Shown: positions 1 to 63,217 of the stretch, piece after piece
Layout: every line of letters begins with the position of its first letter
Numbering within the stretch: the stretch's first letter is position 1
Assembly (NCBI GenBank): GCA_947650915.1
Contig: CANSWY010000009.1
Location: forward strand, 1-63,217
From: an uncultured Eggerthellaceae bacterium
GTDB taxonomy: Bacteria; Actinomycetota; Coriobacteriia; Coriobacteriales; Eggerthellaceae
Reading direction: 5' to 3'
DNA length: 63,217 nt
Made by a program: the position numbers and the translations under genes
Notes under the pieces: model-generated
The model's database searches: none
Seen by the model: the letters and a program-made list of their open reading frames with translations, nothing else
What the model was told of the DNA's origin: nothing

Positions 1-57
1 TTTCAGTGCTCAATCTCTTTTCCTATGTGCAATTTGGAACGTCCCTTCTGCACATCT
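1..57 (+). repeat. Family A hairpin repeat, right part only (cut by window edge)
   Basis: Loop and right arm of the dispersed 98-bp hairpin; the left arm lies outside the window. The right arm carries the conserved GGAACGTCCC core and ends in CTGCACATC. It lies just upstream of the aspS promoter. Confidence 0.9.
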
Positions 58-102
58 GAGGGATGGCCATTCGCGAGCGGAGCGGACGCGGGCGGCTTGG
101 CG

Positions 103-108
103 TACAAT
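103..108 (+). promoter_or_regulatory. Probable -10 box of aspS
   Basis: TACAAT lies 41 nt before the chosen aspS ATG. No convincing -35 is visible. It supports the ATG at 150 rather than the in-frame upstream ATG at 63, which would precede the promoter. Confidence 0.5.
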
Positions 109-149
109 GGGACGGTTTCACCCGAACCTTCGAAGGGACTCACAGAACG

Positions 150-1931
150 ATGGCTGACCTCATCAACGAATACAGCATGCACACCGCCACCTGCGGCCAA
201 CTCTGCGCTGCGGATGACGGGCGCGAAGTCACGCTCACGGGTTGGGCATGGCACAACCGCGACCACGGCGGCCTCATCTTCATAGACTTGCGCGACCGCC
301 ACGGCTACACGCAAGTGGTGGTGGATCCTGATTGCGTCAGCGCGGATGACTTCGCGAAGGCCGAACACGTGGGCCGCGAAGACGTGCTGAAGGTGTCCGG
401 CTGCGTGCGCCTGCGTGCGGAAGACGCCGTGAACCCGGACATGGCCACCGGCCAGATAGAGGTGCTGGCCAGCAGCATCCAAGTGCTGAACAAGTCCGTC
501 ACGCCGCCGTTCGCCATTGAAGACGGCATCGAAACGGACGAGACCACCCGCATGAAGTGGCGCTACCTTGACCTGCGCCGTCCGGAGATGCACGCGAACA
601 TCAAGCTGCGCCACACGGTGATGCAGGCCATGCGCCGCGCGCTGGACGAGCGCGGTTTCTTGGAAGTGGAAACGCCCATCCTGGCGAACTCCACGCCGGA
701 GGGCGCGCGCGACTACATCGTGCCGTCCCGCCCGAACCCGGGCAAGTTCTACGCGCTGCCGCAAAGCCCGCAGCAGTTCAAGCAGATGCTCATGGCCGGC
801 GGCATTGAGCGCTACTTCCAGATCGCGCGCTGCTTCCGCGACGAAGACCTGCGCGCTGACCGTCAGCCGGAATTCACGCAGGTGGACATCGAGATGTCCT
901 TCGTCACGGAAGATGACGTCATCACCATGATGGAAGACGTCCTGCATGAGGTGTTCTCGGCGGTGGGGCTTGACCTCACGGTGCCGCTCCGGCGCATGCC
1001 CTACACGGAGGCCATGGCTAGCTACGGCTGTGACCGTCCGGACGTGCGCTTCGGCATGCTGCTGCATGACATCACGGACATCGTGCGCGACACCGGCTTC
1101 AAGGTGTTCGCTTCGGTGGCGCAATCCGGCGGCGTGGTGAAGGCCATCAACGCGAAGGGCGCGGGCGACTGGAGCCGCGGGGATGTGGAGAAGCTGGCTT
1201 CCATCGCGGAGGCGAACGGCGCGAAGGGCATGGCCTGGGTGGCGTTCACCACAGGCGGCGAAGAGAAGAGCCCCATCAAGAAATTCTTCACGGATGACGA
1301 ATGGGCCGCGCTCAAGGCCGAAATAGAAGTGGAGCCGGGGGACCTGCTGCTCTTCGCGGCGGACGAACCGGCCGTGGCGAACGCTGTGCTCTCTGCGCTG
1401 CGCCTGCACATGGCGGATGCGCTGGGCCTCATCCCAGAAGGGGAGCATGCGCTCCTTTGGGTGGTGGATTTCCCCATGTTCAAGTACGACGAGGACGAAA
1501 AGAAGTACGCTGCGGAGCATCACCCCTTCAGCAAGGTGGCGGATGAGGACCTGGGCCTCATGGAAACCGATCCGCTCTCCTGTGGCAGCTACGCCTATGA
1601 CATCGTGATGGACGGTTATGAGGTGGGCGGTGGTTCCATCCGCATCCATGACCCGGAAGAGCAGCGCCGCGTGCTGCGCGTGCTGGGGCTGTCCGACGAA
1701 GACATAGATGACAAGTTCGGCCACCTGATCCAGGCGCTTTCGCTGGGCACGCCGCCGCATGGCGGCATCGCGCTGGGGTTGGACCGCCTGGTCATGCTGC
1801 TGGCCGGCAAGGATTCCATCCGTGACGTCATCGCGTTCCCGAAGACCTCCAGCGCGGCCGATCCCATGACGGGCGCACCTTCAGAGGTGACGGCGCGCCA
1901 GCTCAAGGAAGTGGACCTGCGCCTGATGTAG
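150..1931 (+). CDS. aspS: Aspartate--tRNA ligase
   Basis: This 593-aa class II aminoacyl-tRNA synthetase charges tRNA-Asp in the cytoplasm. Visible parts are the N-terminal OB-fold anticodon domain (GWAWHNRDHGG, IFIDLRD), the aspartate-site QSPQQFKQ segment near residue 205, motif 2 (FRDEDLRADRQPEFTQ, near residue 229), an inserted GAD-type domain around residues 290-410, and motif 3 (GIALGLDRLVML, near residue 537). Length and the GAD insertion fit the bacterial type. The start at 150 was chosen because it lies downstream of a TACAAT -10 box and an AGGGA Shine-Dalgarno-like stretch, while the upstream in-frame ATG at 63 would put non-conserved repeat-adjacent sequence in the protein. It is monocistronic; the next gene follows a 190-nt repeat-rich gap. 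Confidence 0.97.
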   Translation: MADLINEYSMHTATCGQLCAADDGREVTLTGWAWHNRDHGGLIFIDLRDRHGYTQVVVDPDCVSADDFAKAEHVGREDVLKVSGCVRLRAEDAVNPDMATGQIEVLASSIQVLNKSVTPPFAIEDGIETDETTRMKWRYLDLRRPEMHANIKLRHTVMQAMRRALDERGFLEVETPILANSTPEGARDYIVPSRPNPGKFYALPQSPQQFKQMLMAGGIERYFQIARCFRDEDLRADRQPEFTQVDIEMSFVTEDDVITMMEDVLHEVFSAVGLDLTVPLRRMPYTEAMASYGCDRPDVRFGMLLHDITDIVRDTGFKVFASVAQSGGVVKAINAKGAGDWSRGDVEKLASIAEANGAKGMAWVAFTTGGEEKSPIKKFFTDDEWAALKAEIEVEPGDLLLFAADEPAVANAVLSALRLHMADALGLIPEGEHALLWVVDFPMFKYDEDEKKYAAEHHPFSKVADEDLGLMETDPLSCGSYAYDIVMDGYEVGGGSIRIHDPEEQRRVLRVLGLSDEDIDDKFGHLIQALSLGTPPHGGIALGLDRLVMLLAGKDSIRDVIAFPKTSSAADPMTGAPSEVTARQLKEVDLRLM

Positions 1932-1984
1932 GCTGCTCTTGGCGGGCGATGCGTGAAGAACCATGCGCGCATCTGAGGGTCAAC

Positions 1985-2073
1985 CCGAATGTCCTCCGTG
2001 GGCGGATCGATTCGAATGTCCTTCGTGGGCGCGCAAACTCGTCCGTGGGTGCGCAAACCCGAACGTTCTTCGT
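1985..2073 (+). repeat. Short tandem repeat cluster (about three degenerate units)
   Basis: Units resembling CGAATGTCCTTCGTGGG followed by GCGCAAACTCG recur at about 1987, 2012 and 2061. They differ from the other repeat families in the window. They run into the perfect hairpin that follows. Confidence 0.6.
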
Positions 2074-2099
2074 GGGTGCGCAAACTCGTTTGCGCACCC
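2074..2099 (+). terminator. Strong hairpin downstream of aspS
   Basis: GGGTGCGCAAA, loop CTCG, TTTGCGCACCC forms a perfect 11-bp stem. There is no T tract, so it may be a REP-like hairpin that doubles as a terminator between aspS and the next gene. Confidence 0.5.
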
Positions 2100-2119
2100 T
2101 TCGCATAAAGGAGGCGGGC

Positions 2120-2536
2120 ATGCTGCATCAGGATTACATCGTTCGGATGCTGTCCGAACTGGCCGCGGCGGTCACCCGTTGCGTGCTGCGCGGAGAGAGC
2201 CGGCGCACGCCCGAAGAGTCCGCCGAGGCGCTGGAAGAGGCCGTGGGGAACGCTGTGGCCATCGACGGCGCGGCATTCCTGGCGCTGGCCCCGGAATCCA
2301 TCGCGCAGATCATGCAGGTCACGGGCACGGACCCGCGCGTGTCTGAATACGTGGCGCGCACGGTGATGCTGGCCGGTGCGTACCAGGCTGAAGCGGGCAA
2401 CGCGGATCTGGCAGCGCTGCGCCGCGAACAGGCGCGGGCCATCGCGGCTGCCTACGGCCATGACATCTCTGACATGGAAGGCAGCGCAGAGGAAGCGGGC
2501 GCAGCTGCTGCCGAAGCCATGTCGGAGCATGCCTGA
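2120..2536 (+). CDS. Conserved-looking small protein of unknown function (138 aa)
   Basis: The start at 2120 is fixed by an excellent Shine-Dalgarno (AAAGGAGG, 5 nt spacing); an open frame extends upstream to 1949 but only through repeats. The protein is acidic, alanine- and glutamate-rich and predicted helical, beginning MLHQDYIVRMLSELAAAV. It has no signal peptide, membrane segment or catalytic motif. The N-terminus loosely recalls the DUF6483-type helical proteins of Firmicutes, but that is from memory and weak. It stands alone between aspS and the cold-shock gene. Confidence 0.75.
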   Translation: MLHQDYIVRMLSELAAAVTRCVLRGESRRTPEESAEALEEAVGNAVAIDGAAFLALAPESIAQIMQVTGTDPRVSEYVARTVMLAGAYQAEAGNADLAALRREQARAIAAAYGHDISDMEGSAEEAGAAAAEAMSEHA

Positions 2537-2613
2537 AGTTGTCAGTTTGGCAACGGCATTCGTGGATTCTTGTGATGGCAAAAAATCCGCGGCGTTTTCA
2601 GGGGCATTTAGCG

Positions 2614-2619
2614 TATAGT
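2614..2619 (+). promoter_or_regulatory. Probable -10 box of the cold-shock gene
   Basis: TATAGT here would give a 5' untranslated leader of about 100 nt before the ATG at 2728. A long structured leader (including a CCCG/CGGG hairpin near 2690) is typical of cold-shock mRNAs. Confidence 0.4.
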
Positions 2620-2727
2620 GATTCATGCTCCGCACATTTGGGGCATGCTCAAGATGCGCAGATGATGTCTTGGGCGTCGGTTTTGAGGTCCCGTTCGGAA
2701 GCGGGGCTTTAGGAAAGAGGATTCAGC

Positions 2728-2931
2728 ATGGCGGAAGGCACAGTCAAGTGGTTCAACCCGGAAAAGGGCTACGGATTCATCTCTCAGCCTGATGGCGAAG
2801 ATCTCTTCGTCCATTTCTCTGAGATCCAGATGGACGGATTCAAGACCCTGGACGAAGGAGCGGCTGTTTCCTTCGACATCACCACTGGCCAGAACGGCAA
2901 ACTGCAGGCCAGCAACGTGACGAAGCTGTAA
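2728..2931 (+). CDS. Cold-shock protein, CspA family
   Basis: A 67-aa single cold-shock domain, which binds single-stranded RNA and DNA and acts as an RNA chaperone. Both RNA-binding motifs are visible: KGYGFI (RNP1) and DLFVHFSEI (RNP2). Length is exactly that of the family. A GAAAGAGG Shine-Dalgarno precedes the ATG, and a strong intrinsic terminator follows immediately, so the gene is its own transcription unit with a long leader. Confidence 0.96.
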
Positions 2932-2953
2932 AGCACAACATTCAACGTCATGG

Positions 2954-2983
2954 AACGGCCCTCCTTCGGGAGGGCCGTTTTTC
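2954..2983 (+). terminator. Intrinsic terminator after the cold-shock gene
   Basis: AACGGCCCTCC, TTCG tetraloop, GGAGGGCCGTT, then a T run. A perfect 11-bp stem. It also sits at the 3' end of the convergent TetR gene and may serve both strands. Confidence 0.9.
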
Positions 2984-3641
2984 ATTGCACGGGCTGCATG
3001 CCGTCGAACAGGGGGTCGGAAACGGCGCCTGGTGAGTTGGCGCTCAGCAGCGTATCCAGGAGCAGCGGAAAGCTGTCGTCGGACGGTGTGTTGAGAAGCT
3101 TGTAGAGCCTGCGCGGCACGGCGTCATCCAGATAACGGCAGAGCGTCTGCACGTCGTAAGGCATGCCCGCTTTGAACCAGTGGGTGACTCCTCCTACTTC
3201 GGCATCAGCGAGCGCGATGATCTGGAACTCGAGCTCCTCATCGATATCTTGACGCTTGTATTCCACGATGGTCTCTCGCAGCGTTTCTATTCTGCGCCGT
3301 TTCGCGTGGGAAAAAAGGGATTGATACCCGTCCATATCGAAAGACCAACGATAGAGCGTCTTGTGCTGTGCGAATGCTGTGGTGTTCAGGAAGTTCGATT
3401 GGAACCAGTTCAGCGTTCTCCCCGTCTGAAAAAGGTATTTCTCAGCGATCAGATTGTAGTGCCATTGGCTTATGTCGTACTTGTCCTTGAAGTGATAGTA
3501 GAACGTTGAACGTGCGATGCCTGCGCTGCGACAGATCTGTCCAACAGATATCTCGTCAAAGCGATATTGGCCGAGAAGCTTCTCGTAGGCGTTGACGACA
3601 GAGATCTGGGTTGCATAGCCATTTGGGATCATTCGTGCCAT
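2982..3641 (-). CDS. TetR/AcrR-type transcriptional regulator
   Basis: 219 aa with an N-terminal TetR helix-turn-helix at residues 30-53 (ISVGQICRSAGIARSTFYYHF) and a divergent ligand/dimer domain. The ATG at 3641 has a GAGGAGA Shine-Dalgarno 8 nt upstream; the open frame runs further upstream to 3827 through the intergenic region, but that part is not protein-like. It diverges from the molybdopterin-enzyme operon across a 262-nt spacer with an inverted repeat, the classical arrangement for a local substrate-responsive regulator of the adjacent operon (inference). The inducer is unknown. Confidence 0.9.
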   Translation of the reverse strand: MARMIPNGYATQISVVNAYEKLLGQYRFDEISVGQICRSAGIARSTFYYHFKDKYDISQWHYNLIAEKYLFQTGRTLNWFQSNFLNTTAFAQHKTLYRWSFDMDGYQSLFSHAKRRRIETLRETIVEYKRQDIDEELEFQIIALADAEVGGVTHWFKAGMPYDVQTLCRYLDDAVPRRLYKLLNTPSDDSFPLLLDTLLSANSPGAVSDPLFDGMQPVQ

Positions 3642-3680
3642 ACATCCGTCTCCTCGCGAAGCATCGGTAGACGCGCTCAA

Positions 3681-3719
3681 GTATACAACCGGTTCTCTGC
3701 TATAGGGCCGGTTCGTACA
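3681..3719. promoter_or_regulatory. Candidate operator between the regulator and the molybdopterin operon
   Basis: TACAACCGG and CCGGTTCGTA form an imperfect inverted repeat around a TATAGG-like -10 element, 40 nt upstream of the regulator start. Position and symmetry suit TetR-type control of both divergent units. Confidence 0.5.
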
Positions 3720-3808
3720 TTTTGATGCGAATGTCTGAGCGGTCCTGTCAAAGAGGGAACCTTGTCTGTTCCCCTCATCTGAGCATGCGCGTACTTTTGA
3801 ATCCAGGG

Positions 3809-3833
3809 AGTTCCATGCGGTCGGCATGGAACG
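3809..3833 (+). other. Leader hairpin upstream of the molybdopterin operon
   Basis: GTTCCATGC and GCATGGAAC form a 9-bp stem in the presumed 5' leader. There is no T tract. Function unknown; it could modulate mRNA stability or attenuation. Confidence 0.4.
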
Positions 3834-3903
3834 AATGGCAGGCGAAGGCGGGTTTTCTGTCCTCCAGTGCTTTCGCCGAGCGGACCGAAAGGAGTGAGGT
3901 GTG

Positions 3904-6357
3904 ATGGCCGATCATGGAGTGGAGGGGTATAACAACAGCGGTGTGTCCACACAGCTTGTTGGCGACTTCATCGAAGTCCCTCATGAGCGCCCATGGCGTT
4001 ATGAGGAAGATGGGCTCACCGTCACAAGGGGGAGCGCCTGGTCGGGTCCTGGCTGTCATGACGGATGCGGCGTTCTGCTGTACACGGACGAAGATGGCAA
4101 GCTGGTGAAATGCGAGGGCGATCCGGAAAATCCGTACAACGGGGGCCGTCTGTGCGTTCGTTGCCTGGATGTGCCTGAGGTGACGTATCACAAAGACCGC
4201 TTGCTCTATCCCATGAAGCGCGATCCGAAGGACCGCGGCAAGGACAAATGGGAGCGCATCTCTTGGAATGAAGCCATCGATCTGGTGGCGGACACCTTCT
4301 TGGAGATCAAGGAGAAATACGGTGCGGAGTCGGTCGTGTTCGGCCAGGGCACGGGAAGGGACATCGCGGCATACATCACGCGTCTGTGCTGGTCGTTCGG
4401 ATCCCCCAACTACGTTCTGTTCCTCTCTGGTTGCGCGTGCTATCTGCCTCGTGTCGCAGGCATGGCGGCGACGGCTGGCTCGTTCTGGGTGGCTGATTGC
4501 TCGCAGCAGTTCGCCGACCGCTACGACAATCCGCAGTATCAGGTTCCGGAAACGATGTACATCTGGGGCAATTATCCGCTGCGGGCGAATTCCGATGGCT
4601 TCTATGGGCATTGGGTCATCGACTTGATGAAGCGCGGCATGGAAGTGGTCATGATCGACCCGAAGGTCACCTGGCTTTCGTCTCATGCCAAGCTGCATCT
4701 GGCCATTCGTCCGGGCACGGATGCTGCGCTCGCGCTCGGCTTCTTGAACGTCATCATCAATGAGGACCTCTATGATCACGACTTCGTTGAGCGGTGGACC
4801 TATGGGTTCGATCAGCTGAAAGAACGCGTGCAGGATTATCCCCCTGAGAAGGTTGCTGAGATCACGTGGATCCCGGAGGAGAAGATCGTCGCTGCTGCCC
4901 GTTTGCTGGCGAACAGCAAGCCGGCCACCATGCAGTGGGGCGTTGCGGTGGATATGACCAAGGAGGCCCTTCCTGCTTCACAGGCCATTGCAGCGTGCTT
5001 CCAGATCACCGGCAATGTGGATGTGCCCGGCGGCATCATCGCTCCTCCTGAGATCTTGAACTACGCAGGCGGCTGGGGACGCGAGCTCTGCCCGGAGGAG
5101 ACGTGGAAGAAGCGCATCGGCCTTGACATGTATCCGCTGCTCAACTTCGGTTTCCAGATCGCGCAACCCGATGAGCTCCGTCACACCATGGTCACTGGTG
5201 AACCGTACAAGATCCATGCAACGTGGCTGCAACAGAACAACACGTTGTCGTGCATGTCGGCTGACCCGCAAGAGACCTATGCAGGGTTGATGAACTGCGA
5301 TTTCAACGTGTCAGTGGACCTGTTCATGACCCCCACCATCATGGCCACCTCCGATGTGGTGCTTCCGGCGGCAACCTTCCCTGAGCGCAATGGCATCCGC
5401 TTGGGCGACGGCGTGCAGCGCGGTGAGGTCATCAACAAGGTGTGCCAGGTGGGCGAATGCAAATCCGACATGGAGATCAACCTGCTGGTGGGCAAGCGCT
5501 TCAACCCGGAAGCATGGCCGTGGGACACGGTGGACGAGATGTTCAGCGCCATGCTGGAAGCCCAGACGCCCTTCAGCTTCGAAGATGTGCGCGCCAACGG
5601 CCCCATCTATCTGCCGTTCAGCTACAAGCGCTATGAGACCGGGCGTCTGCGCGCGGATGGCCAACCCGGATTCGGCACGCCGACGGGGCGGATCGAGCTT
5701 TGGTCCACGTTCTACAACAGTGCGGGCATGGATCCTCTTCCGTACTTCGAGGAGCCCGTACCGGGACCCACCTCGACTCCTGAACTGCTTGACGAGTATC
5801 CCCTGGTGTTGACCACCGGTGCCCGTCCGTGGTCGCTCTTCCATTCGGAGCATCGTCAGGTCAAGCGCATGCGCAACCTGAAGAAGGAGGCCAACGTCTA
5901 CATGAATCCTGCCACGGCAGAGGAATACGGCCTGCAGGATGGCGATTGGGTCTGGATCGAGAACGTCTATGGGCGCTGCAAGTCCAAGGTGGAGATCACC
6001 AACATCTACCAGAATCCGAAGGTCATCGCATGCGACCACGCATGGTGGCACCCCGAGGGGGATCCTGAGGACCTGTATGAGACCCACGATCTGAACGTGA
6101 ACAATCTCCTCCCGGGCATCCCCGGCAAGGCAGGGTTCGGGTCGAACTACAAGACGACGCTGGTGAAGCTCTACAAGGTCACGCCTGAGGACGAGACCAA
6201 TGGCAGCTTCGTCACGGGCGAAGAAGGCGGCAAGTCCCAGGCGCTGGACGGGAAAGGCGTTGCGGCCATCCAGGCGCTGGTCGATCACCGCAATCAGCTC
6301 GTTGAGGATTGCAGGATCGTCAGGGAGGCCATCGAGGCCGCCGCGTCTGAGGAGTGA
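3904..6357 (+). CDS. Molybdopterin-dependent oxidoreductase, candidate phenolic dehydroxylase/transhydroxylase
   Basis: 817-aa catalytic subunit of the DMSO-reductase superfamily (bis-MGD molybdenum). The N-terminus carries a Fe-S-type motif with C51, C55 and C84 (C-x3-C-x28-C); the usual first Cys is replaced, although C70 and C87 lie nearby. The GCAC segment (C177/C179) lies where the protein ligand of Mo usually falls. The C-terminal MopB domain follows from about residue 620 (TTGARPWSLFHSEHRQ). There is no twin-arginine signal, so it should be cytoplasmic. AAGGAG precedes a GTG at 3901 and ATG at 3904; the ATG was taken. The compact form, the bis-[4Fe-4S] partner and the MFS neighbour recall the acetylene-hydratase / catechol-dehydroxylase / phenol-transhydroxylase branch of gut Eggerthellaceae (family knowledge). 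Substrate is not assignable. Confidence 0.85.
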   Translation: MADHGVEGYNNSGVSTQLVGDFIEVPHERPWRYEEDGLTVTRGSAWSGPGCHDGCGVLLYTDEDGKLVKCEGDPENPYNGGRLCVRCLDVPEVTYHKDRLLYPMKRDPKDRGKDKWERISWNEAIDLVADTFLEIKEKYGAESVVFGQGTGRDIAAYITRLCWSFGSPNYVLFLSGCACYLPRVAGMAATAGSFWVADCSQQFADRYDNPQYQVPETMYIWGNYPLRANSDGFYGHWVIDLMKRGMEVVMIDPKVTWLSSHAKLHLAIRPGTDAALALGFLNVIINEDLYDHDFVERWTYGFDQLKERVQDYPPEKVAEITWIPEEKIVAAARLLANSKPATMQWGVAVDMTKEALPASQAIAACFQITGNVDVPGGIIAPPEILNYAGGWGRELCPEETWKKRIGLDMYPLLNFGFQIAQPDELRHTMVTGEPYKIHATWLQQNNTLSCMSADPQETYAGLMNCDFNVSVDLFMTPTIMATSDVVLPAATFPERNGIRLGDGVQRGEVINKVCQVGECKSDMEINLLVGKRFNPEAWPWDTVDEMFSAMLEAQTPFSFEDVRANGPIYLPFSYKRYETGRLRADGQPGFGTPTGRIELWSTFYNSAGMDPLPYFEEPVPGPTSTPELLDEYPLVLTTGARPWSLFHSEHRQVKRMRNLKKEANVYMNPATAEEYGLQDGDWVWIENVYGRCKSKVEITNIYQNPKVIACDHAWWHPEGDPEDLYETHDLNVNNLLPGIPGKAGFGSNYKTTLVKLYKVTPEDETNGSFVTGEEGGKSQALDGKGVAAIQALVDHRNQLVEDCRIVREAIEAAASEE

Positions 6358-6445
6358 CGCTCGCTTTCCCTGGACCTATCGGGCAATGCAATGAGACATC
6401 GGCATGGGTGCGTGCGCCCATGCCGGGAAGATTGAGAGGTGTGCA

Positions 6446-6823
6446 ATGCAAACAGCAACAGAGCTGAACGCTCGGACGCAGGCGAAGTACGGATTGCTGG
6501 TCGACTATCAGTGGTGCACGGGGTGCCATTCATGTGAGATCGCGTGCCAGATGGAGCATCAGCTCCCCGTCGGGCAGTCGGGCATCCTCGTCCACGACAT
6601 GGGGCACTGGCCTTTGGAAGAGGGCGGTGATGAATGGCAGTTCGGCTATCTGCCTGCACCGAACAGCGTGTGCGACACCTGCGCCCATCGCCGTTCCCTG
6701 GGCAAGGTGCCCACGTGCGTGCAGCACTGCCAGGCCCAGTGCCTCACATTCGGCCCCATCGATGAGATGGCAGAAAAGGCGAAAGAGCACAAGGACAACG
6801 TTCTGTTCGCGCTAGGTGAGTAG
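6446..6823 (+). CDS. Bis-[4Fe-4S] electron-transfer protein (small subunit)
   Basis: 125 aa. Two cluster-binding sets are visible: C24-x2-C27-x2-C30-x3-C34 and C76-x2-C79-x11-C91-x3-C95, with an extra C99. It resembles the N-terminal half of iron-sulfur beta subunits of molybdopterin enzymes but is shortened to two clusters and lacks a membrane anchor or signal. It probably carries electrons to the molybdenum enzyme encoded 88 nt upstream. The start at 6446 is supported by GAGAGG 6 nt upstream; an in-frame ATG at 6404 has no such site. Confidence 0.9.
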   Translation: MQTATELNARTQAKYGLLVDYQWCTGCHSCEIACQMEHQLPVGQSGILVHDMGHWPLEEGGDEWQFGYLPAPNSVCDTCAHRRSLGKVPTCVQHCQAQCLTFGPIDEMAEKAKEHKDNVLFALGE

Positions 6824-6826
6824 ACG

Positions 6827-6850
6827 GACGCGCCCTTCGAGCGCGTCCTC
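6827..6850 (+). other. Intercistronic hairpin
   Basis: GGACGCG and CGCGTCC pair around an about 8-nt loop right after the bis-[4Fe-4S] gene stop. Without a T tract it is more likely an mRNA-stabilising or partially terminating structure that separates expression of the enzyme genes from the transporter gene. Confidence 0.4.
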
Positions 6851-6951
6851 TTGGCAGAGATTTCTTCAAAAATGCGGTCCGCGATACCGGATCCGGCGGG
6901 ACTTATCAAGGCCGGGAGACCGGGCGGACGCTCGATCAGATGGAGGCATTC

Positions 6952-8301
6952 ATGAAGATACAGAAATGGGGAGTGGAAGATCGCCAGCTCACTCCCCGGG
7001 AGCGATGGATCACGTTTTCCGTCATTCTCCTGGTCGCGGTTCTGGCTGCCCTCAATATGTTCAAGGCGTCCCCTGCGATACAGTACATCGCCAGTGACAT
7101 TGAGATGCCGAAGAACATGATCTCCCAGATCATGGGGTCTTACTCCATCCCTGCGGTCATCTTCGCGTATGTGGGGATGTGGTTCGGGCAGAAGCTGGGA
7201 TTCAAGCTTTCCACGCTCGTTTCGGTGCTGCTGATGGCGGGCGGTACGGTGATGTGCCTGCTCGTCACCGACCCTGATCTTTTCTTGGCGGGCAGGATCT
7301 TCGAAGGCTGCGGGTATGGCATCATCGCGGTGATCGGTCCTAACGCGATTCCGCGCATCTTTCCACAGAAGAACATCCCCCTTTCCATGGGCATCTGGTC
7401 TCAGTGGATCACGTTCGGCACAGTGGTGTCTTTCATTTTCGCACCGATGTTGTTCAGCTTGGGCGGTGGCATAGAGGTGCCGTTCTCGTGGCATGCCATC
7501 TGGGTCGCTGCTGTCGTCTTGGAGGTCGTCATCGCGGTCTTGGTCGTTGTCTTCTTGAAGATGCCTGCGGTGGGTGAGAATACCATCGTTGGCGGTGACG
7601 TCACCAAGAAGCTCATCAAGGGAAAGAACTTCATGGGGAGCGCTATCGTGGTCTCAGTGGCGTTCGTGGTGTTCGCTTATCTGAACGTGGTGGCATTCAA
7701 CACCATGTATCCTTCGTACTTGCAGCAAGTCAAGGGTCTTGATGTGTCGCTCTCTTCTTGGATGACCATGATCGCATCCATTCTTGGCGCCATCATCGGC
7801 ATCTTCTGCGGCGTCATCGCAGCGAAGAGGCACTGGCGGAAGGCGTTCATCGTGATCGGCTACGCCGTGTGGGCAGTGATCGCGTTCTTCTGCCTTTGGA
7901 CTCCAGGCACTGACATGGTGGGACCGTGGATCGGCATCATCATCTACGGCATTCCGCTGGGTTTCGTTCCCACGTGCACCCGTGCCATCATTCCTCGGCT
8001 CGTCGTTGACCCCAAGAAGCTCGACTTCGCGCTATCCACCATGGGCTTCCTCATGGCATTGGGCAAAGTGCTGGGCGGTTACTTCGTTTCGCCATCCATC
8101 ATCGAATTCGGCTATACGGGCATGGCGCAGTTCACGCTCGCTCCGATGTGCGTGCTCGCTGCTCTGTTGGTCGTCTTCTTCGTGAAGGGTGACAAAGCCC
8201 TTGATGAGCTGCGCGATCAGGAGACGCGCGAGTCCCTGGCAATCGATGCGGAGAGCAGTGCTGGTGAAGAGGATGCTCGGGCAGACGTTGAGCGCGGATG
8301 A
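6952..8301 (+). CDS. MFS transporter, probable aromatic-acid or phenolic carrier
   Basis: 449 aa with about 12 hydrophobic segments in two sets of six and a charged central loop (GGDVTKKLIKGKN) near residue 215, the major facilitator architecture. It should sit in the cytoplasmic membrane and move a small solute, probably with protons. The start at 6952 has GGAGG 5 nt upstream; an ATG 12 nt earlier has no usable ribosome site. Gene order enzyme, electron carrier, transporter, decarboxylase suggests uptake of the operon's substrate or exchange for its product (inference). Confidence 0.88.
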   Translation: MKIQKWGVEDRQLTPRERWITFSVILLVAVLAALNMFKASPAIQYIASDIEMPKNMISQIMGSYSIPAVIFAYVGMWFGQKLGFKLSTLVSVLLMAGGTVMCLLVTDPDLFLAGRIFEGCGYGIIAVIGPNAIPRIFPQKNIPLSMGIWSQWITFGTVVSFIFAPMLFSLGGGIEVPFSWHAIWVAAVVLEVVIAVLVVVFLKMPAVGENTIVGGDVTKKLIKGKNFMGSAIVVSVAFVVFAYLNVVAFNTMYPSYLQQVKGLDVSLSSWMTMIASILGAIIGIFCGVIAAKRHWRKAFIVIGYAVWAVIAFFCLWTPGTDMVGPWIGIIIYGIPLGFVPTCTRAIIPRLVVDPKKLDFALSTMGFLMALGKVLGGYFVSPSIIEFGYTGMAQFTLAPMCVLAALLVVFFVKGDKALDELRDQETRESLAIDAESSAGEEDARADVERG

Positions 8302-8351
8302 GGATGTGCGCAGACACGGTTCGAGCCATGTATCGAATGAAGGAGAATGAC

Positions 8352-9353
8352 ATGAAGAAGATCGACCTCGAGAATCACTTTTACAATGACTATTCCGTTC
8401 AAGTGCTCAAAGGACGCGAAGGCAACGGATATCCCTGGTGGGATGCCAAGAGCGATGCTGTGTGGTTCATGGAACAGGTCTCTATGGATCATACGGTCCT
8501 CGGTCCGAAACTGTGCGATTTCGCCGAGAAGCGCATTCCGGAGATGGAGGCGCTTGAGATCGAGAAGGCGGTCATATCGTTGGCCCCTGGCATCGATATC
8601 CTTCCGGCTCAGGAATCCGTTGACGCGTGCAGACGAGCGAATGACGCGCTCTATGAGCTGGCGCAGCGTTATCCGCGTCTGTTGGGATCCGCCATCTTGC
8701 CCATGTTCGACGCGGATGCGGCCGTGCGCGAACTGGAACGCTGCGTGAAGGATCTGGGCTTTGTCATGTGGCAGGCTCACTCCAACATTTCAGGACGTCA
8801 TCATGATGAGGAGCAGTTCCGTCCGATCTGGCGGAAAGTGGAAGAGTTGGGCATCTTCGCGTATCTGCACCCCAACTACAATCCCCTGAACGATATGTTC
8901 AATGACTATGGCTATCCTATGGCCGGGCCAGGCCTCGGCTTCACTGCGGATACCTCTGGTGCCATCATCCGCATCATGCTCTCGGGCATGCTCGATGAAA
9001 TGCCGGAGCTCAAGATCATGCTCGGCCATTACGGCGAGGCGTTGCCGTTCCTCATGGAACGACTGGACAATCGCATGGCCATGCTGCCGGAACCTAAGCA
9101 GCACAACGCTGAAAAGCCCAGTTTCTACTTCGGGCGCAACATCATGGTGACCACTTCGGGCAACACGTCCATTCCGGCGTTCGAGTGCACGCGTGCCGCG
9201 ATCGGAATGGACAGCATCTTCCTGGGGACCGACTACCCGTTCGAGTCCATGACGGAATGCATCGAGTATCTTGAGCGCTGCCCGATGTCCCAGCTCGACC
9301 GGGAGAAGCTGTATCACAAGAACGCAGAGTCGCGATTGGGCATCAAGCTGTAG
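8352..9353 (+). CDS. Amidohydrolase-2 family metal enzyme, gamma-resorcylate-decarboxylase-like
   Basis: 333 aa, one TIM-barrel metal-dependent hydrolase domain (Amidohydro_2). Residues match in order those of the hydroxybenzoate decarboxylases: E7-x-H9 (LENHF), H173 (AYLHP), H226 (LGHYGEALPF) and D294 (GTDYPFE). In gamma-resorcylate (2,6-dihydroxybenzoate) decarboxylase the equivalents bind the metal and catalyse non-oxidative loss of CO2 from a phenolic acid. AAGGAG 7 nt before the ATG at 8352 fixes the start; the frame opens at 8298, inside the transporter gene. In this operon it may decarboxylate the imported acid before, or after, the molybdenum step. Hydrolase activity on another substrate cannot be excluded. 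Confidence 0.88.
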   Translation: MKKIDLENHFYNDYSVQVLKGREGNGYPWWDAKSDAVWFMEQVSMDHTVLGPKLCDFAEKRIPEMEALEIEKAVISLAPGIDILPAQESVDACRRANDALYELAQRYPRLLGSAILPMFDADAAVRELERCVKDLGFVMWQAHSNISGRHHDEEQFRPIWRKVEELGIFAYLHPNYNPLNDMFNDYGYPMAGPGLGFTADTSGAIIRIMLSGMLDEMPELKIMLGHYGEALPFLMERLDNRMAMLPEPKQHNAEKPSFYFGRNIMVTTSGNTSIPAFECTRAAIGMDSIFLGTDYPFESMTECIEYLERCPMSQLDREKLYHKNAESRLGIKL

Positions 9354-9412
9354 GAAAAGCGACGGCATCGAAGAAGGTGCGTTGCTGGCGCTAGTGGAGA
9401 ACGGGAGCTGCG

Positions 9413-9622
9413 ATGTGCGGGTATGCATGCGTCAATTGCGGGAAATGCAAAGGCGAGGTGCGTCCTTTGATGCTCGCGGGCATGTGTCCGATCTGCAACA
9501 CCGTCAATGGTGCAAGCGCTTCATCGTGCTCATCCTGTGGCGCAGAGCTGCCCCGTGTTCCCGGCATGGCTGCTGAGGCGGATCCGCCTCAGCGCACCTT
9601 CTTATCCCCCGATGCTCCTTGA
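9413..9622 (+). CDS. Small Cys-rich (zinc-ribbon or rubredoxin-like) protein
   Basis: 69 aa with eight cysteines: C2, C6, C9, C12 near the N-terminus, then a CPIC pair and a CSSC pair. The pairs fit two metal knuckles of zinc-ribbon or rubredoxin type. GGGAG 5 nt before the ATG supports translation. It closes the molybdopterin operon and is followed by a terminator. It could be a metallochaperone, an electron carrier or a stability factor; no function is assigned. Confidence 0.7.
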   Translation: MCGYACVNCGKCKGEVRPLMLAGMCPICNTVNGASASSCSSCGAELPRVPGMAAEADPPQRTFLSPDAP

Positions 9623-9653
9623 ATGAGACACCCCCTATCCCCCTTTCTCGTGT

Positions 9654-9681
9654 GCCGGATCACTGCATCAAGTGATCCGGC
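9654..9681. terminator. Bidirectional terminator between the molybdopterin operon and queA
   Basis: GCCGGATCACT, loop GCATCA, AGTGATCCGGC: a perfect 11-bp stem followed by a T-rich tail. It lies between convergent genes and can serve both. Confidence 0.8.
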
Positions 9682-9702
9682 CTCATTGTTCAGGAACATG
9701 GT

Positions 9703-10797
9703 CTATTCGATGAACATGGCATCGCCGAAGGAGAGGAGGCGATAGCGTTCGTTGATGGCGTGCGCGTAGGCCGCCATGATCTGTTCGCGCGTGGCGAAGG
9801 CGGAGACCAGCATCATGAGCGTGGAGCGCGGCACGTGGAAGTTCGTGATGAGCGCGTCCACCACGTGAAACGGGCTCCCCGGCAGCAGGAACAAGCTGGT
9901 GGCTGCACGTTCTTTCGGTTGCAGGCTGCAGAACGCGCCGTCCGCATCCCGGCAGGCGCTTTCCAGTGAACGCACGCTGGTGGTGCCCACGGCCACCACG
10001 CGGCCGCCCGCTTCCTTGGTGCGCAGGATGGCGCGCACGGTGCGCTCCGGCACGGTGTAGCGTTCGGTGTGCATGGCATGGCTTTCGGCGTCCTCTTCAT
10101 CCACCACGCGGAACGTGTCCAGGCCCACTTCCAGCTCCACCGTCTCCCAGCCCACGCCCTTGGCTTTGCAAGCGGTGATGAGCTCGGGCGTGAAGTGCAG
10201 CCCGGCTGTAGGGGCTGCTGCTGATGATTCGCGCTGGGCGTAGACCGTCTGGTACAGCTCTTCGTCGCCCGCGTAATCCCTGATATAGGGCGGCAGCGGA
10301 GCCTTGCCTGCCAGGTGCAGCGCCTCATCCAGCGAAGGCAGTCCGGTGGAGAGACGCACCAGTCGCTCACCCTTTTGCGCGTCCGGCACCCAGTCAGCAA
10401 CCTCGGCGGAGAGCGCGATGCTGCCATCAGGGGCGGCGAAATCCACCACCGCGCCCGTGCCCGGCTTCAGGCGTTTCCCCGGACGCACGAGCGCTTCCCA
10501 AAAAGCCACGGTGTTCGTGCGCGGCTCCGGCCCCTGCGCCTCCCGCAGCAAGAACACCTCCGCCGCACCACCGGTGCCGCGCTTCTGGCCCAGCAGGCGC
10601 GCAGGCAAGACGCGGGTCTCGTTCGCCACCAGCAGGTCTCCAGGGCGCAGGCAGTCAACGATGTCGCGGAAGATGCGGTCTTCCAGCTGGCCGGTGGCGC
10701 GGTGGAGCACCAGCATGCGGCATTCGTCTCGCGGCACATGCGGCGTCTGCGCGATCAGTTCTGGTGGAAGTTCGTAATCGAAGTCAGCGGTTTTCAT
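9703..10797 (-). CDS. queA: S-adenosylmethionine:tRNA ribosyltransferase-isomerase
   Basis: 364-aa QueA. It transfers and rearranges the ribosyl moiety of SAM onto 7-aminomethyl-7-deazaguanine in tRNA, forming epoxyqueuosine. Family sequence is continuous from FDYELPPELIAQTP to HFHVPRSTLMMLVSAF-type motifs (NFHVPRSTLMMLVSAF near residue 310). The ATG at 10797 was chosen because TACAAT ends only 6 nt upstream; the frame runs further into a family A repeat, which is spurious. That spacing places the transcription start at the ATG, so the mRNA is probably leaderless. It lies downstream of queH, separated by repeats. Confidence 0.95.
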   Translation of the reverse strand: MKTADFDYELPPELIAQTPHVPRDECRMLVLHRATGQLEDRIFRDIVDCLRPGDLLVANETRVLPARLLGQKRGTGGAAEVFLLREAQGPEPRTNTVAFWEALVRPGKRLKPGTGAVVDFAAPDGSIALSAEVADWVPDAQKGERLVRLSTGLPSLDEALHLAGKAPLPPYIRDYAGDEELYQTVYAQRESSAAAPTAGLHFTPELITACKAKGVGWETVELEVGLDTFRVVDEEDAESHAMHTERYTVPERTVRAILRTKEAGGRVVAVGTTSVRSLESACRDADGAFCSLQPKERAATSLFLLPGSPFHVVDALITNFHVPRSTLMMLVSAFATREQIMAAYAHAINERYRLLSFGDAMFIE

Positions 10798-10803
10798 GAG
10801 CGT

Positions 10804-10809
10804 ATTGTA
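10804..10809 (-). promoter_or_regulatory. -10 box of queA (leaderless)
   Basis: TACAAT on the minus strand, 6 nt before the ATG. No Shine-Dalgarno fits between the box and the start codon. Confidence 0.6.
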
Positions 10810-10830
10810 TGTCGAAAGCCGCCGAATCGA

Positions 10831-11013
10831 ATGTGTGAAAGGGGCATCCCGAATCGCACCCGCGAGGTTGCCAGATGTGCAAAAGGGACGTCCCAAATTG
10901 CACATAGGGTCAGTCTTTCAGTGCCGATTCTCTTTTCCTATGTGCAATTTGGAACGTCCCTTTTGCACATCAGACAGCCCCCTGTGCAATTTGGAACGTC
11001 CCTTTTGCACATC
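10831..11013 (+). repeat. Family A repeat cluster between queH and queA
   Basis: A degenerate left half-unit (10831-10873), a complete hairpin (10874-10971, arms 10874-10908 and 10937-10971, 28-nt loop) and a solo right arm (10982-11013). Left core is GGGACGTCCC, right core GGAACGTCCC. Confidence 0.95.
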
Positions 11014-11020
11014 TTCTGGG

Positions 11021-11812
11021 TCAGGGGGTTTCCGGGTGGGAAACGGCGTGCTTTCCGCGCAAGACGTCCTTCATGGCGCGCTTGCGGGCTTGCTTGGCGG
11101 CGTAGGCTGTGCGCTCTTCGCGCTTCATCGCCGCCCGCGCTTCCTCCTGCGCCCGAGCCTCGGCGCGTTCGGCCTTGCGCGCTGCCCGTTCCGCTGCCCG
11201 CGCGGCGCGTCCTGCGTCCGCTTCCGCCTTGGACGGCAAGCAGCCGCAGTAATCCTGTCGGTAGAGCCCGGCCTCCTTCGAAGCCGTCACCGTCTCAGGG
11301 TAGAGCGGCGAATAATCCTCGAAGAACGCCTCCACGCCCGCTTCCGCACAAGCACGCTCCAGCTCTTCGCGGATGATGTCCGTGTACTGGTAGGGGCTCA
11401 CCGAAAGCGTGGTGCCCACAGCATCGAACCCGTGCTCAGCGGCGTAGGCGGCTGCATCCCGAAAGCGGAGCCGGTAGCAGGCGCGGCAGCGCTCCGGCGG
11501 CGGCGTGATGCCGTCAGTGGAGGTGCGCGCCTCTTCCGGCAGCGCGCCCACTGCCCGCGCCCACGCGCCAGGCTCATACGCGCTTTCCACGAACGGCAGC
11601 CCCAGCGCCTCCGCGTAGCCGCGTGCCGCCTCCAGCCGCCGCTCGTATTCCTCAGCAGGCGCTATGTTGGAATTCGCGAAATGGACGGCCACGGATACGC
11701 TGCGTTCGCGCAGCGTGCGCAAGGGGGCGGTGGAGCATGGCCCGCAGCAGATGTGCAAGAGCACGCGGTGGGGTGCAGAGGCGGGGCGGAATGTGGCTTC
11801 AGGGGCGTTCAT
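11021..11812 (-). CDS. queH: Epoxyqueuosine reductase QueH
   Basis: 263 aa of the DUF208/QueH family, the non-B12 enzyme that reduces epoxyqueuosine in tRNA to queuosine. The metal- and redox-active cysteines are visible: C22/C23/C26 (HICCGPC), C109/C112 (CRACYRLR) and C189/C191 (YCGC), with YQYTDIIREE near 141-150. Residues 197-250 form an Ala/Arg/Glu-rich predicted coiled-coil tail beyond the catalytic core. It starts 7 nt after a TAGTAT -10 box with no Shine-Dalgarno, so it is probably leaderless. It neighbours queA and tgt, giving three queuosine genes in 4.3 kb. Confidence 0.94.
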   Translation of the reverse strand: MNAPEATFRPASAPHRVLLHICCGPCSTAPLRTLRERSVSVAVHFANSNIAPAEEYERRLEAARGYAEALGLPFVESAYEPGAWARAVGALPEEARTSTDGITPPPERCRACYRLRFRDAAAYAAEHGFDAVGTTLSVSPYQYTDIIREELERACAEAGVEAFFEDYSPLYPETVTASKEAGLYRQDYCGCLPSKAEADAGRAARAAERAARKAERAEARAQEEARAAMKREERTAYAAKQARKRAMKDVLRGKHAVSHPETP

Positions 11813-11818
11813 GCGGGG

Positions 11819-11825
11819 TATACTA
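11819..11825. promoter_or_regulatory. Overlapping divergent -10 boxes (queH / HAD-tgt)
   Basis: TATACTA reads TATACT on the plus strand (for the HAD-tgt unit) and TAGTAT on the minus strand (for queH). The two promoters share the same bases, so their firing should be mutually exclusive. Confidence 0.5.
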
Positions 11826-11864
11826 GCACGTCAAAACGCACATCCTGCACACCGGAGGGCCATC

Positions 11865-13956
<2,092 letters not shown>

Positions 13957-13970
13957 GCGCACTCGCCTTT

Positions 13971-14022
13971 CGTAGCGCAGGCTTCAGCCTGCGTCGGACA
14001 AAGGCTGAAGCCTTTGCTACGG
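13971..14022. repeat. Family B palindromic repeat, copy 1
   Basis: Outer CGTAGC/GCTACG arms enclose two inner palindromes, AGGCTTCAGCCT and AGGCTGAAGCCT, joined by a short GTCGGAC spacer. REP/BIME-like. It lies between tgt and secDF. Confidence 0.85.
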
Positions 14023-14147
14023 GGCGGGCCGTATCAGCGATTTCTCGTGGTTCTCTTGTGCGCGCCCCATGCGCCTCAGACAAAGTGTGGCAGAATAGGG
14101 CGGTTATTGCTTGAACGAGAATCATCAACTGAAGGAGCATGCGTCCT

Positions 14148-16946
14148 ATGGCACTTGAGCGTGCGAAGACGACGAACACCGCGAAAGCAGCCAAGAAGAA
14201 GCCGGTGCGGACCAAGGAACGCCGCAACATCTGGCTCATGGTCATCTCGGCGTTGCTGATCATCGGGTCCATCATCCTGTTCACGCCTCCGCAGGACAAG
14301 ATCACCCAAGGCCTTGACATCCGCGGCGGTCTTTCGGTGGTGCTGTCCGCGAATCCGGACGAGGGCCAGGAAGTCACTGTTGAGGACATGGAGCAGGCGC
14401 GCTCCATCATCGAGAACCGCGTGAACGCGCTGGGCGCCACCGAAGCCACGGTGCAGGTGCAGGGGACCGATCAGATCCTGGTGCAGATCCCGGGCTTGGA
14501 AGACGCTGAACAGGCGCTGGAGACCATCGGCTCCACCGGTCAGCTGGTGTTCGCGCGCTTGGATTCTTTCACTGATGACGCCGTGGTGGAGGACATCCAG
14601 AACGGCAACTACGGCGAATTCGCCACCATCAAAGATGATTTCGGCTACTCCTTCCCCGCGGAAGAGGGCAAGGAACTGAAGGTGGACCCCAGCACCTATG
14701 ACGCCATGTTCACCGGCGACAACCTTGACCGCGTCACGGTTGATCGCGCCAGCCAGACCAGCGCGTATTATGCGGTGAACCTTGACCTGGACGCCACGGC
14801 CACCGAAGCGTTCGCAGAAGCCACGCGCGATCTGGTCGTCACGCAGGGGCAGATCGTCATCCTGCTGGACAACAACGTGGAAAGCGCGCCCAGCGTGAAA
14901 TCCATCATCTCGGATGGCAACGTGTCCATCACGGGCAACTATTCCGCCGACGAAGCGAAGGCGTTCCAGGCGGTGCTGGAGAGCGGTTCGCTGCCCGTCA
15001 ACTTCGAATTCTCCACCAGCCAAGTGGTCGGCCCCACGTTGGGCCAGGAGGCGCTGTACGCGGGCCTGATCGTGGTGCTCATCGGCCTTGCGCTGGTGAT
15101 GCTGTACCTGCTGTTCTTCTACAAGGGGCTGGGCATCATCACGGCCAGCGCCATGCTGGTGTTCGCCTGCATCTATCTGGGCATCCTGGCGGCTCTTTCC
15201 GCATTCGGGCTGTTCAGCCTCTCTCTGGCGGGCATCGCGGGCATCGTGCTGACCATCGGCATGGCAGCTGACTCCTCCATCCTCACGGTGGAGCGTTTCC
15301 GCGAAGAGATCCGCATGGGCAAGAGCGTGCGCGCGGCCAGCCAGTCCGGCGTCAAGCACGCCATCTTCACCTCCATCGACGCCGACTCCGTCACGTTGGT
15401 GTCTGCGCTCTGCCTCTTCTTCCTGGCAAGCGCCGGCGTCAAGGGCTTCGGTCTGACGCTGTCTTTGGGCATCTTCTGCGATATCGCCATGATGCTGCTG
15501 TTCAAGGCGCCGCTCATCCGCCTGCTGGCACCGCGCTCCATCGCGAAGCACCCGGGCTTCTGGGGCATCAAGGATTGCGAAGAAGCCGCTGCGGGCTATG
15601 CGGAGCTGGCGGCTGCTGAAGGCGTTTCCGTGATGGAAGCCGAAACGGCGGAGCAGATGGACCCGGCGGAATCCAAGGACATCATCGAAGAGCGCGAAGG
15701 CGCGCGGCGCGGTGCGGGGACGGTGGCGGACGCCGCCCGCAAGATCCGCGGCCGCTTCATCAAGCGCGACATCAACTTCCTGGGCGTGCGCAAGGTCTTC
15801 CTCACGGTGGCGGCGGTGGCCATGGTTGCCTGTCTGGTGGTCATCGGCGTGCGCGGCTTCAACTTCGGCATTGAATTCGTGGGCGGTTCCTCCATCACCT
15901 ACACGAACACCGGCGATGTCACCTCAGATGATCTGCGCGCTGCCTTCGAAGAGGCAGGGGAGGCTGACGTCACCATTCAGACCACGGTGACTTCCGGCGA
16001 GAACGGTTTTTTGGTGCGCACCGCCAACTCCGATGCATCTGACATGAACACGAAGGCGAACCAGGTGGCCGACCAGCTGGGCATCGCCAGCCAGGATGTG
16101 GGCGTCGACACCATCGGTCCGGACTGGGGCACCAGCGTCATCAATTCGTCCTTGCTGGCGTTCTTCGTGTCACTGGTGTTGATCATCATCTACATCGGCA
16201 TCCGCTTCGAATACAAGATGGGCGTCATCGCGGTGGTGGCGCTGCTGCATGACCTCATCCTGGTCATGGGCATCTATGCCCTGGCCGGGCGCGAGGTGAA
16301 TCCCAACACCATCGCAGCGCTGCTCACCATTCTGGGTTATTCGCTGTATGACACGGTGGTGGTGTTCCACCGCATCAACGACAACATGAAGGCGGAGAAC
16401 ATCCGCTGCACGTTCATGACCATGGCGAACCATTCCATGAACCAGGTGTTCGTGCGCACCATCAACACCACGCTCACTTCCCTGGTGCCGGTGCTGGCCA
16501 TGCTGCTCTTCGGTGGCGAGACGCTGAAGGACTTCGCGTTCGCCATGGTGATCGGCCTGGTGGCCGGCTCCTATTCGTCCATCGCCGTTGCCACGCCGCT
16601 CTACAGCATGTGGAAGACGCGCGAGAAGCGCTATGCGAAGCTGGCGAAGAAGTACGGCCCTGAGATCGGTCTGTTCTCCTTCAATGCCGCCTACACCACG
16701 GGCATCGTGCAGACGCCGGTGGCGCGTCTGGAGGCAGAGAAGAAGGCGCAGGCTGCTGCCATGCAGACGGCCGTTGCGGACGAGGACTCCGCTGTTGCTG
16801 GTGCAGCTGATGTGCCGGCTGGCAAACAAGAGCACGAAGGCAAAGGCCGCAATCATTACGGGCTTCCAGCGAACCGCAATCGCAAGGGTCCGAAGGACGT
16901 GCGGCGCCCTGACAAGGGCGGCAAGAAGAAGGGCAGCGGCAAATGA
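14148..16946 (+). CDS. secDF: Fused protein-export membrane protein SecD-SecF
   Basis: 932 aa. SecD comes first (TM1 at about 20-45, the DIRGGLSVVL segment, a large periplasmic-side domain, then a five-helix bundle), then a linker around residues 470-545, then SecF (FNFGIEFVGGSSITY, second six-helix set with VVVFHRINDN). These RND-type subunits use the ion gradient to assist SecYEG-mediated export. In most high-G+C Gram-positives secD and secF are separate genes; here they are one frame. A Lys/Arg-rich tail of about 50 residues ends the protein. ATG 14148 lies 10 nt after AAGGAG; the ATG at 14139 is too close to it. Confidence 0.95.
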   Translation: MALERAKTTNTAKAAKKKPVRTKERRNIWLMVISALLIIGSIILFTPPQDKITQGLDIRGGLSVVLSANPDEGQEVTVEDMEQARSIIENRVNALGATEATVQVQGTDQILVQIPGLEDAEQALETIGSTGQLVFARLDSFTDDAVVEDIQNGNYGEFATIKDDFGYSFPAEEGKELKVDPSTYDAMFTGDNLDRVTVDRASQTSAYYAVNLDLDATATEAFAEATRDLVVTQGQIVILLDNNVESAPSVKSIISDGNVSITGNYSADEAKAFQAVLESGSLPVNFEFSTSQVVGPTLGQEALYAGLIVVLIGLALVMLYLLFFYKGLGIITASAMLVFACIYLGILAALSAFGLFSLSLAGIAGIVLTIGMAADSSILTVERFREEIRMGKSVRAASQSGVKHAIFTSIDADSVTLVSALCLFFLASAGVKGFGLTLSLGIFCDIAMMLLFKAPLIRLLAPRSIAKHPGFWGIKDCEEAAAGYAELAAAEGVSVMEAETAEQMDPAESKDIIEEREGARRGAGTVADAARKIRGRFIKRDINFLGVRKVFLTVAAVAMVACLVVIGVRGFNFGIEFVGGSSITYTNTGDVTSDDLRAAFEEAGEADVTIQTTVTSGENGFLVRTANSDASDMNTKANQVADQLGIASQDVGVDTIGPDWGTSVINSSLLAFFVSLVLIIIYIGIRFEYKMGVIAVVALLHDLILVMGIYALAGREVNPNTIAALLTILGYSLYDTVVVFHRINDNMKAENIRCTFMTMANHSMNQVFVRTINTTLTSLVPVLAMLLFGGETLKDFAFAMVIGLVAGSYSSIAVATPLYSMWKTREKRYAKLAKKYGPEIGLFSFNAAYTTGIVQTPVARLEAEKKAQAAAMQTAVADEDSAVAGAADVPAGKQEHEGKGRNHYGLPANRNRKGPKDVRRPDKGGKKKGSGK

Positions 16947-17281
16947 GCGCGCTGAACGCCGTGAGGGAAGGCCAGCACCCGGATTTCTGTCCGCCGGTGG
17001 AAGAGGGCGTGACGCTGGTCTTCCAAGATGAATCCGGGGACGCGGTGAACCTGGAGTTTTTGGGGATCGTCATCCTGGATGGGCGGGAGTTCGGTTTCTT
17101 CTTCCCTGTGGATGAGGATCATCCGGCCTTGTCTTCGGGCGAGGTCATCGTGCTGGAAGTGCTGGGGACGGACGACGAAGGCATCCCGGAGGACTTCGAA
17201 CTGGTGGATGATGAAGCCCTGGCTGAAGCCGCCTACGCCAAGTTCCAAGAAGCCACCCAAGACCTCTACCGCTTCGCCTGA
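16943..17281 (+). CDS. DUF1292 family protein
   Basis: 112-aa acidic protein with the DUF1292 pattern: a two-strand module FQDESGDAVNLEFLGIVILDGREFGFFFPVDED followed by an acidic EVLGTDDEG segment. Function is unknown for the family. Its ATG overlaps the secDF stop by 4 nt (ATGA), so it is co-translated with secDF. No signal or membrane segment. Family A repeats follow at once. Confidence 0.85.
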   Translation: MSALNAVREGQHPDFCPPVEEGVTLVFQDESGDAVNLEFLGIVILDGREFGFFFPVDEDHPALSSGEVIVLEVLGTDDEGIPEDFELVDDEALAEAAYAKFQEATQDLYRFA

Positions 17282-17299
17282 CCTTCCCCTCCTGCGCCA

Positions 17300-17487
17300 A
17301 GTGCGAAAGGGACGTCCCAAATTGCACCCGCAAGGTTGCCAGATGTGCAAAAGGGACGTCCCAAATTGCACATAGGAACAGTCTTTCAGTGCAGATTCTC
17401 TTTTTCTATGTGCAATTTGGAACGTCCCTTTCGCACATCCCGGAACGTTGACCCCTATGTGCAATTTGGAACGTCCCTTTTGCACAC
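17300..17487 (+). repeat. Family A repeat cluster upstream of the ECF ATPase gene
   Basis: Left half-unit (17300-17341), complete hairpin (17342-17439) and a right half-unit with the linker CCGGAACGTTGAC (17440-17487). The outer stem has one GCAAAAGGG/CCCTTTCGC mismatch. It ends 11 nt before the -10 box of the next gene. Confidence 0.95.
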
Positions 17488-17498
17488 CGGGCATCGGG

Positions 17499-17504
17499 TA
17501 CAAT
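17499..17504 (+). promoter_or_regulatory. -10 box of the ECF ATPase gene
   Basis: TACAAT, 9 nt before the ATG at 17514: a near-leaderless start with no Shine-Dalgarno. Confidence 0.55.
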
Positions 17505-17513
17505 GCAGCCCTC

Positions 17514-18869
17514 ATGGACACGCCTGCTGCCATATCCTTCAAAAACGTCACGTTCTCCTATGAGGCTGGTGCGCCCGTGCTGCGGGATGTCACGTTCGCC
17601 ATCCAACCAGGGGAAATGGTGGCCCTCACCGGTGGCAACGGCTCGGGCAAATCAACCGTGGCGAAGCTGGCGGATGCGCTCTTGCTGCCGGATGCAGGCT
17701 GCGTGCGCGTCTTCGGCAGCGACACGCGCAACGCGCAAGACCTGTTCGCCATCCGCAGCTCAATGGGCGTGGTGTTCCAGAATCCGGATGACCAACTGGT
17801 GGCTACGCTGGTGCAGGATGATGTTGCCTTCGGTCCGCAGAACCTGGGCCTCTCCGATGCGGAAACGAAGGAACGCGTGCGTGAAGCGCTCAAGGCCACA
17901 GGGATGGAAGCGCTTGCCAGCGCGGATGTGAATGCCCTTTCGGGCGGTCAGAAGCAGCGCGTGGCTTTAGCGGGCGCCTTGGCGATGCGCCCGCGCATCC
18001 TCATTCTGGACGAAGCCACTTCCATGCTTGATGACGCGGCAGCCGCTGAAGCCCTGCGCATCGTGCGCATGTTGCACGATGGCGGCATGACCGTGCTCGT
18101 CATCACGCACGATCCGCAGCTGGCAGCCCAGGCCGACCGGGCCATCAACCTGGGCGGTGATGCAGCAGAGGCGGAGCCGCTGCCCTGTCCGCGCACCGCG
18201 CCAGCGCGATCGGCGCACCCAGCCCAGCCCGCCCTGGAATGGGAGGACGTCACGTTCGCTTACGCTCCGGATGCGCCCCCTGTGCTCAGTGGCGTTTCGC
18301 TCAGCATCCAGCACGGCGAATTCGTGGCGCTCGCCGGCCCGAACGGCTGCGGCAAGACCACCCTTCTCAAGCTGGCGAACGGCCTGCTGGAACCTGTTGC
18401 CGGCCACGTGCGCGTGCAGGGACGTCCGCTCACCACGAAACAGGCCCGCAATGAAGCCCGTTTCCAGGTGGGTTTGACCTTCCAGCATCCTGAGCGGCAG
18501 CTCTTCGCGCGCACCGTCTACGACGATGTGGCGTTCGGCCCGCGCAACCAAGGGCTGGCCGAACCGCAGGTGGAAGAGCGTGTGCGTGCGGCGCTGGCGG
18601 ACGTGGGACTCCCGTTCGAAGCCTTCTACCGCCGCAACCCCTTCATGCTCTCCGGCGGCGAACAGCGCAAGGCAGCGCTGGCGGGCGTGCTGGCGCTGCG
18701 CACGCCCATCCTGGCGCTGGACGAACCGTGCGCCGGCCTTGACGCGCGTGCAGAACGGCAGTTGATGGCGCTGCTGCTGCGCCTGAACGAAGAGGGCGCC
18801 ACCATCGTCATGGTCACCCATGCGGCAGCGGCAGCCGAGGCGGCAGGCGCGCGCATCGTGCGGATGTGA
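17514..18869 (+). CDS. Energy-coupling factor transporter ATPase, fused EcfA1-EcfA2
   Basis: 451 aa made of two complete ABC ATPase domains. Domain 1 (residues 5-225) has Walker A GGNGSGKST, signature LSGGQKQR and Walker B ILILDEATS. Domain 2 (240-451) has GPNGCGKTT, LSGGEQRK and ILALDEPCAGLD. ECF vitamin and metal importers normally use two separate ATPases with EcfT; here they are one polypeptide. The only EcfT in the window is 38 kb away after rplQ. The true start is the ATG at 17514; the frame before it is repeat sequence. No S component is adjacent, so substrate is open and the module is probably shared among several S components. Confidence 0.92.
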   Translation: MDTPAAISFKNVTFSYEAGAPVLRDVTFAIQPGEMVALTGGNGSGKSTVAKLADALLLPDAGCVRVFGSDTRNAQDLFAIRSSMGVVFQNPDDQLVATLVQDDVAFGPQNLGLSDAETKERVREALKATGMEALASADVNALSGGQKQRVALAGALAMRPRILILDEATSMLDDAAAAEALRIVRMLHDGGMTVLVITHDPQLAAQADRAINLGGDAAEAEPLPCPRTAPARSAHPAQPALEWEDVTFAYAPDAPPVLSGVSLSIQHGEFVALAGPNGCGKTTLLKLANGLLEPVAGHVRVQGRPLTTKQARNEARFQVGLTFQHPERQLFARTVYDDVAFGPRNQGLAEPQVEERVRAALADVGLPFEAFYRRNPFMLSGGEQRKAALAGVLALRTPILALDEPCAGLDARAERQLMALLLRLNEEGATIVMVTHAAAAAEAAGARIVRM

Positions 18870-18935
18870 CCCGCGCCGCGCCTCCGCTCGCGGATTCGGC
18901 GGCCCCTGTTAACGGAACCGTTACAAGACAGCCCA

Positions 18936-18941
18936 TACAAT
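18936..18941 (+). promoter_or_regulatory. Probable -10 box of the symporter gene
   Basis: TACAAT, giving a leader of about 60 nt before the ATG at 19011. No clear -35. Confidence 0.4.
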
Positions 18942-19010
18942 CATGATGCTTTATCGCAATAAAGCGGATGGGATGCCGTGCCCGTCTGCCGGCTTGAGAG
19001 GTATCACGAT

Positions 19011-20438
19011 ATGGACATTCAAGAGATCATCGGTGCCATAGACGATTTCGTCTGGGGCGTCCCCATGCTGGTGCTCCTGCTGGGAGCGCACGTCTTCCTG
19101 ACGTTCCGCACCGGCTTCATCCAGCGCAAGCTGGGCCGCGGCATCAAGCTCTCCGTCACGAAGGACCCGAACGCTCCGGGCGATATCAGCCAGTTCGGCG
19201 CCCTCTGCACGGCGCTTTCGGCCACCATCGGCACGGGCAACATCGTGGGCGTGGGCACCGCCATCATGGCGGGCGGCCCGGGTGCCATCTTCTGGATGTG
19301 GATCACCGGCGTGTTCGGCATCGCCACGAAGTATTCCGAAACGTTCGCGGCCGTGAAGTACCGCGTGAAGGACCACAACGGCAACATGCTGGGCGGTGCC
19401 ATGTACGCGTGGCGGCGCGCGTTCACGCGCAAGGACGGCTCCATCCCGTGGTGGGCGCTCTTCGGCGCAGGCGCGTTCGCGCTCTTGGCGGCCATCGCTT
19501 CTTTCGGCATCGGGTCGGCCGTGCAGTCCCAGGCCATGACATCGGTCGTCACCACGAACATCCCGGGCATCCCAGAGTGGGGCGTGGGCGTCGCCATCGT
19601 GGTGCTGGTGGGTCTGGTCATCCTGGGCGGGGTGCAGGTCATCTCGCGGGTGTGTGAGAAGCTGGTGCCGTTCATGGCGGTGGCTTACACGCTGGGCTGC
19701 ATCGTGATCCTCTGCATCAACTGGGCTTACGTGTGGCCGGCGCTCTGTCTGATCCTGGAATGCGCGTTCACTCCGAAAGCGGCGTTCGGCGGCGCGCTGG
19801 GCTCAGGCATCATGATCGCCATGCAGTACGGCTGCGCGCGCGGCCTGTTCTCGAACGAATCCGGCTTGGGTTCCGCGCCCATCGTGGCGTCGGCGGCGTC
19901 CACGCGCAACCCGGCGCGCCAGGCGCTCGTCTCCATGACAGGCACGTTCTGGGACACCGTGGTGGTGTGCGCGCTGACGGGCCTGGTGCTGGTGTCCACC
20001 ATGCTGGGCAACGCCGATCTGAGCGCGCAGGTGACGGCCGGCAACATCACAGCTGGGGCGGAGCTCACGTCCGCCGCGTTCGCAGAGATCCCTTACATCG
20101 GCACCCCCATTCTGGTGGTGGGCATGATCCTGTTCGCCTACTCCACCATCCTGGGCTGGTCCTACTACGGCAACCGTTGCATCACGTATCTCTTCGGCAA
20201 GCACGCCATCCGCCCGTATCAGGTGGTGTACCTGATCGTGGCGTTCTTGGGCGCCGTGGGCATTGGCGACTTGGTCTGGTCCATCTCTGACATCACGAAT
20301 GCGCTCATGGCGGTGCCGAACATCATCGTGGTGCTGCTGCTCTCCGGCATGATCGCGCGCGAGACCAAGCACTATGTCTACGAAGGCAACCTGGACGAAG
20401 AGGACACGGACCCCATCCCCCAGATCGAATCCAAATAG
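19011..20438 (+). CDS. Alanine/glycine:cation symporter (AGCS/AlsT family)
   Basis: 475-aa integral membrane protein with about 10-11 hydrophobic segments. The AGCS signature is clear: GTGNIVGVGTAIMAGGPGA near residue 75, GAMYAWRRAF, and a second conserved block GLFSNESGLGSAPIV near residue 280. It imports alanine or glycine with Na+. The ATG at 19011 follows GAGAGG; the ATG at 18978 has none. Monocistronic between its own promoter and a repeat-filled gap. Confidence 0.94.
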   Translation: MDIQEIIGAIDDFVWGVPMLVLLLGAHVFLTFRTGFIQRKLGRGIKLSVTKDPNAPGDISQFGALCTALSATIGTGNIVGVGTAIMAGGPGAIFWMWITGVFGIATKYSETFAAVKYRVKDHNGNMLGGAMYAWRRAFTRKDGSIPWWALFGAGAFALLAAIASFGIGSAVQSQAMTSVVTTNIPGIPEWGVGVAIVVLVGLVILGGVQVISRVCEKLVPFMAVAYTLGCIVILCINWAYVWPALCLILECAFTPKAAFGGALGSGIMIAMQYGCARGLFSNESGLGSAPIVASAASTRNPARQALVSMTGTFWDTVVVCALTGLVLVSTMLGNADLSAQVTAGNITAGAELTSAAFAEIPYIGTPILVVGMILFAYSTILGWSYYGNRCITYLFGKHAIRPYQVVYLIVAFLGAVGIGDLVWSISDITNALMAVPNIIVVLLLSGMIARETKHYVYEGNLDEEDTDPIPQIESK

Positions 20439-20442
20439 CCGC

Positions 20443-20473
20443 AGGTCACAAAGGGACGGAGGATTCGTGACCT
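20443..20473. repeat. Family E palindromic repeat, copy 1
   Basis: 31 bp: outer AGGTCAC/GTGACCT arms around an AAGGGACGGAGGATT core. It follows the symporter stop and touches a family A hairpin at 20475. The second copy is at 21739, in the same orientation. Confidence 0.8.
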
Positions 20474-20474
20474 C

Positions 20475-20572
20475 CATGTGCAAAAGGGACGTCCCAAATT
20501 GCACATAGGAACTGTCTTTCAGTGCTCAATCTCTTTTCCTATGTGCAATTTGGAACGTCCCTTTTGCACATG
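20475..20572 (+). repeat. Family A hairpin (complete)
   Basis: 98 bp with near-perfect 35-bp arms and 28-nt loop; the only constant arm mismatch is the GGGACGTCCC/GGAACGTCCC position. The outermost pair is C-G rather than the usual G-C, a compensated change. Confidence 0.95.
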
Positions 20573-20685
20573 CCGAATGCACCGGGTTGTCACTTTTATC
20601 TCTGGCACACGGCCGACGGCACCCCTTCGGGACGCGCACCGGCCGTGCGCGTCCCGCGAAGACCGTGCGGGACGCAGTTTTGATT

Positions 20686-20807
20686 CGCGGGCTTCAACGC
20701 GCTGCGCGCGTAGCGCCCTTGACCGGGTGCAGCCGCATCCTGGATATCGTGCGCGCTTCGCGTGTGCCAGCTGGCCGCCCGTGGGGCGTCCAGCTGTCGC
20801 GGCCCTT
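20686..20807 (+). repeat. Family C repeat, copy 1 (two modules)
   Basis: Module a (20686-20721) is GCGGGCTTCAACGCGC followed by CGCGCGTAGCGCCCTTG. Module b (20766-20807) is GCCAGCTGGCCGCCC, then GGGCGTCCAGCTG, then GCGGCCCTT. Both recur in other family A-rich gaps. Confidence 0.75.
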
Positions 20808-20905
20808 GATGTGCGAAAGGGACGTCCCAAATCGCACATAGGATCAGTCTTTCTGTGCATATGGTCTTTTCCTATGTGCAATTTGGAACGTCCCTTTCGC
20901 ACATC
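20808..20905 (+). repeat. Family A hairpin with extended stem
   Basis: Complete hairpin with compensated GCGAAAGGG/CCCTTTCGC arms. The flanks also pair (GCGGCCCTT on the left, AAGGGCCGC on the right), so the inverted repeat extends to about 20799-20914 and fuses with family C module b. Confidence 0.9.
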
Positions 20906-21110
20906 AAGGGCCGCTGCATTCACTGGCGGGCTCTAGGGCGCGCTCGCGCCCATCGCCCTTGTTCCGGGCGGTGGCGTTGTCTTCGGCTGCTGCAGGGTTC
21001 GGCTTGTTGCGGGGGAGCGCCGCGTGCGCGGGAGGCCTCCGGCCCCCGCGCGGCAACGCGGCGGCGCTTCGCGCGGCCGGCAGCAAGAGGAATCCGGTTC
21101 CGTGCGATCT

Positions 21111-21222
21111 TCGCAGCAAAGGTTTCAGCCTTTGACCACCCAGATCCACGCATCTGTTCACCAATGCCCCGTAGCGAAGGCTTTAGCCTTCGTGTCTGTC
21201 GCAGGCTGAAGCCTCCGCTACG
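21111..21222. repeat. Family B palindromic repeat, copy 2 (double)
   Basis: A degenerate unit (CGCAGCAAAGGTTTCAGCC) about 40 bp before a full unit (CGTAGCGAAGGCTTTAGCC to GCTACGG). Confidence 0.75.
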
Positions 21223-21261
21223 GAAGGCCGCAAACGGAGGGAACGTCCCAAGGCTGTGGGG

Positions 21262-21720
21262 TCACCGCTCTTCATGCAAGAGCATGACAGCGTACCAGGG
21301 CAGGTATGCGATCCTTTTGGAGAGGCGCACGTTTTCTTTGCAGAGGACAATGGCTCTGTCCACCTCCCATTCGCGGACATCCATGATATTGGAGAGGGCT
21401 CTATGTGACTCGTAGCCGTTTCCTGGCTTCGTTTTTACTGGCAGCACGCCTTGCGGGGTGCTGAGCAGGAAGTCCACTTCGCCGTATTTCGCTTTGTCGA
21501 AATACCTGAGCTTGATGCCGTGCACGGTCAACTCTTGAGCGACCGCGTTCTCTAGGATGCTGCCCCAGTTCGCGCTCAGTTCCCCCCCCTGCAGGAATTC
21601 CAGCCGCACGGTTGATGACATTTGGGATGCGAGCAGGCCTATGTCGCAGAGGAACAGCTTGAACAGGTTCTGCGACGTGTTCCAAGCTATTTCGCATCCT
21701 CTTTGCGACGTGTTGCTCAT
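21262..21720 (-). pseudogene. C-terminal remnant of a DUF4143-type ATPase
   Basis: 152 codons matching only the C-terminal DUF4143 part of the AAA-ATPase/DUF4143 proteins (normally about 400 aa): NLFKLFLCDIGLLA, LENAVAQEL, YFDKAKYGEVDFLL, VLPVKTKPG. The Walker-containing N-terminal half is gone. The residues before NLFKLF (an NTSQ repeat) derive from copies of TGCGACGTGTT at about 21670, 21704 and 21768. A family E palindrome sits where upstream coding should be. It is a decayed gene interrupted next to repeats; expression is unlikely. Confidence 0.8.
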
Positions 21721-21738
21721 CTGCGCATTTCGCCATGG

Positions 21739-21769
21739 AGGTCACGAAGGGACGGAGGATTCGTGACCT
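21739..21769. repeat. Family E palindromic repeat, copy 2
   Basis: 31 bp, nearly identical to the copy at 20443 (one base differs) and in the same orientation. It lies between the DUF4143 remnant and the DUF1700 gene. The 11-base word TGCGACGTGTT occurs on both of its sides. Confidence 0.8.
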
Positions 21770-21784
21770 GCGACGTGTTTGCGC

Positions 21785-22678
21785 TCAGGCGAAGGGCATG
21801 TCGAACGGGATGAGGCCGGGCAGCTTGACTTGCGTACCGCCGATCAGGATCGTGCCGTTCTCGTTGAACGAGGTCAGGAACACGCGCCAGTCGAATCCGG
21901 AGAGCGCATATCCTGCCAGCGCGCTGGCGAGTCCGACCCCCAGCAGGATGAGGCAGATGGTGAAGAACGTGCTCCATTCCGGGCGGGGCTGCTGCGGGCT
22001 TGAGGCAGCCTCGGGCGGCCATGGCTGTTTTCTCATGGCGCAGGCCGCTTTCCTGTGACCGCGCACGAACAGCTTCGTCAGCTTCAGCGCACCGCGCAGG
22101 ATCCATGCGCCGGCTCCGAATGCGAACAAGCTGTAACCCGCGTTCACCAGCGCGTAAGGGACGTTGCCCAGCTGCAATCCCCATAGGATGAAGACGCAGT
22201 TCAGCGGAGCGGCCAGCACCATCGCGCCGCCCGTGATCCATACGCAGCCGATGAGCACCCAAACGCACAGATACAAAGACAGGATGACCGCGAAGACGCC
22301 CGCGGCCACGCCGATGGCAGCCGCCAGCAGGGGCAGCCAGATGACGGAACTCAAGATGACCCCCACCCACTCAAGGGGCGTCAGCTGCCCGCGCTTGAGG
22401 CGCGCCCAGAACGATGGCCGTGCAGCAGCAGATTCCGTGGCCGCCTCAGCAACAGATCCAGGCTGGGGCTCTGGGGCGGATTCGGCCCGATTCGAGAGGA
22501 TGGCGCACGCCGCCTCTGCCGGCGATGCCAGGGACGCCACGGCCTCTTCTTCGGTGAAGCCGTCATCCATGCGATCAGCGATGGATTCGCGATAGAACGT
22601 GAGCGCCTCCTCGCGCTCTTGCTCAGGCAAGGAATACAGCAGCCGCGTGAGCTCTGCGATGTATTCTTCAGCAGTCAT
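21785..22678 (-). CDS. DUF1700-type membrane protein
   Basis: 297 aa. The N-terminal 65 residues are the DUF1700 helical domain (LTRLLYSLPEQEREEALTFY, then DDGFTEEEAVASL). Several hydrophobic segments follow between about residues 110 and 265. Such proteins regularly pair with PadR regulators and are probably membrane stress or envelope factors; molecular function is unknown. Its start overlaps the PadR gene stop by 4 nt (ATGA), so the two are co-translated. Confidence 0.88.
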   Translation of the reverse strand: MTAEEYIAELTRLLYSLPEQEREEALTFYRESIADRMDDGFTEEEAVASLASPAEAACAILSNRAESAPEPQPGSVAEAATESAAARPSFWARLKRGQLTPLEWVGVILSSVIWLPLLAAAIGVAAGVFAVILSLYLCVWVLIGCVWITGGAMVLAAPLNCVFILWGLQLGNVPYALVNAGYSLFAFGAGAWILRGALKLTKLFVRGHRKAACAMRKQPWPPEAASSPQQPRPEWSTFFTICLILLGVGLASALAGYALSGFDWRVFLTSFNENGTILIGGTQVKLPGLIPFDMPFA

Positions 22679-23040
22679 GGTCGTGCTCCGCTCTTGGTCG
22701 AAGGATCAGCGCCGTTGGAAGATGCCGCCTCATCGATGGACCGTTCCACGAAGCGGAAGATGTCCACCACCTCTTGCTTGTCAGCCATGAAGGCGGCCAG
22801 CTCCGCGTGCCCCTGATCGGTCAGGGAGTAATACTTTCGCAGCCGGCCGTTGCTCTCCGCTTTGCGCACTTGGATGAGCCGCTTCGCCTCCAGGCGCTTG
22901 AGCAGCGGATAGAAGGTGGATTCGCTGATCTCCAGCATCTTCGGGAGATCTTTGATGATCTGATAGCCATAGGATTCCTTGCTGGCCATGGTGGCCAGCA
23001 CGCATGCATCCAAGAATCCCCGTTTCATCTGCGCATCCAT
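22675..23040 (-). CDS. PadR-family transcriptional regulator
   Basis: 121 aa: a PadR winged helix (KRGFLDACVLATMASKESYG, TFYPLLKRLEAKRLIQVRK, GRLRKYYSLTDQG) and a short C-terminal helix for dimerisation. Three candidate ATGs lie at 23043, 23040 and 23028; GGGAGG is too close for the first, so 23040 was taken, with 23028 possible. A near-perfect palindrome lies 16 nt upstream, consistent with autorepression of this padR-DUF1700 operon. Confidence 0.9.
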   Translation of the reverse strand: MDAQMKRGFLDACVLATMASKESYGYQIIKDLPKMLEISESTFYPLLKRLEAKRLIQVRKAESNGRLRKYYSLTDQGHAELAAFMADKQEVVDIFRFVERSIDEAASSNGADPSTKSGARP

Positions 23041-23055
23041 CATGCCTCCCGTTGC

Positions 23056-23082
23056 AGCATACTATATGACGCATAGTATGCT
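23056..23082. promoter_or_regulatory. Candidate PadR operator overlapping the padR promoter
   Basis: AGCATACTAT, 7-nt spacer, ATAGTATGCT: a perfect 10-bp inverted repeat of the TACTAT/ATAGTA kind bound by PadR-type repressors. It contains -10-like sequences for the minus-strand operon. Confidence 0.7.
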
Positions 23083-23126
23083 GTCAATCGCTGCCATAGA
23101 GGAAGGGGCTGCGTCGCAAGATGGAG

Positions 23127-23360
23127 GATGTGCGAAAGGGACGTCCCAAATTGCACCTGAGAGGTTGCCTGATGTGCGAAAGAGACGTCCCAAATTGCAC
23201 CTGAGAGGTTGCCTGATGTGCGAAAGGGACGTCCCAAATTGCACATAGGAAGAGCCTTTCAGTGCTCAATCTCTTTTCCTATGTGCGATTTGGAACGTCC
23301 CTTTCGCACATCCCGGAACGTTGACGCCATGTGCAATTTGGAACGTCCCTTTTGCACATC
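23127..23360 (+). repeat. Family A repeat array (two left units, hairpin, right unit)
   Basis: Two exact 44-bp left half-units (23127, 23171), a hairpin (23215-23312) with compensated GCGAAAGGG/CCCTTTCGC arms, and a right unit with the CCGGAACGTTGAC linker (23313-23360). This is the clearest example of the composite layout. It fills the gap between padR and the flavoprotein gene. Confidence 0.95.
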
Positions 23361-23383
23361 AGGGCAGTGGGTGCTGCCTTCGA

Positions 23384-23389
23384 TATAAT
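23384..23389 (+). promoter_or_regulatory. -10 box of the flavoprotein gene (leaderless)
   Basis: Consensus TATAAT, exactly 7 nt before the ATG at 23397; no Shine-Dalgarno. Confidence 0.65.
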
Positions 23390-23396
23390 CCTGGGC

Positions 23397-24659
23397 ATGG
23401 AAGACATCGTGGTCATAGGTGGGGGCGCGTCCGGGCTGGCTTGCGCGCTGGCGGCGTGCGAACAGGCCCTCCGTGCGGGCCGCACGCCTCCGCGCATCCT
23501 CATCCTTGAGGCCACGGACAAGATCGGCCGTCCCATCCTGCGCTCCGGCAACGGGCGCTGCAACTTCACCAACGCGCGCATCGCGCCGGAGGCTTACAAC
23601 CACCCGGTCCACGCCGAACGCGTCTTCACGGCGCTTGAGGAAGCGGCGCGGGCGGCCGGACTCCCAGAAGAGACCCCCAATCCGGTTGCGTCGTTCTTCG
23701 GCCGCTTCGGCCTGGTCTGGCGCGAAGAGTCTGAAGGACGCCTCTATCCGCTGGCGAACAAGGCCAGCGTGGTGCTGGACATCCTGCGCGCGGCGCTCTG
23801 CCGTTTCGGCGTGCGCATCCGTCTGGATGCTGCGGCTACGAAGGTGGCGCTGCCGCGTACGCCCGAAAGCCCGTTCACGGTGCATCTCCAAGACGGCGAA
23901 CTGGTGCGTGCGCGCCGCGTCGTCATCGCGGCAGGCGGCACCAGCAACGCAGGCGGCGCGTTCGGCTTGGAAGACGTCCTGCCCTGCCAGGAACCGCATC
24001 CGGTGCTGGGGCCGCTGGCCACGGAAGGACGCATCACCAAGCCGCTGGACAACATCCGTGTCCGGTGCACGGCGCGCCTCGCGCGCAACGGCGAAGAGCT
24101 GGCGCGGGAGCGCGGCGAGGTGCAGTTCCGCACCTACGGCGTCTCCGGCATCGCGGTGTTCAATCTGTCCCGTGCGGCAGTGCCAGGGGATGTGCTGCAG
24201 CTGGATCTGGCACCTGACTTGCCTGCGGGAGCCATGGAACAACGCCGTGTGCAGCTGGCGGGAGCGCTGGGTGCAGCTCTCACCAATGCGGAGCTGCTGC
24301 AAGGCGTCCTGTTGCCGCGCGTGGTCGAGGCGCTGTTGAAGGCAGCGCAGCTGGATGGCGCGCAGGCCGCAACGGCGCAGACGGCGGCGCAACTGGAGCG
24401 TCAGCTTCACGGGTTCGCGCTCACGGTGCGGGGCATCGGGGATGCGGATCTGTGCCAGGTGATGCGCGGCGGTTTCGCGCTGGAGGCGTTCAATGCGCGC
24501 ACGCTTGAGGCGGAATGCGCGCCCGGCCTGCACGTGACGGGCGAGGCGCTGGACATGGACGCGGCTTGCGGCGGCTTCAATCTGCACTGGGCGTTCGCCA
24601 CCGGCATGTTGGCCGGCTGGCATGCCGAACGGGCGCTCGCCGGGCAGGCGTCGTGCTGA
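23397..24659 (+). CDS. NAD(P)/FAD-dependent oxidoreductase, HI0933/BaiN-like
   Basis: 420-aa flavoprotein. The N-terminal Rossmann motif is VVIGGGASGLACALAA (residues 5-20), with an acidic end of strand 2 (LILEAT) and the family's RSGNGRCNFTNA block near residue 47. The C-terminal GGF motif (DMDAACGGFNLHWAFATG) binds the flavin. The family contains YhiN/HI0933 and the bile-acid enzyme BaiN, but most members have no assigned substrate. The gene starts 7 nt after a consensus -10, hence leaderless. It overlaps the next flavoprotein gene by 7 nt. Confidence 0.9.
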   Translation: MEDIVVIGGGASGLACALAACEQALRAGRTPPRILILEATDKIGRPILRSGNGRCNFTNARIAPEAYNHPVHAERVFTALEEAARAAGLPEETPNPVASFFGRFGLVWREESEGRLYPLANKASVVLDILRAALCRFGVRIRLDAAATKVALPRTPESPFTVHLQDGELVRARRVVIAAGGTSNAGGAFGLEDVLPCQEPHPVLGPLATEGRITKPLDNIRVRCTARLARNGEELARERGEVQFRTYGVSGIAVFNLSRAAVPGDVLQLDLAPDLPAGAMEQRRVQLAGALGAALTNAELLQGVLLPRVVEALLKAAQLDGAQAATAQTAAQLERQLHGFALTVRGIGDADLCQVMRGGFALEAFNARTLEAECAPGLHVTGEALDMDAACGGFNLHWAFATGMLAGWHAERALAGQASC

Positions 24660-26980
24660 TCCAGGCGAACAACGTATCTCTTTCGCTGGACGCGCTCTTG
24701 CCGGACCAGCGGGACCTCCTGGCGAGCGAAGCGGCTGCGGCGGTGGGCGTCAAGCCCGTGCGCATCAAAGGCGCGCGCATCGTTCGTAAGGCGGTGGACG
24801 CGCGCAAGAAGACGCACGTGCATTTCGTGGTGAACCTTGTGCTGGACATCGAAGGCTGCGCGGTACCTGATCAGCTGCGCCCCAAGAAGGGCGTGCAGGT
24901 GCAGGTGCCGAACGCGCCCGTGCCGGTGACGTTCCCGGATCTTGCGGAGTTGGCGAACGCGCCGGGGACGCTGCGCCCAGTGGTGGTGGGCGCTGGCCCG
25001 GCCGGGCTCTTCTGCGCGCTGGCGCTGGCGCGCGCGGGGCTCAAGCCGCTGCTGGTGGAGCGCGGGCGGCCGGTTGATGAACGCTTGCGTGACGTGCAGG
25101 CGTTCGCGGACGGCGGTCCGCTCGACGAACAGTCCAACATCCAGTTCGGCGAAGGCGGCGCGGGCACCTTCTCGGACGGCAAGCTGACCACGGGCACGAA
25201 AAGCCCCTTCGCGCGCTTCGTGCTGGAGGAGTTCGCGGCCTGCGGCGCGCCCGAGGACATCCTGATAGATGCGAAGCCCCACATCGGCACGGATTTCCTG
25301 CCGGATGTGGTGCGCACCCTGCGCCAGCGCATCATCGAAGCCGGCGGAGACGTGCGTTTCAACACCCAGCTCACATCCCTCGATCCCCGTCCCACGTCCC
25401 CTGATCTCCGCCCGTCGCAAGCCGAACAGGCCTCGCCCCGTGACCTTCGTAGCAAAGGCTTTAGCCTTTGTCCGTCGCAGGCTGAAGCCTGCGCTGCGGA
25501 TGGCCCCCCGCCGGCTGAGGCCTGCGCTGCGGAGGGCGTAACCGTCACTCTTCGCAACCTTGAGACCGGCGCGGAAGAGGCCATCGAAACCAATGCCCTC
25601 GTGCTGGCCTGTGGCCACTCCGCGCGGGACACCTACCAGATGCTCCTGGATGCGGGCGTGGCCATGGAACGCAAGCCCTTCGCCATGGGCGTGCGCATCG
25701 AACACGCGCAAGCCGCCATCGACCGTGTGCAATACGGCGCCGCCGCAGGCCACCCGGCGCTCCCGCCGGCTGACTACAAGCTGGCCGTGCACAACGCGAA
25801 CGGCCGCGGCGTGTACACCTTCTGCATGTGCCCGGGCGGGGAGGTGGTGGCTGCTGCCAGCGAGGCGGGCGGCGTCTGCACGAACGGCATGAGCAACCAC
25901 GCGCGCAGCGGGTGCAACGCGAACGCGGCGCTGCTGGTGGAGGTGCGCCCGGATGACCTGCCGCAGGCTGAAGGCGTGCTGGCCGGCATGCGCTTGCAGC
26001 GGCAGCTGGAACGCGCAGCTTACCAGGCAGGCGGCGGCACCTACGCCGCCCCCGCACAGACCGTCGCCAGCTTCATGAACACAGGGGACGGTTCTCTGTG
26101 TTCACCGCGTCCCACCTACCCACGCGGCGTGCGCGAAGCCGACTTGCATGACATCTTTCCCGCCTTCATGACGGACGCGCTCACGGAAGCGCTTCCGAAC
26201 CTTGGCCGCAAGCTCAAGGGCTTCGATGCGCCCGACGCCCTCATGACGGCGGTGGAAGCGCGCAGCTCAAGCCCTGTGCGTCTCATGCGCCACAAGCGCA
26301 CCCTCCAGTCCATCACGCATCCGGGAGTCTATCCGGCAGGCGAAGGCGGGGGACACGCGGGCGGCATCATGAGCGCCGCCTGTGATGGGTTGCGCGTGGC
26401 CAGCGCCATCATGGAGGATGCGCAGCTGCGCGCAGCGGCAGCTGCGCTTGAACAGGGCCGCGCGGCTGTCTTTCCTACGGACACGGTGGCGGGCATCGGC
26501 GTGTCCGTTATGGCGGCGCCCGGCCCGCAAGAGCTGGCGCGCATCAAGGGGCGGGAGGCTGACAAGCCCGTCGCCTGGCTGGTAGCAACGCCGGATGCGC
26601 TGGACGTCTATGGGAAGGACGTGTCCGCCTCTGCCCGCGAACTGGCGGCCGAAGGCTGGCCGGGGGCGCTCACGCTGGTGGTGCGTGCGAACGAGAACGT
26701 GCCCGAAGCGTTCCAAAGCGCGCAGGGCACCATCGGCCTCCGCATGCCTGCGTCGCGCGTGGCTTGCCGCTTGATCGAAGAAGCGGGCGCGCCTTTGGCG
26801 GTCACGTCCGCGAACCTGGCAGGAGAGGCGGCCCCGCTCGGTTTGGATGCGATCTCCGCCACGTTCGCCGAACGCGCTGAAGCGGCGGGCGCGGCTTTCG
26901 TGCGCATCCGCGAACGGGCCACCGGCACCGCCTCCCGCGTGGTGGATTGCACCGGCTCCGAACCCGTCACCCTCCGCTGA
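24653..26980 (+). CDS. Fusion: FAD-dependent dehydrogenase with C-terminal TsaC/Sua5 threonylcarbamoyl-AMP synthase
   Basis: 775 aa from a GTG overlapping the previous stop. Residues 1-590 are an FAD-dependent dehydrogenase of the uncharacterised NAD(P)/FAD family: VVVGAGPAGLFCALA near residue 110, FGEGGAGTFSDGKL, GEGGGHAGGIMSAA. Residues 595-775 are a complete YrdC/Sua5 domain (AVFPTDTVAGIG, KPVAWLV, WPGALTLVV, LAVTSANLAGE), which makes threonylcarbamoyl-AMP for t6A37 of tRNA. The two parts join without a break. TsaC sits next to rpiB and glyA as in many Gram-positives, so the flavoprotein part is the newcomer. Two repeats are inserted in frame: family B at about residues 266-283 (with flanking low-complexity sequence 243-297) and family D at about 476-484. 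It could be cleaved or initiated internally; nothing shows that. Confidence 0.9.
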   Translation: MLIQANNVSLSLDALLPDQRDLLASEAAAAVGVKPVRIKGARIVRKAVDARKKTHVHFVVNLVLDIEGCAVPDQLRPKKGVQVQVPNAPVPVTFPDLAELANAPGTLRPVVVGAGPAGLFCALALARAGLKPLLVERGRPVDERLRDVQAFADGGPLDEQSNIQFGEGGAGTFSDGKLTTGTKSPFARFVLEEFAACGAPEDILIDAKPHIGTDFLPDVVRTLRQRIIEAGGDVRFNTQLTSLDPRPTSPDLRPSQAEQASPRDLRSKGFSLCPSQAEACAADGPPPAEACAAEGVTVTLRNLETGAEEAIETNALVLACGHSARDTYQMLLDAGVAMERKPFAMGVRIEHAQAAIDRVQYGAAAGHPALPPADYKLAVHNANGRGVYTFCMCPGGEVVAAASEAGGVCTNGMSNHARSGCNANAALLVEVRPDDLPQAEGVLAGMRLQRQLERAAYQAGGGTYAAPAQTVASFMNTGDGSLCSPRPTYPRGVREADLHDIFPAFMTDALTEALPNLGRKLKGFDAPDALMTAVEARSSSPVRLMRHKRTLQSITHPGVYPAGEGGGHAGGIMSAACDGLRVASAIMEDAQLRAAAAALEQGRAAVFPTDTVAGIGVSVMAAPGPQELARIKGREADKPVAWLVATPDALDVYGKDVSASARELAAEGWPGALTLVVRANENVPEAFQSAQGTIGLRMPASRVACRLIEEAGAPLAVTSANLAGEAAPLGLDAISATFAERAEAAGAAFVRIRERATGTASRVVDCTGSEPVTLR
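25448..25533. repeat. Family B repeat inside a coding sequence
   Basis: A full unit (25448-25499) plus a half-unit (25510-25533) lie in frame within the flavoprotein-TsaC gene and encode a stretch such as RSKGFSLCPSQAEACAA. The frame stays open through them. Confidence 0.85.
26078..26102. repeat. Family D repeat inside a coding sequence
   Basis: 25-bp palindrome: AACACAG, GGGACGGTT core, CTGTGTT. It encodes NTGDGSLC in frame in the flavoprotein part. It matches the copy at 28040-28064 exactly, in the opposite orientation. Confidence 0.9.
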
Positions 26981-27043
26981 GCGCGCGCCGCTTTTTCAGG
27001 GTGTGCAGAAGGGACGTCCCAAATTGCACCTGCGAGGTTGCCA

Positions 27044-27141
27044 GATGTGCAAAAGGGACGTCCCAAATTGCACATAGGAGAAGCCTTTCAGTGCTCATTC
27101 TCTATCTCTATGTGCAATTTGGAACGTCCCTTTTGCACATC
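27044..27141 (+). repeat. Family A hairpin (complete)
   Basis: 98 bp; arms pair along their length except at the constant core mismatch and near the loop. The loop retains the CCTTTCAGTGCTC segment seen in most copies. Confidence 0.93.
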
Positions 27142-27339
27142 ATTCTCCCATGTGCGATTCGGAACGCCCCTTGCACACGTGAGGCTTGTGCGCATCAAAC
27201 ATTTCGGGCGCGCTCCGCATATGCCAGCTGGCCGCCCTTTGGGCGTCCAGCTGTCGCGGCCCTTCCGAGCCGCCGTTTTCGTCAGCGGGCTTCAACGCGC
27301 TTCGCGCGTAGCGCCCTTGTACCGGGGGCATCATTGCCG

Positions 27340-27437
27340 GATGTGCAGAAGGGACGTCCCAAATTGCACATAGGAACAGTCTTTCCGTGCTGACTATCTT
27401 TTTCTATGTGCAATTTGGAACGTCCCTTCTGCACATC
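27340..27437 (+). repeat. Family A hairpin with compensated stem change
   Basis: Left arm GCAGAAGGG pairs with right arm CCCTTCTGC, replacing the usual GCAAAAGGG/CCCTTTTGC: an A-T to G-C pair change present in both arms. Confidence 0.95.
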
Positions 27438-27515
27438 AGGGGGACCACCCCTCTCTCCAATCCGGAACGTCCCTTTCGCACGTCAGCTGACGCTCCTTCT
27501 GTGCATCGCTGCGCG

Positions 27516-27521
27516 TATAAT
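27516..27521 (+). promoter_or_regulatory. -10 box of rpiB
   Basis: TATAAT 30 nt before the rpiB ATG, downstream of the repeats. Confidence 0.5.
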
Positions 27522-27551
27522 CGCGGGAACGGCTAGGGAGAGGGGTGCGGC

Positions 27552-27989
27552 ATGCGGGTGAGCATCGGAAGCGATCATGCGGGCTTCGAACAGAAAGAGA
27601 TGCTGGCGGGCTACTTGGAAAGCCAGGGCGTGGGCGTTCTGGACCGCGGCCCGGAAAATGCGGATCGTGTGGATTACCCGGACTACGCCGCCCTGGTGGC
27701 CGCGGACGTGGCAGAGGGCGCGGTGGACTTCGGCGTGCTGGTCTGCGGCACGGGCATCGGCATGGCCATCGCGGCCAATAAGGTGCACGGCATTCGCGCG
27801 GCCAACATCGTCCGGGAGGATTTCGCCCCCTTGGCCCGCGAACACAACGACGCCAACATCGTCACGCTCTCCGCGCGCTTCGTTCCCTTCGAAGAGAATT
27901 GCCGCATCTTGGATGCGTTCTTGGCCACGTCCTTCGGCGGCGGACGCCACGCTGGGCGCGTTGACAAGATCATGGCCCTGGAAAGCTGA
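27552..27989 (+). CDS. rpiB: Ribose-5-phosphate isomerase B
   Basis: 145 aa of the RpiB/LacAB family, interconverting ribose-5-phosphate and ribulose-5-phosphate. Seen are GSDHAGFEQKE near the N-terminus (phosphate-binding His/Asp) and GVLVCGTGIGMAIAANKVHGIRAA with the catalytic Cys near residue 69. GGGAGAGGGG precedes the ATG. The order TsaC domain, rpiB, glyA matches the ywlC-ywlF-glyA neighbourhood known in Firmicutes. Confidence 0.96.
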   Translation: MRVSIGSDHAGFEQKEMLAGYLESQGVGVLDRGPENADRVDYPDYAALVAADVAEGAVDFGVLVCGTGIGMAIAANKVHGIRAANIVREDFAPLAREHNDANIVTLSARFVPFEENCRILDAFLATSFGGGRHAGRVDKIMALES

Positions 27990-28002
27990 CCAGCGCAGGG
28001 TC

Positions 28003-28064
28003 AGCACAGGGGACGGTTCTCTTTGCTCATCAGCTTTCTAACACAGAGAACCGTCCCCTGTGTT
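28003..28064. repeat. Family D repeats, head-to-head pair
   Basis: A degenerate forward copy (AGCACAG...GGGACGGTTCTC, 28003-28027) and a perfect reverse copy (28040-28064) separated by 12 nt can form a larger hairpin. They lie between rpiB and the glyA promoter. Confidence 0.85.
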
Positions 28065-28070
28065 AACTTG

Positions 28071-28076
28071 TATGCT
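28071..28076 (+). promoter_or_regulatory. Possible -10 box of glyA
   Basis: TATGCT 26 nt before the glyA start; the -35 region would fall inside the family D repeat. Confidence 0.35.
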
Positions 28077-28102
28077 TTGCATCTCGTACCGAAGGAGTTC
28101 TC

Positions 28103-29359
<1,257 letters not shown>

Positions 29360-29361
29360 TC

Positions 29362-29838
29362 ATGGCGCACGCGGATGAACGCCCCAGCTGGGACGAATAC
29401 TTCATGACACTGGCGAATCAGGTGGCAAGCCGCACCACCTGCCTGCGCCGCGGGGTGGGCGCGGTCATCGTGAAGGACCGACGCATCCTGGCCACGGGCT
29501 ACAACGGCGTGCCCACCGGCCTTGCGCACTGCGCGGAAACGGGCTGCCTGCGCGAACAGCTGGGCGTGCCGTCCGGCCAGCGTCATGAGATCTGCCGCGG
29601 CCTGCACGCCGAACAGAACGCCATCATCCAGGCGGCGCGCTTCGGCACGGACATAGACGGCGCCAGCATCTACGTGAACACGCAGCCGTGCGTGGTGTGC
29701 GCGAAGATGCTCATCAACGCCGGCATCAAAGAGATCGTGTATCAGAACCCCTACCCGGATGAATTGTCCCAGCAGCTTCTGGCCGAATCCGGCATCACTG
29801 TGCGCGAATATATCCCCGCGGAGAACGACGCAGGCTGA
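29362..29838 (+). CDS. Deoxycytidylate (dCMP) deaminase, ComEB-like
   Basis: 158 aa with the zinc deaminase motifs HAEQNAI (near residue 82) and PCVVCAKML (near residue 112). It forms dUMP, the substrate of thymidylate synthase. Tight spacing to glyA indicates one operon. The last codons and the TGA stop lie inside the family B repeat that begins at 29829, so the tail after the native C-terminus is repeat-derived. Confidence 0.92.
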
Positions 29839-29900
29839 AGCCTGCGCTACGGATCCTTCCGGCCTGGGCGGGCCTTCGTAGCAAAGGCTTCAGCCTTTGT
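29829..29900. repeat. Family B palindromic repeat, copy 4
   Basis: CGCAGGCTGAAGCCTGCGC, CTACGG, a 27-bp spacer, then CGTAGCAAAGGCTTCAGCC. Half-units are in the opposite order to copy 1. It supplies the stop codon of the dCMP deaminase gene. Confidence 0.85.
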
Positions 29901-30028
29901 CTCACCCGGCATCGCAAGGCACCGCTCACCCCTTTTTGTTGCCGCTTTGTTACCGGGGATATGCAGGTTGGCTATCATACAAAATGGTTTGCGCACAACG
30001 CGCGTTTGAGAACGATAGAAAGCGGGTC

Positions 30029-30325
30029 ATGGCACTGGCAGTCTTAGGCGGAGTCCTCGCGGGCATCATCGGCTTCATGCCGTTGGTCGTGGGATTGCGC
30101 ATGACGAAGAAGGTCACAGCTACCAGCAACTTCGGGCACATGTCCATATTGCTCTTGAGCCTTCTGATCTCCTTCGCCATCATGTTCGCCTTCGCCATCC
30201 TCTGCGTCAATCTTGCGCGCGACGTGGCCATGCCGTTCGTACTGGCAGAGGCGGTCACGCTCTCTGTTGTAGCGATAGTCTTCGGGGTCAGAAGGACCTT
30301 GACGGGGAAAAGGGAGAAGGAGTAG
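30029..30325 (+). CDS. Small membrane protein at the head of the atp operon, AtpI-like
   Basis: 98 aa with about three hydrophobic helices and a basic C-terminus, 4 nt upstream of atpB. Position and topology match AtpI/UncI-type proteins that assist c-ring assembly; sequence identity to them is not obvious. The start is uncertain: ATG 30029 is preceded only by AAAGCGGG, and an ATG at 29984 lies 5 nt after a TATCAT box. Confidence 0.7.
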   Translation: MALAVLGGVLAGIIGFMPLVVGLRMTKKVTATSNFGHMSILLLSLLISFAIMFAFAILCVNLARDVAMPFVLAEAVTLSVVAIVFGVRRTLTGKREKE

Positions 30326-30329
30326 CCAA

Positions 30330-31115
30330 GTGGGAGCTCTCGAGTGGCTGTCTGAGGACGTACCTCATCTGAAAGCATCGTTCGACTCTGCTATCGTCAT
30401 CGGCAATGCAGAGTTCGGGATGACCCAGTACATCCTTTGGATGATCATCTGCTGGATCTTGACGCTCGTCGTCATCTTGGTGGTGTCCAAGAAGCTGACG
30501 CTCATCCCTAAGAACAAGTTCATCAACACCGTGGAATACGGTTACCAGTTCGTCCGCAATGATATGGGCGAGGGGGTCATCGGCCATGGCTACAAGAAGC
30601 ACGTTCCTTTCTTGGCAACGCTGTTCTTCTTCATCCTGATCTCCAATTTCGTGGGGCTCATCCCCGGCTGCAAGACTCCCACGGGCACCATCTCGGTGAC
30701 CTGGGCGCTTTCCCTCATCTCATTCGTTTACTTCATCTTCTGGGGCGTGAAGGCCCATGGTGGCCTGGGCTATCTCAAGTCTCTCGCTCCCTCGGGGCTG
30801 CCCATCGTGATGGTTCCCATCATTTGGTTCTTGGAGCTGCTCTCCACCATCATCCGCCTGCTGACCCTGGCCGTTCGACTTTACGGCAACATGTTCGCAG
30901 GGCATATGGTGCTCGGCATCTTCGCGCTGGCTTCCAGCGTGTTCTTGCTGACCTGCATCCAATCCATGGATGTCGTATCCGGCGTCCTCACCATCCCGTG
31001 GTTCCTGCTGCTGGTGGTCATGTACGCTCTGGAAACGCTGGTAGCGTTCCTGCAAGCTTACGTGTTCACCATTCTGAGCGCGGTCTACATCCAACTGGCC
31101 ACTTCAGCGCACTAG
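30330..31115 (+). CDS. atpB: F1Fo ATP synthase subunit a
   Basis: 261-aa membrane stator subunit forming the proton half-channels with the c-ring. The essential arginine lies in [18 protein letters not shown] near residue 184. Hydrophobic segments include [21 protein letters not shown] and [22 protein letters not shown] start with AAGGAG 8 nt upstream. First core gene of a complete atpB-E-F-H-A-G-D-C operon. Confidence 0.96.
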
Positions 31116-31237
31116 GAAACCACAGCGGACCGCTCTGCGGTGCCGCGCCCGAACGTGGGCATCCCCGGGTTCCACGCCCGGTTGCCATAGGAAAAGGTTT
31201 TGAGAAAACAGGCTCAAAACGAAAAAAGGAGGAAACT

Positions 31238-31456
31238 GTGGAAATTACAATGGTACTCGCTGCACTGAAGGTCGTCGGCTACGGCCTCGGCGCCATCGGA
31301 CCTGGCATCGGCATCGGCATCGCCTGCTATGGCTGCTGCGTCGGCACTGCTCGCCAGCCTGAGCTCCAGGGCCGTCTGTTCACCAACTTCATCCTTGGTG
31401 CTGCTCTTGCAGAGGCGCTCGCCCTCATCGGCTTCGTGCTCGCCTTCATCATGTAG
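31238..31456 (+). CDS. atpE: F1Fo ATP synthase subunit c
   Basis: 72-aa two-helix proteolipid of the rotor ring. Helix 1 carries [12 protein letters not shown], the polar loop ARQPE, and helix 2 the ion-carrying E59 in [13 protein letters not shown]. The GIGIG stretch lacks the Gln found in sodium-type rings, so proton specificity is the better guess. The start is a GTG at 31238 with AGGAGG 5 nt upstream. A longer frame from 30824 crosses atpB and is not real. Confidence 0.96.
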
Positions 31457-31516
31457 CTTCTGGTCTTATCGGCTATCAAGGAATCAAGCCAGATCAAGGC
31501 TAGAAGGAGGAAGCAC

Positions 31517-32125
31517 GTGAAACCAAGAGCGAGAAAGACAGTCATGCTCGCAGGCGCATGCGCGTCCGTGCTGGCTCTCTGCCCTACGCTCGCATTCGCG
31601 TCTGAAGGCGAGGAGACCGGTGGCATTTCCGCCATCCTGCCGGATATGCTGGAATTCGTTCCCATGCTGGTCGCCTTCATCATCCTCTGGATCATCCTCG
31701 CGAAATTCGGTTGGCCTATGTTCGCAGGCATGCTGGAGAAGCGCGAGAACACGATCAGGGAAGCTCTGAAGCAATCAGAGGACGCCAAGATCGAAAGCGA
31801 GCGGGTGCTTGCGGAGTACAAGAAGCAGCTGGCCGACGCAAAGGCTGAAGCCGCCAAAGTGGTGGCTGATGCTCGTGAGACCGGCGAAGCGGTACGCCAG
31901 AGCATCCAAGAGAAGGCCCAGACAGACGCTGCGGACATGATCGAGAAGGCGCGCACCACCATCGCTGCTGAGAAGAAGGCCGCCATGGCTGAGCTCCAGG
32001 CGTCCATCGCTGATACCTCGGTGGATGTGGCGGCGAAGCTGATCGGCAACGACCTCACCGAAGGCGAGCATCGCGCCATCATCGAGCGCTATGTCAAAGA
32101 GGCGGGAAGCTTCAATGGCAATTAA
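31517..32125 (+). CDS. atpF: F1Fo ATP synthase subunit b with N-terminal signal-like segment
   Basis: 202 aa, longer than the usual ~160. Residues 1-29 look like a cleavable signal (basic MKPRARK, hydrophobic core, AFA-S site), followed by the normal membrane helix VPMLVAFIILWIILAKFGW (48-66) and the long charged stator helix to residue 180. GTG start with AGGAGG 6 nt upstream, which argues that the extension is translated. Overlaps atpH. Confidence 0.94.
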   Translation: MKPRARKTVMLAGACASVLALCPTLAFASEGEETGGISAILPDMLEFVPMLVAFIILWIILAKFGWPMFAGMLEKRENTIREALKQSEDAKIESERVLAEYKKQLADAKAEAAKVVADARETGEAVRQSIQEKAQTDAADMIEKARTTIAAEKKAAMAELQASIADTSVDVAAKLIGNDLTEGEHRAIIERYVKEAGSFNGN

Positions 32126-32689
32126 CCGTCTCGTGCAACAGGGCAAGGTCCAAGTCTATGCTGACACCATGTTCAATGCCGCCAACGATGCGGGTGGCGC
32201 AGACGAGGTGGTAGCAGTCCGCAATCAGATGGCTGAACTCCGTCATCTGATCTATTCGGACATGGATCTGTCCTTGGCGCTGAAGGATGCCAGCTATACG
32301 CCGGAACAGCGCTATGAGCTGGCGAAAGCCGTTTTCGCAGACTGCGAGATAGCGCTTGCTGAGACGCTGGCGGTCATGGCAGAGCAGGGCGATGTCGAAC
32401 TTTTAGGTCAGGTGTTCCATGCCTACGAAGATGCCATGATGGCAGCGCTGAAGCTCGTCGTGGTGGATGTCACCACGGTCGTCGCCTTAGACGATGAGCT
32501 TCGCGAACTCATCAACAAGAAAGCAGAAGCCGAGCTCGGATGCAAAGCGGTGCTGAATGAGAGCATCGATGAGTCCATCCTCGGCGGGATAATCATGAGC
32601 GTGAACGGGATGCGCATTGACGCGAGCGTGCTGAGCCAGCTCAATCGTGCCCGCTACGTTCTCAAAGGAACAGATGGAGGTGATAGCCA

Positions 32690-32693
<4 letters not shown>
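32115..32693 (+). CDS. atpH: F1Fo ATP synthase subunit delta
   Basis: 192-aa OSCP/delta stator subunit linking F1 to subunit b. Helical N-terminal domain and the C-terminal family segment [24 protein letters not shown] 32115 lies inside the end of atpF (11-nt overlap) and its stop overlaps the atpA GTG by 4 nt, so translation is coupled on both sides. Confidence 0.94.
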
Positions 32694-34255
<1,562 letters not shown>

Positions 34256-34268
34256 GGCTAGGTAAGAC

Positions 34269-35195
34269 ATGCCCAACCTTCACGACATAGAAAGGCGAAT
34301 CAACTCCGTCTCTTCGACGAAGCAGATCACGCGTACCATGGAGATGGTGGCGGCTGCAAAGATCCGCCGTGCATCGGAGCGCGTGGAGAACGCGCTTCCG
34401 TGGGCATGCGCCATCTCGGATATGCTCATCTCCACCGCCAAGCATGCGCCGCTCACCGCTGAACCGCTTCTGCAAGTCCACGATGAGGTCAAGCGCGCGC
34501 TGGTGGTGGTCGTGGCTTCTGACCGCGGTCTGGCGGGCGGCTTCAACTCCAATGTCCTGCGCCATGCTGACAAGCTGATCAACAAGCTTGAGCGTGAAGG
34601 CGTTGAGGTGGAAGTGGCTGCCTGCGGCAAGAAGGCCATCGGGTACTTCAGCTATCGCGGCATCAAGCCGGTGTTCGAATACGCGGGCTTTTCCGCTGAT
34701 CCCACCTACGAGGAAGCAGCGGAGCTCTCGCTCTATTCGGGAGACGAATATCGCAACGACAAGTTGGATGAGGTGTTCATCGTCTACAACCATGCGAAGA
34801 ACGCCGCTGAGCAGACTTTGGTGGAGCAGCAGGTGCTGCCCATCAAGGAGGAGTCCTACGCAGACCTGCTGGGCCTCAATGATGGTGAGAATGTCTTCAA
34901 ACAGTTCTTGGAGCAGGATCTGGAGAAGCTGCCGGGCGATATCGACTTCGAGCCCGACGCTGAATCCGTCATGTATTACCTCATGAAGGCCTATCTTCGC
35001 AATTGCTTCTACTACGCGCTGATAGACTCTGCCGCTGGTGAGCAGGGCGCGCGCAGGAACGCGATGAAGTCCGCAACGGACAACGCCAATGAGATGGTGT
35101 CCACGCTGACCCGTCTTTACAACCGTGTACGTCAAGGCGCCATCACCACTGAGATCAATGAGATCGTCGGTGGCGCCGCAGCTTTGGAGGATTAA
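34269..35195 (+). CDS. atpG: F1Fo ATP synthase subunit gamma
   Basis: 308-aa central rotor shaft. Conserved N-terminal helix IERRINSVSSTKQITRTMEMVAAAKI and C-terminal NANEMVSTLTRLYNRVRQGAIT(E) helix pair with the alpha/beta hexamer. The stop abuts the atpD ATG. Confidence 0.97.
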   Translation: MPNLHDIERRINSVSSTKQITRTMEMVAAAKIRRASERVENALPWACAISDMLISTAKHAPLTAEPLLQVHDEVKRALVVVVASDRGLAGGFNSNVLRHADKLINKLEREGVEVEVAACGKKAIGYFSYRGIKPVFEYAGFSADPTYEEAAELSLYSGDEYRNDKLDEVFIVYNHAKNAAEQTLVEQQVLPIKEESYADLLGLNDGENVFKQFLEQDLEKLPGDIDFEPDAESVMYYLMKAYLRNCFYYALIDSAAGEQGARRNAMKSATDNANEMVSTLTRLYNRVRQGAITTEINEIVGGAAALED

Positions 35196-36644
<1,449 letters not shown>

Positions 36645-37091
36645 ATGGAAGGCCTTCGCTGTGTCGTCTGCATCCCGACGCGCGAGCTGTTCGCGGGTGA
36701 GATCTCCTATGCTTCGGTCCCGTCTGCCGAGGGCAGCTACGGTGTCCTGCCGGGGCACGAGATGATCGTGGCTGCGAACAAGACCGGCGGGGTGCTCACG
36801 CTGAATCTGGATGAGGCTGGCAAAGAGCAGCGCAAGTTCCTCTTGTATGAAGGCGCCAGCCAGGTGTACAACAACATCCTCACGGTGCTCGGGCGCTTCG
36901 GTGTGGATGTTGAGAACATCGATGCGGATGAGGTCCGCAAGAAGGCTGAGCGCATGCGCAAGACCATCGCGCAGCTGGAAGAGGACGAGGCTGGCAATGA
37001 ACAAGCCAGCATCACGCTCAAGGTCAGCCGCAAGCGTCTCGAGTGGTATGAGATGCAGGTGGAATACGCGGAGCAGCACGCGCGCGCGTAG
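36645..37091 (+). CDS. atpC: F1Fo ATP synthase subunit epsilon
   Basis: 148 aa: N-terminal beta sandwich (CVVCIPTRELFAGEISYASVP, EGSYGVLPGHE) and a C-terminal helical hairpin (VRKKAERMRKTIAQLEE) that can brake the rotor. It directly follows the atpD stop and ends the operon before a GC-rich hairpin. Confidence 0.95.
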   Translation: MEGLRCVVCIPTRELFAGEISYASVPSAEGSYGVLPGHEMIVAANKTGGVLTLNLDEAGKEQRKFLLYEGASQVYNNILTVLGRFGVDVENIDADEVRKKAERMRKTIAQLEEDEAGNEQASITLKVSRKRLEWYEMQVEYAEQHARA

Positions 37092-37122
37092 AGTTTCCTC
37101 AAGAGTTTCGAGCCTGTTTGAA

Positions 37123-37153
37123 GGGGGCGCGTCCAAGCCAGGGCGCGCCCCCT
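37123..37153 (+). terminator. GC-rich hairpin at the end of the atp operon
   Basis: GGGGGCGCG and CGCGCCCCC pair around a 12-nt loop. The following sequence is only mildly T-rich. Confidence 0.6.
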
Positions 37154-37184
37154 CTCATGTATCCGCCTCCCCTGTGATGATGCT

Positions 37185-37282
37185 GATGTGCAAAAGGGAC
37201 GTCCCAAATTGCACATAGGATTGCTCTTTCAGTGCTCATTCTCTATTTCTATGTGCAATTTGGAACGTCCCTTTTGCACATC
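37185..37282 (+). repeat. Family A hairpin (complete)
   Basis: 98 bp with GCAAAAGGG/CCCTTTTGC arms; slightly divergent loop. Confidence 0.95.
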
Positions 37283-37510
37283 CAGAAGACTGACCTTCTA
37301 TGCGACTCAGTACAGCTATATTGCATGGGAAATCCAAGCACCGAGGGCTTTCGCCCTGGTTCTTGCTCATGCTGCCGCGGTCCAGCGATCCGCTGAGACA
37401 AGATATGCAATTCAGAATCTTCCTCCTGCGCAGAGGAGGAGCCGTCTGCTCAAGAATGCGCTTCGCAGGCGCACGCTGCCTGCTCAACAGGCAGCCTCGC
37501 TGAGATGTCT

Positions 37511-37608
37511 GATGTGCAAAAGGGACGTCCCAAATTGCACATAGGAACAGTCTTTCTGTGCTCATCGTCTTTTCCTATGTGCGATTTGGAACGTCCCTTT
37601 TGCACATC
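37511..37608 (+). repeat. Family A hairpin (complete)
   Basis: 98 bp; right arm has GTGCGATTT in place of GTGCAATTT, giving one extra mismatch. Confidence 0.95.
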
Positions 37609-37688
37609 TTGCATGGGGAGGATTCTGCACATTCGTCTGCATGGTTCGGTGTCCCATTGGCGGGTCAGACTACGGAAAGCGGCGATGA

Positions 37689-37694
37689 TACAAT
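37689..37694 (+). promoter_or_regulatory. -10 box of the small membrane-protein gene
   Basis: TACAAT 34 nt before the ATG at 37729. Confidence 0.45.
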
Positions 37695-37728
37695 CCTTGC
37701 AACATTCACAGGCAAGGAGAGGGAGCGC

Positions 37729-38190
37729 ATGGCCGCAGTGAAGAGCAAGACCTGGTACAAAGCCATTTCCATCATCATAGGGGCGCTGCTGCTCCTCTTT
37801 TCGATAGGGCCCGCTTGCCATTATTCATTTGGCGGCATGGGCGTCTCCTTCACCTGGCTCTCCGTTGGCTTTTGGGGCATGCCCACAGAGACCCAGCAAG
37901 CTCCGGCAGAGCCGGCGGCGCTTCTGCTGATCCTCATTGCGACTGCGCTCATCGTCATGTGCGCCTGCCGCACGGCAACAGCACGGGCGCAGGGCGGCAC
38001 GGGCGTCTCCGCGTTCTATCTTCTGGTGCTCTTGGGCTATGAGATCATCCATTTCTCTCTGTTGGATCCGGAATTCGTGCCTGCGCCAGCGGCGTATCTG
38101 ATGCTGTTGCTGATCGTGGTGCAGCTGGCCCTTTCGGTGACGGTGCTGATCCAGCAAAAAACTGCGCCGGCATCAGGCGTCCGTTCCTGA
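37729..38190 (+). CDS. Small integral membrane protein of unknown function
   Basis: 153 aa with four predicted membrane helices (SIIIGALLLLFSIGPACHY, ALLLILIATALIVMCA, FYLLVLLGYEIIHFSL, YLMLLLIVVQLALSVTVL). AAGGAGAGGGAG precedes the ATG at 37729; the frame upstream is repeat sequence. No family recognised. It ends 14 nt before addB and may share its transcript. Confidence 0.75.
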   Translation: MAAVKSKTWYKAISIIIGALLLLFSIGPACHYSFGGMGVSFTWLSVGFWGMPTETQQAPAEPAALLLILIATALIVMCACRTATARAQGGTGVSAFYLLVLLGYEIIHFSLLDPEFVPAPAAYLMLLLIVVQLALSVTVLIQQKTAPASGVRS

Positions 38191-38204
38191 GAGCGCAGCA
38201 GAGC

Positions 38205-40889
38205 ATGCCTATGGACCGCGGAACGGTGCTGGTGCGCAACGCCCAGCGCGCACTGGGAATGCGCAAGCGCGCTGCTGCTGAGGGGTGCGTCTTCAGTGCA
38301 GATGCCACCACGCCGTCAGCTTGGTTGCAGGAGATGTGGAGCCTCTTCGGCGATGAGCGGCGCTTGATAGGCGCGCATGAGCGAGCGCTGCTCATGCTGC
38401 GCGCGCTGGAAGAAGCTCCGGTGGAAGAGGCAGGCATCCTCAGCGCTGCGCCTGGCACTGCGAAGCTCTTGGGGGCGTTCGTCTCCCGGTATGCGGGCGA
38501 CCCGGCGTTCGATGCGCTGTTCGAAGGGGCGGCCGCACCGAAGCTCGAAGCGTTCCCGCCAGGCGAGGCGGCGGCGCTGCGGGTGGTCGGCCGGTATCTT
38601 CAGCAGTGCCGCGCTGCTGGACTCATAGAAGCGGGGAGCGCTGCGGCCCAGCTCGCAGAAAGGCTGCCTGCATCCGCCTTGCAGGTGCAGGCAGCCGAGC
38701 CGCTGTTCGCCGCACCGGCCATCGAGGCGTTGCTGGAAACCTGCGGAGCGGTGCAGCCGCAAGAGGTGCGCGTGCAGCCTCTGGCTGATGGCGTCCAGGC
38801 GCGGTTCGTTTTCACGGCTGGCTCCACGGTGATCGTGCGCGCGGTGAAGGAAGAGGTGGAGTCCGCTGTCGCAGATGCTTCCTCAACAGAGGAGGCTCCC
38901 CGCATCGTGGTGCTGGCACCGGATCCGCTGGCCCTCTTCAACGCGCTGGCGCCCGCTTTCGCAGCGGAGGGCATCGCTTCGGCATGCACGGCGCGCGTTC
39001 TGTTCCCATGCACGTGGGTGGGCCGTGCGCTCAAAGCGGCAGCACGGCTGGGGCACGGGGACGCGGCATGGCGCACGGCCGTGACGGACCTGGCATACAA
39101 CCCGCTCTCTGGCATGGCGCCAGGGGATGCGGAACGGCTCAACGCTCATATGCGCGCGGATTCCTTGATGCTGGAAGCCGAAGGCGCGGCGCTCCTTGCT
39201 GAGGCTTCTCCTGCTTGTGCGGCGTTCATCCGCATGACGGGTGAACCGTCCCTTGCTGTGGCGGAGGAGGCGGCGGCCCTGGTGGCCGCTTCGCGCCTTG
39301 CGCCTGCGGATCGCATCCAGGAAGCCGCTGCGGCCGATGCGCTGGTGCGTGTGATGCGCTCGGCGGATGAGCTGGATGCATCGGCCCTGGCCTTGGACGT
39401 CTTGGCTGGGGTCAGCGTTTCCGTTGCCGAGGAGGCGGCAGTGGACGGGTCCGTTCGGGCGCGCGTCGAATTCGTGCCGATGGATGCCATGGATTCGATC
39501 GCTGAGGGCAGTGCGGATGCCGTCATCTTCGCGGACATGACGAAGGATGCGTTTCCCATCTCCGCAGCGAAGCCGGCCACGGATGCCATGGCAGAGCGGC
39601 TGGGCATCCTCTGCGCGCGGGACCGCCATGCGGAACTGCGCGCCGCGTTCGCGGTGGCCGAAGCGGCGGCGCGCAGGCGCGTGACCTGCATCGTGTCTTT
39701 GAGGGATGCCGCAGGCGGTCAGAACTATCCCTCTTTCCTCTACGACGAATTCGTGGAAGCCGTGGCGCAGGGTGATGCGTTCAGTGCTGATGCTGACGGC
39801 CTCTTCAAGGTGCCCGCCTGTGCGCGTGAGGGGTTCCGCGTCATGGATGAGTCGGATGTGGTCTCCGGATTCGGCCAGGCGTTCATCGAAGCGGAAGAAG
39901 CGCTCGCGCTGGAACCTCCCGTTCGTGGGCGTCTTCAGGCGCTTCCTTGGCGCGCGTTCATGAAGATGAGCACGGTGAAGCCGGACCTGCCTCTATTGTC
40001 GGCGTCGCAGCTGGAGCTGTACGCCCAGTGCCCCTATCAGTGGTTCATCGCGCGGAAGGTGGGCGTGCAGGGTCTGGACGAAGAGCTTGACAGTCTGCGC
40101 ACGGGCACGTTCGCGCATGAGGTGTTCCGCCGCACGTTCGATGCGCTGGCTGAGCGCGGCATCACCCGCATCACCGAACAGAACGTGGAAGAGGCGCAGG
40201 TGGTGGCAGCGGAAGCGTTCGATGCGCTGGAGCAAGAGCAGCGGGCGGCTGATCCGGGAGACCGTTGTGTGGCATCCACGCTTCCTGATGCGCTGCGGCT
40301 GCACAAGATGAAGGAGCAGATAGCCTCGGCGCTCTCATATATGCAAGGACTTCCGTCCTCATTTGCGGTGAGCGCCAGCGAATTCAAGGTCGAACCTGAC
40401 GAGGGCGTGGAATACGCGGGCGCGGTGATCAACGGGTCGGTGGACCGGGTTGATGTGTCAGAAGACGGCCGGTTCGCAGTGCTGGACTACAAGGGGTCCA
40501 CAGCGAACCATGCGGCTGGATGCGGCAAGGAAGCGCCGGATGAGCTGCCGCGCAAGGTGCAGGCGCTCATCTATGCCCAGAGCCTTTCGCGCACGGAGGC
40601 ATACGCTGGCATGGCGTGCGCGGGCGCGCTGTATCTGGGCTATCGTGCGAAGGAGCAGAAGACGTTCGCAGCCGGTTCATTCGATGTGGGCGCCTATGAT
40701 GCGCGCAGCGTGACGGAGGGCAGCAAGTCCTGCGTGTTCATGGATTTCCAAGCATTCCTTGCGCTGGTGGAGGAGCGCCTGGAAGAACAGGTGCAGCGCA
40801 TGCTGGCGGGGGACATCGCCCCGTCCCCGCGCCCCGGCGCTTGTGCGTATTGTCCGTGCACGTTCTGTGACGCGAGGATGGCGAAGTAG
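38205..40889 (+). CDS. AddB-like subunit: inactive-helicase PD-(D/E)XK nuclease
   Basis: 894 aa. The N-terminus lacks a Walker A motif, so the helicase-like part is probably structural. The C-terminal RecB-type nuclease domain (from about residue 600) has GSVDRVDV, FAVLDYKGS (Asp and Lys of the catalytic D-x-K) and a putative [4Fe-4S] cage: C609 (YAQCPYQWF) plus C880, C883 and C888 (CAYCPCTFC), the pattern of AddB. It is shorter than Firmicute AddB (about 1150 aa). It directly precedes the AddA-like gene. Together they should process double-strand breaks. ATG 38205 or 38211 are both possible. Confidence 0.85.
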   Translation: MPMDRGTVLVRNAQRALGMRKRAAAEGCVFSADATTPSAWLQEMWSLFGDERRLIGAHERALLMLRALEEAPVEEAGILSAAPGTAKLLGAFVSRYAGDPAFDALFEGAAAPKLEAFPPGEAAALRVVGRYLQQCRAAGLIEAGSAAAQLAERLPASALQVQAAEPLFAAPAIEALLETCGAVQPQEVRVQPLADGVQARFVFTAGSTVIVRAVKEEVESAVADASSTEEAPRIVVLAPDPLALFNALAPAFAAEGIASACTARVLFPCTWVGRALKAAARLGHGDAAWRTAVTDLAYNPLSGMAPGDAERLNAHMRADSLMLEAEGAALLAEASPACAAFIRMTGEPSLAVAEEAAALVAASRLAPADRIQEAAAADALVRVMRSADELDASALALDVLAGVSVSVAEEAAVDGSVRARVEFVPMDAMDSIAEGSADAVIFADMTKDAFPISAAKPATDAMAERLGILCARDRHAELRAAFAVAEAAARRRVTCIVSLRDAAGGQNYPSFLYDEFVEAVAQGDAFSADADGLFKVPACAREGFRVMDESDVVSGFGQAFIEAEEALALEPPVRGRLQALPWRAFMKMSTVKPDLPLLSASQLELYAQCPYQWFIARKVGVQGLDEELDSLRTGTFAHEVFRRTFDALAERGITRITEQNVEEAQVVAAEAFDALEQEQRAADPGDRCVASTLPDALRLHKMKEQIASALSYMQGLPSSFAVSASEFKVEPDEGVEYAGAVINGSVDRVDVSEDGRFAVLDYKGSTANHAAGCGKEAPDELPRKVQALIYAQSLSRTEAYAGMACAGALYLGYRAKEQKTFAAGSFDVGAYDARSVTEGSKSCVFMDFQAFLALVEERLEEQVQRMLAGDIAPSPRPGACAYCPCTFCDARMAK

Positions 40890-43800
40890 ATGGACGTTTC
40901 AGGATGCAGCAAGGCTCAGCGCACGGTGATCGAAACGCTGCCCGGACCGCTCTTCGTGGCTGCGGGCGCAGGTTCGGGCAAGACGTTCACGTTGAAGCTG
41001 CGCACGGCGAACGCGTTCTTGCCGAACGCCAACGGGTTCCAGCTTGATTCCATCCAGCAGGTGCTGGCCATCACGTTCACGAAGGCCGCTGCCGCAGAGC
41101 TTTTGTCCCGCATCAAGGACACGCTGCTGAAAGAAGGCCTGAAGAAAGCGGCCTTCGAAGCGGACGGTGCCTGGATCTCCACCATCCACGGGTTCTGTTC
41201 GCGCCTGCTGCGGGAGAACGCGCTGGAGATCGGTCTTGATCCGGAGTTCCGGATGATCACGGAACTGGACGATCATCAGATGCGCGAAGCGGCGCGCACG
41301 CGGGTGCTGGAGCAGGTGCGTGCAGGCGGCATCGGCTTGGATGATGTGGCGTGGAACTGGGACGTGTTCGGTGCTGGCGAACATGACCGCGGTCTCATGG
41401 ATGATGCTGAAGCCATCGCAGGGAAGACGAGCGCTCTGCCGGATGGCGCGGAGGCGTTCACGCGCTTCGAAGCTGTTGCACCGGCAGAGCTGCTGGAAGG
41501 ATTGGTGGCGCTCGCGCGGGCTGTGCAGGACGTGGTGGAGGGATGGGACAAGATCCACGGCAGCTGGGAAGCGCCCAGCGTGGGCGCGTTGCCGGGCGCA
41601 TTGGAGGCGGCAGAGGCATGGCTTGCCAGCGAACAGGCGCCGCTGGCGTTCACGGATGTGGCCTTCGCCCCCACTGTGTTCAAGGACGTATTGGATGCGT
41701 TCCCGGCGCTGACTCCGGCATTCGGCAAGAACAAGGGCGGCCAGGACGTCGTCGAACGTTATCGGCGCGCCCACGCGCGGGCGGCCTATGAGACGTCAGG
41801 CGCGCTGGGCCTTGCGGGGGCTGAGGCGGCGCTGCGCTTGTCAGAGGCTTTGCAGACGGAATTCGCGCAGCTGAAGCGCGCAGCCGGCGTGGTGGACAAC
41901 GATGACCTTCTGCGCATGACTCTGGCTGCGCTGAAAGAGCACCCGCAAGTGGCGGAGCGCTACCGGGCGCAGTTCCGCCTCATCATGGTGGATGAGTTCC
42001 AAGACACGGATAAAGTCCAGATAGAGATACTGAAGCTGATCGCGCAGCCCCGGCTGGCGAACGTGTGCGTGGTGGGGGATGCGCAGCAGAGCATCTACCG
42101 GTTCCGCGGGGCGGATGTGGGGTCGTTCGCGGAGTATCGGGATGACCTGGCGCAGGCCTTTCCGCAATTGAAGAAAGACGAACTGCAGCCGGAGCTCAAG
42201 CAGAATTTCCGCAGCCATGCGGACATCCTGGCCTTCGTGGATGCGGTGTTCAGCCAGGAATCATCATTCGGCAGCGCGTATCTCCAGCTGGAGCCGAAGG
42301 GGGCGGTGAACGAAGAGCCGGATGCGGTCATGGATGGACGCCCGCGCGTGCAGCTGGAGGTGATCCATCATCCGAAAGGGAACGATGCGCTGAAGGAGCA
42401 CGCGCTGCGCGCCTCCGCCCGCGCCATCGCGGAGCATTTCGCGCAGCTGCGCAGCCGGGCTGCGGACGCAGGGGAGCGGGGGCGCACGTTCGCGCTCTTG
42501 TTGGGAACCACGGAGAACGCGCAGATCTACATTGATGCGCTGCGCGCGGCGGGCATGGAATCCATGATGACGTCCGGTTCCATCCTCATGGGGTCGGATG
42601 AGGCGCTCATGATGGGCGCTCTTCTGCGCGTGGCGGTCAATCGCCAGGATGAGCAGCCGCTCTTGGATTGCCTGACGTCCCCGCTGTTCGCCATCTCCGA
42701 TGATGCGCTCTTAGCGCTGACGTACTGGAAGGATGAAACGGGAGCTGTGCGCCATGGAAGCCTGGCGCGCGGTTTCTGGGGACATGCCGAAGAGGTTTGG
42801 GGGCTGCCGCCGGATGAGGTGCGCGCGGTGCAGATAGCGCGGGAGACGCTGCAGCAGTTCGTGCGCCGGGCGCGCCGTGGCAGCGTGACGGAAGCGATGC
42901 GCGGCGTGCTGGTGGCTTCCGGCTACCTTGACCGCATGCAGGAACGCGGCGTCAGCGGGCTGGCGTCGGTGGGGAACTGCTCCAAGCTGTTGGACCTGCT
43001 GCAGGGCGTGGAGCGGGAAACGGCTGGCGTGGCCCAGGCGCTCAGCGGTTTCGAAGCGAAAACAGCGCTGGCGAAGGAATCGCCCGGCGTGCTGTCCGTG
43101 GCAGAGGCTGATTTCGTGCAGATCATGACCGTCCATGGCTCCAAGGGCCTGCAGTTCGACCATGTGGCAGTGGCGGATATCAAGACAGGGGCGGAACAGG
43201 CGAAGGGCCTGCTGGCAGAGAACGAAGGCGCCTCAGCGTTCGCGGTATCCAAGAAGGGGCTGAGCGTTTCGGACAAGCTGAAGGGTGCGGCGGATGCATT
43301 GGCTGACGAAGCGGGCAGGACGCGGCTCCATGATGCGCGCACGCCAGGGGAGGAGCTCCATCAGCTGGAGCGCACGGTGAAGACGGAGGGTCTGGCTGAG
43401 GCGCGGCGCTTGCTGTATGTGGGCTTCACGCGCGCAGTGCGTTCTTTGCATGTGGCGCATGTGACGTTCTCAGCGCCACAGCCGAAGAAAGGCGTTCCTT
43501 ATGGCAGCGACGGCGTCATGCGCGAAGTGCATGAGGCGCTCGGGTGGAGCACGGACCTTGAACGGGTGGAATCCGTGCAAGAGGTGGCGTTCGGCGGCTC
43601 TTGGCCAGCGCAGGTGAAGGTGACCATCTTGAAGGAGGGGGACGAAGCCCTTCCTGGAGAGGCATCCGTCCAACAGCCAGAGGAGCATCCGTTCATCGTG
43701 CCGATCCGGCCTCTTGCAGAGCCGCTGTTCGTGACGCCGTTCGCGGGTGCGCGGGCGGATGTGCGCTCATATTCGTCGCTTTCGCAGAAGAGCAGTTGTG

Positions 43801-44447
43801 CTGAGATGGGACCTGTGTTCGCTGGAGCGGATGAGGCGGATGAGTCCCGCGTGTTGATGCGAGGAGCAGGAGAGGACGCCACTGATCTGGGCACGGCGTT
43901 CCACCGGTTGGCGCAGCGGGCCATTCTGGAACGCGCGGCGCGCGGCGGGGGCAGCTTGCAGATGCCTTCCGCTGAGGCAGTGGCGGTGCAGGCAGCGAAA
44001 TCAGGGTTGACGGCAGCGCAGCGGGAACGGCTTGAGAGGGCGCTGTCGGTCTGGTTCGCGTCTGACGTGGCGCACGAGCTGGCATCTGCTGACGATCTGC
44101 GCGCTGAGGTTCCCTTCATGGTGCGCATCCAGGCACCGGATGGGCAGCCGCTGTATTTGGAAGGCGAACTGGATGCGTTGGCCTGCATGGGCAGCACGGC
44201 TCATTTGGTCGATTACAAGACAGGAGGCAGCGCGGAAGAAGGGGTGCAGGACCTGATGGCGAAGCACCAGCTGCAAGCGGCATGCTATGCCGCTGCGCTT
44301 TTGCACAGCGGGTTCGCGCGCGTGGAAGCCACGTTCGTCCGTGTGGAACAGCGCACCCCGGAAGGCGCCCTCCAGACGGTGCGCTACCGCTTCACCTCAG
44401 AAGACCTTCCCCATCTGGAATCCCTCATCCTCTCCGCCCGCACCTGA
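40890..44447 (+). CDS. AddA-like UvrD-family helicase-nuclease
   Basis: 1185 aa. SF1A helicase motifs: Walker A AAGAGSGKTFTL (Lys31), Ia ITFTKAAAAEL, II MVDEFQDTDKVQ near residue 368, III VGDAQQSIYRFRGAD, V/VI MTVHGSKGLQF and LLYVGFTRAVRSL. The C-terminal nuclease domain (residues 1085-1185) has GELDAL and HLVDYKTGG. This is the motor and one nuclease of an AddAB-type complex that resects broken DNA ends for RecA loading. It starts directly after the AddB-like stop. Confidence 0.93.
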   Translation: MDVSGCSKAQRTVIETLPGPLFVAAGAGSGKTFTLKLRTANAFLPNANGFQLDSIQQVLAITFTKAAAAELLSRIKDTLLKEGLKKAAFEADGAWISTIHGFCSRLLRENALEIGLDPEFRMITELDDHQMREAARTRVLEQVRAGGIGLDDVAWNWDVFGAGEHDRGLMDDAEAIAGKTSALPDGAEAFTRFEAVAPAELLEGLVALARAVQDVVEGWDKIHGSWEAPSVGALPGALEAAEAWLASEQAPLAFTDVAFAPTVFKDVLDAFPALTPAFGKNKGGQDVVERYRRAHARAAYETSGALGLAGAEAALRLSEALQTEFAQLKRAAGVVDNDDLLRMTLAALKEHPQVAERYRAQFRLIMVDEFQDTDKVQIEILKLIAQPRLANVCVVGDAQQSIYRFRGADVGSFAEYRDDLAQAFPQLKKDELQPELKQNFRSHADILAFVDAVFSQESSFGSAYLQLEPKGAVNEEPDAVMDGRPRVQLEVIHHPKGNDALKEHALRASARAIAEHFAQLRSRAADAGERGRTFALLLGTTENAQIYIDALRAAGMESMMTSGSILMGSDEALMMGALLRVAVNRQDEQPLLDCLTSPLFAISDDALLALTYWKDETGAVRHGSLARGFWGHAEEVWGLPPDEVRAVQIARETLQQFVRRARRGSVTEAMRGVLVASGYLDRMQERGVSGLASVGNCSKLLDLLQGVERETAGVAQALSGFEAKTALAKESPGVLSVAEADFVQIMTVHGSKGLQFDHVAVADIKTGAEQAKGLLAENEGASAFAVSKKGLSVSDKLKGAADALADEAGRTRLHDARTPGEELHQLERTVKTEGLAEARRLLYVGFTRAVRSLHVAHVTFSAPQPKKGVPYGSDGVMREVHEALGWSTDLERVESVQEVAFGGSWPAQVKVTILKEGDEALPGEASVQQPEEHPFIVPIRPLAEPLFVTPFAGARADVRSYSSLSQKSSCAEMGPVFAGADEADESRVLMRGAGEDATDLGTAFHRLAQRAILERAARGGGSLQMPSAEAVAVQAAKSGLTAAQRERLERALSVWFASDVAHELASADDLRAEVPFMVRIQAPDGQPLYLEGELDALACMGSTAHLVDYKTGGSAEEGVQDLMAKHQLQAACYAAALLHSGFARVEATFVRVEQRTPEGALQTVRYRFTSEDLPHLESLILSART

Positions 44448-44490
44448 CACACGAAATGGATGTTCCCAAATTGCACCTGTGAGGTTGTTC

Positions 44491-44589
44491 GATGTGCAAA
44501 AGGGACGTCCCAAATTGCACATAGGAACGGTCCTCTCTTTGCAGATCCTCTCATTCTATGTGCAATTTGGAACGTCCCTTTTGCACATC
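44491..44589 (+). repeat. Family A hairpin after addA, with degenerate left unit
   Basis: A degraded left half-unit (about 44447-44490) precedes a 99-bp hairpin with an unusual loop. Its right arm is also read in frame as the C-terminus of the convergent YfhO-like gene. Confidence 0.93.
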
Positions 44590-46953
44590 ACAACGCGCGA
44601 TCCGGGGTGCGAACAATACGAACAGCAGCGCCAACATCGAAAGCGCTGCTCCCGCATGCAGCCCCGGCGTGGTGAACTGCATTTCCACCCGGTTCTCTCC
44701 GGGCTGCACCGGAATGGCCATCAAAGCGCCGTTCGCCACGTCCTGGGGCTCCACGGCATTCCCGTTCACGGTCACGCTCCAGCCATCCTGATTCGGGATG
44801 GTCATGAGCAGCACCTGATCTTCCGCTGCATCCACCGTGCCGGATATGCGCGAACCGCCGAACTCGTCGAACGCGAACTCATGCTCCTTCAGGTCCGCGA
44901 TCATCTGCTGGAAAGCGCCCATGTCAAGCTCAGGCTCATCGCTTCCATCTGCATGCAGATACAAGGGCGCATCCTCACCCCATACCGCCTGCGCGAACAC
45001 ATTCACACATTCCCAGCGAGTTCCTTCAGGCATGGTGAAATCCGTGATGCTCTCAGGCACACCGTAAGCAAGCGAAAGCGCGTAGGGGTTCTCGTAGAAT
45101 CGGACCTCTTCGAAACCGGGGGTGGCACCTGGAAGTTCGATGGGGGTAAACCCTGCATCCTCATACCCTTGAGGCGCAGCGGGCGCCGAGAGGTATTTCA
45201 CGCCGAAGAGCGAATCCGTTGCCAGTGATCCGGAAGGCTCATAGGTGAAGAACTTGCCATCGCCGCATCCAAGAGCAGTGAGGAACGCCATGACGCTGCT
45301 GTCTCCTGTCGAAGTATAGGAGGAGATCTGGCTCACGTTCAGGGTCATGCCTTCGTTGAGGCTTTCCTCGTTGAACTTCCAATATGCTTTCTCAACGCGG
45401 TAGATCCCCGGATCGCGCTGCTCAAGCTCCTCTGCTTGGATAGTGGCGGTTTCCGTATACTCATCGAAGATGGAAGAAGAGATGAACCCGAAGATGGTCG
45501 GCCAGATGAACGCGATGCGCAGGATCGTTCCAATGGCAACGAGCGCGAGCGCCATGGAGGGCACCGCAGGGCGGACCAGCGCGGATCGCATTCGTGACGC
45601 AGTTTCGCCTTGGGTCAGACAGCGGAGCGCAGCTGAAGCGCACCACAGCAACATGAAGATGAACAGAAAGCTCATGCGGCTGTGGTAGCCCGAAGGAAGG
45701 CGGAACCCACCCCAGATGAAAGCGAGCGGATAGAGCCAGCAGCTCAACAGTATCAGGAAAAGGAAAAGGCTTGCTGCCAGCTTCAGCTTGGAGGGGATGT
45801 TCTTCAAGAAAAAGAATGAACCAGCAGCGATGAGCACCAGGCAGTTCCCGAACAATTGAGGCACTTGGCTGTCTTCCCAGGATGCCGAGAGCAGGCCACG
45901 CAGGACGTTCGGCAGTGTTCCATGCTGGAAGACGGGCATGATGAGGCATGTGGCAAGACAGCACACGAGCAAGACGAAGAGGGAGATGGCGGCACGCATG
46001 CGAAGAGAACGCTTCCGGAAGCAGAAGAAGACGAGAGCGAGGACGCAGGCCGGGGCACAAGCAGCAGCAGCGAACAGAGCCTCGACGGGGACTCCAGCCA
46101 AAGAGGGCATACGTTTCGCGATGAGCGTCTGAATCTGCTGGAACTGCCCTTCGCTATCCACGCTCGTGCCGTTGGACATCATGGAAAGCACTGATGGCAG
46201 GAACACGATGGCTGAGATTGCGAGCCCCAGGGCCATAGCCGCACAGAACAGGACGAGCCGCCTGCGATGCGTCCCGCCCCAAGACCGTACGCCTTCGAAG
46301 CCGAGCGCGTACCCTTCGAACATCACATACAGGCACAGGAAGAGCCCGATCATGTAACCCATGTACCAGTTCGTGAGAACGCAGGCGCCATAGGCCATGG
46401 CCAAGAGTCGCCACTGGCCGTGGCGAAGGAGACAGCAGACGCCCCATGCGCACAGAGGAAGGAAGACAAGACCGTCCATCCACATGGGATTGCGCAGTTG
46501 CGTGAGCGTCCAGACCGAGAGCGTGAACCCCAGGGCGAGCGCGCAGGTCCAAAGCGGACCCAGACCGAACCGTTTGCGCAGATAGAAGCTGGTCGTCAGC
46601 TGGATGCATCCCGTTTTGAGCACCGTGATGATGAAGCAGAACAGAGGGATCGCGCGTTCATCGAAAAAGGGGAGCAATAGATTGAAGGGACTTGCCAGGT
46701 AGTAACCGAACATCGCGGCAGTGCTGTTGCCGAGGCCTTGAGCCGTGGAGTAGAACGGATCGGCATCTCCCAGCAGCACGTCTCGATACCAAGCGAAGAA
46801 ATCAGCATATTGGTAGCGCAGATCCGCTTCCATGAAGGAAAGCGATCCGAAGGGCTGGACGCCGGCAAGGGCGGCACCTGTGCACAAAATGGCCATGGGA
46901 AGCAGGAAGCTCCCCAGCCAAAAGAGAGCGGTCTTCAGGTGGGGATGCGCCAT
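44551..46953 (-). CDS. YfhO-family membrane protein
   Basis: 800 aa: 11-13 hydrophobic segments, then a large non-cytoplasmic domain (about residues 510-760) and a final membrane helix. YfhO-type proteins are GT-C-like and in Firmicutes glycosylate lipoteichoic acid or other envelope polymers. The last dozen residues (CDVQKGRSKLHIE) and the stop codon come from the right arm of the family A repeat, so the native C-terminus ended near FAPRIAR. The start abuts the upstream GtrB-like gene, indicating a glycosylation operon: lipid-linked sugar made by GtrB, transferred by YfhO. Confidence 0.9.
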   Translation of the reverse strand: MAHPHLKTALFWLGSFLLPMAILCTGAALAGVQPFGSLSFMEADLRYQYADFFAWYRDVLLGDADPFYSTAQGLGNSTAAMFGYYLASPFNLLLPFFDERAIPLFCFIITVLKTGCIQLTTSFYLRKRFGLGPLWTCALALGFTLSVWTLTQLRNPMWMDGLVFLPLCAWGVCCLLRHGQWRLLAMAYGACVLTNWYMGYMIGLFLCLYVMFEGYALGFEGVRSWGGTHRRRLVLFCAAMALGLAISAIVFLPSVLSMMSNGTSVDSEGQFQQIQTLIAKRMPSLAGVPVEALFAAAACAPACVLALVFFCFRKRSLRMRAAISLFVLLVCCLATCLIMPVFQHGTLPNVLRGLLSASWEDSQVPQLFGNCLVLIAAGSFFFLKNIPSKLKLAASLFLFLILLSCWLYPLAFIWGGFRLPSGYHSRMSFLFIFMLLWCASAALRCLTQGETASRMRSALVRPAVPSMALALVAIGTILRIAFIWPTIFGFISSSIFDEYTETATIQAEELEQRDPGIYRVEKAYWKFNEESLNEGMTLNVSQISSYTSTGDSSVMAFLTALGCGDGKFFTYEPSGSLATDSLFGVKYLSAPAAPQGYEDAGFTPIELPGATPGFEEVRFYENPYALSLAYGVPESITDFTMPEGTRWECVNVFAQAVWGEDAPLYLHADGSDEPELDMGAFQQMIADLKEHEFAFDEFGGSRISGTVDAAEDQVLLMTIPNQDGWSVTVNGNAVEPQDVANGALMAIPVQPGENRVEMQFTTPGLHAGAALSMLALLFVLFAPRIARCDVQKGRSKLHIE

Positions 46954-47931
46954 CTACCGCAGGCCGTCCGCTTCCTGATCCGTGCCGTCCTGTTCGATCA
47001 TGCGGCGTGTCAAGTACACGGGGCGGTGCTTGCCTTCTATGTAGATGCGGCCCAGGTATTCGCCGAAGATGCCCAGCGCCAGCATCACGATGCCCGCGAA
47101 CAGGAGCGTGATGCAGATGAGCGTGGGATAGCCGGGCACATTGATGCCCACCACGAAGTATTCGAACACCACCACCAGCAGGTAGATGATGGACACCAAT
47201 GACGTGAGCATCCCCACGTAGAGGATCAGCCGCAAAGGCCAGGTGGTGAACGACACGATGCCGCCCAGCGCGTAGCCCATCAGGCTGCCGAACGACCACG
47301 AGGTGCTGCCCGCGTGCCGCTTCGCCGGCGTGTATGGGATGGTGTGCGTGCGGAAGCCCACCCAGGCGAACAGGCCTTTGGAGAAACGGAAATACTCCGG
47401 CATGGACATGAGCGCGTCGGCCACATTGCGCCGGAACACGCGGAAATCGCTGGCGTTGGCGGGCAGCTCCACATCCCCTACGGCATTGAACGCCTTGTAG
47501 AACCGGCGCTTGAACCACTTGAGCACGCGCCCTTCGTGCCGCTCCTCTTGCACGGCGGCCACGCAATCCACCTCCGGGTGCTCGCGCAGATAGTTGAGCA
47601 TCTTGAACGACGTGGCCGGGTCCTGTTGCAGGTCAGCGTCGATGAAGCCCACCAGGTCCCCGCGGGCGTTCTCAAGTCCGGCCAGCATGGCCGCCTCTTT
47701 GCCGAAGTTGCGGGACAGTTCGATGGCCTTCATGCTGATGCGCGGATGCGCAGGTGCATCCATGGCTTGCGCGATCTTCGCGAAGGTGACGTCCGTGGAG
47801 CCATCGTCCACGAACACCAGTTCCAGCCCATCGGGCGCATCCAGCTGCTCCATGCATTCCGCCATGCGCGCCAAAAGCGGCGCGATGTTCTCCGCTTCGT
47901 TGTGGCACGGTATGATGAGCGTCAGTTCCAT
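46954..47931 (-). CDS. GtrB/DPM1-like polyprenyl-phosphate glycosyltransferase
   Basis: 325 aa GT2 enzyme: ELTLIIPCHNEAENI, VFVDDGSTD, FIDADLQQDP (DxD), FRVFRRNVADAL, then two C-terminal membrane helices (LILYVGMLTSLVSIIYLLVVV, CITLLFAGIVMLALGIFGEYLGRIY). It loads a sugar onto undecaprenyl phosphate at the inner membrane face. The ATG at 47931 lies 8 nt after TATAAT, so the mRNA is nearly leaderless; a GTG two codons earlier is possible. Pairs with the YfhO-like gene. Confidence 0.93.
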   Translation of the reverse strand: MELTLIIPCHNEAENIAPLLARMAECMEQLDAPDGLELVFVDDGSTDVTFAKIAQAMDAPAHPRISMKAIELSRNFGKEAAMLAGLENARGDLVGFIDADLQQDPATSFKMLNYLREHPEVDCVAAVQEERHEGRVLKWFKRRFYKAFNAVGDVELPANASDFRVFRRNVADALMSMPEYFRFSKGLFAWVGFRTHTIPYTPAKRHAGSTSWSFGSLMGYALGGIVSFTTWPLRLILYVGMLTSLVSIIYLLVVVFEYFVVGINVPGYPTLICITLLFAGIVMLALGIFGEYLGRIYIEGKHRPVYLTRRMIEQDGTDQEADGLR

Positions 47932-47938
47932 GGGCACC

Positions 47939-47945
47939 TATTATA
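47939..47945. promoter_or_regulatory. Shared divergent -10 region
   Basis: TATTATA reads TATAAT on the minus strand (glycosyltransferase) and TATTAT on the plus strand (ChbG-like gene, 38 nt upstream of its ATG). Confidence 0.5.
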
Positions 47946-47982
47946 AGAGCATCAGCTTGCACAGCGGAGGGGAGGGGAGCGC

Positions 47983-48879
47983 ATGGACGTCATCATCCAT
48001 GCTGACGATTTCGGCATCACGCTCGAACAATCGAAGGACATTCTGGCGTGCTCTTCGGCCTGCGGGGGCGCGGGCGCGCTGAACTCCACCAGCGCGCTGG
48101 CCACGTCACCGGCATTCGCAGAGTGCGCGGCCTTCGCGCGTCCGTTCGTGGATGCGGGCTGCATCCACATGGGGCTGCATCTGAACCTGGTGGAAGGCCC
48201 GGCGCTCAGTGCTGCCAAAGATGCGCCGCTGCTGGTGGGGGAGGACGGCCGCTTCCGTTGCGGGTTCGCGCAGATGCTCCTGCTCTCAGGCGGCCGTGAA
48301 CGAGATGCGCTCACACGTCAGGTGCGCCAGGAGGCGCGGGCGCAAATCCGCGCGTTCTTGGATGCGTTCCCTGGCCTCGAAGGGCGTCTGCGCGTGGACA
48401 GCCACCAGCACTTCCATCTGATCCCGGCGGTGTTCGCGGGCCTTCTGGCCGCGGTGCAAGATGAAGGCTGTGCGCTGGAATACCTGCGCATTCCCGCCGA
48501 GCCGCTGGGTCCGTATTTGCGAACGTCGGAGGTGCGCAAGCGCGTGACGCCGGTGAACCTGGTGAAGAACGCGCTGCTGAACGCGCTCTGGAAGCAGTGT
48601 GCGCCCCGCTATCCGGAAACGCTGCCCACGCCTGCACGCTTCTACGGACTGGCGCTCTCCGGGCGCATGCAGCATGCAACGGATGAAGCATTCCTTGAGC
48701 GCGTGTTCGCGGACGCAGAACGCGATGGCCGTGACGTGGAGCTGCTCTTCCACCCCGGTGGCGTGCCGTCGACGGATGCCTGCTTAGCCCCCCATCTCAA
48801 GGGCTTCTGCGCGTTCTATCTCTCCCCGAACCGCGCCGCGGAAGCAGAGGCCATTCGCCGCATTTCGCTTGGCGTGTAG
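47983..48879 (+). CDS. YdjC/ChbG-family carbohydrate deacetylase
   Basis: 298 aa. Metal-site motifs of the family are present: HADDFGIT (residues 6-13), GLHLNLV near 65 and DSHQHFHL near 140. Members remove N-acetyl groups from chito-oligosaccharides or related glycans. GGAGGGGAGGGGAG precedes the ATG. Located among envelope-glycan genes, so a cell-wall or secreted-glycan substrate is plausible. Confidence 0.92.
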   Translation: MDVIIHADDFGITLEQSKDILACSSACGGAGALNSTSALATSPAFAECAAFARPFVDAGCIHMGLHLNLVEGPALSAAKDAPLLVGEDGRFRCGFAQMLLLSGGRERDALTRQVRQEARAQIRAFLDAFPGLEGRLRVDSHQHFHLIPAVFAGLLAAVQDEGCALEYLRIPAEPLGPYLRTSEVRKRVTPVNLVKNALLNALWKQCAPRYPETLPTPARFYGLALSGRMQHATDEAFLERVFADAERDGRDVELLFHPGGVPSTDACLAPHLKGFCAFYLSPNRAAEAEAIRRISLGV

Positions 48880-48981
48880 ATGATATGGAATCCCGGGCGT
48901 TGTTCGCCGCTGAACGGGGTGCGAGTATACACTTTGGCTACTGAGCCAGAAATGTCAAGGGGAAACCGAGGGGAACAACCT

Positions 48982-51552
48982 ATGGATGCGAAGAGCCGGG
49001 GCGCAAAGGCGTCAGTTGTTTTCGTAGCCGTTGCGGCCATCATGGCCGCGCTGATGATAGCGTCTGTGGGGTCTTTGCAGGCGGCTCAGGCAGACGAGGT
49101 GGACGCGCAGGCGGCATCGGGTTGGACACCTTCAGGAAGCTGTGAATGGCAGCTGGACACGGCATCCAACGCCATGACCATTCGTGTGGCGAATGGCGCC
49201 AGCACCGGTGTCTTGGAAGATACGCCATGGAAAGATGTTGCATCTACTGTGCGCTCCATCACGTTCGAGGGTTCTCACGCCATTGCGTTTGACGGTGACA
49301 CGTCTCAGTTCTTCGCGGATTGCACGGCCCTTGAGCAGCTTGACCTTGCGGGCTTGGACACGTCGAACATGACGGAGATGGATCGCATGTTCGAGAACTG
49401 CTCATCGCTCACCGAACTTGATCTGTCCATGTTCGACACCTCAAGGGTGACGGATATGATGATCATGTTCTCAGGGTGTTCTTCCCTTGAGCGCCTTGAC
49501 GTTTCCAGCTTCAACACCTCGCAGGTGCAGTACATGAACAACATGTTCTATGGATGCACCGCGCTCCAGACATTGGACATCACCAACTTCGATACGTCGA
49601 AGGTGGTGAACATGTCCATCATGTTCAGGGATTGCTCCTCTTTGCGCACTCTTGACCTTTCCCATTTCAGCACGGCTTCGGCCTCGTCCTTCGAGGAGTT
49701 CTTCGGCGGCTGCTCCTCGCTCACGTCGGTGGATTTGAGCTCATTCGATACGCGGAACGCAGTGTCGTTCTGGGCTATGTTCAGCAGGTGTGCATCGCTC
49801 AAAGAAGTTGACCTCACACCGCTCAACACCTCGAAAGCCAACACGATCTCTGCCATGTTCCAGGGCTGTACTGCGCTTGAACGGGTGGATTTCAGCGGAC
49901 TCGACACCTCGAACATGGACAGCATGGACATCCTGTTCTTAGACTGTCCGTCGCTGCGTACGCTTGATATCTCCAGCTTCAACACGTCCAAGGTGGTCAG
50001 TTCTGCCGATATGTTCCCGGTGAACTTGGAAGAGCTCACCATCGGAGCGGCATTCACGCTGCAATCTGACATCCCACAAGGCTCATGGCGCAACCGTGCA
50101 GGCGTGAGTTTCGTCGCTGCGGACATCCCGCAGGGCGTGGCCGATACGTACACGCGCCAGGTAACACCCCCAACTTCTCCTACCGTGAAGATCCAGGCTC
50201 CATCCAGCACGCTTGTCATGCCAGGGAGCACGCTGCAGCTGACTGCCGTGGCCACACCGGCTGGTGCTGGCGCGCTCTCCTGGTCGTCATCGGATACGTC
50301 CATCGCGTCTGTGGATAGCCAAGGGCTCGTTACCGCAGTGGCACCGGGTACCGTAACGATCAAGGTGCAGATGGGATCCGCCCAGGATTCCATCACCATC
50401 ACCGTGGGGCAGCGCGTGCAGTCCATCCAGCTCTCAGATACGGCAAAAACGGTGCTGGTCACCGATGCCCCCTTTGCGCTCACGGCAACGGTGCTTCCTG
50501 CAGGGGCTGTGAACAATGCTGTGGTGTGGTCCACTTCTGACGCTTCGGTGGCCACGGTCACTCCTGCCGGTATCGTCACGCCGGTGGCAGCGGGCAGTGC
50601 GGTCATCACGGCAAGCGCTGGCGGCCTGACGGCGCAGTGCGAGGTCACGGTACAGGCTGCGGGCAACACGCCTGCGCCGAATCCGCCCACACCGCCCGCC
50701 ACCAGCATTTCGCTGAACCACCAGGCGAAGGCCATGACCGTGGGCGATGCGCCGTTCGCGCTGGTGGCCACGGTCACGTCCGCTGACGGCAGCGAAGAGG
50801 TCAGCTGGGAATCCTCTGACCCTCGCGTGGCCACGGTGGATGCAGGCGGCATGGTGCGCCCCCTGAGGGCGGGGAGGACGTCCATCATGGCGACGGCGGG
50901 TTCTGCGCATCAGGCGTGCGCGGTCACCGTGGATGCGAAGAGCGTGGAGACATCTGCCGCTTCTGATATGGATGGCCATCTGGTGATAAGCGATTCAGCA
51001 GTGGCTGCAGAGCTGGCAGGGCTCCAGTTGCAGATCAACGACAGCAGCAGAGAGCATGACCAGGCGCTGATCCAGGCGGTCTCCAAGTCTGCGCCTGCGG
51101 GCAGCGTGTACGTGGGCGCGTTCGAAGTGGACATGACGGACGGTGCGGGCGCGGTCCATCCGTGGAGCAGCGATGCGGGCAGCGTGCAGGTGCACATCTC
51201 GCTGCCGGAAGAGATGGCGGCCATTGCGCAGGCCTATGACCTCAGCATCCACTACGTTGCTGAGGATGCGCAGTCCACGGAGGCGAAGACCACCTGGATG
51301 GAAGAGGGGAGCCTCGTGTTCGAGACGTCCCACTTCAGCACCTATGCCCTTGCGGCAACGCCGCGCACGGACGGTCAGGGGCCGGTGCAGAACAACACGA
51401 ACGTGGGCGGAGACCCTACCGGCGGTTCCGGCTTGGCCCAGACCGGTGACGCGAACGCGCGCATCCTGTTCGCGCTGTTCTCTCTTGCGTTGGCTGGTGC
51501 GGCGGCCGCAGGCGCGGCACGGCTTTTCGGCATGAGAGGAAAGCACAGCTGA
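48982..51552 (+). CDS. BspA-like surface protein with Big2 domains and LAQTG anchor
   Basis: 856 aa. Signal peptide at residues 1-36 (VVFVAVAAIMAALMIASVG, cut near AQADE). Residues 107-353 hold about nine DUF285/BspA repeats of ~24 aa (MF..CSSL..LDLSSFDTS pattern). Three Big2 Ig-like domains follow (about 400-475, 478-560, 570-650), then a beta-rich region and the sorting signal LAQTGD (818-823), a hydrophobic stretch and MRGKHS tail. It should be attached to peptidoglycan by a class of sortase accepting LAQTG. Start 48982 has GAGGGGA 7 nt upstream. Such proteins mediate adhesion; host or microbial ligand unknown. Confidence 0.93.
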   Translation: MDAKSRGAKASVVFVAVAAIMAALMIASVGSLQAAQADEVDAQAASGWTPSGSCEWQLDTASNAMTIRVANGASTGVLEDTPWKDVASTVRSITFEGSHAIAFDGDTSQFFADCTALEQLDLAGLDTSNMTEMDRMFENCSSLTELDLSMFDTSRVTDMMIMFSGCSSLERLDVSSFNTSQVQYMNNMFYGCTALQTLDITNFDTSKVVNMSIMFRDCSSLRTLDLSHFSTASASSFEEFFGGCSSLTSVDLSSFDTRNAVSFWAMFSRCASLKEVDLTPLNTSKANTISAMFQGCTALERVDFSGLDTSNMDSMDILFLDCPSLRTLDISSFNTSKVVSSADMFPVNLEELTIGAAFTLQSDIPQGSWRNRAGVSFVAADIPQGVADTYTRQVTPPTSPTVKIQAPSSTLVMPGSTLQLTAVATPAGAGALSWSSSDTSIASVDSQGLVTAVAPGTVTIKVQMGSAQDSITITVGQRVQSIQLSDTAKTVLVTDAPFALTATVLPAGAVNNAVVWSTSDASVATVTPAGIVTPVAAGSAVITASAGGLTAQCEVTVQAAGNTPAPNPPTPPATSISLNHQAKAMTVGDAPFALVATVTSADGSEEVSWESSDPRVATVDAGGMVRPLRAGRTSIMATAGSAHQACAVTVDAKSVETSAASDMDGHLVISDSAVAAELAGLQLQINDSSREHDQALIQAVSKSAPAGSVYVGAFEVDMTDGAGAVHPWSSDAGSVQVHISLPEEMAAIAQAYDLSIHYVAEDAQSTEAKTTWMEEGSLVFETSHFSTYALAATPRTDGQGPVQNNTNVGGDPTGGSGLAQTGDANARILFALFSLALAGAAAAGAARLFGMRGKHS

Positions 51553-51596
51553 CGCGCGGGCTGTCTCTATCTGTGATACCATTGCGGGCGCGATGC

Positions 51597-51670
51597 TGGG
51601 GTATCGTCCAACGGCAGGACTCTGGTTTTTGGTGCCAGCTATCTAGGTTCGAATCCTGGTACCCCAGCCA
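51597..51670 (+). tRNA. tRNA-Gln (anticodon TTG)
   Basis: Cloverleaf folds completely: acceptor TGGGGTA/TACCCCA, D stem GTCC/GGAC, anticodon stem CTGGT/GCCAG with loop TTTTGGT, T stem CTAGG/CCTGG with TTCGAAT. Discriminator G and CCA are encoded. Confidence 0.97.
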
Positions 51671-51725
51671 TTCTCTGAACTCGCAAGTTCTCTGCAAGAA
51701 GCTTTCCAGGGCATCTCTCTCCGCG

Positions 51726-51823
51726 CATGTGCAAAAGGGACGTCCCAAATTGCACATAGGTAAAGAGGATGAGCACTGATAGACTTCTTCTATGTGCAAT
51801 TTGGAACGTCCCCTTTGCACATC
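51726..51823 (+). repeat. Family A hairpin with inverted loop, copy 1
   Basis: Arms have the usual polarity, but the loop reads TAAAGAGGATGAGCACTG, the reverse complement of the common loop (CAGTGCTCAATCTCTTTT). Confidence 0.92.
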
Positions 51824-52041
51824 GCCGAAACCAAGGGTGTGCAATTTGGAATGTCCCTTTTGCGGGGCGTTTCTGGCTGACATCGTTTATGCGTTCCGCA
51901 GGTGCCCTGTGCCCGGTTTAGTTGGCGCGCATTCGTCGCAGTCCTGTCGGATCGCTTATTTCATTCATGGGCTTCAACGCTCCGCGTGCGTAGCGCTCTT
52001 GACCCGCATGGACGCCCCAAATCGCACCGGCGCGGTTGCCT

Positions 52042-52139
52042 GATGTGCAAAAGGGACGTCCCAAATTGCACATAGGTAAAGAAAATGAGCGCTGAAAGAC
52101 TTCTTCTATGTGCAATTTGGAACGTCCCCTTTGCACATC
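52042..52139 (+). repeat. Family A hairpin with inverted loop, copy 2
   Basis: As the copy at 51726: inverted loop (TAAAGAAAATGAGCGCTG) and a right arm with CCCCTTTGC. The two copies appear to derive from one event. Confidence 0.92.
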
Positions 52140-52404
52140 CGATTCGGAGTTTCCTTTTGCCCATGCGCTTTGTTGTTGCATCAGGGCGGGCAGGTTTGCT
52201 ATCATTTACGCTTGACCGACAAGGCGGTTGCGCACATGCCACGCATGGATGCGCGAGTACCTGGCTGCTCCTGGCATTCCACATCCAGATGAGCGGCGCA
52301 GCTTCGAAGCTGCACGCCTGACATGCAGGCATGAAGATCCGCCAAGCCGGTTTCAAGGTTTTGTGCGCCTTTTTCTCATTTCTCGCGCGTTTTCCCTCTG
52401 ACTT

Positions 52405-52432
52405 TTGTTAAAGTCCAAATTTGCTGTGTAAA
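52405..52432 (+). promoter_or_regulatory. Possible promoter of the infA-rpoA operon
   Basis: TTGTTA and TGTAAA separated by 16 nt, 23 nt before the infA start codon. Confidence 0.4.
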
Positions 52433-52454
52433 GGCTGGTTTTTGGAGGGAACCT

Positions 52455-52673
52455 TTGGCTAAGGAAGATGTGATCGAGCTCGAAGGCACCGTGAAGGAAG
52501 CGTTGCCGAACGCCATGTTCAAGGTTGAGCTTGAGAACGGGCATGAGATACTGGCCCACATTTCAGGCAAGATGCGCATGCACTACATCAAGATCCTGCC
52601 CGGGGACAAGGTCACGGTGGAACTGTCCGTGTATGACCTGAACCGCGGCCGCATCACCTATCGCTTCAAGTAA
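52455..52673 (+). CDS. infA: Translation initiation factor IF-1
   Basis: 72-aa S1/OB-fold protein binding the 30S A site. Full family sequence ([33 protein letters not shown]). The start is a TTG at 52455, with GGAGGG 5 nt upstream. The rare start codon may itself limit expression. Confidence 0.97.
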
Positions 52674-52818
52674 AGCAACACAGATCCGCTGATGCACGGG
52701 GCGTTCGTCCCACGGAGAGCCGATTCTCCGCAGGTGCGCCAGCGCCACGCAAGAAAATCCTCGTCTGCGGCTGGGCGTGAAGGTATAGAAGGAATGACAT
52801 CTACCGAAAGGAAGAAAG

Positions 52819-52932
52819 ATGAAGGTACGTCCTTCGGTCAAGAAGATGTGCGACAAGTGCAAGATCATCCGACGCCACGGCAAGGTCCTTGTCATCTGTG
52901 ACAATCCGCGCCACAAGCAGCGTCAGGGCTAA
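52819..52932 (+). CDS. rpmJ: 50S ribosomal protein L36
   Basis: 37 aa ([19 protein letters not shown], then [18 protein letters not shown]). Zinc ligands C11, C14, C27 and H32 are all present, so this is the zinc-containing (C+) form. AAAGGAAGAAAG precedes the ATG. Lies between infA and rpsM as usual. Confidence 0.97.
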
Positions 52933-52947
52933 GGGAGGAAGCAGAAC

Positions 52948-53319
52948 ATGGCAGTACGTCTGGTAGGCGTAGACCTTCCGCAGAACAAGCGCGTGGAGAT
53001 CGCCCTCACCTACATCTACGGAATCGGACTCACCACATCCAAGAAGATCCTGGCAGAGACGGGCATCAACCCGGATGTGCGCGTGAAGGATCTCACGGAA
53101 GATGACCTGAGCAAGCTCCGTGACTACATCCAGAACAATCTCAAGGTGGAGGGCGACCTGCACCGCGAGGTCTCCCAGAACATCAAGCGCCTCATGGAGA
53201 TCGGCTGCTATCGCGGCCTTCGCCATCGTCGGGGGCTTCCGGTCCGCGGTCAGCGCACGCACACCAATGCGCGCACGCGCAAGGGCCCGCGCAAGCAAAT
53301 CGGCGGCAAGAGAAAGTAG
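52948..53319 (+). CDS. rpsM: 30S ribosomal protein S13
   Basis: 123 aa; helix-two-turn-helix fold ([19 protein letters not shown]) and basic tail ending [13 protein letters not shown]. Contacts tRNA and the 50S subunit. GGGAGG upstream. Confidence 0.98.
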
Positions 53320-53333
53320 AGTGAGGAAGCATA

Positions 53334-53729
53334 ATGGCTAAGAAAAACGTAACTGCGCGCGTCAAGCGCTCTGAACGTAAGAACATCGCCGTGGGTGCTG
53401 CTCACATCAAGTCTACGTTCAACAACACCATCATCTCCATCACGGATCCCCAGGGCAATGTGATCGCCTGGCAGTCCGCTGGCACCGTCGGCTTCAAGGG
53501 CAGCCGCAAGTCCACGCCGTTCGCGGCGCAGATGGCGGCTGAGGCCTGCGCGAAGATCGCCATGGAGCATGGCCTGCGCAAGGTCTCCGTCTTCGTGAAG
53601 GGCCCGGGCTCCGGCCGCGAAACGGCCATCCGCACCCTGCAGGCTGCCGGCCTTGAGATCGCCAGCATCCAAGATTGCACCCCCATCCCGCACAACGGTT
53701 GCCGTCCGCGCAAGCGTCGTCGCGTGTAG
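53334..53729 (+). CDS. rpsK: 30S ribosomal protein S11
   Basis: 131 aa; [29 protein letters not shown] and terminal [11 protein letters not shown] are diagnostic. Forms the platform of the 30S subunit. Confidence 0.98.
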
Positions 53730-53748
53730 TTCGAAAGGATCTGACTTT

Positions 53749-54375
53749 ATGGCACGTTACACTGGACCTTCTTGCCGCCTCTGCCGGCGCGAAGGATGCA
53801 AGCTCTTCCTCAAAGGAGACCGCTGCTACACGGACAAGTGCGCCATCGAGCGCCGTGACTACGCTCCGGGCGAAGCCGGCCGCAAGCGCGTCAAGGAAAG
53901 CGAATATCGCATGCAGCTCCGTGAGAAGCAGAAGACGAAGCGCATCTATGGCCTCCTTGAGAAGCAGTTCCATCATTACTACGAGATGGCCAACCGTCAG
54001 CAGGGCGTCACGGGCGAGAACCTGCTGCGCATCCTGGAGAGCCGTCTTGACAACGTGGTCTACCGCTTGGGCTTCGCGAAGTCCCGTGCTGAGGCTCGTC
54101 AGCAGGTGCGCCACGGCCACATCAACGTGAACGGCCGCCGCGTGGACATCCCGTCGTTCCGCGTGCGCCCCGGTGACCTGATCTCTGTGGCTCCGAAGGC
54201 CCGCGACATGCTGGTCATCAAGAGCGCGCTCATCTCAAGCGAACGCATCAGCGTGCCGGCCTGGCTGGAAGTGGACATCGAAAAGCTCCAGGGCAGCGTT
54301 CTTTCGCTCCCGCAGCGCGACCAGATCGATTCCGACATCCGCGAGCAGCTCATCGTCGAGCTCTACTCGAAATAA
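53749..54375 (+). CDS. rpsD: 30S ribosomal protein S4
   Basis: 208 aa with an N-terminal zinc-type motif ([17 protein letters not shown]) and the S4 RNA-binding domain ([22 protein letters not shown] near 105). The ATG at 53749 follows AAAGGA; earlier in-frame ATGs lie in rpsK. In many bacteria S4 represses this operon; no S4 target structure was identified. Confidence 0.97.
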
Positions 54376-54404
54376 GCTTGGACTTTTAAGGAGGCTCATC
54401 ACAC

Positions 54405-55358
54405 ATGACAGAGTTCATGAGGCCTACTGTAAGCACTGAGGAAGTCAACAGCACGGTTGCTCGCTACATCGTCGAACCGTTGGAACGCGGTTACGGCAAC
54501 ACGCTGGGGAACTCCATGCGCCGGGTGCTGCTCTCCTCCCTTGACGGGGCGAAAGCAACGGCCATCCAGGTGGATGGCGTGCAGCATGAGTTCACCACCG
54601 CAGAAGGCGTCATCGAGGACATCACGGACATCGTTCTCAACGTGAAGGGATTGGTCTTCAGCGCTCTGAACGATGACGTGACAGAGGCCACGGCGCATGT
54701 GTCCGCCGAAGGCCCGTGCGTGGTCACGGGCGCTGACCTTGAGGTGCCCACCGAATTCACGCTGGTGAATCCGGAGCACGTCATCGCCAGCGTGGCCGAC
54801 GGCGGCCAGCTGGACATGTCCATCCGCATCGGCGTGGGCCGCGGATACGTCAGCGCTGACAGCAACAAGCGCACGGAAGACCCCATCGGCGTCATTCCGG
54901 TGGACTCCCTGTTCTCCCCGGTGCGCCGCTGCACCATGAACGTGGAGGACACGCGCGTCGGCCAGCACACGGACTATGACCGCCTGACGTTGGAAGTGGA
55001 GACGGACGGTTCCATCTCCCCCACCGAAGCGGTCTGCCGCGGGGCGAACATCATCAATCAGTACATGGGCGCGTTCCTGTCCCTGATCGATGATGACCAG
55101 GAAGAGGAGACGGTGGAATCCACGTCCATCTTCGCTCCTGAGAACACGGAGACCAACGCTGAGCTGGACAAGCAGATCGAGGACCTGGACCTTTCCGTGC
55201 GTTCTTACAATTGCTTGAAGCGCGCGGGCATCCATTCCGTTCGCCAGCTGGTCGAATTCTCCGAGAACGACCTTCTGAACATCCGCAATTTCGGTGCCAA
55301 GTCCATCGAAGAGGTCAAGGACAAGCTGATCTCCATGGATTTGAACCTCAAGTTTTAG
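54405..55358 (+). CDS. rpoA: RNA polymerase subunit alpha
   Basis: 317 aa. N-terminal dimerisation domain (EPLERGYGNTLGNSMRRVLLSSL) and C-terminal DNA-binding domain (LDLSVRSYNCLKRAGIHSVRQL) joined by a flexible acidic linker. AAGGAGG precedes the ATG. Confidence 0.98.
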   Translation: MTEFMRPTVSTEEVNSTVARYIVEPLERGYGNTLGNSMRRVLLSSLDGAKATAIQVDGVQHEFTTAEGVIEDITDIVLNVKGLVFSALNDDVTEATAHVSAEGPCVVTGADLEVPTEFTLVNPEHVIASVADGGQLDMSIRIGVGRGYVSADSNKRTEDPIGVIPVDSLFSPVRRCTMNVEDTRVGQHTDYDRLTLEVETDGSISPTEAVCRGANIINQYMGAFLSLIDDDQEEETVESTSIFAPENTETNAELDKQIEDLDLSVRSYNCLKRAGIHSVRQLVEFSENDLLNIRNFGAKSIEEVKDKLISMDLNLKF

Positions 55359-55367
55359 GAGTCGAAA

Positions 55368-56063
55368 ATGAGGCATAAGTACAAGGGGCGCAAGCTCGGG
55401 ACGGACTGGAGCCACACCAAGGCGATGAAGCGCAGCCTGGTGCAGCAGCTGTTCCTGAACGACCGCATCAAGACCATCGAAAGCCGCGCGAAGGAGATCC
55501 GTCCTGACGTGGACAAGATCATCACGTGGGCCAAGAAGGGGGATCTGCACTCCCGCCGTCTGGCCATCGCTGCGCTGGGCAACGACAAGGAACTGGTGCG
55601 TGAGATCTTCGAGAAGGTCAACCAGGGCATGTTCGAAGGACGCCCGGGCGGCTACACCCGCATCATGAAGCTGGGGCCGCGCAAGGGTGACGGCGCGCCC
55701 ATGGTCATCATGGAGCTGGTCACGGAGACCTGCGTGCCGAAGGCTGAGCGCAAGGCTGCCGCGTCCAAGACCACGGCCAAGAAGGCAACGCCGAAGAAGG
55801 CCGCCAAGAAGGCTGACAAGCCGGAAGAGAAGGAATCCGTGATCGAAGAGGTCAAGGAATCCGTCGAAGCGGCTGAGGAGAACTTCGCTGCTGAGGTCCA
55901 GGAAGCCGGCAAGGAGCAGCTGGCTGAAGAGAAGGCCGAAGCTGCGAAAGACGCCGAGCAGGCCGAAGAGGTCCGCGAGGAAGAATTCAAGGCTGAAGAG
56001 GCCAAGGCCGAGGCCGCTGAGGCCGAAGCGAAGAAGGCCGAGGCCGAAGAGAAGGCGAAATAG
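55368..56063 (+). CDS. rplQ: 50S ribosomal protein L17 with long charged C-terminal tail
   Basis: 231 aa. Residues 1-125 are a normal L17 (MRHKYKGRKLGTDWSHTKAM, RPGGYTRIMKLGPRKGDGAPM). The remaining ~105 residues are Lys/Ala then Glu/Ala-rich (KKATPKKAAKK, then repeated AEEKAEAAKDAEQ), a predicted unstructured or coiled extension. Extended L17 occurs in actinobacteria, but this is long. Followed at 8 nt by ecfT. Confidence 0.96.
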   Translation: MRHKYKGRKLGTDWSHTKAMKRSLVQQLFLNDRIKTIESRAKEIRPDVDKIITWAKKGDLHSRRLAIAALGNDKELVREIFEKVNQGMFEGRPGGYTRIMKLGPRKGDGAPMVIMELVTETCVPKAERKAAASKTTAKKATPKKAAKKADKPEEKESVIEEVKESVEAAEENFAAEVQEAGKEQLAEEKAEAAKDAEQAEEVREEEFKAEEAKAEAAEAEAKKAEAEEKAK

Positions 56064-56071
56064 CTTTCCGG

Positions 56072-56743
56072 GTGCAAGCCCCCTCGCTCTATATCGTTTC
56101 TGATTCGCCCGTGCATCGTGCAGATGCGCGGGCGAAACTCGTTCTGCTGCTGGTCTATTCGGTGGGCCTTCTGTTCGTGGGCACGTGGTGGGGGATGGCT
56201 GTGGCCGCTGCGCTGCTGTCGGGCGCGTTCGTGGCGGCGCGCTTGCCGGTGCGTCCGGTGTTCCTGGTGCCAGCGCCGGCGTACGTGCTGGTGGCGGTCA
56301 CGGTAGCGTTCAACGCCTTCAGCTACGGGCCGGATGCGGGCATGGCGTTCAGCGCGGCTGGGCTTTCCCGAGGGTGCCTCATAGGCGTGCGGATCTGCCT
56401 GTTGGTGTGGGCCAGCCTGATCGTCTGCTATGCCACTACTTCCACGCAGCTGGTGGCGGCTTTTCTCTGGTTCTTGCGCCCGTTGCGCGCGGTGCGCGTG
56501 CCGGTGGACGATGTGGCCATGGCGCTCTCCATCGCGCTCCGGTTCATTCCGCTCATCGCTGTCGAATACGACCAGATCCGCGATGCCCAATGGGCCCGCG
56601 GGGCTGCGTTCGATGAAGGCGGCCCGGTGCGGCGGATCCGTGCGCACGTGGCCATCTTGCTGCCGCTGATCGTGGGGCTGTTCCGCCGTGCAGACCGATT
56701 GGCTGAGGCCATGGATGCTCGTTGTCACGGTCTGAAGAAATGA
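56072..56743 (+). CDS. ecfT: Energy-coupling factor transmembrane protein EcfT
   Basis: 223 aa with five or so membrane helices and the two cytoplasmic coupling helices of EcfT: DAQWARGAAFD (AxRG motif near residue 172) and ADRLAEAMDARC near 210. It couples ATPases to vitamin- or metal-specific S components. In many Gram-positives rplQ is followed by ecfA1-ecfA2-ecfT-truA; here only ecfT remains, with the fused ATPases at 17514. GTG start, 8 nt after rplQ, without a clear Shine-Dalgarno, so probably coupled. Confidence 0.9.
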   Translation: MQAPSLYIVSDSPVHRADARAKLVLLLVYSVGLLFVGTWWGMAVAAALLSGAFVAARLPVRPVFLVPAPAYVLVAVTVAFNAFSYGPDAGMAFSAAGLSRGCLIGVRICLLVWASLIVCYATTSTQLVAAFLWFLRPLRAVRVPVDDVAMALSIALRFIPLIAVEYDQIRDAQWARGAAFDEGGPVRRIRAHVAILLPLIVGLFRRADRLAEAMDARCHGLKK

Positions 56744-56788
56744 TGCGGCGGCCGCCGTTTCGGGATGGAAATGGCAAGCCTCAGATGC

Positions 56789-56794
56789 TATGAT
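56789..56794 (+). promoter_or_regulatory. Possible -10 box of dnaE
   Basis: TATGAT, about 80 nt before the dnaE ATG, in the 130-nt spacer after ecfT. Confidence 0.35.
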
Positions 56795-56873
56795 GGCGCT
56801 CACGGGACTCCAGCGTCGAAACCACGCTCAAAACACCACATGGCGCGCTTTTCATAGATAGAGGGCACCATAT

Positions 56874-59800
56874 ATGGCATTCGTGCATCTGCATAACCAC
56901 ACTGAATACTCCCTTCTGGACGGCATCACGCACATCAAGGATATGGTGCGCCGGGCGGCGGATCTGGGCATGCCCGCGGTGGCCGTGACGGACCACGGCG
57001 TCATGCACGGCATGATCGAATTGCGCGATTCCTGCATGGCTGTTGAGAAGGAGACGGGCGTGGCCGTCAAGCCCATCTACGGCTGTGAGATATATTTCAC
57101 CACGGACGAAGAGTTGCGCACGGACGTGCGCCCGAAGCTCTACCACCTGTTGCTGCTGGCGAAGACCACGGAGGGCTACCACAACCTGCTGAAGCTGGTC
57201 AGCGAATCCAACGTGGACAACGCCTATTACAAGCCGCGCACTACGCTCTCCCAGCTGCGGAAGTACGGCCACGGCCTCATCGGCACGTCGGCGTGCATCG
57301 CGGGCATCATCCCGAAGCTGCTGGATGGGCGTCAGTTTGACGAAGCAGTGAAGTGGGCAAACATCTTCGCGGAATGCTTCGATCCGGGGGATTTCTACAT
57401 CGAACTGCAGAACCAGGGCATCAAGACGGACGCGGGCTACACGCAGACGGAGCTGAACCACAAGCTCACGGAGGTGGCGCAGGCGGCCGGCCTCAAGACC
57501 ATCGCCACGAATGATTTCCATTACCTTTTGCGGGAAGACGCCTACGCGCAGGACATCATGCTCTGCATCGGCACCAAGCAGAACATCAACGACCCTGATC
57601 GCACCTTCAAGTTCGAGAACGACCAGTTCTACATGAAGACGGAAGAGGAGATGCGCGAAGCGCTGAAGGATTTCCCGGAGGCGTGCGACAACACGGTGGA
57701 AGTGGCGGAGAAGTGCAACGTGGTCATTGAAGATGAGACCATCCTGCCGCGCTTTCCGCTGCCGGAAGGCGAAACGGACGAAAGCTGGTTCCGCAAGCGC
57801 GTGCAGGAAGGCCTTGAGAAGCGCTATGGCACACCGGTGCCCCCGGAGGCGCAGGAGCGCGCTGACTATGAAATGGGCGTCATCATCCAGCAAGGCTTCC
57901 CGGCCTATTTCCTCATCGTGCAGGAATACATCGAATGGGCGCGCAGCCAGGGCATCGGCGTGGGGCCGGGCCGTGGATCGGCCGCAGGCGCCATCGTGGC
58001 GTATGCCATGGGCATCACTGATCTTGATCCCCTTTCCAATGGGCTGCTGTTCGAGCGCTTCTTGAGCCCGGAACGCGTGGAGATGCCCGATATCGATGTT
58101 GATTTCGACGATGAGCGTCGCGGTGAGGTCATCGAACACATCAAGGACGTGTACGGCGAAGACCACGTGGCCGGCGTCATCACGTTCGGCAAGCTGCAGG
58201 CGCGCAATGCCGTGAAGGATGCGGCACGCGTGCTGGGCTACTCCTATGCCGCGGGGGATCGCATCTCCAAGATGATCCCGGACGAACTGGGCATTTCCAT
58301 CAACGAGGCGCTGGAGAAGAACCCGGAGATGCGCACGGCCTATGACACCGAAGAGGAAGTGAAGGCCATCCTGGACGCGGCGCTCTCCATCGAGGGGAAT
58401 GTGCGCGGCGAAGGCGTGCACGCCTGCGCTACCATCATCTGCCGTGATCCCATGTCTGACCACGTCCCCATGAAGCGGGATACCAAGGGCGGCGGCATCA
58501 TCACGCAGTTCGACGGCCATTACACCCCTGAGTTGGGCCTGCTCAAGATGGACTTCCTGGGCTTGCGCACCTTGGGCGTGCTTTCGCGCGCGTGCAACAA
58601 CATCTATGAGCGCACGGGCGTGCGCATCGTGCCGGAAGAGATCCCCACGGATGACGAGAAGGCCTTCCAGCTCATGCGCAGCGGCAACATGGACGGCCTC
58701 TTCCAGGTGGAGAGCGCCCTGTACGTGAGCCTGTTCAAGCGCCTGCCCCCGAAGAGCTTCTCTGACATCGTGGCATCCATCGCGCTGAACCGTCCGGGCC
58801 CGCTGGAGTCCGGCATGGTGGATGACTACGTGAAGGCCGCCAAGAACCAGGCCAACATCCACTACTACGATGACCGGCTGCGCTCCATCCTGGAAGAGAC
58901 CAACGGCACCATGGTCTACCAGGAACAGATCATGCAGATCTCCATGGCCATGTCCGGCTTCTCCGCTGGCAAGGCGGATAAGCTCCGCAAGGCCATGGGC
59001 AAGAAGAAGCTTGACGTCATGAAGGAGCTCCAGGAAGACTGGAACACCGGTGCGGTGGGCAACGGCTTTTCGCTCGAGGTGGCCAAGCAGATCTGGACGG
59101 ACGCGGAGAAGTTCGCGAAATACGCGTTCAACAAGTCCCACTCGGCGGCCTACGCCATCCTGGTCATGCGCACGGCATACCTGAAGGCGTATTATCCGAA
59201 CGACTACATGGCGGCGGTGCTGTCCAGCTACATGGGCAAGACGGACCGCCTGATCCGCTACATCTCCAGTTGCAACCACAACGGCACGCCGGTGCTCCCG
59301 CCGGACATCAACACGTCCAACATCGAATTCACGCCGGTGGAGAACGGTATCGTGTTCGGCCTCATGGGCGTGCGCGGCATCGGGCGCAACGTGGCAGAGG
59401 CCATCATCGAAGAGCGGGAGAAGGGTGGACCGTTCAAGAACCTGCATGACTTCGTCTCCCGCGTTGATCTGAAATGCGTGAACCGCAAAGCCATCGACGC
59501 GCTCATCAAGGGCGGCGCATTCGATTCCTGCGGCTACACGCGCAAGCAGCTGATCCACTTCCTGGAAGACACGCCGCTTCTGGAAGACGCCCAGAAGCGG
59601 CAAAAGGATGCCAGCCAAGGCCAGGTCACCATGTTCGACCTGTTCGGTGATGTGGAGGATTCCGGCTTCGAGGTGCACGTGCCTGAACCGGACGGGGTGG
59701 AATGGCCCGCGCGCGAACTGCTGCGCTATGAGAAAGAGATCATGGGCATCTACGTGTCCGGCCATCCGTTGGCGCCCTATGAGCGCATGATGGCGCGCAT

Positions 59801-60347
59801 CACGAAGCACAACATGGGCGAATTGTCCGAACGCACGAAAGAGATCAAATCCGCCACGTTCGTGGGGCTGGTGTCCGGCGTGGCCACCAAGCCCACCAAG
59901 CGCGGCACCATCATGGCGAACTTCCAGATAGAGGATGCCACGGGCGTCATCGATTGCATCGTGTTCGATCATTCAAAGGTATCGGACGTGCTGCATGAAG
60001 ATGCTGTGGTTAAGATGAAGGGCAAGTTCGAAGTGTCGGACCGCGGCAGTCAGATCATCGCCTATGAGGTGGAGGAGCTGGTGTTGGATGAATCCCAGGC
60101 CTCAGCGCCGCTGCGGCGCGGACCGGGGCATCTGGTCATCCGTTTGGATTCGCGGGAGTTCGACGCCACGAAATCCCAGCGGTTGAACTCCATCCTGAGC
60201 CAGCATCCCGGCGAAGACGGCGTGGTGCTCATGGTGCATCAGTCCGACGGCCGCAAGTTCCGTGCGGAACTGCCCGTCACGGTAGATTCCGAAAGCGATG
60301 TCCTGAAGACGGAGATATCCCGCCTCTTCGGTCGCGTCGTGGCCTGA
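56874..60347 (+). CDS. dnaE: DNA polymerase III subunit alpha
   Basis: 1157-aa replicative polymerase of the DnaE type. PHP domain at the N-terminus (HLHNHTEYSLLDG, metal ligands H5, H7, H9); polymerase aspartates in PDIDVDFDDERR near residue 405; finger and thumb (YQEQIMQISMAMSGFS); a beta-clamp motif QVTMFDLF near residue 916; C-terminal OB fold (FVGLVSGVATKPTKRGTIMA). GAGGG precedes the ATG. Monocistronic. Confidence 0.98.
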   Translation: MAFVHLHNHTEYSLLDGITHIKDMVRRAADLGMPAVAVTDHGVMHGMIELRDSCMAVEKETGVAVKPIYGCEIYFTTDEELRTDVRPKLYHLLLLAKTTEGYHNLLKLVSESNVDNAYYKPRTTLSQLRKYGHGLIGTSACIAGIIPKLLDGRQFDEAVKWANIFAECFDPGDFYIELQNQGIKTDAGYTQTELNHKLTEVAQAAGLKTIATNDFHYLLREDAYAQDIMLCIGTKQNINDPDRTFKFENDQFYMKTEEEMREALKDFPEACDNTVEVAEKCNVVIEDETILPRFPLPEGETDESWFRKRVQEGLEKRYGTPVPPEAQERADYEMGVIIQQGFPAYFLIVQEYIEWARSQGIGVGPGRGSAAGAIVAYAMGITDLDPLSNGLLFERFLSPERVEMPDIDVDFDDERRGEVIEHIKDVYGEDHVAGVITFGKLQARNAVKDAARVLGYSYAAGDRISKMIPDELGISINEALEKNPEMRTAYDTEEEVKAILDAALSIEGNVRGEGVHACATIICRDPMSDHVPMKRDTKGGGIITQFDGHYTPELGLLKMDFLGLRTLGVLSRACNNIYERTGVRIVPEEIPTDDEKAFQLMRSGNMDGLFQVESALYVSLFKRLPPKSFSDIVASIALNRPGPLESGMVDDYVKAAKNQANIHYYDDRLRSILEETNGTMVYQEQIMQISMAMSGFSAGKADKLRKAMGKKKLDVMKELQEDWNTGAVGNGFSLEVAKQIWTDAEKFAKYAFNKSHSAAYAILVMRTAYLKAYYPNDYMAAVLSSYMGKTDRLIRYISSCNHNGTPVLPPDINTSNIEFTPVENGIVFGLMGVRGIGRNVAEAIIEEREKGGPFKNLHDFVSRVDLKCVNRKAIDALIKGGAFDSCGYTRKQLIHFLEDTPLLEDAQKRQKDASQGQVTMFDLFGDVEDSGFEVHVPEPDGVEWPARELLRYEKEIMGIYVSGHPLAPYERMMARITKHNMGELSERTKEIKSATFVGLVSGVATKPTKRGTIMANFQIEDATGVIDCIVFDHSKVSDVLHEDAVVKMKGKFEVSDRGSQIIAYEVEELVLDESQASAPLRRGPGHLVIRLDSREFDATKSQRLNSILSQHPGEDGVVLMVHQSDGRKFRAELPVTVDSESDVLKTEISRLFGRVVA

Positions 60348-60407
60348 CTTCGGCGCACAAAGGATGTGCAAAAGGGACGTCCCAAATTGCACCCGTGAGA
60401 TTGCCCT

Positions 60408-60505
60408 GATGTGCAAAAGGGACGTCCCAAATTGCACATAGGATCAGTCTTCCAGTGCTCGATCTCTTTCCCTATGTGCAATTTGGAACGTCCCTTTTGC
60501 ATATC
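60408..60505 (+). repeat. Family A hairpin (complete)
   Basis: 98 bp preceded by one 45-bp left unit; the right arm ends GCATATC instead of GCACATC. Confidence 0.95.
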
Positions 60506-60759
60506 AGGAAGCCTATTCGCGCAGGGGCGCCTGCCGGCGGGTATGTGCCATGACCTTCGCCTTCGGCTCCAGTCATGTCGCGGTGCTGTCGCACCGCTGC
60601 TTTCGCAAGCGGGCTTCAACGCGCTCCGCGCGTAGCGCCCTTGCTCCAAACGCATCATCAATTCCGATAGATGTGCAAAAGGGACGCCCCAAATTGCACC
60701 CGTGAGGTTGCCCTGATGTGCAAAAGGGACGTCCCAAATTGCACCCGTGAGGTTGCTCT

Positions 60760-60856
60760 GATGTGCAAAAGGGACGTCCCAAATTGCACATAGGGTCAGT
60801 CTCCAGTGCTCGATCTCGTTTCCTATGTGCAATTTGGAACGTCCCTTTTGCACATC
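60760..60856 (+). repeat. Family A hairpin upstream of truA
   Basis: 97 bp preceded by two 45-bp left units. It ends 3 nt before the truA -10 box, so the -35 region lies inside the repeat. Confidence 0.95.
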
Positions 60857-60859
60857 CGT

Positions 60860-60865
60860 TACACT
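60860..60865 (+). promoter_or_regulatory. -10 box of truA (leaderless)
   Basis: TACACT, 7 nt before the ATG. Upstream promoter sequence is the right arm of a family A repeat. Confidence 0.55.
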
Positions 60866-60872
60866 GACGGCT

Positions 60873-61643
60873 ATGGCAGAGGCGCTCACATATTCGCTCA
60901 CGCTGGCTTACGACGGGGTGCCGTTCGCGGGGTTCGCGCGGCAGCCGGGGCAGCTCACGGTGCAGGGGGAAGTGGAGAACGCCCTCAGCACGGTGCTGCG
61001 CCGGCCCGTTGAGGTCACCTGCGCGGGGCGCACGGATGCAGGCGTGCATGCGCGGGCGCAGGTGGTCAGCTTCAACGTGGACGCTGATGAGATGGCTGGC
61101 CGCAAGCCGGATGTCTTCTTGCGTTCGCTGAACGCGCTCACCCATGACGGCATCTCCTTCCGTTCGTTGGACGAGCGCGCTCCCGGGTTCTCCGCACGCT
61201 TCGACGCCCAGATGCGGGAGTACCGCTATTTCATCTTCAACCAGGAATTCCCGCCCGTGTTCACCAGCGCGTTCGCTTGGCACGTGAAGAAGCCGCTGGA
61301 TGTGGATGCCATGCGCGAAGCGGCGCAGCACCTGGTGGGTGAACATGACTTCAAGAGCTTCTGCATGGCCGCGTCTGCCGAAGGACGTCGCACGTTCCGC
61401 TATGTGGACGAGGTCTCCTTCCATGAGTGCGCCGAATTCGCCGAACCGCTGCTGTGCGTGAAGGTGCGCGGCAATGCGTTCTTGCATTCCATGGTGCGCG
61501 CCATGGTGGGCACGCTGGTGAACGTGGGCAGGCGCACGAAGCCGCCGGAGTGGGTGCGCGAAGCGCTGGAAGCGCGCAGGCGTTCCGCTGCCGGGGAGAA
61601 CGCGCCCGCGTGCGGCCTTGTCCTTTGGGATGTGGAGTACTGA
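60873..61643 (+). CDS. truA: tRNA pseudouridine(38-40) synthase
   Basis: 256 aa. The catalytic Asp is in CAGRTDAGVHARAQVV (near residue 54); VRGNAFLHSMVRAMVGTLV near the C-terminus is conserved. It modifies positions 38-40 of the anticodon arm. The ATG at 60873 is 7 nt after TACACT, a leaderless start; an upstream in-frame ATG at 60825 lies in the repeat. Confidence 0.95.
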   Translation: MAEALTYSLTLAYDGVPFAGFARQPGQLTVQGEVENALSTVLRRPVEVTCAGRTDAGVHARAQVVSFNVDADEMAGRKPDVFLRSLNALTHDGISFRSLDERAPGFSARFDAQMREYRYFIFNQEFPPVFTSAFAWHVKKPLDVDAMREAAQHLVGEHDFKSFCMAASAEGRRTFRYVDEVSFHECAEFAEPLLCVKVRGNAFLHSMVRAMVGTLVNVGRRTKPPEWVREALEARRRSAAGENAPACGLVLWDVEY

Positions 61644-61646
61644 CCG

Positions 61647-61652
61647 TATAAT
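61647..61652 (+). promoter_or_regulatory. -10 box of the NSS transporter gene
   Basis: TATAAT just after the truA stop, 37 nt before the ATG, with TTTGGG 17 nt upstream as a weak -35. Confidence 0.5.
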
Positions 61653-61689
61653 CCGCCTGTTCTGCACGTTCAGCTTGAAGGAAAGAGAC

Positions 61690-63105
61690 ATGGCGAACTC
61701 CGCATCAACCGAAACCGCCCCTGCCCGCGCATCCTGGTCCGGCAAGTGGGGCTTCATCCTGGCAGCCGCAGCTTCTGCGGTGGGCCTGGGCAACCTCTGG
61801 CGTTTCCCGTACCTGGCGGCGAAGTACGGCGGCGGCGCGTTTTTGATCACTTACATCGTGCTGGTGGTCACGTTCGGCTTCGCGTTGATGATGGCCGAAA
61901 CGGCGCTCGGCCGCATGACGGGGCAATCCGCCATCGGCGCGTTCCGTGCGTTCGGCAAGAAGTACACCATCATCGGGATCCTGGCGTCCGCCGTGCCGTT
62001 CATCATCACGCCCTATTACGCGCTCATCGGCGGTTGGGTGACGAAGTACATGGCATCCTACATCGCGCTTCCGGCGGAAACTCTGGCGGAGGGCACGTTC
62101 TTTAGCGGCTTCATCCTGCAGAATGCAGAAAGCTACCTGTGGATGTTCATCTTCATCGCATGCGTGGTGGCCGTGGTGGCTTTCGGCGTGAAGCGCGGGA
62201 TCGAACGCGTGAACAAAGTGTTGATGCCGGCGCTCATCATCATGGCCGTCATCATCTCCGTGTTCGCTCTCACGCTCCCCGGCGCGCTGGACGGCCTGGC
62301 GTACTACCTGATCCCGGATTTCAGCAAGTTCAGCGCTGAGCTGGTGGTGGCCGCCATGGGGCAGATGTTCTTCAGCCTGTCCTTGGCCATGGGCATCATG
62401 ATCACCTACGGTTCCTACTTCTCCAAGAAGGAGGACCTGGAGCATTCTGTGCGCCGCATCGAACTGTTCGACACCGGCATCGCCATCCTGGCGGGTCTCA
62501 TGATCATCCCGGCGGCAGTGGCCGTTCAGGGCAGTGGGGAAACGGTGGCATCCACGGCGGGCCCGGGCCTCATGTTCGGCGTGCTGCCCCAGGTGTTCTT
62601 AGGGTTCGGCTTCGCGGCGAACGTGGTGGGCTTCCTGTTCTTCGCGCTGGTGTTCTTCGCGGCGCTGACCAGCTGCATATCGCTGTTCGAGACGCTGGTG
62701 TCGATCGTGGATGACGCCACGAACAAGGGCCGCAAGTTCTCCATCATGGTCTGCACGGTCTTCATCGTGATCGTGGCCACCATCGTGAATCTGGGCTACA
62801 ACGAACTGCTGTCCGTTGATCTGATGTACTCCATCTTCCATATCGGCGAATACCAGGATTCTCAGCTGCTGGACTTCTTCGACTTCCTGTCCAACACCGT
62901 GATGATGCCCATCGTGGCGCTGCTCACCTGCATCTTCGTGGGATGGATCATCAAGCCGAAGACGCTCATCCAAGAGGTGAAGCAATCAAGCAAGTTCACG
63001 GGCGAGAAGCTGTTCATCGTGATGATCAAGTACATCGCGCCCGTGTTCGTGGTGGTCATCCTGGTGGCTTACATCATGAACACTGCCGGCATCATCAGCC
63101 TGTAA
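61690..63105 (+). CDS. Neurotransmitter:sodium symporter (NSS/SNF family)
   Basis: 471-aa membrane protein with 11-12 helices. TM1 bears the Na+ and substrate-binding signature SAVGLGNLWRFPYLAAKYGGGAFL (residues 30-53), as in LeuT. Substrate is probably an amino acid. The ATG at 61690 follows GAAGGAAAGAG; an upstream in-frame ATG lies inside truA. Its own promoter is visible. Confidence 0.94.
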   Translation: MANSASTETAPARASWSGKWGFILAAAASAVGLGNLWRFPYLAAKYGGGAFLITYIVLVVTFGFALMMAETALGRMTGQSAIGAFRAFGKKYTIIGILASAVPFIITPYYALIGGWVTKYMASYIALPAETLAEGTFFSGFILQNAESYLWMFIFIACVVAVVAFGVKRGIERVNKVLMPALIIMAVIISVFALTLPGALDGLAYYLIPDFSKFSAELVVAAMGQMFFSLSLAMGIMITYGSYFSKKEDLEHSVRRIELFDTGIAILAGLMIIPAAVAVQGSGETVASTAGPGLMFGVLPQVFLGFGFAANVVGFLFFALVFFAALTSCISLFETLVSIVDDATNKGRKFSIMVCTVFIVIVATIVNLGYNELLSVDLMYSIFHIGEYQDSQLLDFFDFLSNTVMMPIVALLTCIFVGWIIKPKTLIQEVKQSSKFTGEKLFIVMIKYIAPVFVVVILVAYIMNTAGIISL

Positions 63106-63113
63106 CACCCCCA

Positions 63114-63217
63114 CTCGCAAAAGGGACGTCCCGATGTGCAAAAGGGACGTCCCAAATTGCACCCGCGAGGTTGCCTGATGTGCGAAAGGGACGTCCCAAA
63201 TTGCACCCGCGAGGTTG
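63114..63217 (+). repeat. Family A left-unit array (cut by window edge)
   Basis: A partial left core (63114-63132) and two 44-bp left units (63133-63176 and 63177 onward). By analogy with other arrays a complete hairpin should follow just beyond the window. Confidence 0.9.

Follow-up and report, generated by a model that had tools for sequence, protein, structure and literature searches.

Here we characterise, in a window of 63,217 nucleotides from an uncultured gut Eggerthellaceae bacterium (the whole stretch of DNA analysed), a putative operon whose gene content suggests, without proof, that a phenolic acid is broken down anaerobically in two steps. We put at about even the chances that this is an accessory catabolic operon through which a phenolic acid would be decarboxylated and then reductively dehydroxylated by a molybdenum enzyme. 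Computation supports the classes of the two enzymes, a conserved core composed of the molybdenum enzyme, an iron-sulfur protein and a cysteine-rich mini-protein, and a Bacillota origin for the decarboxylase. Functional assignments throughout are drawn from homology and gene order.

Five co-directional plus-strand genes, separated by short gaps, encode in order the molybdenum enzyme, the iron-sulfur protein, a major facilitator superfamily (MFS) carrier, the decarboxylase and the mini-protein, with a TetR-family gene diverging from them. This gene set is the one named in the original prediction, and all of its members were confirmed by open reading frames and Pfam matches, including the regulator, which lies outside the interval (3681-9681) assigned to the operon at that time. 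Likely starts (molybdenum enzyme 3904, iron-sulfur protein 6446, MFS carrier 6952, decarboxylase 8352) were refined from the starts of homologs. The features are as follows.

2982 to 3641, minus strand: TetR-family regulator (PF00440, TetR_N, E = 2.9e-07); divergent relatives of 60-78% identity stand beside the orthologous molybdenum-enzyme gene at three of seven ortholog loci (L153, L154, L155)
3641, minus strand: probable ATG start of the regulator, from homolog starts (first in-frame ATG at 3827)
3642 to 3903, no strand: divergent intergenic region, presumed promoter/operator (sequence and comparison with relatives)
3904 to 6357, plus strand: bis-MGD molybdenum catalytic subunit, predicted to be of the Gordonibacter-type catechol-dehydroxylase class (Pfam, best PDB match, orthologs at 86-93%, tree, Cys180)
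3904, plus strand: likely ATG start of the molybdenum subunit, from homolog starts (alternative GTG at 3901)
6446 to 6823, plus strand: small ferredoxin-like subunit, presumed electron donor to the molybdenum subunit (eight cysteines in two groups of four, plus one; orthologs)
6952 to 8301, plus strand: MFS carrier (MFS_1, 2e-36; nearest relatives 43-48% identical)
8352 to 9353, plus strand: predicted Amidohydrolase-2 decarboxylase of a gamma-resorcylate-decarboxylase-like subfamily, of probable gut-Clostridia ancestry (Amidohydro_2, 4.8e-26; fold; tree)
9413 to 9622, plus strand: cysteine-rich mini-protein of 69 aa, with CGYACxNCGKCKG and a zinc-ribbon-like CPxC...CxxCG (profile search, gene context)
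9654 to 9681, plus strand: hairpin with an 11-bp stem and a weak T tract, a likely terminator (fold z -3.5)

The terminator originally proposed to close the operon is upheld in part: the hairpin is present, and its role is likely but not certain because the T tract is weak and terminator-like sites in the scan as a whole were no more numerous than in shuffled sequence. Within the divergent region (3642-3903) no sigma-70-like promoter was found above chance, and inspection by eye together with an inverted-repeat listing of four intergenic regions gave no convincing TetR operator common to the relatives. The GC content of the operon (0.54-0.61) is lower than that of the flanking aspS, queA and tgt genes (0.64-0.66). 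G074, the one further genome of the genus compared, has no ortholog of the molybdenum enzyme, its best match being 48% identical; the low GC and this absence are each consistent with an acquired or inserted unit, without proving one. Separately, aspS is followed by short, imperfect direct repeats 27 and 47 nt long (1977-2085), and a 26-bp repeat, TGCAATTTGGRACGTCCCTTTTGCAC, is found at 43 sites across the window between 28 and 63205 (e.g. 10877-10902, 10943-10968 and 60366-60853), mostly in pairs or clusters of opposite orientation at spacings of 44-66 bp, where none would be expected by chance; it looks like an intergenic repeat of the REP/BIME type.

The molybdenum enzyme (818 aa; Pfam Molybdopterin, Molydop_binding and Molybdop_Fe4S4) has no signal peptide or TAT signal apparent to the eye, and among solved structures it matches acetylene hydratase (2e7z, 307 bits) ahead of a thiosulfate reductase (183 bits). 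Acetylene hydratase is described in PMC7028382 as the closest characterised relative of the catechol dehydroxylases, whose Gordonibacter subtype is there said to be small, to lack a TAT signal and to adjoin genes for a small iron-sulfur protein and an MFS carrier; the size range (about 770-820 aa) and the gene context of this subtype are both found here. The enzyme is also ~45% identical to the molybdenum enzymes of putative ellagic-acid (eam) clusters, loci that were recognised by their published gene composition and not by named sequences. Orthologs of 86-93% identity were found in six genomes (G049, G066, G068, G115, G118 and G123), with a split copy in a seventh (G057). In a quick tree, built without named dehydroxylase reference sequences and carrying long-branch warnings elsewhere, the enzyme and these orthologs form a fully supported clade, which nests with eam-locus and other Eggerthellaceae enzymes in a larger supported clade, outside both clades of eam-locus enzymes. 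Placement among formate, nitrate or sulfur reductases, which had been named as contrary to the original prediction, did not appear; the enzyme groups with putative dehydroxylases. By way of the eam-like loci and the published acetylene hydratase relation, these comparisons support the prediction that it is a relative of the Gordonibacter-type catechol dehydroxylases. Across 63 relatives Cys180 and His53 do not vary; phmmer aligned the tungsten-ligand cysteine of acetylene hydratase with Cys178, and Cys180 is the putative molybdenum ligand, with a shift of two residues from that alignment.

Transhydroxylation by this enzyme (of the pyrogallol to phloroglucinol type) had been offered as a variant of the two-step route, and here the original proposal is not supported, since a transhydroxylase identity was rejected: pyrogallol hydroxytransferase (AthL) is not among the best 60 PDB matches, the nearest relatives are acetylene hydratase and the dehydroxylases, and genuine relatives of AthL reach 400 bits against pyrogallol hydroxytransferase. 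We regard this variant as highly improbable, even though AthL-like genes lie near four of five close-relative loci (L161-L164, not L160; 8-10 kb flanks) and the nearest relatives of the MFS carrier adjoin AthL-like (transhydroxylase-family) genes. The dehydroxylases at L161-L164 are 66-68% identical to the window enzyme and stand within 10 kb of AthL/AthS-like genes, neighbours that hint at small polyhydroxybenzene substrates. Five AthL-like genes with AthS-like partners were also observed elsewhere in the bacterium's own 2-Mb genome (L034, L038 and L101, on contigs C20, C28 and C11).

In all seven genomes the orthologous molybdenum-enzyme gene comes with genes for the iron-sulfur protein and the mini-protein, with iron-sulfur orthologs of ~80-88% identity at five loci (L129, L153-L155 and L158) and of ~70% at two others (L156 and L157). 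A profile search, used after a strict regular expression had given almost no matches, detected the mini-protein in 54 of 138 Eggerthellaceae genomes with up to 10 copies per genome, an upper estimate of the genome count, as the weakest matches are to larger proteins and span their zinc-ribbon half only. Among the best 30 mini-protein loci, 22 have molybdenum-enzyme and/or iron-sulfur relatives within ~1.5 kb, a figure given without a formal background rate and excluding the window locus, where the MFS and decarboxylase genes intervene. The AlphaFold model is poor (pLDDT 64) and we claim no fold for it; the portions of the dehydroxylase literature searched by term and section contain no mention of such a protein. 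From its recurrence beside these genes, the mini-protein is a real family and appears to be a conserved accessory of this dehydroxylase group.

Both by sequence and by fold (predicted structure, pLDDT 91), the best PDB match of the amidohydrolase is 2dvt, a 2,6-dihydroxybenzoate (gamma-resorcylate) decarboxylase, and the metal and catalytic residues E7-x-H9, H173, H226, E229 and D294 show no variation across 27 relatives. The likeness to gamma-resorcylate decarboxylase and the complete set of decarboxylase-type residues, both noted originally, are thereby borne out, with the refinement that the protein belongs to a separate subfamily: identity with a canonical gamma-resorcylate decarboxylase was rejected on its placement in a separate supported clade from 2dvt. 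The fold and catalytic set are those of phenolic-acid decarboxylases, the activity predicted for this protein. Its closest relatives (60-63%) come from Clostridiales SIG263, Eubacterium ramulus and an uncultured Oscillospiraceae bacterium; a careful tree places it within a clade of Bacillota sequences (100/100 for four rows), apart from that of 2dvt, and a grouping with actinobacterial relatives was rejected (p-AU 9e-6, an optimistic value, the group having been defined once the tree was known). No comparable copy was found in the 138 Eggerthellaceae genomes besides that of the window, five genomes having relatives at 34-35%. Horizontal acquisition from gut Clostridia is the simplest reading of this pattern. 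A phenolic substrate is further supported because decarboxylase relatives adjoin, in Clostridium thailandense (L175), an AAHS-type aromatic-acid symporter (TIGR00895, 349.8 bits, below the cut-off of 418.55) and, in a Lachnospiraceae bacterium (L176), a DAPG/phloretin-hydrolase-type gene. In E. ramulus the neighbour of the relative is a sodium symporter rather than a dehydroxylase.

The coupling of the two enzymes, as we infer it, rests on one genome, and it is the weak point of the proposal because the pairing occurs once. This decarboxylase is absent from the ortholog loci of all seven genomes having the orthologous molybdenum enzyme, and at 80 named decarboxylase loci no dehydroxylase was found beside the decarboxylase, apart from a weak molybdenum-enzyme match (26%) in L201. 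These orthologous operons lacking the decarboxylase lend some weight to a passenger role, in which the core would dehydroxylate one catechol as in the orthologs while the carrier and decarboxylase handled a different phenolic acid and shared only the promoter. The carrier, moreover, is not an ortholog of theirs (40-41% identity, against 86-93% for the molybdenum enzyme), so that both genes may have been gained or replaced independently of the core. Set against this are the position of the decarboxylase inside the operon, co-directional and between the MFS and mini-protein genes, the action of both enzyme classes on phenolics, and a functional precedent for the pairing; we judge a passenger role to be a minority prospect, at perhaps one chance in four. 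The precedent is the eam cluster (PNAS 2025; PMC12771579), in which a dehydroxylase, an amidohydrolase-type decarboxylase and an MFS carrier act in sequence with the decarboxylase first, and sequential decarboxylation and dehydroxylation is plausible here because that cluster pairs them. Literature searches for a dehydroxylase paired with a resorcylate decarboxylase, controlled by TetR or accompanied by a zinc-ribbon protein brought nothing new.

The same precedent bears on the order of the two reactions, which in our reading is likewise inferred. Were a catechol carboxylic acid dehydroxylated by the molybdenum enzyme before the decarboxylase took the product, the substrate would resemble those of known dehydroxylases, which accept substituted catechols, phenolic acids like hydrocaffeic acid among them (PMC7028382). 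Decarboxylation comes first in the eam cluster, however, and the orthologs keep their dehydroxylase without this decarboxylase, which fits a dehydroxylase substrate needing no decarboxylation; we consider the reverse order unlikely. An unsubstituted catechol would nonetheless be an unusual substrate, because the enzymes characterised to date remove the para hydroxyl from substituted catechols (PMC11887054).

In the preferred route, decarboxylation before dehydroxylation, a phenolic ligand would relieve the TetR regulator and release the divergent operon, and the MFS carrier would import a phenolic acid bearing vicinal hydroxyls. The metal-dependent amidohydrolase would decarboxylate it to a simple catechol or pyrogallol, from which the cytoplasmic molybdenum enzyme, drawing electrons from the iron-sulfur subunit, would reductively strip one hydroxyl, the phenol serving as electron acceptor; the mini-protein may aid this pair in electron transfer, maturation or metal handling. 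Our favoured guess for the substrate is a hydroxybenzoate with an ortho hydroxyl, e.g. 2,3-dihydroxy- or 2,3,4-trihydroxybenzoate, which draws on what is known of the reactions of gamma-resorcylate and 2,3-dihydroxybenzoate decarboxylases. The two-step route as first proposed is partly supported, in that both predicted enzyme classes are present.

Control by TetR, to judge from the position of the gene, would set this operon apart from a class in which the characterised members are controlled by membrane LuxR proteins (PMC9734109). Such a co-located LuxR of 10-12 transmembrane segments is common, not universal, in the class; none was found in the window (tblastn with the LuxR of L156 as query), while the orthologs at L156 and L157 (G066 and G068) have a LuxR-HTH protein as neighbour instead of TetR. 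Carrier and decarboxylase may each be interchangeable, possibly adapted to a new substrate. More broadly, and tentatively, the core may be joined in different genomes to different unmasking enzymes so that varied precursors funnel to one catechol, with the mini-protein as a general accessory; we hold this possible, if somewhat doubtful. Candidates for such enzymes are the Clostridia-derived decarboxylase here and, in G118 as well as (on partial sequence) G115 and G123, a methyltransferase-like protein of the URO-D family. A URO-D-family gene was observed 3' of the orthologous core at three loci (encoding 451 aa in L155 and fragmentary in L154 and L129), with pieces at both contig ends in L154, whose contig may be circular or broken at a repeat; taking this neighbour as a sign of demethylation was dropped, the family match being too general.

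To our knowledge, gut Actinobacteria hold dozens of catechol-dehydroxylase genes, most of them without a known substrate. The decarboxylase beside the molybdenum enzyme, with its recognisable ancestry, narrows that enzyme's substrate search to phenolic acids and offers a testable two-step route, and the mini-protein, if a true accessory of the enzyme class, could ease the known difficulty of producing such enzymes.

Compared with known systems, the operon is like the Gordonibacter-type dehydroxylases (Dodh, Cldh, Gp Hcdh and Eadh1-3) in its cytoplasmic bis-MGD subunit, small iron-sulfur protein and MFS carrier, and in lying nearest acetylene hydratase; in a comparison made without the sequences of the named enzymes, it differs in the separate clade of its enzyme, a divergent TetR in place of the usual membrane LuxR, and the added mini-protein. 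The decarboxylase shares its metal ligands and catalytic His/Glu with the gamma-resorcylate decarboxylases 2dvt and 3s4t, its best sequence and fold matches, but is 33% identical, falls in a separate supported subfamily and starts with DLENHF in place of LEEHF. Pyrogallol-phloroglucinol transhydroxylase AthLS is of the same superfamily as the molybdenum enzyme, also acts on polyphenols and has relatives elsewhere in this genome, whereas the window enzyme belongs to a different family. A further counterpart is the eam cluster (PMC12771579), where a dehydroxylase, iron-sulfur protein, amidohydrolase-type decarboxylase and MFS carrier form one inducible locus. Having the same kinds of genes, our operon might be thought to open and decarboxylate an ellagic-acid-type lactone as Eah does, with the molybdenum enzyme as Eadh, but this is very improbable: the putative Eah proteins are 25-29% identical to the decarboxylase, on which Eah orthology was rejected, and start with D-x-N-M-H against its E-x-H, and neither an Eah-type decarboxylase nor orthologs of Eadh1/2 were found at the operon, its molybdenum enzyme lying outside both eam clades. 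There is here a single dehydroxylase, a TetR where eam has LuxR, and a mini-protein that tblastn did not find in eam-like loci. The pairing of a dehydroxylase with a decarboxylase is already published for eam, and what appears to differ here, by comparison of sequences, is the decarboxylase subfamily and the TetR regulator.
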